Shown here piece by piece: positions 1 to 41,989 of a DNA stretch of 41,989 nucleotides (positions are counted from its first letter, which is position 1; every line of letters begins with the position of its first letter). The DNA comes from Myxococcaceae bacterium (GTDB lineage Bacteria; Myxococcota; Myxococcia; Myxococcales; Myxococcaceae). Position numbers and translations under genes: made by a program. The DNA is taken from positions 1-41,989 of the forward strand of contig JAFGNZ010000204.1 of assembly GCA_016926755.1 (NCBI GenBank), written 5' to 3'. The notes under the pieces were generated by a model that saw only the letters and a program-made list of their open reading frames with translations, did not search any database and was not told the origin of the DNA.

Positions 1-1
1 G

Positions 2-2482
2 CTCTTGAACCGACTGGAGACGCGCACCTTCTCCAACCACGCGCTGCCGCGAACCCTGCCCTCGATTGAGGCTCAATCCTTCACCTACGACGAAAACGGC
101 AACCTCACCCACATCACCGAGACCAAGCTCACCGAGACCGGCACCGTCCAGCAGACCACGCTCCACACCTACGACAGGCTCGACAGGCGCGAGAGCACTA
201 TCCTGCCCTCGAACAAGAGCCTCTCCTTTGACTACTACCCGGCCGGGCAGCGTAAGCATGTCACGGATCCAGACGGAGTCTCGACCGTCTACACATACGA
301 CGCACTGAACCGACTCTCCACGGCCTCGATCCCCGAAGGTACGACGTCCTTTACCTTCTGGCCCGACTCGCTGCCCAAGGCCACGGTCCTGCCCAACGGG
401 TTGACGGAGAAGCGCTGCTACGATGCCGCCAGCAGGCTCTCCACGATCGTGCTGGTCCGAGGCTCCGCAGCGGAGGATTGCACGCCGGAAGCCACGCTTC
501 TCAGCCGCTTCTCTTATGAATACGACAGCAACGGCAATCGCCCGAGCCAGACGGAAACGCGAACTCGCCTGGATACAGGTGAACTGGGGACACCTGAGCC
601 AACCATGTATGGCTACGATGCACTCGACCGACTCACGGGAGTGGCTTACCCCGATCGCCGTGCTGTCCTTTATCGCTTGGACGCCGTCGGCAATCGCACC
701 GGTGAGCGCGAGGTACCTTCCTCCCTGCTCTCTTCTCTGGGTCCTGAAGCCTTCAGTTCCCTGTCATCCAATCAACTCTCGCGCGACACCACTGCTGTTT
801 TCAATCGTGCCGACTGGCTACTGAGTCTCTCTGACCCGCTAGACACATCGCACAGCCGCACACTCATCTACGACGCCAACGGGAATCTTTCTTCTCTTCT
901 CTCTACTGGTCGCACTCGCGCCCTCTCTTGGGACGTCCGAAACACGTTGACAGCGGTGAGTGACAACGGCCAAGAGTTGGGGCGCTACGACTATGATGCC
1001 AACCTCCAGCGCACATGGCGCCGTACCGCCCAGGAGAACGTGGCATACGTGCTGGATGATGGCTTTGTTCTTCAGGAGATGGACTCGGCGCGGTTGACAA
1101 AGCGCCGCTACCACTACGCACAAAAGCCTTTAGCAGTCAGCGACACCACGGGTACCAGCAGCACCACACGCTTCCTGAGCAACGACGCGCTGGACAGCGC
1201 GTCGGACGCAACATCCACCACAGGTACGGTTATGGAGGCACGCAAGTACGACGCCTGGGGCAAACACCGTGAGGAAACGAGGCCAGTGGCCGAGAATTTC
1301 AAGCTTGGCTATACCGGCCACCAACTCGATGTAGAGACGGGCCTCACCTACGCTCGAGTTCGGTACTACGATAGTGAGTTGGGTCGGTTCATTAGCCGCG
1401 ACTCGTACGAGGGCTCTCTGGAGGATGCCCCCAGTCTCCACCGATACAGATATGTCCGTGCGAATCCACTCAGGTATGTGGATCCAACTGGGCATCAGGA
1501 TATTCCGCTCCCGCAGCCCGATTATTACATTCATCTCGGGTTTATGCAGTGGATGCAAGCCCTATTCGGCGGCCAGCGGACCAATCCGACTCCCAATGGG
1601 CATATGGCTTGGATTCCTCCCACCGACGGGGTTGGCGGCGTCTACGGCGGTGCTGCTCGGGCAGTGACCCTTCGTGCGCTGCCAATTGAGTCGAATCCGT
1701 CGGGGGTCAGCCAGATGGGCATGGAGCTTGGCGCATCGTTTGTGCCCGTTCTGGACCCAGTTGCCCGTCTGGTGTCCGGGACCACGGTGACCGGACAAGA
1801 GGCGAGTCGCGTTCAAGCCTTAGGAGAACTTAGCCTCGAGCTACTGCCCGAAGCAGTATCACTTGCGTCGGAGCTACGAGTCGCGAAGAATGGGGTAGGC
1901 GAGGTAACCACTGTTCGGAGGGGAGTCCAAGCCTCCGAGCGGATTGTCGTCGAAGGGACCAATGGGAATGGGAATTCGTCTCAGGTCATGGCGAACAGCT
2001 GGGAGGAAAGCCTCCCGAGATGGGAGGACTTCCTCCCGCAGGCACGCGAACGGGTCTCAGCATCCCGAGCTGCTTTTTCCGGCGTCGATCTTCAGGGAAA
2101 CCTCAATGCATCTAAACCATCAGGCATTCCCACAGAAGCCGATGCCACAAAGGGGCTGCCGGATGACGCTCTGGTGTGTCGAGGCGGCACATGCACCGCA
2201 GATCGCTTCGCCCAGGGAACTGGCGTCACTCTGGACGACGCCAGGAAGCTCCAAGGCGTGTCGGTCAACAGCGTGCCCGGAGTGAGCCTCGAACAGGTAA
2301 CCGTCGGGATCCCGAACAAACAGGTCGGAGTAACGACCGTTGGAGAGGTCCGCGCTGCGGGTGGTGACGTGCTCCCGAGCCCGACCCGGAACAACCCGGC
2401 CCACTGCACCCTCTGCGGAATCACGCCTCAGAAGGCAGAAGAACTGTTCACACCGACGGTCAGGAACCCCAACGCACGATGA
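2..2482 (+). CDS. RHS/YD-repeat polymorphic toxin, C-terminal part (5' truncated by window edge)
   Basis: The frame is already open at the window edge, so the N-terminus is missing; about 826 codons are visible. Residues 1-480 carry many YD repeats (YDENGNL, YDRLDRR, YTYDALNRL, YGYDALDRL, YDANGNL). The RHS core signature follows near residues 450-495: GRFISRDSYEG, then RYRYVRANPLRYVDPTGH. In this family the core forms a shell around a variable C-terminal toxin released by cleavage near the DPxG motif. The tail (about 330 residues) is unlike the repeats: a glycine/alanine linker, then a compact last 110 residues with LPDDALVCRGGTCTADRF, VGVTTVGEVRAAGGDV and NPAHCTLCGITP, ending in FTPTVRNP. 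I do not recognise an established toxin fold. From memory, similar tails occur as short stand-alone proteins and RHS tips. Confidence is high for RHS, low for toxin activity. Confidence 0.93.
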   Translation, partial: LLNRLETRTFSNHALPRTLPSIEAQSFTYDENGNLTHITETKLTETGTVQQTTLHTYDRLDRRESTILPSNKSLSFDYYPAGQRKHVTDPDGVSTVYTYDALNRLSTASIPEGTTSFTFWPDSLPKATVLPNGLTEKRCYDAASRLSTIVLVRGSAAEDCTPEATLLSRFSYEYDSNGNRPSQTETRTRLDTGELGTPEPTMYGYDALDRLTGVAYPDRRAVLYRLDAVGNRTGEREVPSSLLSSLGPEAFSSLSSNQLSRDTTAVFNRADWLLSLSDPLDTSHSRTLIYDANGNLSSLLSTGRTRALSWDVRNTLTAVSDNGQELGRYDYDANLQRTWRRTAQENVAYVLDDGFVLQEMDSARLTKRRYHYAQKPLAVSDTTGTSSTTRFLSNDALDSASDATSTTGTVMEARKYDAWGKHREETRPVAENFKLGYTGHQLDVETGLTYARVRYYDSELGRFISRDSYEGSLEDAPSLHRYRYVRANPLRYVDPTGHQDIPLPQPDYYIHLGFMQWMQALFGGQRTNPTPNGHMAWIPPTDGVGGVYGGAARAVTLRALPIESNPSGVSQMGMELGASFVPVLDPVARLVSGTTVTGQEASRVQALGELSLELLPEAVSLASELRVAKNGVGEVTTVRRGVQASERIVVEGTNGNGNSSQVMANSWEESLPRWEDFLPQARERVSASRAAFSGVDLQGNLNASKPSGIPTEADATKGLPDDALVCRGGTCTADRFAQGTGVTLDDARKLQGVSVNSVPGVSLEQVTVGIPNKQVGVTTVGEVRAAGGDVLPSPTRNNPAHCTLCGITPQKAEELFTPTVRNPNAR

Positions 2483-2508
2483 GTGCAAAAGGAACGTGCG
2501 GAGACGCC

Positions 2509-2766
2509 ATGACGGATTCAGAGCTAGATGAGATCAGAGCGAGATGCCAAGCGGCCACGCCGGGGCCGTGGAAGGCGTTCATCGAAGGACGTGATCATGA
2601 GAGCGGATCGAGCTTCATCATGACGGGCGAAGGCGTTGGCCGGCGGCAGGACATCGAAATGTCCGGAGCGACCACGGCCGATTACGACTTCATCGCCCAT
2701 GCACGACAAGATGTTCCGCGGCTTCTTGAGGAGATCGCTCGTCTGCGTGGTCTGCTGGACAAGTGA
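2509..2766 (+). CDS. small 'TPGPW'-motif protein, candidate immunity protein
   Basis: An 85-residue protein whose start lies 26 nt past the RHS stop codon. I chose ATG 2509 because GGAG lies 5 nt upstream (2500-2503); an in-frame ATG at 2479 overlaps the RHS stop (ATGA) but has no clear ribosome site. The N-terminus reads LDEIRARCQAATPGPW and the C-terminal half has DFIAHARQDVPRLLEEIARLR. This pattern belongs to a widespread family of short, often phage- or mobile-element-borne proteins of unknown function. The position directly after an RHS toxin tip is where the cognate immunity gene normally sits, so that role is inferred from place only. It has no signal peptide or membrane segment, consistent with a cytoplasmic protein. 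Confidence 0.72.
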   Translation: MTDSELDEIRARCQAATPGPWKAFIEGRDHESGSSFIMTGEGVGRRQDIEMSGATTADYDFIAHARQDVPRLLEEIARLRGLLDK

Positions 2767-2909
2767 AAGCCCTGGGCACAACCTGAACCTTCCGCTCCAC
2801 CCACTTCTCCCCAGGGAGATTGGGCCGCTGAATCCAGCCCAGGGTTTTGGTACCTCCTGCTGATTCTGTGGACCACGGGGGAGCCGCATGAGGTGGACCC
2901 AGGTCGCTC

Positions 2910-2926
2910 CTCCTTCCACCAAGGAG
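2910..2926. terminator. hairpin in convergent intergenic region (weak terminator candidate)
   Basis: CTCCTT and AAGGAG form a perfect 6-bp stem with a 5-nt loop, in the 196-bp space between the convergent immunity-like gene and the kynurenine operon. There is no T-run on either side, so this is only a possible transcription end. The same space also holds a longer-range inverted repeat: GCCCTGGGC near 2768 and GCCCAGGG near 2837. Confidence 0.25.
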
Positions 2927-2962
2927 CCGCAGGAGCCAGGGTGCGCTCCCTCCCCCGCTGAT

Positions 2963-3700
2963 TCAGAAGCCGCGCGCGGCGCCCCCGTCCGCGACGATGG
3001 ACTGGCCGGTGATGAACGCGGCCTGCTCGGAGGAGAGGAAGGCCACCAGCGCGCCCAGCTCCTCGGGGCGCCCCAGGCGCCGCACGGGGATCTGCGAGGT
3101 GATGCGCTCCTCCGGGATTCCCAGCTCCTTGAGCCGCTCGGTGGCGTGGTAGCCGGGCAGCACGGAGTTCAGGGTGATGCCGTACTCGGCCAGCTCGGTG
3201 CTTACGCTCTTGGTGAGCCCCAGCAGCCCAGCGCGCAGGCCGTTGGAGATCGTCAACCCGGGCATGGCCTCGCGGGCGGCCGCCGAGGTGACCAGGATGA
3301 TGCGCCCCCAGCGCCGCTCCTTCATGCCCGAGGCCACGGCGCGGATGCCCTCCACGGCCCCCATCCACAGGCTCTGGAAGCCGGCCTGCCACTGGGCGTC
3401 GGTGAGCTCGAGGATGCCGCCCTTGGGCGGGCCGCCCGTGTTGATGACGAGGATGTCCACGCCGCCCAGCGCCTGCGTCACCTGCTCCACCACGGCCTGG
3501 GTGGCGCCGGGCGAGGACAGATCCGCCGCCAGGCCCAGGGCGGCGCCCATGTTGGCGGCGGCGGCGCGGATGCGCTCCTCGCTGCGGGAGCAGATGGCCA
3601 CCCGCGCCCCCTCGCGCACCAGCTGCGAGGCGATGGCGAACCCCAGCCCCGCCGAGGCCCCCATCACCAGGGCCCGCCTACCCTTCAAGCCGAAATCCAT
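2963..3700 (-). CDS. atypical short-chain dehydrogenase/reductase, last gene of kynurenine operon
   Basis: 245 residues, a normal length for a classical SDR. The chosen start (MDFGLKGRR, 3700) lies inside the end of the upstream kmo gene, a 23-nt overlap; a longer reading upstream would merely be kmo sequence in another frame. The nucleotide-binding motif GASAGLG is at residues 14-20, NTGG at 87-90, and the C-terminal VADGG near the end is typical of FabG-like SDRs. The active site is odd: Ser139 is present, but the usual YxxxK is replaced by Ser152 and Arg156 (TISNGLRAG). SDRs with this SN..R pattern exist as a divergent subgroup of unclear chemistry. It may act on a kynurenine-pathway intermediate or be a non-catalytic partner; the substrate is unknown. 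Confidence 0.88.
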   Translation of the reverse strand: MDFGLKGRRALVMGASAGLGFAIASQLVREGARVAICSRSEERIRAAAANMGAALGLAADLSSPGATQAVVEQVTQALGGVDILVINTGGPPKGGILELTDAQWQAGFQSLWMGAVEGIRAVASGMKERRWGRIILVTSAAAREAMPGLTISNGLRAGLLGLTKSVSTELAEYGITLNSVLPGYHATERLKELGIPEERITSQIPVRRLGRPEELGALVAFLSSEQAAFITGQSIVADGGAARGF

Positions 3701-5075
3701 CCGCGTGCTCCTCCACGAAAGGCGTGAGCCGCTCCCGGATGAGCCGGGCGGCGCGCGCGAGATCCACATCCTCCGGGCGAGCCAGGCCCTCGGCCAGCTC
3801 GGAGACGATGCCGCCGGCGATGCTGCCCACCTGGTAGGCCAGGCGGTAGGGCACGCGGCTGAAGCTGACCAGGGTGTAGCGGCTGAGGAACTGGCCCGGG
3901 AAGGCGTTGAGCAGCACCTTCTCCACCCCCTTCTCCAGGAGGAAGCGGGGGCTGGCGGTGCTGTCGCGCATCTCGATGAAGTTCTCCACGGCCATGTCGG
4001 CGATGGCGTCCGCGTTGGGCTTGCGCAGGCGGAAGAACTCGTCGAAGGCCTCCTCCCAGTGTGAGTGGCGCGCCAGGAGCCCGTCCAGCACCCCGCAGTC
4101 CTCGAAGCCGCAGTTCATCCCCTGGCCGAAGAACGGGACGATGGCGTGCGCCGCGTCGCCCAGCACCAGGGCGCGGCCCCCCACGTGCCACGACTGGCTC
4201 TTCACGGTGATCATGGAGCCGGTGGGGTTGTGGAAGAAGTCCTGCGTGAGGGCGGGAATGAGCGGCAGGGCATCCGGGAACTGCTCCTCGAAGAAGGCGG
4301 TGAGCCTCGCAGGAGAGTCCAGCGACGCGAAGCTGACCGGCCCCTCGAAGGGCAGGAAGAGCGTGCAGGTGAAGCTGCCGTCCTCGTTCGGCAGGGCGAT
4401 GAGCATGAAGGTGCCGCGCGGCCAGATGTGCAGCGCGTGCTTCTCCATGCGGAAGGCGCCGCCAGGCCCGGGGGGCATGGTGAGCTCCTTGTAGCCGTGG
4501 CTGAGCAGCTCCTGGGTGGAGGCGTAGCCGGGCCGCCGGGCCATCTCCTGCCGCACCGCGGAGCCCGCGCCGTCCGCGCCGAAGAGCACCGCGGCGCGCT
4601 CCTCCCGGGTGGCGCCGCTCTGCTCGTCCAGGATGGACAGGGCGCCCGAGTCGAAGTCCACGTGCTGGAGGCGCTGCTTGAAACGGATGCGCACCCGGCC
4701 GGTGGCCTCGGCGTGGGTCATCAGGTACTGGTTGAGCCAGGCCCGGGAGATGCTGTTGATGTGCTGCGAGTCGTCCTTGCCGTAGGGCTGGAGCGTCAGC
4801 CCGCCGGAGGCCGGGTGGATCATCCGCCCGCGCATGGGGATGGCGTGGCGGCGAGCCTCCTCCTCCAGGCCCACCTGCCCGAGCGCGTATAGCCCGCGGG
4901 TGGAGATGGCCAGGTTGATGGAGCGGCCGGCGTCCACCACCTCCCGCCGCATGTCTGGCCGCCGCTCGAGCACCTCCACCTGGAAGCCCCGCCGGGCCAG
5001 GAAGATGGCCATGAGCGAGCCCACCAGGCCCGCCCCGGCCAGCATGAGGGGTTTGGTCCGATCAATCTCGTGCAT
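3678..5075 (-). CDS. kmo: kynurenine 3-monooxygenase
   Basis: 465 residues, the usual length for bacterial KMO. This FAD enzyme hydroxylates L-kynurenine to 3-hydroxykynurenine using NADPH and O2. The Rossmann motif GAGLVGSLMA lies at residues 14-23, with RSINLAISTRG near 51 and the FAD-ribityl motif GDAAHAIVPFFGQGMNCGFED in the second half, all hallmark KMO segments. The start overlaps the kynureninase stop by 14 nt and its own 3' end overlaps the SDR gene by 23 nt, so the three are translationally coupled. The C-terminus (about 85 residues after the core) lacks the long hydrophobic mitochondrial anchor of eukaryotic KMO. The assignment is firm because the flanking genes encode the next steps of the same pathway. 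Confidence 0.97.
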   Translation of the reverse strand: MHEIDRTKPLMLAGAGLVGSLMAIFLARRGFQVEVLERRPDMRREVVDAGRSINLAISTRGLYALGQVGLEEEARRHAIPMRGRMIHPASGGLTLQPYGKDDSQHINSISRAWLNQYLMTHAEATGRVRIRFKQRLQHVDFDSGALSILDEQSGATREERAAVLFGADGAGSAVRQEMARRPGYASTQELLSHGYKELTMPPGPGGAFRMEKHALHIWPRGTFMLIALPNEDGSFTCTLFLPFEGPVSFASLDSPARLTAFFEEQFPDALPLIPALTQDFFHNPTGSMITVKSQSWHVGGRALVLGDAAHAIVPFFGQGMNCGFEDCGVLDGLLARHSHWEEAFDEFFRLRKPNADAIADMAVENFIEMRDSTASPRFLLEKGVEKVLLNAFPGQFLSRYTLVSFSRVPYRLAYQVGSIAGGIVSELAEGLARPEDVDLARAARLIRERLTPFVEEHADGFRLEG

Positions 5076-6348
5076 GGCTCTCGAGGATCCTCACGAAGCG
5101 GTAGACATCCAGGAAGGTGCAATACAGCGGTGCGGGCGAGGCGCGGATGATGTCCGGCTCGCGGAAGTCGCAGAGGACGCCGGCCTCGGTGAGCCGGGCC
5201 AGCAGGCGTCGCGGCTCCTTGCCAAAGCGCAGCGAGAGCTGCGAGCCCCGCTCCCCCACCCCACGCGGCGTGATGATGCGGACGAGGCCCTCGGGGAGCC
5301 GCTCGAGCAGGAACTCGAGGTAGCCGGTGAGCACGTCTCCCTTGAGGCGCAGGGAGGGCATGGTGGCGCGATCGAAGAGCTCCATGGAGGCGCGCAGCGC
5401 CGCGAGCTGGAGGATGGGCGGGTTGGAGAGCTGCCACCCCTCCGCGCCGGGCAGCGGCACGAAGCGGGGCCCCATCTCGAAGCGGGTGGCCTTGTCGTGG
5501 CCCCACCAGCCCTCGAAGCGCGGCAGCCCGGGCATGTGGGCGTGGCGCTCGTGGACGAAGACGCCGCCCAGGGTGCCGGGGCCGCCGTTGAGGTACTTGT
5601 AGGAGCACCACACGGCGAAGTCGGGCCCGTCGTCATGCAGGGAGAGGCGCAGGTTGCCAGCGCCGTGGGCGAGATCGAAGCCCACGCGGCAGCCCTGGGC
5701 GTGGGCGGCCTGGGAGATGGCCTTCATGTCGAAGGCCTGGCCGGTGAGGTAGTTCACGTTGCCCAGCAGCACCAGGGCGATCTGCGGCCCGTGCCGATCG
5801 ATCGTGTCGAGGATGTCCTCCTGGCGCAGCGTGTCCTCGCCGGGGCGAGGCTCCAGGCGCAGCACGGCCTCCTCGGCGTCGAAGCCATGGAAGCGCGCCT
5901 GCGAGGCGACGGCGTACTGATCCGAGGGGAAGGCACCGCCCTCGATGAGGATCTTGAAGCGCTCGCGCGTGGGCCGGTAGAAGGACACCATCATCAGGTG
6001 GAGGTTCACCGAGAGGGTGTTCATCACCACCACCTCGAGCGGCAGGGCGCCCACCAGCCGCGCCGTCTGTGCCGTCACCGTCTCGTGGTAGGGCAGCCAG
6101 GGGTGGCGCGCGTGGAAGTGGCCCTCCACGCCCAGGCGCTCCCAGTCCTCCAACTCCTCCAGGACATACTGCCGGGCCTTGCGAGGCTGGAGCCCGAGCG
6201 AGTTGCCCACCAGGTAGATGACGGGCTCGCCGTCCTTGCGGCGGGGGAAGAGGAACTCGTCGCGGAAGTGGCGCAGCGGGTCCTCGGCGTCCATCCGCCG
6301 GGCGAACGCCTCGCCCTCCTCGAAGTGCACCGCGGCAGGGCCCGTCAT
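5062..6348 (-). CDS. kynU: kynureninase
   Basis: 428 residues from ATG 6348; this start forms an ATGA overlap with the stop of the decarboxylase gene, which is why a longer reading was not used. This PLP enzyme cleaves 3-hydroxykynurenine (or kynurenine) to 3-hydroxyanthranilate plus alanine. Visible family landmarks are YLVGNSLGLQP (45-55), the substrate/PLP region NTLSVNLH (110-117), FDLAHGAGN (224-232) and SYKYLNGGPG, with Lys251 the expected Schiff-base lysine. FEGWWGHD further on is also typical of kynureninase. It is the fifth gene of the operon. No substitution of a key residue is apparent. Confidence 0.97.
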   Translation of the reverse strand: MTGPAAVHFEEGEAFARRMDAEDPLRHFRDEFLFPRRKDGEPVIYLVGNSLGLQPRKARQYVLEELEDWERLGVEGHFHARHPWLPYHETVTAQTARLVGALPLEVVVMNTLSVNLHLMMVSFYRPTRERFKILIEGGAFPSDQYAVASQARFHGFDAEEAVLRLEPRPGEDTLRQEDILDTIDRHGPQIALVLLGNVNYLTGQAFDMKAISQAAHAQGCRVGFDLAHGAGNLRLSLHDDGPDFAVWCSYKYLNGGPGTLGGVFVHERHAHMPGLPRFEGWWGHDKATRFEMGPRFVPLPGAEGWQLSNPPILQLAALRASMELFDRATMPSLRLKGDVLTGYLEFLLERLPEGLVRIITPRGVGERGSQLSLRFGKEPRRLLARLTEAGVLCDFREPDIIRASPAPLYCTFLDVYRFVRILESHARD

Positions 6349-7361
6349 GACGCGAACTCCTCGCGCGAGCGCCCGAGCCACTCGAGCGCGTTGCGCCACA
6401 GGAGCCGCTCGCGGGTGGAGGGCTCCAGGTCCGCCAGGGACTCGATCAGGGTGCCGGGGCGCTCCTCGCCCAGGGGGAACGGGTAGTCGCTGCCGAGCGC
6501 CACCTTCTCCGGGCCGAAGAGCTTCACGAGCAAGCGCAGCAGCTCCGGCTCATGGACGAGCGAGTCCACCCAGAAGCGCCCCAGGTAGTCACGGGGTGGC
6601 CTCGGGTTGTCCACGGCGACGAGATCCGGCCGGGCATCGAAGCCGTGCTGGAGGCGGCCGAAGGTGCCGGGGAACGAGCCGCCGCCGTGGGCGAAGGCGA
6701 TGCGCAGCCGGGGCAGGCGCTCCAGGGTGCCGGAGAAGATGAGGGTGGAGAGGGCCAGGGCGACCTCGGTGGGCATGCCCACCAGCCACGGCAGCCAGTA
6801 CTTCTCCATGCGGGGCCCGCCGAGCATGTCCCACGGGTGGACGAACACCGCCGCGCCCAGCTCCTCGGCGGCCTGGAAGAAGGGGAAGAGCACGGGATCC
6901 CCCAGGTTGGTGCCATTGACGTGCGAGCCGATCTGCACGCCGGCCAGCCCCAGCTCACGCACGCAGCGCTCCAGCTCGGCCACGGCCAGGGTGACGTCCT
7001 GGAGGGGCACGGTGCCCAGGCCCACGAAGCGGCGGGGGTTGCCGCGCACCACCAGGGCCAGGTGATCATTGAGGAAGCGAGACAGATCCAGCCCGTGGCC
7101 GGGCTTGGCCCAGTAGCTGAACATCACGGGCACGGTGGAGAGCACCTGGACGGAGACGCCGGCGGCGTCGCACTCGGTCAGGCGGCGGGCGGGATCCCAG
7201 CAGTTGCTCTCGATCTCGCGGAAGAACTTGCCGTCGTCGCGCAGCATGCGGGCGCGGCACGGGGCGTGGTGCTCCAGGGTGATGAAGCCGCCATAGCCGT
7301 AGCGCTCGGCGAAGCGCGGCAGCTCGGCGGGGAGCAGGTGGGTGTGGATGTCGATCTTCAC
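6345..7361 (-). CDS. 2-amino-3-carboxymuconate-6-semialdehyde decarboxylase (ACMSD)
   Basis: 338 residues of the amidohydrolase superfamily. ACMSD decarboxylates ACMS, the ring-opened product of 3-hydroxyanthranilate, to 2-aminomuconate semialdehyde, diverting carbon from quinolinate/NAD synthesis to catabolism. The zinc ligands match the family: His6 and His8 (DIHTHLLP), His175 (VFVHPWDM), the catalytic-type His225 (FAHGGG) and Asp292 ([10 protein letters not shown]). [12 protein letters not shown] is another ACMSD signature. The start overlaps the stop of the dioxygenase gene (ATGA at 7358-7361), and its own stop overlaps the kynU start in the same way. The product is expected to be cytoplasmic. 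Confidence 0.96.
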
Positions 7362-7879
7362 TTGCCCCCGCTCCGGGTCATCTGGAAGCCGCAGTGCTGG
7401 CAGGCGCAGTGGGCGGGATCGCCGTAGAAGCGATCGAAGACCGGCGGGAGCTGGGTGACGATGTTGGAGACGTGGAGGAACTCCTCGTACAGCTTGTTGT
7501 CACAGCGTGGGCAGAACCACGCGAAGCCATCCAGCTCCTGGGGCTGGCGGCGGCGCTCGATGACGAGGCCCACGGTGCCGGTGGGGCGCTGCGGCGAGTG
7601 GGGCACCTTGGGGGGCAGCAGGAAGATGTCTCCCTCGCGGATGGGGAGATCCTTCGGCTTGCCGCCCTCGATGATGCGCAGGTTGATGTCGCCCTCGAGC
7701 TGGTAGAAGAACTCCTCGCTCTCGTCGATGTGGAAGTCGGTGCGGGAGTTGGGCCCGCCGACGACCATCACGATGAACTCGCTGTCCTGCCAGACCACCT
7801 GGTTGCCGACGGGGGGCTTGAGCAGGTGACGGTGCTCATCAATCCACTTCTTGAAGTTGAAGGGGGGCATGAGGGCCAT
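7358..7879 (-). CDS. 3-hydroxyanthranilate 3,4-dioxygenase
   Basis: 173 residues, matching the short bacterial form. The enzyme is a cupin that opens the ring of 3-hydroxyanthranilate with O2 to give ACMS. Iron ligands are visible as His50, Glu56 and His94; Arg46 and Arg98 sit where the substrate-binding arginines are expected. The C-terminus has the second, rubredoxin-like iron site typical of bacterial enzymes: Cys123-x-x-Cys126 and Cys160-x-x-Cys163. It lies 3 nt downstream of the RidA-type gene and overlaps the decarboxylase gene by 4 nt. Names used elsewhere include nbaC and haaO/kynC. Confidence 0.96.
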
Positions 7880-7882
7880 GGC

Positions 7883-8308
7883 TCAGTCTCCGATGGTGGC
7901 GATGCACTTGAGTTCGATCGCGATGGGGGTGGGCAGGGCGTTGATCTCGAGCGTGGTGCGGCAGGGAGGGTTGTCCTTGAAGTACTCGGCCCACAGCCGG
8001 TTGTAGCTGGGGAAGTCGGCCTTCATGTGGGTGAGGTAGACGGTGACGTCCACCAGCCGCTCCCAGGAGGAGCCGGCCTCCTCGAGGATGTAGCGCACGT
8101 TGCGGAACACCGAGTGGCACTGCGCCTCGATGTCGTAGGAGAGGATGTTGCCCTGGGCATCCAGCTCGACGCCGGGGATCTTCTTGGAGCCGCGCTCGCG
8201 AGGCCCCACGCCGGAGAGGAACAGGAGGTTGCCCACGCGCCGGGCGTGGGGGTAGAGGCCCACCGGCTCGGGGGCCCGCTTCGAGTCGATCCGCTCTTCC
8301 TGGCTCAT
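7883..8308 (-). CDS. RidA/YjgF-family 2-aminomuconate deaminase
   Basis: 141 residues from ATG 8308, which forms an ATGA overlap with the dehydrogenase stop; upstream frame is dehydrogenase sequence. The fold-defining segments of the YjgF/YER057c/UK114 family are present: LFLSGVGPRERGS, QCHSVFRNVRYILEEAGSS, DVTVYLTHMKADFPSYN, and CRTTLEINALPTPIAIELKCIA near the end, including the conserved arginine of the substrate site. A RidA-family protein placed between the dehydrogenase and dioxygenase genes of this pathway is the 2-aminomuconate deaminase described in nitrobenzoate and tryptophan degraders (NbaF/AmnD type), which releases ammonia to give 4-oxalocrotonate. Function is inferred from family plus position. 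Confidence 0.9.
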   Translation of the reverse strand: MSQEERIDSKRAPEPVGLYPHARRVGNLLFLSGVGPRERGSKKIPGVELDAQGNILSYDIEAQCHSVFRNVRYILEEAGSSWERLVDVTVYLTHMKADFPSYNRLWAEYFKDNPPCRTTLEINALPTPIAIELKCIATIGD

Positions 8309-9747
8309 AGCTTCACGCACACGTTCTTGGGCTCGGTGAAGAAGCGCAGCACCTCGTGGCCGCCCTCGCGGCCGACGCCGGAGTCCTTCACGCCGCCGAA
8401 GGGCGTGCGGAGATCGCGCAACATCCAGCAGTTGATCCAGACGATGCCGCTGTGCAGGAGGGCGGCGAAGCGGTGGGCGCGGCCGAGATCCTTCGTCCAC
8501 ACGCTGGCGGCCAGGCCGTAGCGGGTGGCGTTGGCCCAGGCGAGCACCTCCTCCTCCTTCTCGAAGGGGGTGAGGGTGGCCACGGGCCCGAAGATCTCCT
8601 CCTGGTTGGTGCGGCACTCGGGCCCGAGCCCCTCCACGAGGGTGGGCTCCACGAACCAGCCATTGCGGCAGCGCCCCTCGACCCTGGCGCGGCCGCCGCC
8701 GGTGAGGACGCGTCCCCCCTCCTTCCGAGCGAGCTCGATGTAGCTCATCACCTTGTCGAAGTGCTGCTGGGAGACGAGCGCGCCCTGGTCGGTGCCCGGC
8801 TCGAGCGGATCGCCGACCTTGAGCGCGCGGGTGCGCGCCACGAGCGCCTCCTTGAAGCGCTCATAAATGGGGGCCTGGACGAAGATGCGGGGGCCGCAGA
8901 GACAGATCTGCCCCTGGTTGGCGAAGGAGGAGCGCAGGGTGGTGGCGAGCGCCTCGTCGAAGTCGCAGTCCGCGAAGATGACGTTGGGGTTCTTGCCGCC
9001 CATCTCCAGGGAGATCTTCTTGAAGAGGGGGGCGGCGGTACGGGCGATCTCGGCGCCCACGCGGGTGCTGCCCGTGAAGGAGATGGCGCGGATCTCCGGG
9101 TGGCGGCTCAGGGCGGCGCCGACCTTGTTGCCCAGGCCGTGGACGATGTTGAGCACGCCGGGAGGCAGGCCCACCTCGCGGCAGACCTCCGAGAGGAGGA
9201 AGGCCGTCATCGGCGTCACCTCGGAGGGCTTGGCGACCACGCAGTTGCCGACGGCGAGCGCGGGGGCGATCTTCCAGGTGAACAGGTAGAGGGGCAGGTT
9301 CCAGGGGGAGATGCACCCGACGACGCCGAGGGGCGAGCGCAGGGTGTAGTTGAGGGCCACGGTGTCGGTGGCGTGGGCCTCGCTGGAGAACTGGGTGGCG
9401 GCGTCCGCGAAGAACTCGAAGTTGAGGATGCTGCGCGGGATGTCGACGGTGGAGGCCACGGAGAGCGGCTTGCCGGTGTCGGTGGACTCGGCGCGGGCGA
9501 AGGCCTCCATCCGGGAACGGATCGCATCCGCGACGCGCCGCAGCAATCGGGAGCGGTCGGCGGCGGGGGTGGCGGCCCAGGCGGGGAAGGCGCGAGAGGC
9601 GGCCTCGACGGCGCGCTGGACATCGGTCTCGTCCGAGTCGGGGACGAGGGCATAGGGCTCGGCGGTGGCGGGCTCGGGCTTGTCGAGCCACTTCTGGGAG
9701 TTGGGGGGCACCAGCTCCCCACCGATGTAGTTGAGGATCTTCTGCAC
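8305..9747 (-). CDS. 2-aminomuconate semialdehyde dehydrogenase (ALDH superfamily)
   Basis: 480 residues, first gene of the operon. It starts with GTG at 9747, preceded at 6 nt by a strong ribosome site (GGAGGAG, minus strand). Key ALDH residues are Asn150 (ISPWN), Glu248 (LEMGGKNPN), the nucleophile Cys282 (NQGQICLCG) and EEIFGPV; Cys284 is a second nearby cysteine. The enzyme oxidises 2-aminomuconate semialdehyde to 2-aminomuconate with NAD+, the step after ACMSD. The close relative 2-hydroxymuconate semialdehyde dehydrogenase has the same motifs, so the specificity rests on operon context. Orthologous genes have been called nbaE or amnC. Confidence 0.94.
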   Translation of the reverse strand: MQKILNYIGGELVPPNSQKWLDKPEPATAEPYALVPDSDETDVQRAVEAASRAFPAWAATPAADRSRLLRRVADAIRSRMEAFARAESTDTGKPLSVASTVDIPRSILNFEFFADAATQFSSEAHATDTVALNYTLRSPLGVVGCISPWNLPLYLFTWKIAPALAVGNCVVAKPSEVTPMTAFLLSEVCREVGLPPGVLNIVHGLGNKVGAALSRHPEIRAISFTGSTRVGAEIARTAAPLFKKISLEMGGKNPNVIFADCDFDEALATTLRSSFANQGQICLCGPRIFVQAPIYERFKEALVARTRALKVGDPLEPGTDQGALVSQQHFDKVMSYIELARKEGGRVLTGGGRARVEGRCRNGWFVEPTLVEGLGPECRTNQEEIFGPVATLTPFEKEEEVLAWANATRYGLAASVWTKDLGRAHRFAALLHSGIVWINCWMLRDLRTPFGGVKDSGVGREGGHEVLRFFTEPKNVCVKL

Positions 9748-9907
9748 GCTGGACTCCTCCTCTGGCTACCGGGCGCCGAAATAGCACGTCAGGGGGCGCG
9801 GGGACACGGCCGGCCCATGGGGATTTCACATAGGGGGCAGAAGCCGCTTGCGCAGGTGGGTGAGCTCCCTCGAAGCTCGCCCGCCCTGGGACGCAGGGAG
9901 CAAGCAC
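9748..9907. promoter_or_regulatory. divergent control region between the kynurenine operon and 4-oxalocrotonate decarboxylase
   Basis: 160 bp separate the two divergent starts, so both promoters must lie here. An imperfect inverted repeat, GTGAGCT (9860-9866) and AGCTCGC (9874-9880) with a 7-nt spacer, is a candidate operator or 5'-leader hairpin. It lies 27 nt before the plus-strand start. No regulator gene is adjacent, and I could not identify convincing -35/-10 pairs. Confidence 0.5.
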
Positions 9908-10699
9908 ATGTCGATGACGGAACGGAATCACCAGGAGCTGGCGCGACTGCTGGACGAGGCGCGCCTCGGCGCCCGGGAGGTGTCCCCGCTGACGAGGGCG
10001 CACGCGGAGCTCTCGCTGCCAGACGCCTACGCCATCCAGGCCGAGGGCATCCGGCTGCGCACGGCGCGAGGCGAGCGGGTGGTGGGGCTGAAGATGGGGC
10101 TGACGTCGGAGGCCAAGCGCAAGCAGATGAACCTGGACTCGCCGGTGTACGGGGTATTGACGGACCGGATGCAGGTGCCCGCGGGGGGAGTGTTCAAGCT
10201 GCAGGGCACCATCCACCCGAAGATCGAGCCGGAGATCGCCTTCCGGACCGCGCGAGCGCTGCGCGGGCGCATCACGCGCGAGGAGGCGCTGGACGCGTGC
10301 GCGAGCGCGATGGCGGCGATGGAGATCCTCGACTCGCGCTACACGGACTTCAAATACTTCTCATTGCCAGACGTGGTCGCGGACAACTCCTCCTCATCGA
10401 TGTTCGTGCTGGGCGCGACCGAGCGGCCGCCCCGAGAGCTGGACCTGGCGCGGCTGAACATGTCGATGGAGGTGAACGGGGCGCAGGTGCAGTCCGCGCT
10501 GTCCAGCGCCATCTCGGGAGATCCCATCCTGTCCGTGGTGCAGCTCTGCGAGCTGCTCGCGGAGCGCGGCGAGTCACTCCCAGCGGGGAGCATCGTGCTG
10601 GCCGGGGCAGCCACCGCCGCCCACATGCTGCAGCCAGGAGATCAGGTCCGGCTCACGGTGGACGGGCTGGGCACCCTCTCGGTCTCCGTAGCGCAGTGA
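9908..10699 (+). CDS. 4-oxalocrotonate decarboxylase
   Basis: 263 residues from ATG 9908, with AGGGAG 7 nt upstream (9895-9900). It belongs to the fumarylacetoacetate hydrolase-like DmpH/XylI/MhpD family. GLKMGLTSEAKRKQM, YGVLTDRM, HPKIEPEIAF (acidic metal ligands) and LDSRYTDFKYFSLPDVVADNSSS follow the decarboxylase pattern more closely than that of the related 2-oxopent-4-enoate hydratase. The reaction converts 4-oxalocrotonate, formed from 2-aminomuconate by the deaminase, to 2-oxopent-4-enoate and CO2. It is transcribed away from the kynurenine operon and extends that pathway by one step. The hydratase and aldolase that would finish the route are not in the window. Confidence 0.9.
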   Translation: MSMTERNHQELARLLDEARLGAREVSPLTRAHAELSLPDAYAIQAEGIRLRTARGERVVGLKMGLTSEAKRKQMNLDSPVYGVLTDRMQVPAGGVFKLQGTIHPKIEPEIAFRTARALRGRITREEALDACASAMAAMEILDSRYTDFKYFSLPDVVADNSSSSMFVLGATERPPRELDLARLNMSMEVNGAQVQSALSSAISGDPILSVVQLCELLAERGESLPAGSIVLAGAATAAHMLQPGDQVRLTVDGLGTLSVSVAQ

Positions 10700-10800
10700 A
10701 CCTCCGGCTGCATCGCCTCCTTCATGCGGCCGGCCATGCCGTCACCCGGCCGGCCAGGGCTGGAACGGCCGCAGCAGCCCAGCCCGGTCCAGGGGTGAGG

Positions 10801-11346
10801 ATGACGAGGGTGCCCCTGTCCTACAGCCGAGCCCAGGAAGGAGCTGCTGCTGGACGCGGCGAAGGACTCGCCTCCGCCCGAGGACACCCTGGCCGCTGCC
10901 GCACCAGTTCCAGTGGCCGTCCTTGAGGACTCCCAGGCGAATCTCCCCCCGAGCCAGCCCCTGCGCCTGCCGTTCAACCGCCTTTGAAGCCTGTGCGCTC
11001 CGGCGCTCCTCAGCGCACGGAGACAGGCAGGGGCACCGTCGAGTTCCGCATCCGGCCGTATGCCATGGTGTACCTTGACGGCAAGCAGCTCGGGCAGACC
11101 CCCTTCGACAGGCCCGTGTCAGTTCCCGCCGGCAGGCACACGGTGAGAATCGTCAACGACACCATGAAGAAAGAGGTCACGACGAGAGCGGCCTCCGAGC
11201 AGAGCTACAGCGTCCCAGTCAGGCCCAGCGTGGCGCCGAGCCCCTGCCGCGCAGGGGCCAGCGTCGGAAAGACACGCGGCGAAGGCGACACGGGGTTCCA
11301 CCTGTTCCTCGAAGACTTCACCGTCCTGGGTGACGAGGCCTCATAG
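10801..11346 (+). pseudogene. remnant of a Ser/Thr-kinase-type protein C-terminus with PEGA-like domain, frameshifted
   Basis: Two frames carry matching pieces of what looks like one protein. The frame through 10819-10987 reads EPRKELLLDAAKDSPPPEDT and then a proline/alanine linker. The frame open from 10927 reads [19 protein letters not shown] and then [25 protein letters not shown], a PEGA-type surface domain (about 11032-11180). The two overlap around the C6 run at 10945-10950, where one inserted or lost base would join them. This linker-PEGA arrangement is common at the C-terminus of myxobacterial Ser/Thr kinases; the kinase domain itself is gone. The last 140 bp overlap the opposite-strand gene and may not be original coding sequence. 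A short intact PEGA protein starting with TTG 10984 is a less likely alternative. Confidence 0.6.
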
Positions 11347-11861
11347 CCAATGATGGCTCCCACCGTGGGCAACAGGAGCATGCTGATGGCGATGGGCGCG
11401 GCAGCCCCGCAGCGACTGGCGGAGGAGACCGAGCACTGATTGCTCGCGAGGATGACGCTGCCCATGAGGAGCGGGGCCGTGAACCCGATCACGCTGCCCA
11501 GCAGCGCGAAGCCGAAGTTGCCCCGCCCGTCCATCAACACTCCTGACAGGGACACCCCGACAGCGCTGCCCATCACCAGGAACGCCACGGGGGGGATCAC
11601 CGAGGCGAGCGACTCGATCTTGAAGTCCACCAGCGCACCGCCAAACACAGTGCCCCCAACGCCCAGCGCGGCGCCAACGAGGGCCTCGGTCGCCACGCGC
11701 CCCACCACCACGTCAGCGTCCTCTGGCGCATAGCTGTGTGGATCCATCAGGTGGAGGCTCTTGTGCCGGGCTGGGGCAACCGTGGCGTCCCGGAGCGTGA
11801 CCGGAGTCTCCGCGGCAGGGAGGGAAGAGAGGACCGCGGTGAGGACAAGCAGCGTGTGCAT
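11205..11861 (-). CDS. exported hypothetical membrane protein with glycine-rich hydrophobic segments
   Basis: 218 residues from the ATG of [10 protein letters not shown] (a second ATG three codons earlier is possible). Residues 1-19 form a signal peptide ending in LPAAETP. Three or four hydrophobic glycine-rich stretches follow ([55 protein letters not shown], and one around [14 protein letters not shown]). A cysteine pair (CSVSSASRC) may form a disulfide. The tail [20 protein letters not shown] is a strand-like ending seen in many myxobacterial envelope proteins. No named family is recognised. The gene follows the kinase gene on the same strand with a 91-nt gap, and its 3' end overlaps the PEGA remnant on the other strand. 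Confidence 0.78.
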
Positions 11862-11952
11862 GGAATCCACCTCAGGCTGAGAGGGATGAATCCACCCCTC
11901 TGGCGAGCGAGATGCTCCCTGTCCTGTGACGACGAGCGGCGCGCGAGGTTAC

Positions 11953-14076
11953 CTACTTCGTCTTCCTTCCCCAGAAGCGGTAGCGGAAGAAGACGAGCCA
12001 GACCAGACCGACACCCAGGGCAAACGGCAGGCTCCACCAGGCGATGTGGTGCGCCAGCTGCGCGTTGACCGCGAGCGCCGCGTCCTCTCCCGTCTGCACG
12101 ATGACCGCGAAGCCGGTGTGGTCTACCGGCGCGACCGCCGCCAGCCACCTGCCCGGCGCTCTCGACAGGGGATCACGGTAGCCTTCGAGCACACGGCTCT
12201 CGAAGGACGAGCGATCGAGCTGCTCCGGCCCAAGCCGCAGGACCTCCGACAGGGCTCGCTTGATCTGCCCCGCCGCCTCTGGATCAAAAGAGACCTGCTT
12301 CCCGCGCTCCATCCACCTGTGGCCGAGGACGGAGTACACGTCATGGGAACGCAAGTCCTCACGCTCCCGGTCCTTGAGCGCCACGAGCGTCACGGTACGG
12401 TTCGCGCCGTTCGGATCATTGAACTCCAACGAGCCCAGCGTGGAATCGGACGTGACAGTGGCCGCCAGGACCCCGAGCAATGTCGTCCCGTCCGCGGCGT
12501 ACACGGGGGCGGCGAGGGCGAACGTGTACTGCTTGTTCGCTTCCGACACGAAGGCCCGCGAGATGTACGCGGCGTGCTGCCTCTCCTTGGGCAGGCTCCT
12601 GGCCCCGATGAAGTAGTCCCGCCATTCGTACTTCCTGCCGAGAAACTCCTGCTCCTGCGGTGGATTCGGCGGAGGCCAACGCGCGATGGCGACTCCGGCC
12701 GTATCCAGGATGAACAGCCTGTCGAGCGGTGAGCGCCCGCGCTGGGGCTTCAGTCCACCGCTGGGGCTGTCGTAGTACTCGAAGCGGCCCTTGCAGAATG
12801 CCTCCAGGGCCGCTCTGTCTCTCGCCTGGAGCGCGCCCATGAGCTCCAGGCTCGCCGCCTCGCGCCCCACGCTCCCGCTGTACTGCTCCAGCTTGCGGAG
12901 CACCGCTTCCGCGACATACTTCGCGGTGTAGGCGTTGATCCCCAGCGCTTCGCGGCGCAGATATGCGGCCTGGGCGCGCGCGATGCTCACCGCGCCCACC
13001 GCCACCACCAGGAGGGACCAGAGCAGGGTGGCCAGCAGCCCCGCTCCCAGCGGGTGTCTCCGGCACCACATCCAGGTGCGCACGGGCCAGCCGCGGGGCA
13101 GCGCCTCGACCGGCTCCCCCTCGAGGAAGCGCTCCAGCTCATCCGCCAGCTCCGCTGCGGAGCCGTACCGCCGGGCAGGCTCCTTCTCCAGGCACTTGAG
13201 GCAGATCGCCTCCAGCTCCCGGGGGAGGCCTGGATCGATCTCGCCTGGCGCGACAGGCTCGGCCTCCAGCATCAGCGCGAGCATCGCATCCGGCCGCGCT
13301 GCCTCGAAGGGCAGGCGCCCGGTCAGCAGCTCGTAGAGGATGCCCCCCAGGCTGTAGACGTCGGCGGCGACGCTGAGGGACTGGCCACGTGGAAGCGCCT
13401 GCTCTGGCGCCATGTAGCCGAGCGTCCCCACGACCGAATCGGGCTGCGTGCCCCCGGCCTCCTTGTCGAGCGCCTTGGCCACCCCGAAGTCGGCCACATG
13501 CGGCACGCCCGAGGCGTCGAGCAGCAGGTTCTCCGGCTTCAGGTCCCGGTGGAGCACGCCGCGCTGGTGCGCGTAGTGAACAGCCTGGGCGACCGTCGCG
13601 ACCAGACGCGCTGCCGTGCGGGGGAGACCACGGAAGCGCTCCATCTCATCAGCGAGGCTCCGGCCCTTCATCAGCTTCATCGCGAAGTAGTGGCGGCCCT
13701 CGTGCTCCCCCACTTCGTAGAGGGGGACGATGTTCGGGTGGTCCAGGCGCGCGATCCACCTGGCCTCGACGAGCATGTCCTGCACCTCCGCATCACTGGC
13801 CAGCTCGGCCTCGGCGATCATCTTCAAGGCCACCATGCGGTCGAGCAGCACGTGGCGGGCCTTGTAGACCACGCCCATGCCACCCCGAGCGATCCGCTCC
13901 ACCAGCGCGTAGTGACCGACGCGGCGGGGCTTGCCATCCTCTGCGTGGATGGGCTCCTCCGGCCAGGAAGCGGGCGGCTCCAGGCCAATCCCCAGCAGGC
14001 GCCGAGGGCACAGGCCGCCCAACTCCGGGGGATGCACGGCGCCACAGTGGGGGCAGCTCGAGGGAGGCGTGTCCAT
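11953..14076 (-). CDS. transmembrane Ser/Thr protein kinase with extracytoplasmic Cache-like sensor
   Basis: 707 residues. The N-terminus has a cysteine cluster (CPHCGAVHPPELGGLC, residues 8-23) like the short zinc-ribbon of many kinases. The kinase domain spans about 55-315: glycine loop IARGGMGVVYKA, VALKMI lysine, HRDLKPENLLL, DFGVAKA, GTLGYMAPEQ, DVYSLGGILYELLTG. A membrane span follows near 340-365 (LGAGLLATLLWSLLVVAVGAV), then about 300 residues of double-Cache-like sensor (GRKYEWRDYF, YTFALAAPVYAADG, LLGVLAATV), then a second span near 675-695. It should sense a periplasmic ligand and phosphorylate cytoplasmic targets. The sigma factor gene lies 9 nt upstream in the same operon and is the most likely target, as in the EcfP/PknT-type pairs. 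Confidence 0.95.
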   Translation of the reverse strand: MDTPPSSCPHCGAVHPPELGGLCPRRLLGIGLEPPASWPEEPIHAEDGKPRRVGHYALVERIARGGMGVVYKARHVLLDRMVALKMIAEAELASDAEVQDMLVEARWIARLDHPNIVPLYEVGEHEGRHYFAMKLMKGRSLADEMERFRGLPRTAARLVATVAQAVHYAHQRGVLHRDLKPENLLLDASGVPHVADFGVAKALDKEAGGTQPDSVVGTLGYMAPEQALPRGQSLSVAADVYSLGGILYELLTGRLPFEAARPDAMLALMLEAEPVAPGEIDPGLPRELEAICLKCLEKEPARRYGSAAELADELERFLEGEPVEALPRGWPVRTWMWCRRHPLGAGLLATLLWSLLVVAVGAVSIARAQAAYLRREALGINAYTAKYVAEAVLRKLEQYSGSVGREAASLELMGALQARDRAALEAFCKGRFEYYDSPSGGLKPQRGRSPLDRLFILDTAGVAIARWPPPNPPQEQEFLGRKYEWRDYFIGARSLPKERQHAAYISRAFVSEANKQYTFALAAPVYAADGTTLLGVLAATVTSDSTLGSLEFNDPNGANRTVTLVALKDREREDLRSHDVYSVLGHRWMERGKQVSFDPEAAGQIKRALSEVLRLGPEQLDRSSFESRVLEGYRDPLSRAPGRWLAAVAPVDHTGFAVIVQTGEDAALAVNAQLAHHIAWWSLPFALGVGLVWLVFFRYRFWGRKTK

Positions 14077-14085
14077 GGCGGCGGG

Positions 14086-14898
14086 CTACTCGCCCTCGAG
14101 AGCCGAGAAGAGGAACCGCAGCTCGGCGTCCACGTCCTCGGGATCCTCCACGGTATGGGAGATCTCCCCCCGGAGCAGCTCGCGGTAGCGCCGCCGCAAC
14201 CGGAAGGCATTGACCTTCACGGCGCTCACGGTCATGCCCAGCTCGGCGGCAATGCGCGAGTACGACGCCTCCTCCTCTCCGTTGAGCGCTCCCTTCAGCT
14301 TGTCGAAGAGGAGCTCCTGGCCACGGCGCGCGTACTCCTCGCGTAGCGCGGCCAGCGCATTCTCCAGGAGCGCCAGCGCCCAGCGTCGCTCGAAGGCCCG
14401 CTCGGGCGTGAGCCCAGGCATGGGTTCCTGGCTGAACTGGAGCTCCGCCTCGTCGAGATCGATCCGGACCTGCCCCCCGCCGCGCTTCTTCGCCCGCTCG
14501 CGCTCCCTCTCATTCGCCGCATAGTGTCGAATCGACGCCAGCAACCACGCGCGGAACCGGCCCCTGCCGGGGTCCGCGACCGCCAGATCGTTCTTCTCCA
14601 GCAACCGGGCGAAGAAGCCCTGAGTGAGCTCCTGCGCCTCGTCCGCCGAGCGCCCCTGGCGTCGGAGGAAGGCGTAGAGCGGGGACCAGTAGAGCCCGCA
14701 GAGCTCCGAGAGCGCCTTGCGCGCCTCCGGCGCCGTGTCGGCTCCCGCGGCGAGCACCAGGCTCCACCGGGTGGTGATGAACCCGCGTCGAGCGGAGGCC
14801 AGCACGGGCGGGGAGGCGGGCTTTTTCACGCCCCAAACCTTAACCCAGGGTCTTCTGGCAGCGCCGCGCGCGCGCGGGCCCGGGGTGCGCAGTGGCAT
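14086..14898 (-). CDS. ECF-type sigma factor paired with Ser/Thr kinase
   Basis: 270 residues from ATG 14898, which has GGAGG 8 nt upstream on the minus strand; a GTG at 14829 is a shorter alternative. ITTRWSLVLAAG, then LYWSPLYAFLRRQGRSADEAQELTQGFFARLLE, make sigma region 2. After a charged linker (ERERERAKKRGGGQ), SYSRIAAELGMTVSAVKVNAFRLRRRYRELL is the region-4 helix-turn-helix. The insert between the regions (LFDKLKGALNGEEE) and linkage to a Ser/Thr kinase gene are typical of ECF groups thought to be activated by phosphorylation rather than by an anti-sigma factor. No anti-sigma gene is adjacent. It is first in the two-gene operon. Confidence 0.92.
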   Translation of the reverse strand: MPLRTPGPRARGAARRPWVKVWGVKKPASPPVLASARRGFITTRWSLVLAAGADTAPEARKALSELCGLYWSPLYAFLRRQGRSADEAQELTQGFFARLLEKNDLAVADPGRGRFRAWLLASIRHYAANERERERAKKRGGGQVRIDLDEAELQFSQEPMPGLTPERAFERRWALALLENALAALREEYARRGQELLFDKLKGALNGEEEASYSRIAAELGMTVSAVKVNAFRLRRRYRELLRGEISHTVEDPEDVDAELRFLFSALEGE

Positions 14899-14961
14899 GG
14901 GAGGTGCCTCCGTTGAAGTTCACCCCTCCATGAAGATCTCCGGGCTGAAAGGTTACAGCGG

Positions 14962-15105
14962 TCATTTCAGGTCAGCACTTCGCCGCGGGGCCTTCGCTGC
15001 TCGCTGGGCGCGGACTGGCTCGTAGGCGGCCCGCAGCTGCTCGGCGACGGAGGGGCCTCTTCGCTTCGCCGGGATCCCCAGGTGTGCCTCGCGCAGCTCG
15101 GCCAT
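14962..15105 (-). pseudogene. short basic coding remnant of unknown origin
   Basis: A 47-residue frame reads MAELREAHLGIPAKRRGPSV and then AEQLRAAYEPVRAQRAAKA before a stop. The composition (alternating helix-forming and basic residues) looks protein-like, but there is no convincing ribosome site and the frame upstream is not coding in character. It could be the C-terminal scrap of a DNA-binding or antitoxin-like protein. It lies in a 690-bp stretch (14920-15610) that otherwise holds only the sulfatase remnant. Confidence 0.25.
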
Positions 15106-15178
15106 GAACTGAATTGACACAGGGTCTGATGGACTCTCCGACCGCGCCACCGGCCTTCGTGGACTTCTGGCGCTCGGC

Positions 15179-15433
15179 ATCACGGACCAGCAGCGCACCT
15201 TCCAGCACTTTCCCCAGGAGTGGATCCAGCAGAACCTGCCCTCGTTCTCGCGCCTGCAACAGAATGGGCTCACGTTCACCTCGGCCATCACCAACACCTG
15301 CCGCTGCTCCCCCAGCCGAGCGGTGCTGTTCACCGGGCTGTACCCGGCGGCCAACGGCGTCCTGCAGGTTCCGTGGGCTGCCGTGTGCACCGCAGCTTTC
15401 ACGACGACTCACGGGTTTGACGCAGCCCGGTGA
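15179..15433 (+). pseudogene. sulfatase N-terminal fragment
   Basis: The frame beginning at 15179 reads ITDQQRTFQHFPQEW, then LPSFSRLQQNGLTFTSAITN, then CRCSPSRAVLFTGLYPAANGV. This is the start of a type I sulfatase / alkaline phosphatase superfamily protein. CSPSRA is the maturation motif whose cysteine becomes formylglycine in active enzymes, and LFTGLYPAANGV is the conserved follow-on. Normally LNFRLI/DD metal-binding residues precede it and about 400 residues follow. Here homology ends at about 15370, the frame stops at 15431-15433, and no start codon or the usual DD motif is present upstream, so this is debris of a once full-length gene. Confidence 0.7.
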
Positions 15434-15611
15434 GCGCGGATGCAACCGGGGACACGAGCGCTCCAGTCCGAGCCCCAGGCTCACGGACGCAGGGACACAG
15501 GTCGCGGGTCCCTCGCTGCGGGGCGGGTCCCCCCGTCGCTGAACGGGTCCGCCCACCCCGGCGTCCCGCTCTCCCAAGGCTTGCTGCCCCCAGCGGCTCG
15601 AGAGCCTCCCA

Positions 15612-16313
15612 GTGGCGCCCTTGCCGAAGCTACCCGCTTGTCGGACAGGAGGCTGCCAGGCTCACGGCCCAGCGCTACGCTCGGGCCTCCTCCCCGGACC
15701 GTCTCCCGCGCTGGACTCCTCCGTCCACAGAGCGAGACCCACGCAGCCTGCAAGAGAGCCACAAGACCCTGGGCAGCGAGACGTCACACTCAAGCTGCTT
15801 CCCCTGGCCTCCATTCGCGGCCGGGTCATGCGACTGGACGGAGTTCCCGTGAGGAGCTTCCTGCTGGAAGTCTTTCCCGAGGAGGTCCGCGAGTCCGAGC
15901 GTCCACAGGCGTTCATGGGCGACCAGTTCGAGCTGAGCGGAGTCCCCCCGGGTAGGAATCAGCTCATCGTCACGGTGGATGGTGGGCAGAGGGCCGCGGC
16001 CATCCTCGACATGGGCCCCGGCGAGACCGCGTTCCTGGAGCTCACCGCGTCTCCGGGCGTATCGCTGACAGGACGGCTCGTCGACGCAGCCACGCGAGCG
16101 CCCTCGAGGGCCGCGTACGTCTCCATCCCAGGGGCCGGCCCCACCCCCACCTCCGAGGAGGGGCGCTTCACCCTCCACGACCTGCCGGCGGGGCAGGTGC
16201 TCTTCTATGCCGGTCCAGGTCCCTACCCAGGAACGCTGTCACCGGTGCAGTCCGTGAGGCTGTTGCCAGGGCAGGACAACGACCTGGGGGAGAGCGCCCA
16301 CCACGCGCCATGA
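15612..16313 (+). pseudogene. C-terminal remnant of a carboxypeptidase-regulatory-like (Ig-fold) surface protein
   Basis: From about 15774 the frame reads as protein: DVTLKLLPLASIRGRVMRLDGVPV, a regulatory-like beta-sandwich opening, then FELSGVPPGRNQLIVTVDGG, then a second repeat SLTGRLVDAATRAPSRAAYV with FTLHDLPAGQVLFYAGPGP. These are CarboxypepD_reg-like / CnaB-like repeats, which in myxobacteria occur in long multi-repeat secreted proteins. Upstream (15612-15770) the frame is open but proline/arginine-rich and unlike coding sequence, and no signal peptide is present. I therefore read it as the 3' end of a larger deleted gene, although a short expressed protein cannot be excluded. Confidence 0.6.
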
Positions 16314-16531
16314 CGCGGCGTGCGTGTCACCTTCGAAACATGTGCTTCATTTCTAAAGCATGGGCAACACCCCGTAACTCGTAGGGAATCTCCCCCACTC
16401 CCGGAAAACGGCGACCAAGGTCGAGCCTCTCCCACCCTGGCGCCCTGTGGAAATCCATGAGGTTGGCCGTAGGTCCGAGGCGTGCATCCGGAGCCGCCGC
16501 AGCTCGATGCAGGCCCAGGGAGGATCCATCA

Positions 16532-18073
16532 ATGGATGCCAACACGCTCAACACCACTCGGACACAACATCATTGGAGCCGTGGCCTCACCGTCGTGTGT
16601 TGGATGATCGCCGTGCTGCCGCCAGCGGCCATGGCGGACAAGCCGGTGCTTCATCCCGGGAGCCAGCGCTATCGAGTCAGCGCACCGCCCGCCACCGGCC
16701 GGTCCGGCAGCGCGACCCTGATGGCGCGAGCGCTCCTCGGCAAGGGAGGACAGACCACCGTCGAGGTGAGCACCTCCACGCTGGACACCGCCACGGTGGC
16801 GCCCGGGAACATCTCGAAGCTGCAGATCAAGCTGCTGGACGATCAGGGACGTGCACGGGGCTCGGAGAACTACACCGGCTTGAACCTCGGAGGGCGCCTG
16901 CAGGTGACCCTCCAGGGGCTCGGGCGTGGGCAGCCGCTGCAGGTCCAGGCGAACATCCGGGGAATCGATCCCGCGCGCACGGATGTGGTGACCGTCCGGG
17001 CTCCGGTTCAGCGGCGCCCGGACCTGGCGGTGCAGCAGGTCTCCGCCCCGGAGAGCGCCCCAGCGGGGATGCCGGTGGACCTCTCCGCGCTCGTGGAGGA
17101 GCGGAATGGAGACACCGGCGCGGAGGCGGACTGTGTCCTGAAGGTGGACGGCGCCGAGGTCGACAGGGCGTCCGGGATCTGGATCGACGCCGCCAGCGCG
17201 GTGTCCTGCGCGTTCAGCCACACGTTCTCGAGCGGCGGCCTGCACGTGGTGACCGTCGAGGTCGCGGATGTCGTGCCGGGAGACGATGAGCCCTCGAACA
17301 ACGAGGCGACGACGAGCCTCTGGGTGACCGACTCGCTGCGCTTCCATCACGAGGCCAGCGTGGACAGCTCCACGTTCCACACCGTCACCCGGCAGGACGG
17401 CTGGTACAAGCTGGCCTCCAGCACCCAGCAGGTGCGCTCGGACTGGTTCCAGGACTATGAGTATTACGGCTGGCGGCAGAGCGTGGAGTTCCGGGGCGAG
17501 CTCCCCCATGCGATCTCCTTCCCGCTCACGGCGTTCACGCTGACGCACTCGAGCGGCGGCCTGTCGATCCCGGGCACCACCTTCCATGATCTGGAGCCGG
17601 ACGCGCCCGCCCTGGAGCAGTGCGTGTGGGAGGTCGACCCGCTGAGCAGCGCGCACCTCAGGCTTTGCACGCGGACGGGGCCGAGCCAGGGGCAGACGCG
17701 CTTCACGTACACCCGCTACGGAGGTGAGGTGACCTATTACTCCTACTGGCACCAGGCGAGGTGGGTCACCTCCATGTCGACAGGCAAGACGTCCTACAGT
17801 GAGTGGAGCGTCAACAACCGTGAGACGACACCGTTGGGGCCCGCGGCGCAGTGGATCCCCGGAGCGAGCTACGACTTCGACGTCCAGGTGATCGACGGAG
17901 ACACGAAGTACCGGGCCGTGGCCTCGGTCGCCCTCACGCCGTACCAGCATGAGGTGATCGAGCCGCTCACGTGCACCGGCTCCACCGCCCCCGACTACTC
18001 CCTCGAAACCTGCAGGCGCTCCCACTTCACGCTTCAGGGAGTCCAGGGGACCTACGTGTCCAACGCTCCCTAG
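16532..18073 (+). CDS. secreted CARDB-domain protein of unknown function
   Basis: 513 residues from ATG 16532, with AGGGAGG 8 nt upstream (16517-16523). A signal peptide spans residues 1-34 (basic start, then GLTVVCWMIAVLPPAAMA). Residues 162-264 match a CARDB cell-adhesion-type module: RPDLAVQQVSAPESAPAG, EVADVVPGDDEPSNNEATTSLWV. The second half (265-513) is rich in Tyr, Trp and Ser and has paired cysteines (CVWEVDPLSSAHLRLC; CTGSTAPDYSLETC), suggesting a disulfide-stabilised beta-rich domain I cannot name. It is a monocistronic gene with 218 bp upstream for its promoter. It probably acts outside the cell or on its surface; binding partner unknown. Confidence 0.85.
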   Translation: MDANTLNTTRTQHHWSRGLTVVCWMIAVLPPAAMADKPVLHPGSQRYRVSAPPATGRSGSATLMARALLGKGGQTTVEVSTSTLDTATVAPGNISKLQIKLLDDQGRARGSENYTGLNLGGRLQVTLQGLGRGQPLQVQANIRGIDPARTDVVTVRAPVQRRPDLAVQQVSAPESAPAGMPVDLSALVEERNGDTGAEADCVLKVDGAEVDRASGIWIDAASAVSCAFSHTFSSGGLHVVTVEVADVVPGDDEPSNNEATTSLWVTDSLRFHHEASVDSSTFHTVTRQDGWYKLASSTQQVRSDWFQDYEYYGWRQSVEFRGELPHAISFPLTAFTLTHSSGGLSIPGTTFHDLEPDAPALEQCVWEVDPLSSAHLRLCTRTGPSQGQTRFTYTRYGGEVTYYSYWHQARWVTSMSTGKTSYSEWSVNNRETTPLGPAAQWIPGASYDFDVQVIDGDTKYRAVASVALTPYQHEVIEPLTCTGSTAPDYSLETCRRSHFTLQGVQGTYVSNAP

Positions 18074-18075
18074 CG

Positions 18076-18249
18076 TCAGCCCACCTGGCTGGAGCTGGGA
18101 GCCGTGGGCGGCTGGTCATTCAGCAGCCGCTCCAGCCCCTCGCGGGTGAGGGTGCGCGACGAGCCCTCGGGCAGGCGCAGGGGGCGCCTGTTCCGCAGCG
18201 TGTTCAAGTGGCCGACAGTGGGGTGGCACAGGAAGGCAATGTGGCTCAA
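18076..18249 (-). pseudogene. glycosyltransferase (MGT/UGT-like) N-terminal fragment
   Basis: A 57-residue frame from TTG 18249 reads MSHIAFLCHPTVGHLNTL, which looks like the first strand and glycine/histidine loop of macrolide-type (GT1) glycosyltransferases (IAF.C.P..GH.NP.L). It then jumps to LRNRRPLRLPEGSSRTLTRE and ends at 18076. The expected 400 residues are missing, so the gene seems to have lost its middle, leaving two ends fused. The frame is closed upstream by a stop near 18274. It sits 2 nt past the stop of the CARDB gene on the opposite strand. Confidence 0.45.
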
Positions 18250-18333
18250 GGGTTCCTCTGCGAGAGAGTGTACTCAGGATATGACGGGTTCGTTGCCTTC
18301 TCAGGTCGCTGTACCCACCATCCACCGCCTCAC

Positions 18334-18924
18334 ATGCCCATGATCAAGATCTACGTCATTGCCGGTTCGGTGCGTCCGGGGAGGTTCAACATCCAACCCG
18401 CGACCTGGATCTACGAGCTCGCGAAGAAGCGCGAGGACTTCGAGACGGAGCTGCTCGATCTGGCGGAGGTGAAGCTGCCGTTCCTGGATGAGCCCGTCCC
18501 GCCGTCCAAGCACCAGTACTCGAACGAGCACACGAAGCGCTGGTCGAGCACCATCGAAGCGGGTGACGGGTTCATCTTCGTCACCCCCGAATACAATCAC
18601 TCGTTCTCCCCCGCCCTGAAGAACGCGATCGACTATCTGTACTTCGAGTGGAACTACAAGCCGGTCAGCTTCGTCAGCTACGGCTCACTGGCGGGGGGCG
18701 CCCGCGCGGTGGAGCACCTGCGCGGCGTTGCCGCTGAGATCAAGATGTATGATCTCCGTGAGCAGATCATGCTGCCCAACTATTGGGAGCACCTCGACGC
18801 GCAGGGGAGATACCAGTTCAACGAGCGCCATGTCGCCGCCGCGAACGCCCTCTTCACCAGCCTCGCCTTCTGGGCGGGGAAGATGAAAGAGGCGCGCAGG
18901 GAGCTGGCCCAGATGAAAACATAG
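18334..18924 (+). CDS. NADPH-dependent FMN reductase family protein
   Basis: 196 residues from ATG 18334 (a second ATG two codons on is equally possible). IYVIAGSVRPGR at residues 6-17 is the FMN phosphate loop of the flavodoxin-like NADPH:FMN reductase family. FIFVTPEYNHSFSPALKNAIDYL is the second hallmark, and VSYGSLAGGARAVEHLRGV the third. The length matches small quinone/azo/chromate-reductase-type members, which are cytoplasmic dimers. The substrate cannot be told. It stands alone between a glycosyltransferase remnant and a CBM remnant. Confidence 0.92.
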   Translation: MPMIKIYVIAGSVRPGRFNIQPATWIYELAKKREDFETELLDLAEVKLPFLDEPVPPSKHQYSNEHTKRWSSTIEAGDGFIFVTPEYNHSFSPALKNAIDYLYFEWNYKPVSFVSYGSLAGGARAVEHLRGVAAEIKMYDLREQIMLPNYWEHLDAQGRYQFNERHVAAANALFTSLAFWAGKMKEARRELAQMKT

Positions 18925-19018
18925 TCACGGCTGCTCACCGGTGGAGCCCAGGTTGACCGGAGTGTTCTAGCCCAGGTGTCTCCACGGAGGACCCCCTCGG
19001 GCAGGCTGCACTCCCTGA

Positions 19019-19486
19019 GTGATCTCCACCCATGCGCCTCTCCCGCCTGCTCCTCGCGTCCGCCCGGCCCTCCGCACGCGGGACGAGCGGGCCCGTGAGG
19101 CGTGGGGAACGGCGAGCGCGAGCCCGCGCATCCAGGGCCTCACCTCCACCACGGCGCGGGCCTGGGCCGGCAGCCGCTCGCTCGCGGTGCCGGTGGCGGA
19201 GACTCCCAATGGGCTGTCCGCGATCTACGTGCCTGGGGCCGCGGTGCCCGCCGGCAGGACGGTCTCCTTCCGCGTCTGGCTGCCCACCGGCCACCGCGTC
19301 ACCGCGCTCCAGCCCTTCGCGCTGCAGGGCGCGGCCGGCGGGTGGCGGTGGAACGGCTCGTGGATCGCCAGCTCGACCCTGCAGGTGCCCGCGAACGCGG
19401 CGTCGCCGCTCCACCAGCTCGGCATCGAGATCTTCGCCGCCGACGGCTGGAAGGGCACGCTCCACCTCGACTCGGTGAGCTGGTGA
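19019..19486 (+). pseudogene. C-terminal carbohydrate-binding-module fragment of a secreted glycoside hydrolase
   Basis: From about residue 29 the frame reads as a beta-sandwich: WGTASASPRIQGLTSTT, SLAVPVAETPNGLSAIYVPG, TVSFRVWLPTGHRVTALQPF, GGWRWNGSWIASSTLQVP, and it ends WKGTLHLDSVSW. This strand pattern with surface Trp residues and a terminal DSVSW is like the C-terminal CBM-type domain of myxobacterial secreted mannanases/glycosidases. There is no signal peptide and no catalytic domain; the first 28 residues look random. I take it as the leftover 3' end of a deleted hydrolase gene. Confidence 0.5.
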
Positions 19487-19530
19487 GCCACGCGGTGGCC
19501 CACCCGGCCCCGCGGGCTCTCCTCGCGTGC

Positions 19531-20043
19531 TCAGAACGGGCAGCCGACCTCGCCGCAGGGATCCATCCCCGGGGGCGGCGGGGGCGGCTCGCCGATCGCC
19601 AGCCTCACGCCGACGAGCGTGCCCACCACTCCCAAGGCGACGCCCGTGCACAGCAGCAGCGTCTTGCCCAGGTGGAGCTCGCGGATGCCGGCGGACTGAA
19701 CCTCGCGCAGGGGGACCTCGACGGTCCTCCGGAACGCATCCTGCGGCACGCCGCGGAAGTGCTGCCTGTCGACGTCCACCTCGAGGTACTTCTCGGCGAT
19801 GACCGCCCCATTGCTCTGGACGAGCACCAGGGGCGTGTCCTCGGTGAACAGGTGCTCGCGCCCCTCGGTGTCGCGCACCCGCACGCTCATCGGATCAGCG
19901 ACGTGGCCATCCCCGGGTCGCACCAGCACCAGGTCTGGAACGAACCAGCCATCCAACCTGGAGATCTCCGTCTTCGGGATGGTGTACGTGGTAGTGCAAC
20001 CCGTCGCGGCGAGCAGCAAGGCAAACGATGCACGGACACGCAT
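19531..20043 (-). CDS. hypothetical lipoprotein with C-terminal membrane segment
   Basis: 170 residues from ATG 20043; GGGGGAG lies 7 nt upstream. The N-terminus MRVRASFALLLAATGC is a short signal ending in a lipobox-like AATGC, followed by TTTYTIPKTEISRLDGW. The middle (about 25-120) is a beta-rich domain with LVLVQSNGAVIAEKYLEVDVDRQ. A hydrophobic stretch near 130-152 (LLLCTGVALGVVGTLVGVRLAI) precedes a proline run and CGEVGC. Proteins of this kind with a late membrane span are common and unnamed in myxobacteria. It is divergent from the ChaN-like gene with 100 bp between starts. Confidence 0.82.
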   Translation of the reverse strand: MRVRASFALLLAATGCTTTYTIPKTEISRLDGWFVPDLVLVRPGDGHVADPMSVRVRDTEGREHLFTEDTPLVLVQSNGAVIAEKYLEVDVDRQHFRGVPQDAFRRTVEVPLREVQSAGIRELHLGKTLLLCTGVALGVVGTLVGVRLAIGEPPPPPPGMDPCGEVGCPF

Positions 20044-20143
20044 ATGAGCACTCCCCCATGTGTCTCCAGGGTATCGTGGAACGGGCAGGACCGCCGACAC
20101 CCAGGTTTCCTCCTGGAGCCGCGCGGTGTCTGATGGGGCCTTG

Positions 20144-21166
20144 ATGCGCTCTTCTCTCTTCCTTGGACTCCTCGCGGCCGCGCTCCTCGCCGGCTGCGCC
20201 ACCTCCCGCTCCCAGACAGGCCCTGCCCCAGCGCGCGCCGCCTCCACCGAGTGGCTCAGCCCCCTGCTCCGTGAGCACCCGCTCGCCGGGCGCATCTGGG
20301 ACGTCTCCCAGAGCCGCTGGCTGGAGGAGGCCTCGCTGCGAGAGGAGCTCACGCGGGCACGCTTCGTGCTGCTGGGCGAGAAGCATGACAACGCCGACCA
20401 CCACCGCCTCCAGGCCTCCCTGGTGCGGGCCATCACCGAGCACGGGAGGCGCCCTGCGCTCGCCTTCGAGATGCTTGGGGTGGAGCAGCAGGCCGCGGTG
20501 GACGCGGCGCTCGCGAGCGAGCCCGGCGACCCGGACGCCATCGCCCAGGCCGTGGACTGGGCCCACAGCAGCTGGCCGGACTGGGCGCTGTACCGCCCCA
20601 TCTTCGCCGCGGGGCTCGAGCGGGGGCTGCCCATCGTCGCCGCCAACCTGCCGAAAGCACAGGCCAGGGCCCTGGTGATGAAGGGCGCCTCGGCGCTGCC
20701 CGCGGAGCTCGTCACCCAGCTCGGGCTCGACACCCCCCTGCCCGAGGAGATCGCCCGCACCATGCGCGAGGAGATGTTCCACGCCCACTGCGGCGCCATG
20801 CCCGCGGAGCACATGCAGCCCATGGTGGAGGCGCAGCGCGCGCGAGACGCGCAGATGGCGGAGCGCCTGCACGCGTCCGACCAGGGCGAGGGCGTCATCC
20901 TCATCACGGGCTCCGGGCACGCCCGCACGGATCGGGGTGTGCCCGTGCACCTGGCCCGCCGGGCTCCCGGGCTGGGCGCCCGCAGCGTGGCCTTCGTGGA
21001 GGTGGTGGACGGGAAGGCAGCACCCCAGGACTACGCCGCCTCGTTCGGCCCCGGGCCGCTGCCGTTCGACTACCTCTGGTTCACCCCGGGGGCGCTGCGG
21101 GAGGACCCCTGCGCGAAGCACCGCGAGCGCATGCGGCACGACAGCCAGCCCCCCTCGAGCAAGTAG
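20144..21166 (+). CDS. ChaN-family (haem-binding-like) lipoprotein
   Basis: 340 residues from ATG 20144. Residues 1-18 are a lipoprotein signal (FLGLLAAALLAGCATS) with Cys18 as the lipidated residue. The mature part belongs to the ChaN / cofactor-haem-binding domain family: FVLLGEKHDNADHHRLQ (conserved Gly-Glu-x-His and His-His), ALAFEMLGVEQQAAVD, DWALYRPIFAAGLERGLPIVAANLP, and GVILITGSGHARTDRGVPVHL near the end. Family members bind haem at a dimer interface or are linked to iron uptake, but no iron gene is nearby. It is likely attached to the outer membrane facing the periplasm. Confidence 0.9.
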   Translation: MRSSLFLGLLAAALLAGCATSRSQTGPAPARAASTEWLSPLLREHPLAGRIWDVSQSRWLEEASLREELTRARFVLLGEKHDNADHHRLQASLVRAITEHGRRPALAFEMLGVEQQAAVDAALASEPGDPDAIAQAVDWAHSSWPDWALYRPIFAAGLERGLPIVAANLPKAQARALVMKGASALPAELVTQLGLDTPLPEEIARTMREEMFHAHCGAMPAEHMQPMVEAQRARDAQMAERLHASDQGEGVILITGSGHARTDRGVPVHLARRAPGLGARSVAFVEVVDGKAAPQDYAASFGPGPLPFDYLWFTPGALREDPCAKHRERMRHDSQPPSSK

Positions 21167-21234
21167 CCCCTGCCCTGGACGAGGGGCTGGCAGGCACGGT
21201 CGCGGCGGCCATGCAGGGGCCGGGGAGTCGGCGC

Positions 21235-21240
21235 TATACA
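21235..21240 (+). promoter_or_regulatory. -10-like element placed for a leaderless sirtuin mRNA
   Basis: TATACA lies 8 nt before the sirtuin ATG in otherwise GC-rich DNA. With the usual 6-8 nt from -10 to the start site, transcription would begin at or next to the start codon. No ribosome site is seen. A matching -35 box is not obvious, so this is a moderate call. Confidence 0.45.
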
Positions 21241-21248
21241 TGCGGTGA

Positions 21249-22112
21249 ATGCGCGCTCCCCTGGCCCCAGCGCCTGCCTCTCCCGAGCCCCCCGAGGTGG
21301 GAGCCCTGGTCCACCTGCTCGAGGGGCGCCGCCTGGTGGTGCTCACCGGCGCCGGGTGCAGCACCGAGTCGGGCATCCCGGACTACCGCGGTCCCGGCAC
21401 CCGCGCCCGCGCGCGCAACCCCATCCAGCACATGGAGTTCCTCACCCGGCCCGAGGTGCGTGCGCGCTACTGGGCCCGGAGCCTGCTTGGCTGGCCTCGC
21501 TTCTCCCTGGCCCGTCCGAACGCGGCGCACCATGCGCTCGCGGCCATGGAGCGGGACGGGCACGTGCTGGGCCTCATCACCCAGAACGTGGATCGGCTGC
21601 ACCACGCCGCGGGCAGCGCGCGCGTCATCGAGCTGCACGGGGCGCTGGCGGAGGTGCGGTGCCTGGCCTGTGGCGAGCGGGAGCCCCGTGCGGCGCTGCA
21701 GGAGCGCCTGCTCGCGCTCAACCCTGGTTTCCTGGAGCAGCAGGTGGAGCTCCGACCGGACGGCGACGCCGAGCTCCCGGTGGAGGCGGTGCGCACCTTC
21801 CGCGTGGCTGACTGCACCCGGTGCGAGGGGGCCCTGAAGCCTGACGTGGTGTTCTTCGGGGGCAACGTCCCGCGCCCCACGGTGGACGCCGCGTTCGCGA
21901 TGCTCGAGGAGGGGGACGCGCTGCTGGTGGTGGGCTCGTCCCTGGCCGTCTTCTCCGGCTACCGCTTCGTCCTCCGGGCCGCGGAGCGCCACATGCCCAT
22001 CGGGCTGATCAACCTGGGTGAGAGCCGCGGTGACGCGGTGGCGGACGTGCGCGTGGAGGCGCGGGTGGGGGACGTGCTCCCCCGGCTCGCGGCGGCCCTG
22101 GCTCGGAGCTGA
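21249..22112 (+). CDS. NAD-dependent protein deacetylase, sirtuin (Sir2) family, class II-like
   Basis: 287 residues. It removes acyl groups from protein lysines using NAD+. Motifs: [16 protein letters not shown] (33-48), [12 protein letters not shown] (111-122), ELHG with catalytic His130, zinc cysteines 138/141 (CLAC) and 189/192 (CTRC), FFGGNVP (202-208) and [27 protein letters not shown] rather than GISAESGIPTFRG places it with class II (SIRT4-like) enzymes. A 40-residue insert (146-185) separates the zinc pairs. It begins 82 nt after the ChaN-like gene and appears to be monocistronic. Confidence 0.95.
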
Positions 22113-22264
22113 GCAGCCCCGGCGGCGTGTCACGCCCGTGGACTCCCCCGTCTCCGGGCGTGGACGGATCCGCTGCGATCTCAACCCGATGAGTAGGGCT
22201 CTCCCGAGTGGACCTGTCGCGGCACGCGGCTTGCTGTCACCTCCCGGCGCAGATGGAGGATGGA

Positions 22265-23032
22265 ATGGACAGGGCGGTGGAGATGGGGACGGAGCAGGTG
22301 GAGGGATCTGCGGGCGAAGGGTCGGTGAGGGCGCGGCTTCACGGCATGGAGGAGGTGCGAGAGCGCCTCTTCAAGCTGGGGGCCGGCGCTCTCACCGACC
22401 TGGAGCTCTTGTCCGTGCTGCTGGGGATGGGGCCGCGCACGCACGGGGTGGCCGAGGAGCTCCTCTCCCGGAGCGGAGGCCTCAAGGCGCTGTTGCTGAA
22501 GGATCCGCTGGAGCTGAGCCTGCAGCATGGGCTGGGGCCCGTGCGGACGGCGCAGGTGCTCGCGGCGCTGGAGCTGGGGCGCAGGGCCCAGCGCACCACC
22601 GAGCGGCGCCCGCGGCTGCGCAACCCGAGGGAGATCCACGCGTACCTGCTCCCCATCCTGAGCGCGCTGCGGCGCGAGGTCTTCCACGTCCTGTGCTTCA
22701 ACCCGCGCAACGTGCTGCTGGCGGATGTGCGGGTGGCCGAGGGGACGATGAACACGTGCCCGGTGGATCCACGCGAGGTGTACGCCGCGGCGCTGACCAC
22801 CCGGGCCACGGCGATCGTGCTCGCCCACAACCACCCCTCGGGGGATCCGGAGCCCTCGGGCCAGGACGTGAGCCTGACGTTCCAGCTCATCGAGGCCGGC
22901 CGGCTGCTGGGCATCAAGGTGCTGGACCACCTGGTGCTGGGAGACGGGGCCTATGTGTCGCTGATGGAGCGGGGGTTCTTCAAGGACGAGGAGGGCAGCG
23001 GACAATGGAGCGTGGCTGGAGGGGACTGGTGA
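22265..23032 (+). CDS. radC: RadC family protein (JAB/MPN domain, UPF0758)
   Basis: 255 residues from ATG 22265, with GGAGG 5 nt upstream (22255-22259); a longer reading from 22208 lacks such a site. The N-terminal helix-hairpin-helix (GLGPVRTAQVLAALELGRR) is followed by the JAB1/MPN metalloprotease-like domain: FNPRNVLLADVRVAEGTMN, then HNHPSGDPEPSGQD, the metal-binding His-x-His...Asp motif, then VLDHLVLGDGAYVSLMERG. Despite the name, a DNA-repair role for RadC is not established. Its 3' end overlaps the next gene by 28 nt, and a recQ gene follows, which supports a DNA-metabolism setting. Confidence 0.95.
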   Translation: MDRAVEMGTEQVEGSAGEGSVRARLHGMEEVRERLFKLGAGALTDLELLSVLLGMGPRTHGVAEELLSRSGGLKALLLKDPLELSLQHGLGPVRTAQVLAALELGRRAQRTTERRPRLRNPREIHAYLLPILSALRREVFHVLCFNPRNVLLADVRVAEGTMNTCPVDPREVYAAALTTRATAIVLAHNHPSGDPEPSGQDVSLTFQLIEAGRLLGIKVLDHLVLGDGAYVSLMERGFFKDEEGSGQWSVAGGDW

Positions 23033-23346
23033 TGACGGCGGTGATGGGGTGTGGCGGTGCCGGGCAGGGCTCCGGCGAGGCCTGGCAGGTGGACGTCGTG
23101 GAGGAGGAGCGGGCGCGGGTGGTGGAGCTGGGGAGCGGAAGAGCCCGGACGGTGGACCGGGGCACGCTGCCCGCGGGGACGCGGGAGGGGGACGTGGTGG
23201 TGGACGGTCGGCTGGACCCCGAGCTGAGGGCCCGGCTGACCCGGGAGGTAGCCGAGGCCCGGGCCCGGCGGGCTGTTCCCGTCCCAAGGGGACTCGACCT
23301 GGGGGGTAGTGAGGATCCCCCGTTGACGATCCCCCGGGAACAGTGA
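23005..23346 (+). CDS. small DUF3006-like protein with lipoprotein-type N-terminus
   Basis: 113 residues from ATG 23005, nested 28 nt into the end of radC; GAGGAGGG lies about 10 nt upstream. The core WQVDVVEEERARVVEL, TLPAGTREGDVVVDGRLDPE and LTREVAEARARR match the short DUF3006 pattern (a small beta-barrel followed by a helix). The N-terminus is unusual: MERGWRGLVMTAVMGCGGAG resembles a lipoprotein signal with Cys16, while typical DUF3006 proteins are cytoplasmic. Its stop overlaps the recQ start (GTGA). A later start would lose the signal. Function unknown. Confidence 0.7.
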   Translation: MERGWRGLVMTAVMGCGGAGQGSGEAWQVDVVEEERARVVELGSGRARTVDRGTLPAGTREGDVVVDGRLDPELRARLTREVAEARARRAVPVPRGLDLGGSEDPPLTIPREQ

Positions 23347-25391
23347 ATATGCGACGGATGCAGCCAGAGGACCTGCCCCACTTCGCGCAAGCCCAGGAAG
23401 GCCTGGTCCGTCACTTCGGCCTGGCCGAGTTCCGGCCGGGGCAGGCGGAGGTGATCAGCTCCGTGCTCGACAGGCGCAACACCGTGGTGGTGATGCCCAC
23501 GGGTGCGGGCAAGAGCCTCTGCTATCAGCTCCCGGCGCTGCTGCTGCCCGGGGTGACACTGGTGGTCTCCCCGCTGATCGCGCTGATGAAGGATCAGGTG
23601 GAGCAGCTCACCGCGCGCGGCATCCCCGCCACCTTCATCAACTCCTCGCTGACGGAGCTGGAGCGGGCGGAGCGGATGAGGCGGCTGCGCGCTCGGGAGT
23701 ACAAGCTCGTCTATGTGGCGCCGGAGCGGCTGCGGAGCTCGAGCTTCCTGGACGCGCTGGGCGAGGTGGGCGTGGACCTGCTCGCCGTGGACGAGGCGCA
23801 CTGCATCTCCCAGTGGGGCCATGACTTCCGGCCGGAGTACGCGCAGCTCGGACAGGTCCGCAAGCGGCTGCGCCCGCCCCGCACGGTGGCGCTCACCGCC
23901 ACGGCCACCCCCGAGGTGCGAGATGACATCATCCGCGTCCTGCTGATGAAGGATCCGCAGGTGTTCGCCCAGGGGTTCGATCGTCCCAACCTCTTCCTGG
24001 AGGTGATGAACGTCAGCGGGGACGAGGAGAAGCGGCAGGCGTGCACGCAGCTGGCGGCGCAGGGGGGCAGCGGCATCATCTACTGCGCCACGCGCAAGGC
24101 GGCGGAGGGGATGCACGCGTCGCTGCACGAGCGGGGCGTGAACGCGGTGCTGTACCACGCGGGCATGGAGGATGAGGCCCGGCGGCACGCGCAGGAGGAG
24201 TTCATGGCGGCGAAGGAGGCGGTGGTGGTGGCCACCAACGCCTTCGGCATGGGCATCGACAAGCCGGACATCCGCTTCGTGGCGCACGCCAACATCCCCA
24301 AGGCGGTGGAGGCGTACTACCAGGAGGTGGGGCGCGCGGGGCGGGACGGGCTGCCGGCCACCGTCGTGCTGCTGTTCAACCACGCGGACGTCTACACGCA
24401 GGAGCGGCTCATCGAGAGCAACCACCCCTCGGAGGTGGTCCTCTCGGATGTGTGGAACGCGGTGCGCACCGTGCCCGAGTTCAACAAGGGCATCGGCGTG
24501 CTGGCGGGGATGGTGGGCGCCAGCGAGTTCGAGGTGTCCGCCGCGCTGCGCATCTTCGAGCGCGAGGGGAAGATCGAGCGCGGAAGCCGGGGCGAGGGCG
24601 AGTACGGCATCACCCTGACGGACAAGGCCTCGGGCGCCCACCCCCACGCGGAGGACGCGCGGCGGCTGCTGCAGTCGCTGCTGGAGGTGTTCCCGGTGGG
24701 GCGCTCGAACACCACGGAGCTGCCCCTGCTGGCGCGGCGCACCGGGCTGGGGCTGGAGGAGGTGCGGCACGCGCTCGGGCTGCTGGAGAAGGCCGGGGCG
24801 GTGAAGGTTCGCCGCCCCTTCGCCGGACGCACCATCCGCGCCCTGGAGCAGGTGCCCTTCCGTGAGCTGGGGGTGGATCTGAGCCGGGTGCGAGAGCAGG
24901 AGCGCCGCGCCTTGCTGCAGCTCAAGCGGATGACGGACTACGCGTACACGCGGCGGTGTCGGCGCGGGTTCATCCTGGGCTACTTCGGCCAGCAGGACGT
25001 GGAGCCGAGCTGCGGCCGCTGTGATGTGTGCGCCGGCAGCCGGATGCCGCGCATGGCGCCGGTGAGCCGGCCCGCGTCCGCCTCGTCCCCGGGGCGCCCG
25101 GAGCACTACAGCGAGCTGGCCGCCACGGAGCTGCGGCGCTGGCGCAAGGCGCTGGCCAAGGATCTGGAGATCCCCCCGTTCATCATCTTCAACGACTCGA
25201 CGCTGCTCGGGCTGGCGGCGGCCCTGCCCACGGATCGGGGCTCCTTCCTCGCGGTGAAGGGCACGGGGGAGAGCCGCTGGGAGCGCTTCGGGCCCAAGGT
25301 GGTGGAGATCTGCCTCATGGCGCGCGCCGCCGGGCACGAGCCCGTGGCCGTGGCGGAGGCCCCCAGGCCGCGCAGGAGCCGCAAGGCCTGA
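23343..25391 (+). CDS. recQ: ATP-dependent DNA helicase RecQ
   Basis: 682 residues from GTG 23343, which overlaps the preceding stop; ATG 23349 two codons on is an alternative. This 3'-5' helicase unwinds recombination and stalled-fork structures. Walker A MPTGAGKSLCYQ (51-62), DEAHCISQWGHDFRPEY with the aromatic-rich loop, TATATPEV (motif III), GIIYCATRK, and motif VI QEVGRAGRDG are present. The RecQ zinc site follows (RRCRRGFILGYFG, CGRCDVC), with the winged helix before it and an HRDC domain at about 585-660 (ELRRWRKALAKDLEIPPFIIF). It converges on the next gene with a 9-bp gap. Confidence 0.97.
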   Translation: MNMRRMQPEDLPHFAQAQEGLVRHFGLAEFRPGQAEVISSVLDRRNTVVVMPTGAGKSLCYQLPALLLPGVTLVVSPLIALMKDQVEQLTARGIPATFINSSLTELERAERMRRLRAREYKLVYVAPERLRSSSFLDALGEVGVDLLAVDEAHCISQWGHDFRPEYAQLGQVRKRLRPPRTVALTATATPEVRDDIIRVLLMKDPQVFAQGFDRPNLFLEVMNVSGDEEKRQACTQLAAQGGSGIIYCATRKAAEGMHASLHERGVNAVLYHAGMEDEARRHAQEEFMAAKEAVVVATNAFGMGIDKPDIRFVAHANIPKAVEAYYQEVGRAGRDGLPATVVLLFNHADVYTQERLIESNHPSEVVLSDVWNAVRTVPEFNKGIGVLAGMVGASEFEVSAALRIFEREGKIERGSRGEGEYGITLTDKASGAHPHAEDARRLLQSLLEVFPVGRSNTTELPLLARRTGLGLEEVRHALGLLEKAGAVKVRRPFAGRTIRALEQVPFRELGVDLSRVREQERRALLQLKRMTDYAYTRRCRRGFILGYFGQQDVEPSCGRCDVCAGSRMPRMAPVSRPASASSPGRPEHYSELAATELRRWRKALAKDLEIPPFIIFNDSTLLGLAAALPTDRGSFLAVKGTGESRWERFGPKVVEICLMARAAGHEPVAVAEAPRPRRSRKA

Positions 25392-25400
25392 GCCGGTGCC

Positions 25401-25790
25401 CTACCCCTGCCCCCGCTGGCTGGACTTCCTGAGCGCCCGGCGCTCCACGTAGGTGCGCAGGCTGCCCACGAAGAGGCCCACCACGAAGGCCAGCAGGAAG
25501 ATGATGACGATGGTGGTGCCCGCGAAGATGAGGCGCACCTGGTAGTCGGGGATCTTCCCGTCGAGATAGGTGGTGCGCAGCGGCTCCATCGCCCCGACGA
25601 GCTCCAGCGCCCGGGCGGGCAGCGAGTCCAGCGACAGGGAGAGCCGCTGGACGAAGCGCACCGGGTAGAAGCGCCGCGCCACCTCCACGCCGATGCCTAC
25701 CACCAGGTAGAGGATGGAGAGCAGGAAGGCGTTGCTCCCCATGATGCGCAGGAGCGGGAACGGAACCTGCGGTTCGGGAGGTGTCTCCAC
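25401..25790 (-). CDS. small two-span membrane protein
   Basis: 129 residues from GTG 25790, one base after the stop of the large TPR gene, so the two form an operon. Hydrophobic spans are at about 17-37 (GSNAFLLSILYLVVGIGVEVA) and 86-110 (LIFAGTTIVIIFLLAFVVGLFVG). The loop between them (LSLDSLPARALELVGAMEP) is about 45 residues; the C-terminus is basic (RRALRKSSQRGQG), which suggests a cytoplasmic end. No family is recognised. It may be an accessory of the TPR protein in the inner membrane. Confidence 0.82.
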   Translation of the reverse strand: METPPEPQVPFPLLRIMGSNAFLLSILYLVVGIGVEVARRFYPVRFVQRLSLSLDSLPARALELVGAMEPLRTTYLDGKIPDYQVRLIFAGTTIVIIFLLAFVVGLFVGSLRTYVERRALRKSSQRGQG

Positions 25791-25791
25791 G

Positions 25792-28700
25792 CTACTTCAC
25801 CCGGCGCTTGAGGTTCGGCAGGTTCTTCTTCACCCGCTTGGCCTCCTCCGAGGAGCCCGCGAGCTTGAGGAACGTCTCGTACTCCTGGATGGCGCGTGGC
25901 AGCTCCTCCGGCTTGCGCGCGAGCGCGTCCGCCAGGGCCAGGCGCGCCATCCCATGCGTCGGATCCAGCTCCACCGCCTGGGTGAGCGCCGCCAGCGCCG
26001 GCTCCTCCTGCCGCTGCCGCGCGGCCACCAGCCCCAGCGCCAGGTGAGCCCGCCCGCTGACCGGATCCAGCTTCACCGCCTCCTCCGCCGCGGCCCGGGC
26101 CCCCTTCACGTCCCCGGAGCTCAGCAGCACCCGGGCAAGCGCCGTCTGCACGAACGCCTTGTCCCACACCGTGGTCGCCTTGCTCGCCAGGTTCCGCAGC
26201 GCATTGGCCCCCGACCTGCCACCCTCGGATGGGTACGCGTAGTGCTCGCCCACCAGTCCGCAGAGGACATCCGGCCCATCCGTCCGCGCCTTCTCGAAGG
26301 CCCCCTCCGCATCCCCGGGCTTGTCCTGGCGCAGGTAGAGGTGGGCGATCTCGCAGTACGTCTCCGGATCCTGCGAGTTGATCCGAGCCGAGCGCTCCAG
26401 GGCGCTGAGGCCTCCCCTGGCGTCTCCCGCGGAGAAGAGGATCACCGAGCGCAGGCGGAACCCCTGGGCGTCGTCCGTGGCGAGCTTCACCGAGCGCACC
26501 GTGTCCGCCGCCTCCTGGCGCCGCCCCGAGCGCAGGAGCGCCAGGGCATAGCCCTTCTGCGCGTCCACGCTGTCGGGGCTGTCGTTCTTCCACGCCTCGA
26601 ACTGCTTGAAGCCCTCCTCCGTACGGCCCAGCGCCAGCAGCGCCAGCCCGAGCGCCTCGCGGGCCTCACCGTGGAAGCCGTTGCGCTGCACCGCCTGCGT
26701 CAGCGGCTTGAGGGCCATGTCCGGCAGCCCGCGCGTGAGCAGCAGCCGCCCCAGCGCGCAGGCGCCCTCGTAGTCCCGGGAGTCCTTCATGGCCTCCTCG
26801 AACTGGCTCTGCGCCTTGGCCAGCGAGCCCAGCTTCCAGTGCACCCGCCCCAGCGCCACCCGGAGCTCCGTCCGAGGGCGCTTCACCGCGCCCACGGCCT
26901 TCTCCAGCACCTCGCGCGCCTGCTCGCCCTCGCCATTCATGGTGTCCGCCATGGCCAGGTAGCTGACGGCCTCGGGGGGATAGCGGTTGTTCACCCGCGT
27001 CTTCTCCAGCTCCGCGCGCACCTTCTTCCACTCCCCCTGCCGCGCGTAGGCCGCCGCGCGCACCAGCGACACCCGCCGGCCTTCGGCCCCCTCCAGCTGC
27101 TTGAGCGCCTCCTTCACCCGATCGCGATCCAGCAGCGTCCGCACCAGCCCCTCCCGGGCGGCCTCGCTCTTCTTCATCCCGAGCGCGGCCAGGTAGGCCT
27201 TCTCGGCCTCCTGCAGCTTGCCGGCCGCGCGGCTCGCCTCGCCGAGCGCCAGGTGGAATTCGAAGGCGAGCGGGCCCTTCGTCCCGCCCGTGAGCAGGCG
27301 CAGCGCCTCGTCGTGCTGGCCCAGCTCCGCCAGGAGCCGCCCCTGGATGAGCTGCTGCCGCGAGCGCAGCGGCTCCTGCAGCCCCTGCTCCCCGCTCAGC
27401 GCCTGCATGTCGGTGAGCGCCGCGTCCAGCTCCTCCCCCATCGCGAGCCGGCTCTCCGCCAGGCCGATGCGCGCCACCGGGTGCTCAGGAGAGATCTCCC
27501 GCGCGCTCGCGTACACCTTCAGTGCGTTGGGGTGGTCGTCGAAGTCCTGGTAGTAGTGGCCCAGCTCGACCAGCGCGCGCACGTTGCGCGAGGACAGCTC
27601 CAGGGCGCGCTTGAAGTGCTCCAGCGCCCGCTCCGGCTTCTTGTCCTCCAGCAGCAGGGTGCCGGCCAGCGTGTGCAGCTCGGCGGAGTTCTCCTCCTGG
27701 GCCGCCAGCACCGCGCGGCGGGCGGGCTCTCGCGCCCTGGCATCGGCCACCAGCAGGTCGGTGGAGAGGCTCAGCCCCAGGTACCGGGCCCGCACTTCCG
27801 GCTGCTCCAGCGCGGAGAGCGCCGCCTGGCGGTCTTCGAGCAGGCCCCCATGGTCGGCGTAGAGCAGCGCGTGCGAGTACGCCTTCAGCGCCCAGGCCCG
27901 GCTGCTGCCCTCGTCCATCTCATAGGCGCGCTCGAGCAGCGCGAGCGCCTCGCGCAGGGAGGCCCGGGTGTCCTGGGAGATGACCCGCTCGGTGCGCTCC
28001 AGCACCTCCGCGAGCGTCTGGCCGCCCTGCCGCGCGCGCCGGAAGAGGTAGGCCCCCAGCCCCACGCCCAGCACCACCACCAGCAGCCCGCCCACGGCGA
28101 GCTTCAGCCCGTAGCGGGCGAGGAAGGAGGGGTTCGCCGCGCTCTTGGCGATCTTCTCGCGCAGCTCCTTCTCGTAGGCGGCGGCGATGGCCGCGGCGTC
28201 CGCGTCCGAGGCCCCTCCCGCGCGTGAAGCGGCGGGCTGGGCCGCCGGCTCGGCGTCCTCCGGGATGTCGTCCAGGAGCGAGCGCTTGGAGCCCGCCTTC
28301 GGGGCAGCGCCGCGAGCGCGGGCTGGACGAGTCGTGTCGGACACGCGCGCGGCCGCTGGCACCGCGGGCAGCTCCTCGTCGGGAGGGGGTAGATCCCCCA
28401 GGAGCCCACCCCCCGCGGACGCAGGCGGCGCGGCCGCGTCGGCGTCAGGCTGGGTCTCCGGCTCGGGCGGGTAGCCCTGCTGCTCGGCGTCCTCGGGCAG
28501 GTCCACGTCGGGGAGCAGCCCTCCCGAGCCCTCCTCACGTTCGGTCCTGGCCTCTGCCTCCGCGCCGGGCTGCGTGTCCTCCTCTTCCCTCCCCGCGAAG
28601 GGAGGCGGGGTGTCCGCGAGCTCTTCCTCGGTGGGTGGCGCGGGCGGCTGCGCCCGCCGAGGCGGGAACATGTAGACCTTCGCCCGGGGGGTGCCCCGAG

Positions 28701-29448
28701 GCGGCGTCTGATCATCCTCGCTCGGTCCAGGCTGCTCACCGGCGGCCTGTCCCTCGGCTGGCGGAGAGGCCTCGCTCGGGAAATCCTCCATCTGGATGGC
28801 GGTGAACTGACGCGTGGCGTCGTCGCCATCATAGGGATCGTAGGGCACCTCCGAGTCATCCCCGGGAGCAGGAGGGCTGTCCGGAGGCGCGGGGGGTGGC
28901 TCCTCCTGCGCGCCCTGCGCTTCGGCGGCCGGAGCGGGAGCCTGCTCGGGTGGCGCCGCGGGCTGCTCCTCTTCCAGCGGCTTGGGGGCGAGCGCGTTGG
29001 CGGTGATGCCGGGCAGGTCCGCCAACACCGGCGCCGGCCCTCCCGAGAGGGCCTGCTGGGTCTGCTCCAGCCACAGGCGCACGCGGCCATCGTTGGGCTG
29101 CAGCGCCACGGCCTTGCGCAGGATCGGCAGCGCCGAGCGGAACAGCCCGCGCTGGACCAGCACCTCGCCGATCAGGTTGTAGGCGTGGGCATTCTCCTTA
29201 TCGATCGCGATCGCCTGATCGAACTGCTCCATCGCCTGGGCGGGCTTGCCCAGCTGGAGCAACGCCTTGCCCCACAGGACGCGGCCGATGACGGAGTTGG
29301 CGTGATGCGCGAGGCCCTGCTGGCACACCTCCAGGGCGCGCGCGGGCTCACCTTTTTCGAGGAGCACCTTGGCGAGCTCGACGAAAACGGAGGATGAGGG
29401 GTCTTGCAGCAACAGCTGCTCGTACCGCTCCACCATCGACTTGGCCAT
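25792..29448 (-). CDS. large single-span TPR protein (cytoplasmic and periplasmic TPR arrays)
   Basis: 1218 residues. Residues 1-140 hold about four TPRs (VFVELAKVLLEKGEPARALEV, GRVLWGKALLQLGKPAQAMEQF). Residues 150-440 are a disordered acidic/proline/alanine linker (PPAPPDSPPAPGDDSEVP; DDATRQFTAIQ). One membrane span lies at about 448-468 (LAVGGLLVVVLGVGLGAYLF). The remaining 750 residues are many TPRs (ALEHFKRALELSSRNVRALVELGHYY; ALEPEL-type helix pairs) that should lie in the periplasm. This plan suggests a scaffold linking cytoplasmic and envelope parts, and it resembles the other large TPR gene at 35376. Large TPR envelope proteins occur among myxobacterial gliding and secretion machines, but orthology is not shown. 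The downstream gene is a small membrane protein. Confidence 0.9.
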   Translation of the reverse strand: MAKSMVERYEQLLLQDPSSSVFVELAKVLLEKGEPARALEVCQQGLAHHANSVIGRVLWGKALLQLGKPAQAMEQFDQAIAIDKENAHAYNLIGEVLVQRGLFRSALPILRKAVALQPNDGRVRLWLEQTQQALSGGPAPVLADLPGITANALAPKPLEEEQPAAPPEQAPAPAAEAQGAQEEPPPAPPDSPPAPGDDSEVPYDPYDGDDATRQFTAIQMEDFPSEASPPAEGQAAGEQPGPSEDDQTPPRGTPRAKVYMFPPRRAQPPAPPTEEELADTPPPFAGREEEDTQPGAEAEARTEREEGSGGLLPDVDLPEDAEQQGYPPEPETQPDADAAAPPASAGGGLLGDLPPPDEELPAVPAAARVSDTTRPARARGAAPKAGSKRSLLDDIPEDAEPAAQPAASRAGGASDADAAAIAAAYEKELREKIAKSAANPSFLARYGLKLAVGGLLVVVLGVGLGAYLFRRARQGGQTLAEVLERTERVISQDTRASLREALALLERAYEMDEGSSRAWALKAYSHALLYADHGGLLEDRQAALSALEQPEVRARYLGLSLSTDLLVADARAREPARRAVLAAQEENSAELHTLAGTLLLEDKKPERALEHFKRALELSSRNVRALVELGHYYQDFDDHPNALKVYASAREISPEHPVARIGLAESRLAMGEELDAALTDMQALSGEQGLQEPLRSRQQLIQGRLLAELGQHDEALRLLTGGTKGPLAFEFHLALGEASRAAGKLQEAEKAYLAALGMKKSEAAREGLVRTLLDRDRVKEALKQLEGAEGRRVSLVRAAAYARQGEWKKVRAELEKTRVNNRYPPEAVSYLAMADTMNGEGEQAREVLEKAVGAVKRPRTELRVALGRVHWKLGSLAKAQSQFEEAMKDSRDYEGACALGRLLLTRGLPDMALKPLTQAVQRNGFHGEAREALGLALLALGRTEEGFKQFEAWKNDSPDSVDAQKGYALALLRSGRRQEAADTVRSVKLATDDAQGFRLRSVILFSAGDARGGLSALERSARINSQDPETYCEIAHLYLRQDKPGDAEGAFEKARTDGPDVLCGLVGEHYAYPSEGGRSGANALRNLASKATTVWDKAFVQTALARVLLSSGDVKGARAAAEEAVKLDPVSGRAHLALGLVAARQRQEEPALAALTQAVELDPTHGMARLALADALARKPEELPRAIQEYETFLKLAGSSEEAKRVKKNLPNLKRRVK

Positions 29449-29462
29449 GGACGTTCGGAACT

Positions 29463-29497
29463 CCGGTGCGGGGGCGGGGCATGGACGATAGCACCGG
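29463..29497. promoter_or_regulatory. inverted repeat in divergent promoter region
   Basis: CCGGTGC (29463-29469) and GCACCGG (29491-29497) are perfect inverted copies whose centres are 28 bp apart, in the 95-bp space between the divergent TPR and lipoprotein starts. A near-copy CCGGGTGC follows at 29519-29526. The placement would suit a dimeric regulator, but short GC-rich repeats arise easily by chance in this genome. Confidence 0.3.
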
Positions 29498-29543
29498 GAT
29501 CTACTTGTGGGGCCTCTTCCGGGTGCTACCGTTGCCTACCACC

Positions 29544-29963
29544 ATGCGCTCGCTCGTCCCCCTCCTCCTCCTGACCCTGCTGGGTGGGGCTTGTGCCCAC
29601 ACCCCCAAGAGCACGGGCATGGAAGGACTCAAGCCCGTCGTCGAGGACTTCCACAAACGCATCCGCTGGAAGGACTTCCGGGGAGCTGCCCGGCACCTGA
29701 TCCCCGAGCGCCGAGAGGCCTTCGTGCGCGCCCGGAGCGAGCTGCATGACGAGCGGGATCTCTCCATCACGGACTTCGAGATCCTGGAGGCGGTGCTGGA
29801 GCCCGATGGGATGCGGGCCACCGTCACCACGCGGCTCCAGTGGATGCGGCTGCCCTCCGCCTCCGAGCAGACAGCCACCGTCACCTCGGAGTTCGTCTTC
29901 CGGGACGGGACGTGGCTGCTGGAGCGGATGCTGGACGGGCCCTTCGCGGGCGAGCTGCCGTAG
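29544..29963 (+). CDS. small hypothetical lipoprotein
   Basis: 139 residues from ATG 29544. The signal MRSLVPLLLLTLLGGAC has a clean lipobox (LGGAC), lipidated at Cys17. The mature part (about 120 residues) reads VEDFHKRIRWKDFRGAARHLIPERREAF, then DLSITDFEILEAVL, RATVTTRLQWMRLPS, and EFVFRDGTWLLERML, an NTF2/SnoaL-like alpha+beta pattern common in small lipoproteins. No named family. It is divergent from the TPR gene. Its stop codon is followed directly by an A8 run that belongs to a terminator on the other strand. Confidence 0.85.
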   Translation: MRSLVPLLLLTLLGGACAHTPKSTGMEGLKPVVEDFHKRIRWKDFRGAARHLIPERREAFVRARSELHDERDLSITDFEILEAVLEPDGMRATVTTRLQWMRLPSASEQTATVTSEFVFRDGTWLLERMLDGPFAGELP

Positions 29964-30008
29964 AAAAAAAACCGCCCGTCGACTCGGGGCCGGCCGAGGC
30001 GACGGGCG
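29964..30008 (-). terminator. Rho-independent terminator for the minus-strand glycan operon
   Basis: CGCCCGTCG (29973-29981) pairs with CGACGGGCG (30000-30008), and inside it CTCGG (29983-29987) pairs with CCGAG (29994-29998) around a 6-nt loop. On the minus strand the stem is followed by eight T residues (29971-29964). This is a textbook intrinsic terminator for transcripts coming from the epimerase gene at 30277. The plus strand has no T-run after the stem, so it is mainly one-directional. The T-run abuts the stop codon of the lipoprotein gene. Confidence 0.85.
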
Positions 30009-30200
30009 TCGAGAGTTCCCCTATGGAACCCCCTAACCAGGGTGGCGGGGCGACGACTCAGTTCCGGTCCGTCGTCGCCGCGCCTTCTTGCCGCTGTCTA
30101 TGAGCAAGGCCGATGCCACCGCCCCAGCCCCAGGCATGACACGTAAGATCAAGCACTTGCGCTGGGAGCCAGCCGCCAGAGGCATGCCAGCGGGGCCAGG

Positions 30201-30276
30201 GACCTGACACGGCTGTCAGGCACCCGTCGCCTTCCCGGCGGAAGGGGCCTGACATGGCTGTCAGATTCCCGTCAGG
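30201..30276. repeat. two tandem CTGACA hairpin repeats
   Basis: CCTGACA-CGGC-TGTCAGG (30203-30220) and CCTGACA-TGGC-TGTCAG (30248-30264) are near-identical hairpins 45 bp apart, each followed by a CCCGTC-containing tail. A further CTGACGG lies at the end of the second unit on the minus strand. They lie just past the epimerase stop. The rest of 30009-30200 holds no gene and no clear element apart from GTTCC/GGAAC near 30016. Roles could be transcript-end processing, a protein-binding site or an interspersed genomic repeat. Confidence 0.6.
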
Positions 30277-31200
30277 CTAATCACCGACGACGGCGCGGAT
30301 GGTGTCGCGCATGGAGTGGCGGGGCTTCCAGCCGGCCTCCTGCTGCCAGCGGCTGCCATCCACGTTGCAGAGGAACTGGATGTGGTCCAGCTCCGGGGGC
30401 GGGAAGTTGGCGAGGCGATACTTGAAGAGCATCCCCAGCAGAGGCCGGGCGACGGGGTGCGGCACGGGGATGGGGGTGTGGCCCAGCTCGCGCAGCACGG
30501 AGGACAGGGGCACCTCGCCGGGGCCGACGACGTTGTAGACGCCCCTCAGCTCGGGGCTCAGGGCCGCGATCATGGCGCGCGCCACGTCCTCCACGTGGAT
30601 GAGCTGCACCATGGGATCGAACCCCGCCAGCGTCCACGGGCGGCGCAGCCGCAGGTAGTTGGAGGGGGCGTTCTTGATGGTGGGGCCGACAATATGGACG
30701 GGGCGGAGGATGACGGTGTTGATGTCCGGGTGCCGCCAGAAGAAGCCATGCGCGAGCATGTCCACTTCGATCAGATCGCGCACGCCCGAGAAGCGGCTGG
30801 CCGCCATGAGCGGCGCGTCCTCGGTGAGGAAGTTGGAGTTGTCCGGGCTGGGGCCGTAGACGTTGGCCGAGGAGAGGACGACGACCTTCTTCACGCCGTA
30901 CTTGGCGCAGTACTCGAGCAGGCGCGTGGTGCCCACCACGTTGAAGGAGTGGTGCTCCTCCTCGCTCATGCGCGGGTCATGCATGATGCCCATGTGGATG
31001 ACGGCGCTGATCTCGTTCTTGCGGAAGACGTCCTCGGCCTTCTTCTTGCGCAGATCGAGCTGGTACATCTCGACGTCCTTGGGCCTGCCCACGAAGGGGC
31101 GCCGATCGATGCCGATGATGCGCTCTGTCTTGTGGAGCTGCTTGGCGAGCGTGCGGCCCAGGTTGCCGCTGATGCCGGTGACGACGATGGCCTTCCTCAT
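30277..31200 (-). CDS. NAD-dependent epimerase/dehydratase family protein (extended SDR)
   Basis: 307 residues. VVTGISGNLGR (6-16) is the Rossmann TGxxGxxG motif, DLDLRKK-type and VIHMG segments follow, and SSANVYGPSP (110-119) is the extended-SDR serine region. The usual YxxxK appears as Phe137-x-x-x-Arg141 (ASRFSGVRDLIEVD), so the classic proton-transfer pair is absent. ILRPVHIVGP and QLIHVEDVARAM are typical of the nucleotide-sugar epimerase fold. It is the last gene of the minus-strand cluster with the acyltransferase (31-nt gap). It may act on a sugar or lipid precursor or bind without catalysis. Confidence 0.9.
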   Translation of the reverse strand: MRKAIVVTGISGNLGRTLAKQLHKTERIIGIDRRPFVGRPKDVEMYQLDLRKKKAEDVFRKNEISAVIHMGIMHDPRMSEEEHHSFNVVGTTRLLEYCAKYGVKKVVVLSSANVYGPSPDNSNFLTEDAPLMAASRFSGVRDLIEVDMLAHGFFWRHPDINTVILRPVHIVGPTIKNAPSNYLRLRRPWTLAGFDPMVQLIHVEDVARAMIAALSPELRGVYNVVGPGEVPLSSVLRELGHTPIPVPHPVARPLLGMLFKYRLANFPPPELDHIQFLCNVDGSRWQQEAGWKPRHSMRDTIRAVVGD

Positions 31201-31231
31201 GGAGCCCCCCTCCTCATGGACTTCCCTTCCC

Positions 31232-32086
31232 TCACCAGAAGATGCTCCGGCGCTCCTTGAGGCCCTGGTGGATCATGGACTGGATGGCGGCCTTCACGGT
31301 GCGCACCTTCTTGTCCAGCTCGCTGTCCTCGTCATCCGGCCGGCCGGTGAAGTGCAGCGGGTCGCCGAAGTAGAGGCGGTACTTGGTGGGCAGCGGGATG
31401 GGCAGCCCGGTGGGCGTGATGGGGAAGGCCGGGAAGCCGAGCAGCTTCGCCACCGGCTTGAGATCCATCAGCGCGGGGGCCTGCTCCTCGGCGCCGATGA
31501 CGGCCACGGGGACGATGGGGGTGTGGGTCTCCAGGGCCAGGCGCATGAAGCCCAGGCCGAACTCCTGGAGCTGGTAGCGCTGCGGCCACAGCTTGGCGAT
31601 GCCGCGCGCGCCCTCGGGGAAGACGAGGATGGCCTCGTCCGACTCCAGCAGGCGCCGGCAGTTCTCCGGCGTGCCGACGATCTGCCCGATCCGGGCCATG
31701 AAGGTGGAGACATAGGGCAGCGAGGGCACCCACTTCTCCACCATGCTGCGGATGGCGCGCGGGGGAGAGGCCTCCATCATCATCGCCACGCCGATCATGG
31801 CGCCGTCCATGGGGAGCTGGCCGGAGTGGTTGGAGACGAGCAGCACGCGGCCCGCGGGCACCTTCTCGATGCCGAAGGTCTCCACCCGGAAGTAGTTCCG
31901 GTAGAGCCAGAGGAAGGGCCCCACCGCGGCGAGGCTGAAGTCCAGGTTGAAGCCGAACGGATCGACTCCGTATTCGTTCTCCGTCCGCACGAGCGCCTGG
32001 AGCCGCTCATTGCGCTCCTGGCCCGCCATCTGCTCCGTCCAGCCCTTCAGGCGCTGCCGGATCTTGTCGCCAAGCCCCTCGAACAT
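31232..32086 (-). CDS. lysophospholipid acyltransferase-family protein
   Basis: 284 residues. VSNHSGQLPMDG (84-95) is the catalytic motif in the longer-spaced form found in hemolysin-like/DAGAT-like acyltransferases (His87, Asp94), and LVFPEGARG (154-162) is the glycerolipid-binding motif. IVPVAVIGAEEQAP and LPTKYRLYFGDPLHF complete the PlsC/LPLAT fold. An amphipathic start precedes it and there is no clear transmembrane helix. It probably transfers an acyl chain to a lipid or a glycan at the inner face of the membrane, next to deacetylase and glycosyltransferase genes. Confidence 0.92.
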   Translation of the reverse strand: MFEGLGDKIRQRLKGWTEQMAGQERNERLQALVRTENEYGVDPFGFNLDFSLAAVGPFLWLYRNYFRVETFGIEKVPAGRVLLVSNHSGQLPMDGAMIGVAMMMEASPPRAIRSMVEKWVPSLPYVSTFMARIGQIVGTPENCRRLLESDEAILVFPEGARGIAKLWPQRYQLQEFGLGFMRLALETHTPIVPVAVIGAEEQAPALMDLKPVAKLLGFPAFPITPTGLPIPLPTKYRLYFGDPLHFTGRPDDEDSELDKKVRTVKAAIQSMIHQGLKERRSIFW

Positions 32087-32140
32087 AGGCCGGCTCTTTA
32101 CACCACCCGGCGCGGCGAGCGCATCAATGGTCCACGGGCA

Positions 32141-33082
32141 TCACAGCGAGGGGGCGAGCCGCTCGGCCGCCACGCGCAGGGTGACCACGTCGGCGTCCTC
32201 CTTCAGCCAGCGGAAGATGGCCGCGAGCCGCTCCAGCTTCCGGGCCGAGGCCACCCGGAGATCCCGCTGCCGGCGGACCAGCTCCGGCGGAACCCCGTCC
32301 GCCGCGTCCAGCACGTCCACGGCGTGCAGCTCGAAGTTGAAGAACGCGTCGCCCCGGCACGCGCACCACGCGGCGCGGACGGCGGGCCATGGCAGCGTGG
32401 TGGCGAAGGTGCCGATGAAGGGGAAGCGCACGCCCGGCGTCACCGCCATGGGCAGCTCCAGCACCGCCCCCGTCCCGCGCTGGTAGGGCCGAGCCGGGTC
32501 CGGCCGGTACGGCGTGCGCGGCGCCAGCAGGACGCGGGGACTGTCCAGTATCGAACGTGAGGGGCGCCCGGTCAGCGCCAGCGCCCCCATCACCGCGGCC
32601 TTGGCCGCGTAGTACGGGGCCGCCGGGAAGGTGGAGGAGCCGTAGAGGTACCCGCGCTCCACCGTGGCCGCGTAGAGCGCGGCGTTCAGCGTGTAGCCCG
32701 GGGCCCGGAAGCCCACGGGCCTGGCGCCGGTGGCCGCGAGGATGGCCTCCTCCCCGCGCGCCAGCTCCTCCCGGATGGACTCGGGGGAGCGCCGCGTCAG
32801 CGCGTAGTCGTGCGAGAAGCTGTGGTTGGCCGCCTCGATGCCGGCGGCGTGCGCCTCCCGGAGCGCCGCCGCGGCTCCCGCCTCCGCCAGATCCTCTCCA
32901 ATGGCGAAGAACGTCCCGGGCACGCCCACGGCGCGCAGCAGCTCCCGGAGGCGCGGCACGGCGGTGGTGTACACGAGCGCTCGGGCGCGCGCGTCCAGCA
33001 CCGTCTCGGGGAGGCCATGGATGCGGCAGTAGTGGTGGAGCGAGTCGAGATCGACGGAGATGGACGCGAGCCGGGCCGCCAC
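32141..33082 (-). CDS. polysaccharide deacetylase (NodB-like, CE4) family protein
   Basis: 313 residues. SISVDLDSLHHY (7-18) holds the motif-1 aspartates, GTFFAIGEDL follows, NHSFSHDYALT carries the metal-binding His-x3-His, and VGFRAPGYTL the motif-3 Arg. Later VLELPMAVTPGVRFPFIG and FNFELHAVDVLD fit the family. The enzyme should remove acetyl (or formyl) groups from a sugar, here perhaps one built by the neighbouring GT2. No signal peptide is visible, so it probably acts in the cytoplasm on a lipid-linked intermediate, as ArnD-like enzymes do. It lies 10 nt downstream of the GT2 gene. Confidence 0.92.
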   Translation of the reverse strand: MAARLASISVDLDSLHHYCRIHGLPETVLDARARALVYTTAVPRLRELLRAVGVPGTFFAIGEDLAEAGAAAALREAHAAGIEAANHSFSHDYALTRRSPESIREELARGEEAILAATGARPVGFRAPGYTLNAALYAATVERGYLYGSSTFPAAPYYAAKAAVMGALALTGRPSRSILDSPRVLLAPRTPYRPDPARPYQRGTGAVLELPMAVTPGVRFPFIGTFATTLPWPAVRAAWCACRGDAFFNFELHAVDVLDAADGVPPELVRRQRDLRVASARKLERLAAIFRWLKEDADVVTLRVAAERLAPSL

Positions 33083-33092
33083 GGCGCGCCTC

Positions 33093-33806
33093 TCAGGTGC
33101 CGCGGATGCGGATGACGTAGACGAGCTTCCCCACGTTCTTCAGCACGTTGGGCACGCGCCGGAAGAGGTGGATGGAGGGCTGGCGCTTCTCGTGGAGCTG
33201 GATGGGGATCTCCATCACCTTCAGCCCCTCGCGCCACGCGCGGATGACGAACTCGCTGGCGAACACGTCCATGTCCACCACGCACTGGGCGATGACGGGC
33301 AGCAGCGCCTCGCGCCGGAACGCCTTGAGCCCGTGCGTGTCCGTGCCCTTGAAGCCCAGCGTCACCTTCAGCAGCGTGTTGTGCACCCGCGTGGCCACGC
33401 GCCGCACGAGCGGGCGCTGATCACTGGCGCCCTTGGCGGCCTTGGAGCCCACCACCATGTCCGCCTCGCCTCGCTCCAGCCGGGGCAGCGCCGCCTCGTA
33501 GAAGACCAGATCGCACAGGTCGATCTCGTCGCACACCACGTAGGTGCCACGCGCCTTCAGGATGCCGGCCTTGAGCGCCGCGCCGTAGTTGGGCCGCTCC
33601 GAGTGGAACCACCGCAGGCGCGGGTTCTGCGCGCACAGCTGATCGAGCAGCTGGGGCGTCGAGTCGCGCGAGCCGTTCTCCGCGAAGATGACCTCGTAGT
33701 CCCAGCCGTGCGCGTCCAGCCCCTGGCACAGCTCCGCCGCCGCGGAGGCGATGATGGAGGCCTCGTTGTAGACGGGGATGACGATGGACAGGTACGGGGC
33801 GGCCAT
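33093..33806 (-). CDS. family 2 glycosyltransferase
   Basis: 237 residues from ATG 33806 (an earlier start adds six residues). LSIVIPVYNEASII (6-19) is the GT-A nucleotide-binding start. EVIFAENGSRDST (38-50) is next, and CDEIDLCD (92-99) supplies the DxD-type metal site. KAAKGASDQRPLVRR and DTHGLKAFRREALLP follow the dolichyl-phosphate mannose synthase-like subgroup that charges polyprenyl-phosphate carriers. No membrane span is present. With the adjacent deacetylase it resembles the 'transfer then deacetylate' logic of lipid-linked sugar modification. Confidence 0.93.
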   Translation of the reverse strand: MAAPYLSIVIPVYNEASIIASAAAELCQGLDAHGWDYEVIFAENGSRDSTPQLLDQLCAQNPRLRWFHSERPNYGAALKAGILKARGTYVVCDEIDLCDLVFYEAALPRLERGEADMVVGSKAAKGASDQRPLVRRVATRVHNTLLKVTLGFKGTDTHGLKAFRREALLPVIAQCVVDMDVFASEFVIRAWREGLKVMEIPIQLHEKRQPSIHLFRRVPNVLKNVGKLVYVIRIRGT

Positions 33807-33890
33807 GGTCGAGGGATGACGCACGGAGTCGGAGCGCCCGACCTACCATGCCCGGCGCCCACCGTCGACAACAGTCGATGGCCTCCGGCC

Positions 33891-35207
33891 TCACCGCCCG
33901 TTGAGCGTTCGGGCGCTGGCCCTGCCGCCGAGGATGGCGTCCTCCATGGAGGAATACTCCCACTGTCCGTAGCGGCCGGCCGTCAGGATCCGGGCATGCT
34001 CCAGGAACCGGAGGATCTCCGCCTTCGCCGGGCCGTACGCATCGTCATAGAGGACGTAGGCGTGGGGGATCTCCCGGGCGTGCGCGAAGAGGAGCTCCTC
34101 CTCCCCGTGGATCATCTGCGAGCGCACCAGATCCTCCACCGCATAGCGCTCGCACTGGGCCGGGGACAGCTCGCCGTGGTGGCTGTACTCCACGGAGAAG
34201 GTGGCCGTGTCCGGGGGCGCCAGCGGCGCGTACACCGCGGAGGGCGAGCCGATGCGGTACGTGTGGAACTCGGGCTCGGGCAGGTAGATCCAGTGCCAGG
34301 GCTGGCGGTTCTTCCCGCGGGCGGCCACGCAGACGTAGGTGACGGTGGTGGCGCGCAGGCGCCCGGCGGCGGCCCTCACCTCGTCCGGGACTCCCGCCGC
34401 CCCCCGGGCGAGCAGCCCCACCAGGTACGGCAGCGAGAGGGTGGAGAGCAGCTCCGAGTAGGCGAGCGTGCGCCCGTCCGAGAGGGAGACCTTGCGGGCC
34501 TTCCAGTCGATGGCGGTGGGCTCGGTGCGCACGCTCACCTCGCCGCCCTGGAGGTGGCGGAGCATGGCGCGGGCCAGGCTCTCGATGCCGCCCTCGCGCG
34601 GGTAGAGGAAGGAGGCGTTGTAGCCGAGCGCGTCGCTGCCCGCGCCGAGCGCGCCGTCCACCACCTCCTTGAGGGTAGGCCGCGGCACGAAGCGCCCCAC
34701 CCAGGCCGCCGACAGCTCCCGCGGGTGCACCGTCCAGAGCTTCTGGTTGTAGGGCACCATGAAGTTCTTCGCGAAGCCCTCTCCCATGTAGCGGAGGATG
34801 AACTCCTCGAAGTTGCGCGGCTCGCGCTCACGCAGCTCGCGACCCTTCTCGCCGTAGATGGCCTCCACGTAGCCCAGGAGGTTCTCCGAGATGACCTCCG
34901 GCGGCAGCCCGTGGGTGTTCACCTGGTACGGGAAGCGGGTGAAGACCCCTCGCGAGAAGATGCCGGCCCTCCGCTGGATGCTCACCATCTGCTCCGGGAG
35001 CCACAAAGTGTTCACCAGTTGCTTGATCTCCGGATCCCTCAGGTGAAGCCAGTGCCCGGTGGGATCGAAGTAGCAACCCGCGATGATCTCGGTCTTGATG
35101 AGGCCGCCGACCCGGTCTGTCTTCTCGATGAGGCGCCAGGGGCGCTCCAGAAAGTGGGCAGCGGACAGCCCCGCCAGGCCCGCTCCGAGGATGAGGGTGG
35201 GATCCAT
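33891..35207 (-). CDS. FAD-dependent amine-oxidase-like / UDP-galactopyranose-mutase-like protein
   Basis: 438 residues from ATG 35207. LILGAGLAGLSAAHFLE (5-21) is the FAD Rossmann fold, and IEKTDRVGGLIKTE (the GG doublet) follows. YFDPTGHWLHLRDPEI, KNFMVPYNQKLWTVHPREL and FLYPREGGIESLARAM are like protoporphyrinogen-oxidase/UGM-type proteins of surface-glycan clusters. The end RILTAGRYGQWEYSSMEDAILGGR is the second FAD-binding segment. It lies 84 nt upstream of the GT2 gene and is first in the minus-strand set. A long in-frame extension upstream (to 35978) is antisense to the repeats of the next gene and is not counted. Confidence 0.88.
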   Translation of the reverse strand: MDPTLILGAGLAGLSAAHFLERPWRLIEKTDRVGGLIKTEIIAGCYFDPTGHWLHLRDPEIKQLVNTLWLPEQMVSIQRRAGIFSRGVFTRFPYQVNTHGLPPEVISENLLGYVEAIYGEKGRELREREPRNFEEFILRYMGEGFAKNFMVPYNQKLWTVHPRELSAAWVGRFVPRPTLKEVVDGALGAGSDALGYNASFLYPREGGIESLARAMLRHLQGGEVSVRTEPTAIDWKARKVSLSDGRTLAYSELLSTLSLPYLVGLLARGAAGVPDEVRAAAGRLRATTVTYVCVAARGKNRQPWHWIYLPEPEFHTYRIGSPSAVYAPLAPPDTATFSVEYSHHGELSPAQCERYAVEDLVRSQMIHGEEELLFAHAREIPHAYVLYDDAYGPAKAEILRFLEHARILTAGRYGQWEYSSMEDAILGGRASARTLNGR

Positions 35208-35375
35208 GCCCTGCGGGTCTACCACCTCCGGCTCGGAGGTGGGGCAGGCACGTGCGCGCCCTCCCTCGCGGGCGGCCGCCCCCCTGCTCTCTCGCCTGGG
35301 CTCCAGGGGCCAGCGCGAGCCCGCGCGTTCGCGTTCTTTCCGCCCTGGAAACGCCTCTGATAGCCTGCGCGCTCC

Positions 35376-38300
35376 ATGAAAGTCTCGTGCCCGTCCTGCC
35401 AGACGACCTACAACATTGATGACAAGCGGATCCCGCCTGGCGGTGCGAAGCTGAAGTGCGCCCGGTGTCAGAACACCTTCCCCATCCGACCCCCCTCGGA
35501 TGACATACCCACGCCGATCGCCATTCCGCTGCCGGGCTCCGCCGCGCCCCAGTCCGCCGCCATCCCGCTGCCGGGCTCCGCCGCGCCCCGGTCCGCCGCC
35601 ATTCCGCTGCCGGGCTCCGCCGCGCCCCAGTCCGCCGCCATTCCCCTGCCGGGCTCCGCCGCGCCCCAGTCCGCTGCCATCCCCCTGCCCCCGGCACCGC
35701 AGGCCGGCGCCATTGCGCTGCCTCCGGCGCAGAGCTCCGGCGCCATCCCCCTGCCTCCCGCGCCCGCGGACGATCCCTTCGGCGCCGCTGGCGGCGGGGA
35801 CTACGCCTGGGACGAGACGGAGTCCACCCGCGTGGTGCCCCTGTCCTCCATCCCAAGCGCCGCGTACCGGGATCCACCGCCCGAGCCGGCCGCCCCCGCC
35901 TACGGCTTTCACGAGCCGCACGGCACGGCACGGGACTTCGACTTCTCCGACGCCCCCGCGGCCGAGCCCTTCGGCCATGATCCGAACGCGGCGGCGGGCT
36001 ACACCGACCCCTACGCCTCCTACGATCCGGGAGTGGCCGCGGAGGGCGCCATCCCGCTGCCTGGCTACCAGGAGTCGATCCCCCTGCCCGGGGACCCCAT
36101 GTCCCAGGGCGAGGCCATCCCGCTACCCGGCGGGGCGGACCCGAACGATCCCTTCGCCCTGCCGCCTCCCCCCACCGGCTACGCCGATCAGGGCTACGCC
36201 CAGCAGGGCTACGCCGATCAGGGCTACGCCGATCAGGGCTACGCCCAGCAGGGCGCTCCTCCCACGGAGGATCCGTTCGCCCTCCCCCCTCCGCCCGCGG
36301 CCCCGGAGCAGGATCCGTTCGCGCTGCCTCCCCCATCGGAGGACCCGTTCGCCCTGCCGCCGCCCCCAACGGGGATGCAGGGTGACGCCTACGCCATGCC
36401 TCCGGCTCCGGAGCAGGGGTTCTCCCTGCCGGAGATGGGGGTTCCCACGGAGCCGCTGCCCTCCGAGTCCTACGCCTTCCCGCCGCCGGCCGCGCCCACC
36501 GAGCCGGACCCGTTCGCCGTGGACCTCTCGCAGCCGCCCCCGCCGGCGCCCGCGCCTGACTACAGCATCGACTTCGGCGACCAGCCGCCCCCTTCCGCCC
36601 CTCCGCCCGCGGCCATCAACGTGGGCACCGACTTCGGGGACATCAGCTTCAATGATCCCCCTCCGCCCGGCGCCTCCGCGGCGGACTCCCTCGAGTTCGA
36701 CCCGACGGCCCCCTCGAGTCCCTCCGCCGGTGATGACCTCGAGGTGGATCTCTCCTCGCCCCTGCCGCCCCCTCCCACCCCGGGCAGCGCGGATGGCCTG
36801 GAGATGCTCAGCTTCATCGACGATGCCGCCAAGGACAGCGGCGCCAAGGGCGCTGCCAAGGCGAAGCGCTTCCACGTCCGCCGCCGCTCGGGCAAGGTCT
36901 TCGGCCCGTTCGAAGAGGGCGTCATCGTCAAGATGCTCGAGGAGGGCCAGCTCCTGGGCAACGAGGAGGTCTCCACCGACTCGGAGAGCTGGACGCCCAT
37001 CGGCACGATGGCCTCCTTCGCCGCCGCCATCCAGAGGCTGATGGAGGGCCCGTCCTCGAAGACCGGCCTGCCCGCCGTCTCCCCCACCGCCTCCCAGGAG
37101 CCCACCTCCAAGGCCGAGCAGAGCCCGGCCAACGTCAACGCGAACCTCGAGCGGGTGAAGCAGCTCTACGAGGGGCGCATGGCCACCGTCGCCGTGGTGG
37201 ACCGCAGCGGCTCCTACGAGAAGTGGCGCAAGCGCATGCCGTACCTCATCGGCGCCGGCGCGGCGACGCTCGTGCTGCTCATCGGCGCCAGCTTTGGCCT
37301 CACGCGCTACGGCGTCTTCGGCCACCGCAAGCTCTTCCCCCCACGCGTCTCGGCCGGCTCGCCCGCGGCCGCCAGCGTGGACACCGCGCGCAAGGAGCTG
37401 CTGCAGGACACCTTCGGCAGCTACCAGCAGGCGCGGGATCTGACCGCCAAGGTGCTCGCCACCAAGGAGTACCCCGAGGTCCGCGCGCTCTGGTGCCAGG
37501 CCGTCTTCTACCTCCAGCGCCGCTACGCCTCCGCGGATCAGAAGGACATCTCGCGCTGCCAGGCGGCCAAGGAGGACCTGGAGCTGCTCGGCTCCGGGAA
37601 CGTGGAGGCGCTCAAGGCCGTGGCGGGCTCCGCCCTGGCCCGGCGCCAGGCGGATGAGATCCTCGCGACCCTGAAGGATGCCTACAGCCGCGAGAGCAAC
37701 GCCAGGGACGTGGAGCTGGCCTTCCTGCTGGCCGAGGCCCATGCCCTCAAGCGTCAGGACAAGGAGGCCATGGCCACGCTCGAGCGGGCGCTCAAGGTCC
37801 ACAAGGACTCGGCCAAGGCCCTGCACATGATGGGCAACCTCCACCGGGACGCGGGCCGGGCCGCCGAGGCCTCCAAGGCCTACGAGGCGGCCTTCCAGGC
37901 TGATCCCACCCACGTCATCTCCGCGGTGGAGATGGCCGCGGTGGAGCTGCTGCTGCTCAAGGGGGATCCCGCCAAGGGCCTGCAGGCCGTGGAGAGCGCG
38001 CTGACGGAGAAGGCCCTGGCGGAGCTGGGCCCGGCGGAGATCGCCCGCGCCAAGGTGCTCAAGGGCGTGGCGCTCGCCGCGCAGTTCAAGCTCAAGGAGG
38101 CCGAGGCGGAGCTGAAGGACGCGCTGGAGAAGGACCCGAACTCCCTCTTCATCAAGGCCCAGCTGGCCCGCGTGCTGCGCGCCAGCCGAGACTTCGCCGG
38201 CGCCCTGCCGCTGTATGAGGCCGCGGTGAAGGAGGATCCCGGCACCATCGAGTACACGGAGGGCTACATCACCTCGCTGGTGATGCTGGGGAAGATGGCC

Positions 38301-39623
38301 GACGCGGCCAAGGCCGTGGAGGCTGCCAACTCCCGCTTCACCAATGACGCGCGCATCGCCCTGCTCTACGGCCGCATCGACGACGCGCGCGACCAGATCG
38401 CCTCCGCCGAGGAGCACTACCAGCGCGCCCTCAAGGCCGACCCCAACCTCTTCGAGGCCAACCTCTACCTGGGCCGCTTCTACCTGCGCCTGCGCCGCAA
38501 CGTGGACGCCCGCGCCCAGCTCGACGATGCGGCCAAGAAGGCCCCGGACACCGCCGGCGTGCACGCGGGCCTGGGCGAGCTGGCCCTCACGGAGAACAAG
38601 GTGGAGCTGGCCAAGCAGGAGTTCGAGCGCGCCGCCGAGCTCGATCCCAGCCTCGCGGAGGCCTACCTCGGCCTGTCCCGCGTGGCGCTGCTCAACGGGG
38701 ATCTGGAGAAGGCCCGGGCCAGCGCCAACAAGGCGCTGGAGCTGGATCCGCACCTGCTCAAGGACGGGCGCCTGCAGCGCGGCACCGTGCTGTGGCGGCT
38801 GGGCCAGCTCGACGAGGCGGTGGTGGAGCTGGAGAAGGCCAAGGAGGAGGATCCCCGCTCGGTCACCATCCCCATCACGCTGGGCGCGGTGCTCTACGAG
38901 AAGGGGGATCTGGCCGGCGCGGAGAAGAACCTCAGCCTCGCGCTCACCCGCGAGCCCTCCAACCACGAGGCGCTCTTCTACCTGGCCGTCGTCAAGGCCA
39001 AGCGCTCCGAGTACACCGGCGCCATCGAGCAGATGCGGCTCGCGGTGGAGAAGGCCCCCCAGCGGGCCGACTACCGCTTCGCCCTGGGAGACATCTACCG
39101 GAAGGACGAGCGCTTCGCCGAGGCCATCGAGGAGTGGAAGAAGACGATCGAGCTGGATCCGAAGAACGCGGACGCCTACGAGGCGCTCGGGCGCGTGTAC
39201 CTGGAGACCGGCGCCAAGGTGGAGGAGGCCATCTCCGTGCTCGAGTCCGCCCTCGCGGTGGATCCCAAGCGCAAGCGGGTGCTCGGCGCCATTGGTGATG
39301 CGTTCTTCACCGCCGGCCGCTGGGACGAGGCCGTCCGGCGCTACCAGAAGGCGCTCAAGGAGGCCCCGGAGCTCACCTACATCTATTACAAGATCGGCCG
39401 CGCCTTCTCCGAGCGCGAGCAGCACGGCCGCGCCATCGACTGGTACAAGAAGGCCGTCGCGGCGGAGCCGCAGAACGCCATGGCCTACTACTACCTGGCC
39501 TTCTCCTATAAGGACCGGCTCCGCAAGAAGGAGGCCGTCGCGGCCTTCAGGAAGTACCTGGAGCTCAAGCCGCAGGCCGAGGACAAGCGCGAGATCGAGG
39601 ACGAGATCGCCGCCCTCGAGTAG
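35376..39623 (+). CDS. zinc-ribbon / GYF / single-span / TPR envelope protein, gliding-machinery-like architecture
   Basis: 1415 residues. An MJ0042-type zinc ribbon opens the protein (Cys5, Cys8, Cys28, Cys31). Residues 41-490 are a proline-rich linker with four 13-residue IPLPGSAAP repeats, five GYA(D/Q)Q repeats, and DPFALPPP motifs. Residues 498-556 resemble a GYF domain (VRRRSGKVFGPFEEGVIVKML; GNEEVSTDSESWTPIG). A membrane span lies at about 622-644 (YLIGAGAATLVLLIGASFGL). The rest (670-1415) is a long TPR array for the periplasm. This plan recalls GltJ/AgmX- and GltI/AgmK-like proteins of Myxococcus gliding, where zinc-ribbon and GYF parts recruit polarity regulators. That is an architectural parallel, not an identified ortholog. 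It is monocistronic, and ends in a hairpin. Confidence 0.92.
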   Translation: MKVSCPSCQTTYNIDDKRIPPGGAKLKCARCQNTFPIRPPSDDIPTPIAIPLPGSAAPQSAAIPLPGSAAPRSAAIPLPGSAAPQSAAIPLPGSAAPQSAAIPLPPAPQAGAIALPPAQSSGAIPLPPAPADDPFGAAGGGDYAWDETESTRVVPLSSIPSAAYRDPPPEPAAPAYGFHEPHGTARDFDFSDAPAAEPFGHDPNAAAGYTDPYASYDPGVAAEGAIPLPGYQESIPLPGDPMSQGEAIPLPGGADPNDPFALPPPPTGYADQGYAQQGYADQGYADQGYAQQGAPPTEDPFALPPPPAAPEQDPFALPPPSEDPFALPPPPTGMQGDAYAMPPAPEQGFSLPEMGVPTEPLPSESYAFPPPAAPTEPDPFAVDLSQPPPPAPAPDYSIDFGDQPPPSAPPPAAINVGTDFGDISFNDPPPPGASAADSLEFDPTAPSSPSAGDDLEVDLSSPLPPPPTPGSADGLEMLSFIDDAAKDSGAKGAAKAKRFHVRRRSGKVFGPFEEGVIVKMLEEGQLLGNEEVSTDSESWTPIGTMASFAAAIQRLMEGPSSKTGLPAVSPTASQEPTSKAEQSPANVNANLERVKQLYEGRMATVAVVDRSGSYEKWRKRMPYLIGAGAATLVLLIGASFGLTRYGVFGHRKLFPPRVSAGSPAAASVDTARKELLQDTFGSYQQARDLTAKVLATKEYPEVRALWCQAVFYLQRRYASADQKDISRCQAAKEDLELLGSGNVEALKAVAGSALARRQADEILATLKDAYSRESNARDVELAFLLAEAHALKRQDKEAMATLERALKVHKDSAKALHMMGNLHRDAGRAAEASKAYEAAFQADPTHVISAVEMAAVELLLLKGDPAKGLQAVESALTEKALAELGPAEIARAKVLKGVALAAQFKLKEAEAELKDALEKDPNSLFIKAQLARVLRASRDFAGALPLYEAAVKEDPGTIEYTEGYITSLVMLGKMADAAKAVEAANSRFTNDARIALLYGRIDDARDQIASAEEHYQRALKADPNLFEANLYLGRFYLRLRRNVDARAQLDDAAKKAPDTAGVHAGLGELALTENKVELAKQEFERAAELDPSLAEAYLGLSRVALLNGDLEKARASANKALELDPHLLKDGRLQRGTVLWRLGQLDEAVVELEKAKEEDPRSVTIPITLGAVLYEKGDLAGAEKNLSLALTREPSNHEALFYLAVVKAKRSEYTGAIEQMRLAVEKAPQRADYRFALGDIYRKDERFAEAIEEWKKTIELDPKNADAYEALGRVYLETGAKVEEAISVLESALAVDPKRKRVLGAIGDAFFTAGRWDEAVRRYQKALKEAPELTYIYYKIGRAFSEREQHGRAIDWYKKAVAAEPQNAMAYYYLAFSYKDRLRKKEAVAAFRKYLELKPQAEDKREIEDEIAALE
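35523..35678 (+). repeat. four tandem 39-bp coding repeats (IPLPGSAAP[Q/R]SAA)
   Basis: Four near-identical 39-bp units sit inside the linker of the zinc-ribbon protein and keep frame. They differ by single bases (for example CAG/CGG in the third residue before the end). Degenerate IPLPPAP and IALPPAQ copies follow. Such an array can change copy number by slippage without breaking the gene. Confidence 0.9.
36177..36251 (+). repeat. five tandem 15-bp coding repeats (GYA[D/Q]Q)
   Basis: GGCTACGCCGATCAG and GGCTACGCCCAGCAG alternate in the order D, Q, D, D, Q. The array lies between two proline-rich DPFALPPP motifs of the same protein. Identical third positions point to recent expansion. Confidence 0.9.
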
Positions 39624-40997
<1,374 letters not shown>

Positions 40998-41005
40998 GCC
41001 ACATC

Positions 41006-41066
41006 CCCATTGCAATGGGCGATGGATCAGGTAGAAGAGCGGCCCCCGTGCAGCATGGCGGGCCGC
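41006..41066. promoter_or_regulatory. perfect 14-bp palindrome and hairpin between serS and tRNA-Ser
   Basis: CCCATTGCAATGGG (41006-41019) is a perfect 14-bp palindrome, unusual here for its AT-rich centre. It is followed by GCGGCCC (41039-41045) pairing with GGGCCGC (41060-41066), a 7-bp stem with a 14-nt loop and no T-run. The first could be an operator or a processing signal, the second the end of the serS transcript or a pre-tRNA leader stem. Confidence 0.4.
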
Positions 41067-41078
41067 ACGGCAGGCAGT

Positions 41079-41165
41079 GGAGGAGTGGCCGAGCGGCTGA
41101 AGGCAGCGGTCTTGAAAACCGCAGAGGGTGAAAGCTCTCCGTAGGTTCGAATCCTACCTCCTCCG
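41079..41165 (+). tRNA. tRNA-Ser (anticodon TGA)
   Basis: GGAGGAG at the 5' end pairs with CTCCTCC (41158-41164), with G as discriminator. The anticodon stem GCGGT/ACCGC holds loop CTTGAAA, anticodon TGA at 41113-41115, reading UCA (and by wobble other UCN). The long variable arm is that of a serine tRNA, and GGTTCGAATCC is the T-loop region. The CCA end is not encoded. Confidence 0.97.
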
Positions 41166-41208
41166 TATTTTGTGCTTGTTTCGAGCAGTTCTTTGACAGA
41201 GAAGAGTT

Positions 41209-41298
41209 GGAGAGATGGCCGAGAGGCTGAAGGCACAGGTTTGCTAAACCTGCATACTCGAAAGGGTATCGAGGGTTCGAATCCCTCTCTCTCCGCCA
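41209..41298 (+). tRNA. tRNA-Ser (anticodon GCT)
   Basis: GGAGAGA pairs with TCTCTCC (41288-41294), discriminator G, and CCA is encoded at 41296-41298. Anticodon stem CAGGT/ACCTG encloses TTGCTAA, anticodon GCT at 41243-41245, reading AGC/AGU. A long variable arm (CATACTCGAAAGGGTATCG) confirms a serine tRNA. Confidence 0.97.
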
Positions 41299-41329
41299 CT
41301 TAATCATCCGTAGCAGCGTTGGAAGACAC

Positions 41330-41406
41330 GCTCCCTTAGCTCAGCTGGATAGAGCGTCGGACTACGAATCCGAAGGCCGGAGGTTCGAATCCTCCAGGGA
41401 GCGCCA
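41330..41406 (+). tRNA. tRNA-Arg (anticodon ACG)
   Basis: GCTCCCT pairs with AGGGAGC (41396-41402), discriminator G, with encoded CCA (41404-41406). Anticodon stem TCGGA/TCCGA encloses CTACGAA, anticodon ACG at 41364-41366. The A34 of this tRNA must be deaminated to inosine to read CGU/CGC/CGA; the enzyme gene tadA begins 22 nt downstream. Confidence 0.97.
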
Positions 41407-41428
41407 CTCTTCCTCGCCGCTTCTCTCC

Positions 41429-41896
41429 ATGAGTGAAGACGACGCTTTCATGCAGCAGGCGCTCACGCTGGCGCGGGAAGCGGCGGCACTCGGAGAGGTC
41501 CCCGTAGGCGCGGTGGCGGTGCATGCGGGCAGGGTGGTCGGCACGGGCTTCAACCGCCGCGAGGTGGACAAGAGCCCGCTGGCCCACGCCGAGCTGCTCG
41601 CGCTGGACGCGGCCTCCAAGGCGCTGGGGGCGTGGCGGCTCACCGGCGTCACGCTGTACGTGACGCTCGAGCCGTGCGCCATGTGCGCGGGCGCGCTGGT
41701 GCAGAGCCGGGTGACGCGGCTGGTGTTCGGGGCGATGGATCCCAAGGCTGGAGCGGTAGGCTCGCTCTACAACCTGGCCGAGGAGCCCCGGCACAACCAC
41801 CGCCTCCAAGTGACGAGTGGCATCCTGGCGGACGAGAGCCGCCTGCTTCTCAAAGCCTTCTTCGAGCGCCTGCGCGAGAAGAAGCGTGACAAGTGA
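41429..41896 (+). CDS. tadA: tRNA-specific adenosine deaminase TadA
   Basis: 155 residues. TadA converts A34 of tRNA-Arg(ACG) to inosine. The zinc site is complete: His53-Ala54-Glu55 (LAHAELLAL) and Pro82-Cys83-Ala-Met-Cys86 (EPCAMC); VPVGAVAVHAG and FGAMDPKAGAVGSLYNL are also typical. No ribosome site is visible between the tRNA 3' end and the ATG, so it may be translated from a transcript released by tRNA processing or from a leaderless start. It lies between tRNA-Arg(ACG), its substrate, and tRNA-Ser(CGA). Confidence 0.97.
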   Translation: MSEDDAFMQQALTLAREAAALGEVPVGAVAVHAGRVVGTGFNRREVDKSPLAHAELLALDAASKALGAWRLTGVTLYVTLEPCAMCAGALVQSRVTRLVFGAMDPKAGAVGSLYNLAEEPRHNHRLQVTSGILADESRLLLKAFFERLREKKRDK

Positions 41897-41903
41897 ATAC
41901 TCT

Positions 41904-41989
41904 GGAGAGCTGGCCGAGTGGTCGAAGGCACCTGACTCGAAATCAGGCATACCGGGAACGGTATCGTAGGTTCGAATCCTACGCTCTCC
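41904..41989 (+). tRNA. tRNA-Ser (anticodon CGA), 3' end cut by window edge
   Basis: GGAGAGC at 41904-41910 pairs with GCTCTCC at 41983-41989; the discriminator base and any CCA lie past the window. Anticodon stem CCTGA/TCAGG encloses CTCGAAA, anticodon CGA at 41938-41940, reading UCG. A long variable arm is present. It begins 7 nt after the tadA stop. Confidence 0.96.

Follow-up and report, generated by a model that had tools for sequence, protein, structure and literature searches.

A predicted membrane protein of Myxococcota with a zinc ribbon, a GYF-fold domain and a TPR solenoid: a putative trans-envelope adaptor

Results

Organization of the locus

The gene under study lies in the window, the whole 41,989-nucleotide stretch of Myxococcaceae DNA that was analyzed. 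It is a single open frame at 35376–39623 on the plus strand, which starts with ATG and encodes a product of 1415 aa (the window protein). From the N-terminus, the order of domains is an MJ0042 zinc ribbon, a proline-rich linker, a GYF-fold domain, one membrane span and a series of TPRs. This layout had been proposed from the letters of the DNA and was borne out by the Pfam scores of the ribbon and TPRs, the model of the GYF domain and the span prediction. The features are as follows.

35376–39623, plus strand: whole gene, 1415 aa, with ribbon, linker, GYF domain, span and TPR solenoid (open frame, Pfam, models)
35376–35483, plus strand: MJ0042-type zinc ribbon, residues 1–36, CX2C-X19-CX2C, with aromatic F35 (Zn_ribbon_4, TIGR02098)
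35484–36866, plus strand: proline-rich, probably disordered linker, residues 37–497 (sequence; low pLDDT in the modeled part, residues 423–497)
35523–36131, plus strand: stretch with seven [IV]PLPG motifs (motif count against shuffles)
36690–36836, plus strand: short conserved motifs LEFDPTAP, DDLEVDLS-PLPPPP and LEMLSFIDD, residues 439–487, just before the GYF domain (19-row alignment)
36867–37043, plus strand: GYF-fold domain, residues 498–556, with GQL in place of the GYF tripeptide (AlphaFold2 model, GYF_2, Foldseek, VIA-align)
37245–37301, plus strand: single transmembrane segment, residues 624–642, predicted N-in (K/R balance across loci)
37362–39614, plus strand: TPR solenoid of about 22 helical hairpins, predicted periplasmic (AlphaFold model, Pfam, structure matches)
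37494–37559, plus strand: Cys707 and Cys728 in neighboring TPR helices, a candidate disulfide (35-row alignment, helices of the TPR model)
39684–40997, plus strand: serS, seryl-tRNA synthetase, a conserved downstream neighbor; context, outside the mechanism (TIGR00414, 533 bits)

Large minus-strand frames overlap the gene, for example at 36123–41015, and look like the mirror frames of GC-rich DNA. The one minus-strand frame that was scanned, 35454–35978, gave no Pfam match. Among the NCBIfam matches listed for the window protein, no model other than the ribbon's scored above its cut-off. A search of free-licence papers found no publication on this protein.

Related loci, 41 in all, were compared by means of four alignments or profiles. 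Profile A1 spans the region from the GYF domain to the start of the TPRs and was built from 19 of the 21 loci of the protein's own family, f1; like alignment A2, it omits the near copies L072 and L079. A3 uses 40 of the 41 loci, L103 having been missed by the motif search, and A4 uses 35, with L071, L076, L079, L109, L113 and L115 omitted.

The zinc ribbon

Residues 1–36 matched Zn_ribbon_4 (PF13717) with 56.4 bits against a cut-off of 30.3, and TIGR02098 with 38.6 bits against 20.9. The four metal-binding Cys were found in 36 of the 37 loci whose N-terminus is uncut by a contig end. Position 35 is Phe in 36/36 family members and Ile in GltJ. Position 18 is Lys or Arg in 35/36 and position 27 in 33/36, while neither 24 nor 34 is basic in any of the 36. 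Taken together, these residues suggest that the docking face of the ribbon is unlike that of GltJ at position 35, the single position whose importance is known, and only partly ZitP-like.

A phmmer search of PDB sequences with the ribbon returned 7zok of GltJ as the best match (E 4.2e-7, 32.7 bits), followed by 2nb9 (4e-6, 29.7 bits), which was assigned to ZitP by agreement of its letters with a published ZitP fragment. By this measure GltJ is slightly nearer. Within the same genome, identity to the window ribbon was 40% for L066, 37% for L064, 35% for L063 and 32% for both L061 and L065. The ribbon of GltJ itself was the least similar of the six compared, by a narrow margin (30% vs 32–40%). 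Phe35 is also present in three of these other ribbons (L063, L064 and L066).

The GYF-fold domain

By sequence the GYF assignment is weak, with GYF_2 scoring 13.0 bits against a cut-off of 25.8 (E 0.09) for the window member. Across the family, GYF_2 was matched at E ≤ 1 by 32 of 40 members, with a best E-value of 1.8e-6, and the distant member L121 reached 24.5 bits as a whole protein. Searched by phmmer, the GYF region had only chance matches among PDB sequences (E 0.42 or more).

The AlphaFold2 model of the region, computed with 40 sequences, has a pLDDT of 94–96 over model residues 81–130. VIA-align superimposed it on the GYF domain of GltJ (7z3c) with Z 6.1 over 70 aligned residues at 3.8 Å; six other GYF entries scored Z 4.3–6.0 and three TIC-complex entries 5.2–6.0, with all remaining rows at 2.4 or below. 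Every Foldseek E-value was above 0.001, the best being 9.4e-3, and the first 14 rows comprised 11 GYF and 3 TIC-complex chains. On the pLDDT of the model and the Foldseek and VIA-align matches, a GYF fold is accepted for the modeled residues 498–556.

Residues G506, G510, P511, M520, G528 and E530 are invariant in 40/40 GYF sequences. At residues 524–526, which we take to be the position of the name-giving Gly-Tyr-Phe tripeptide, the window protein has Gly-Gln-Leu. Neither the tripeptide nor the pocket aromatics are kept; Met520, presumably at the place of the Trp in eukaryotic GYF domains, is found instead in all 40 sequences. With its pocket aromatics replaced, such a GYF-type domain may reveal a new binding mode. 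When hand-cut stretches from the same genome were aligned with the domain, L064 scored 63, L124 46, L062 25, L061 13 and GltJ 6.

Linker motifs

The linker is about 460 aa long. It had been described as rich in PLPG and PPPP motifs, and counting upheld this: [IV]PLPG occurs 7 times against a mean of 0.00 and a maximum of 1 in shuffled sequences, and PPPP 6 times against a mean of 1.00. As the [IV]PLPG copies derive partly from tandem duplication, the shuffle is a generous control, and more weight belongs to their persistence across families. At least three copies were found in 25/41 loci. These include 19/21 loci of f1, the exceptions being L075, truncated by its contig, and L088, with one copy; the others are from f2 (1), f10 (1), f24 (1) and f29 (3). 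No copy was found in any of the eight loci of f13, f16, f17 and f21, and f5, f8 and f9 have 0–1; all of these retain the GYF domain.

The usual ligand motif of GYF domains is PPG followed by a hydrophobic residue. It was found in none of 21 linkers as cut (L075 and L087 lack the N-terminal part, and L085–L087 were cut at residue 500). When paired [IV]PLPG motifs were sought in this genome with a DNA pattern, this gene alone matched; the pattern used fixed Ile codons, and other proteins with the motif could be missed. The proline-rich stretch beside the GYF domain is modeled at low confidence, with which binding is compatible.

Just before the GYF domain, all 19 rows of the f1 alignment A2 keep the LEFDP and LEMLxF cores unchanged, and a DFID-like motif was found immediately N-terminal to the domain in 34/41 loci with a loose pattern. 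This region is modeled as a helix at low confidence. As a conserved docking site, the LEFDP, LEMLxF and DFID-like motifs are more plausible than PLPG.

Membrane topology and the TPR solenoid

In 40/41 loci the 15 residues before the span contain more Lys and Arg than the 15 after it, with one tie, the means over 41 loci being 4.49 on the N side and 2.07 on the C side. For the window protein the margin is thin (5 vs 4). Because of the excess on the N side, the N-terminal part is predicted to be cytoplasmic and the TPRs periplasmic. The span and everything C-terminal to it measure 783–832 aa in 40/41 loci, the remaining locus being cut by its contig.

TPR families gave very strong Pfam scores in the C-terminal part (best 25 of 26 rows). 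The model of this part has a mean pLDDT of 93.4 over 773 residues and consists of 46 helices forming about 22 hairpins in one unbroken solenoid, helical to residue 1414. From the geometry of consensus TPR superhelices, the modeled solenoid is estimated to be about 20 nm long, a length close to the periplasmic width. Its structural matches are generic superhelices, among them consensus TPRs and, with Z 29.4 over 342 residues, O-GlcNAc transferase, a likeness that is uninformative on function.

Cys is rare in the TPR domain, with 66 in 27276 residues of the 35 rows of A4. Cys707 and Cys728 occur together in 12/35 rows; Cys707 stands alone in 4, and Cys728 never does. In other lineages the pairs are 1282/1309 (3 rows, with 1309 alone in 5) and 1338/1360 (3/3). 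Disulfides are nevertheless uncertain on this alignment, since the number of Cys is odd in 12/35 rows, four rows have none, and Cys707 is without Cys728 in 4/16. Few and recurrently paired Cys would fit an exported TPR domain, short of proof.

Distribution and gene neighborhood

Searched against 193 Myxococcota genomes, profile A1 had matches at E ≤ 1e-10 in 139, including 89/117 within the order. There was one match in each of 138/139 genomes and two, on separate contigs, in G032. At this threshold 54/193 genomes had no match, so the family is not judged indispensable to Myxococcota, although some misses may reflect sequence divergence. Within f1, the match was strong in 55/59 genomes (E of 6.4e-91 or below); the remaining ones, G020, G025, G034 and G041, gave best E-values of 9.5e-37 to 1.7e-11 and no A1 match.

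Six loci, one close and five from other families, were scanned with Pfam. Ribbon and TPRs were found in 6/6; in the matches listed, GYF_2 reached E ≤ 0.001 for L121 alone. The ribbon Cys, GYF core and span were also found by script across the family loci. L013 from Hyalangium versicolor is 82% identical to the window protein. A related-locus search gave 17 loci, of which two, L013 and L014, were clear orthologues and the others weak TPR matches. On these comparisons the window protein is assigned to an undescribed Myxococcota family of its own, which falls under membrane zinc-ribbon adaptors, a kind already known.

A serS gene lies directly downstream on the same strand in 26/41 loci, its match starting 0–145 bp past the frame. 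This holds for 21/21 loci of f1, 1/1 of f2 and 4/4 of f13. In two further loci serS is 1.9–2.4 kb away, and it was not seen near 13/41, two of which have less than 1 kb of downstream sequence. The amine-oxidase-like gene of the window, on the opposite strand, is upstream or abutting in 15/21 f1 loci and four others. Neither neighbor points to motility. The serS adjacency was considered as a functional hint and set aside: it is conserved, but no mechanism is apparent.

Discussion

A trans-envelope adaptor

With moderate confidence, we favor the reading of the window protein as a bitopic inner-membrane adaptor that reaches across the envelope, its cytoplasmic head docking partners and its periplasmic solenoid holding envelope proteins. 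Architecture, topology and conservation are here predictions from sequence and models, and we infer the scaffold function, the span length, the reach of the solenoid and the partners. The ribbon, linker motifs and GYF-fold domain would dock cytoplasmic partners, the one span would link head and solenoid through the inner membrane, and the continuous solenoid of about 22 hairpins, some 20 nm long by the estimate above, would bind or position envelope proteins in the periplasm. By analogy with ZitP or GltJ, a cytoplasmic cue, either position or assembly state, could thus be tied to an envelope machine.

The layout and the single match in nearly every family genome speak for such an adaptor, as does the analogy with ZitP, whose cytoplasmic ribbon binds PopZ and whose periplasmic DUF3426 serves pili according to PMC5182065 and PMC5182063. 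Against it, a periplasmic TPR domain might be a chaperone or oligomerization module rather than a long scaffold, the topology is predicted with a thin margin in the window protein itself and with uncertain disulfides, and the neighborhood gives no functional clue.

A bolder form of this idea, which we regard as rather unlikely, is a phylum-wide, single-copy envelope ruler, in which the ribbon and GYF domain would read polarity or the cytoskeleton and a 22-repeat periplasmic solenoid would relay position to the peptidoglycan or outer membrane. If true, a general adaptor for positioning from inside to outside would exist in Myxococcota, separate from Glt and perhaps older.

Gliding motility

The original prediction had likened the protein to gliding polarity sensors. 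In that reading, ribbon and GYF domain would sense MglA, MglB or AglZ, and the TPRs would bind periplasmic Glt parts. The domain order as far as the span and the nearest solved ribbon and GYF domain are indeed those of GltJ; GltJ is, however, the sole myxobacterial ribbon/GYF protein among the PDB matches listed, and "nearest" is biased. Comparison with the GltJ model and with the GltJ of this genome did not favor membership. The GltJ model NF033761 gave 21.5 bits against a cut-off of 450 with residues 1–642, matching the ribbon only, and the true GltJ of this genome (785 bits) is L060, at 3231–5276 on the minus strand of contig C61. The GYF domain is nearest to that of L064, not to that of GltJ, and ribbon position 35 is Phe, not Ile. 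Assignment to GltJ was rejected on these scores and residues. Moreover, the window gene stands outside the glt cluster, beside serS, whereas gltJ on its other contig adjoins a frame of 4091 aa, probably GltI to judge from its size and place.

Co-occurrence is less clear-cut. GltJ was above cut-off in 93/193 genomes and GltE in 116/193, and 91/93 genomes with GltJ also have the window family; the two without it are G063 and G080, while GltE is found without the window family in ten genomes. Among the 139 family genomes, GltJ was above cut-off in 91, GltE in 106 and neither in 30, although some of these 30 are incomplete drafts, which weakens the count as a sign of missing GltJ. In half of the 30, GltJ-like sequences, perhaps diverged GltJs, were matched at better than 1e-30 (2.3e-84 at best). 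In the other 15, the best GltJ match was weaker than 1e-30 with GltE also below cut-off, and nine of these 15 genomes are at least 90% complete. Some A1 matches are themselves weak in genomes without GltJ or GltE above cut-off, for example 1.5e-12 in G077. The co-occurrence is confounded by phylogeny and compatible with a role in gliding. Overall, a GltJ-like gliding sensor is unlikely, and the window protein is probably not specific to Glt gliding.

Other readings

The TPR part could instead work in the periplasm as a general chaperone for outer-membrane or polysaccharide proteins or as a platform on which they are assembled, its amount or position controlled by the cytoplasmic part. PA4667 (E 1.7e-39) and BcsC (3.9e-28) are among the best 60 of 427 solved sequences that match the TPRs, and the strong matches throughout most of f1 would suit a general role. 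Both nevertheless rank well behind engineered TPRs and O-GlcNAc transferase in those 60, TPR similarity of this generic kind is little informative, and the ribbon and GYF domain belong to the best-conserved parts, something that a simple anchor would not require. We consider this platform decidedly unlikely.

Self-inhibition by an internal ligand, in which the [IV]PLPG or PPPP motifs would block the GYF domain until an outside proline-rich or ribbon ligand released it, had also been raised and is very unlikely as a general mechanism: the motif array is real and recurs in several families, but it is missing from lineages that retain the GYF domain, the usual ligand motif is not seen in the linkers as cut, and GQL and an invariant Met presumably occupy the binding site.

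Comparison with known systems

The adaptor reading can be set beside zinc-ribbon membrane proteins that dock through a cytoplasmic head, of which ZitP controls polarity and pili in Caulobacter and GltJ gliding in Myxococcus. The window family would be a third arrangement, kept in most sampled Myxococcota genomes, and a candidate for placing envelope machines from the cell interior.

A fusion with a giant GltI-like array had been proposed as well. GltI (AgmK) is likewise a large myxobacterial TPR protein; PMC3169522 gives 4132 aa for the M. xanthus protein, with TPRs the only domains it lists, and GltI is not among the three of four TPR proteins for which that account names signal peptides. The proposal was abandoned, as the array, at about 770 aa, has a fifth of the length of the 4091-aa frame and differs from it in predicted membrane side, being predicted periplasmic. 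GltI also belongs to the glt cluster and has about 4000 aa, whereas the window protein has 1415 aa, a span and serS as its neighbor.

SgmX, the T4P effector of MglA, is also a myxobacterial TPR protein in polarity control. As described in PMC7519303, it is likely cytoplasmic, with five plus three TPR domains, a region between the blocks without a known domain, and neither signal peptide nor span, unlike the window protein with its one span.

The paralogue L064 (6804–8225, minus strand) of the same genome resembles the window protein in having a ribbon and three TPRs by Pfam and, by eye, a GYF-like stretch and one hydrophobic span, and it gave the best GYF alignment of the five compared. It is much smaller, at 474 aa. 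GYF_2 was not among the best 25 of its 27 Pfam rows, and profile A3 found no match to L064 at E ≤ 1.

GltJ (AgmX), cited as an MglA effector in PMC12288465, shares the N-terminal MJ0042 ribbon, the linker, the GYF-fold domain and the one span, so that the proposed GltJ-type order holds up to the membrane. It fails beyond: GltJ has its own AgmX/PglI tail (NF033768), which was not among the best 25 of 35 NCBIfam matches of the window protein, and there the window protein has TPRs. The GYF domains are weakly alike, and the ribbons differ in Ile or Phe at residue 35. In PMC5182065 the AgmX ribbon, with Ile at this position, is described as not polar in Caulobacter.

By analogy, ZitP offers the best functional parallel. 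PMC5182065 and PMC5182063 describe it as a cytoplasmic ribbon, one span and a periplasmic DUF3426; W35, surrounded by the basic K18, R24, R27 and R34, is needed to bind PopZ, and DUF3426 is needed for pilus biogenesis. The window protein has the same cytoplasmic ribbon and single span with a C-terminal domain that is predicted to be periplasmic, and its family has an aromatic residue at ribbon position 35 (Phe for Trp) and mostly keeps the basic positions 18 and 27. It differs at positions 24 and 34, where the basic residues of ZitP have no basic counterpart in any of the 36 family members, and in its C-terminal part, which is TPR by Pfam and helical by model in place of DUF3426.

Related proteins of the source genome

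Further proteins with a zinc ribbon or a GYF-like domain, encoded on other contigs of the source genome, include:
Contig C340, locus L064, 6804-8225 (-): 474-aa paralogue
Contig C153, locus L066, 8250-10466 (-): ribbon protein with a repeat-rich linker
Contig C244, locus L124, 748-1722 (-): 324-aa protein whose N-terminal domain is GYF-like (24.1 bits with A3, the GYF-region profile from 40 of the 41 loci)

The paralogue keeps the domain order of the window protein, with the ribbon followed by a linker, a GYF-like stretch, a span and three TPRs. GYF_2 is absent among the Pfam matches listed for it. The linker of the C153 protein carries many near-identical TTQVFGA repeats, which weakly resemble FG-nucleoporin repeats (Pfam, E 3.3e-5, 25.1 bits vs. 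the cut-off of 32.2). In the 324-aa protein, J-domain-like and PilZ-like stretches were recognized by eye C-terminal to the GYF-like domain.

No match to the window gene's profile was found in three small genomes of the same family (genus g20, 2.1-2.7 Mb; G020, G034 and G041). Nevertheless, GltE scored above the cut-off in two of the three.

Linker motif, flanking genes and GYF fold

An acidic-STRV/TTRV-type motif lies in the linker of the window protein (window 35820-35834) and is present in 16 of the 21 family-f1 loci in all. It might serve as a phosphothreonine site recognized by an FHA protein. Directly 3' of serS lie:
Window 41078-41990: four tRNA genes, of which three are for Ser and one is for Arg

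The AlphaFold2 model of the GYF-fold domain (ma8825c33396c, residues 423-572 of the window protein) matched the chloroplast TIC import complex (chains of 7vcf, 7xzi and 8z9y) about as well as it matched the GYF domain of GltJ.
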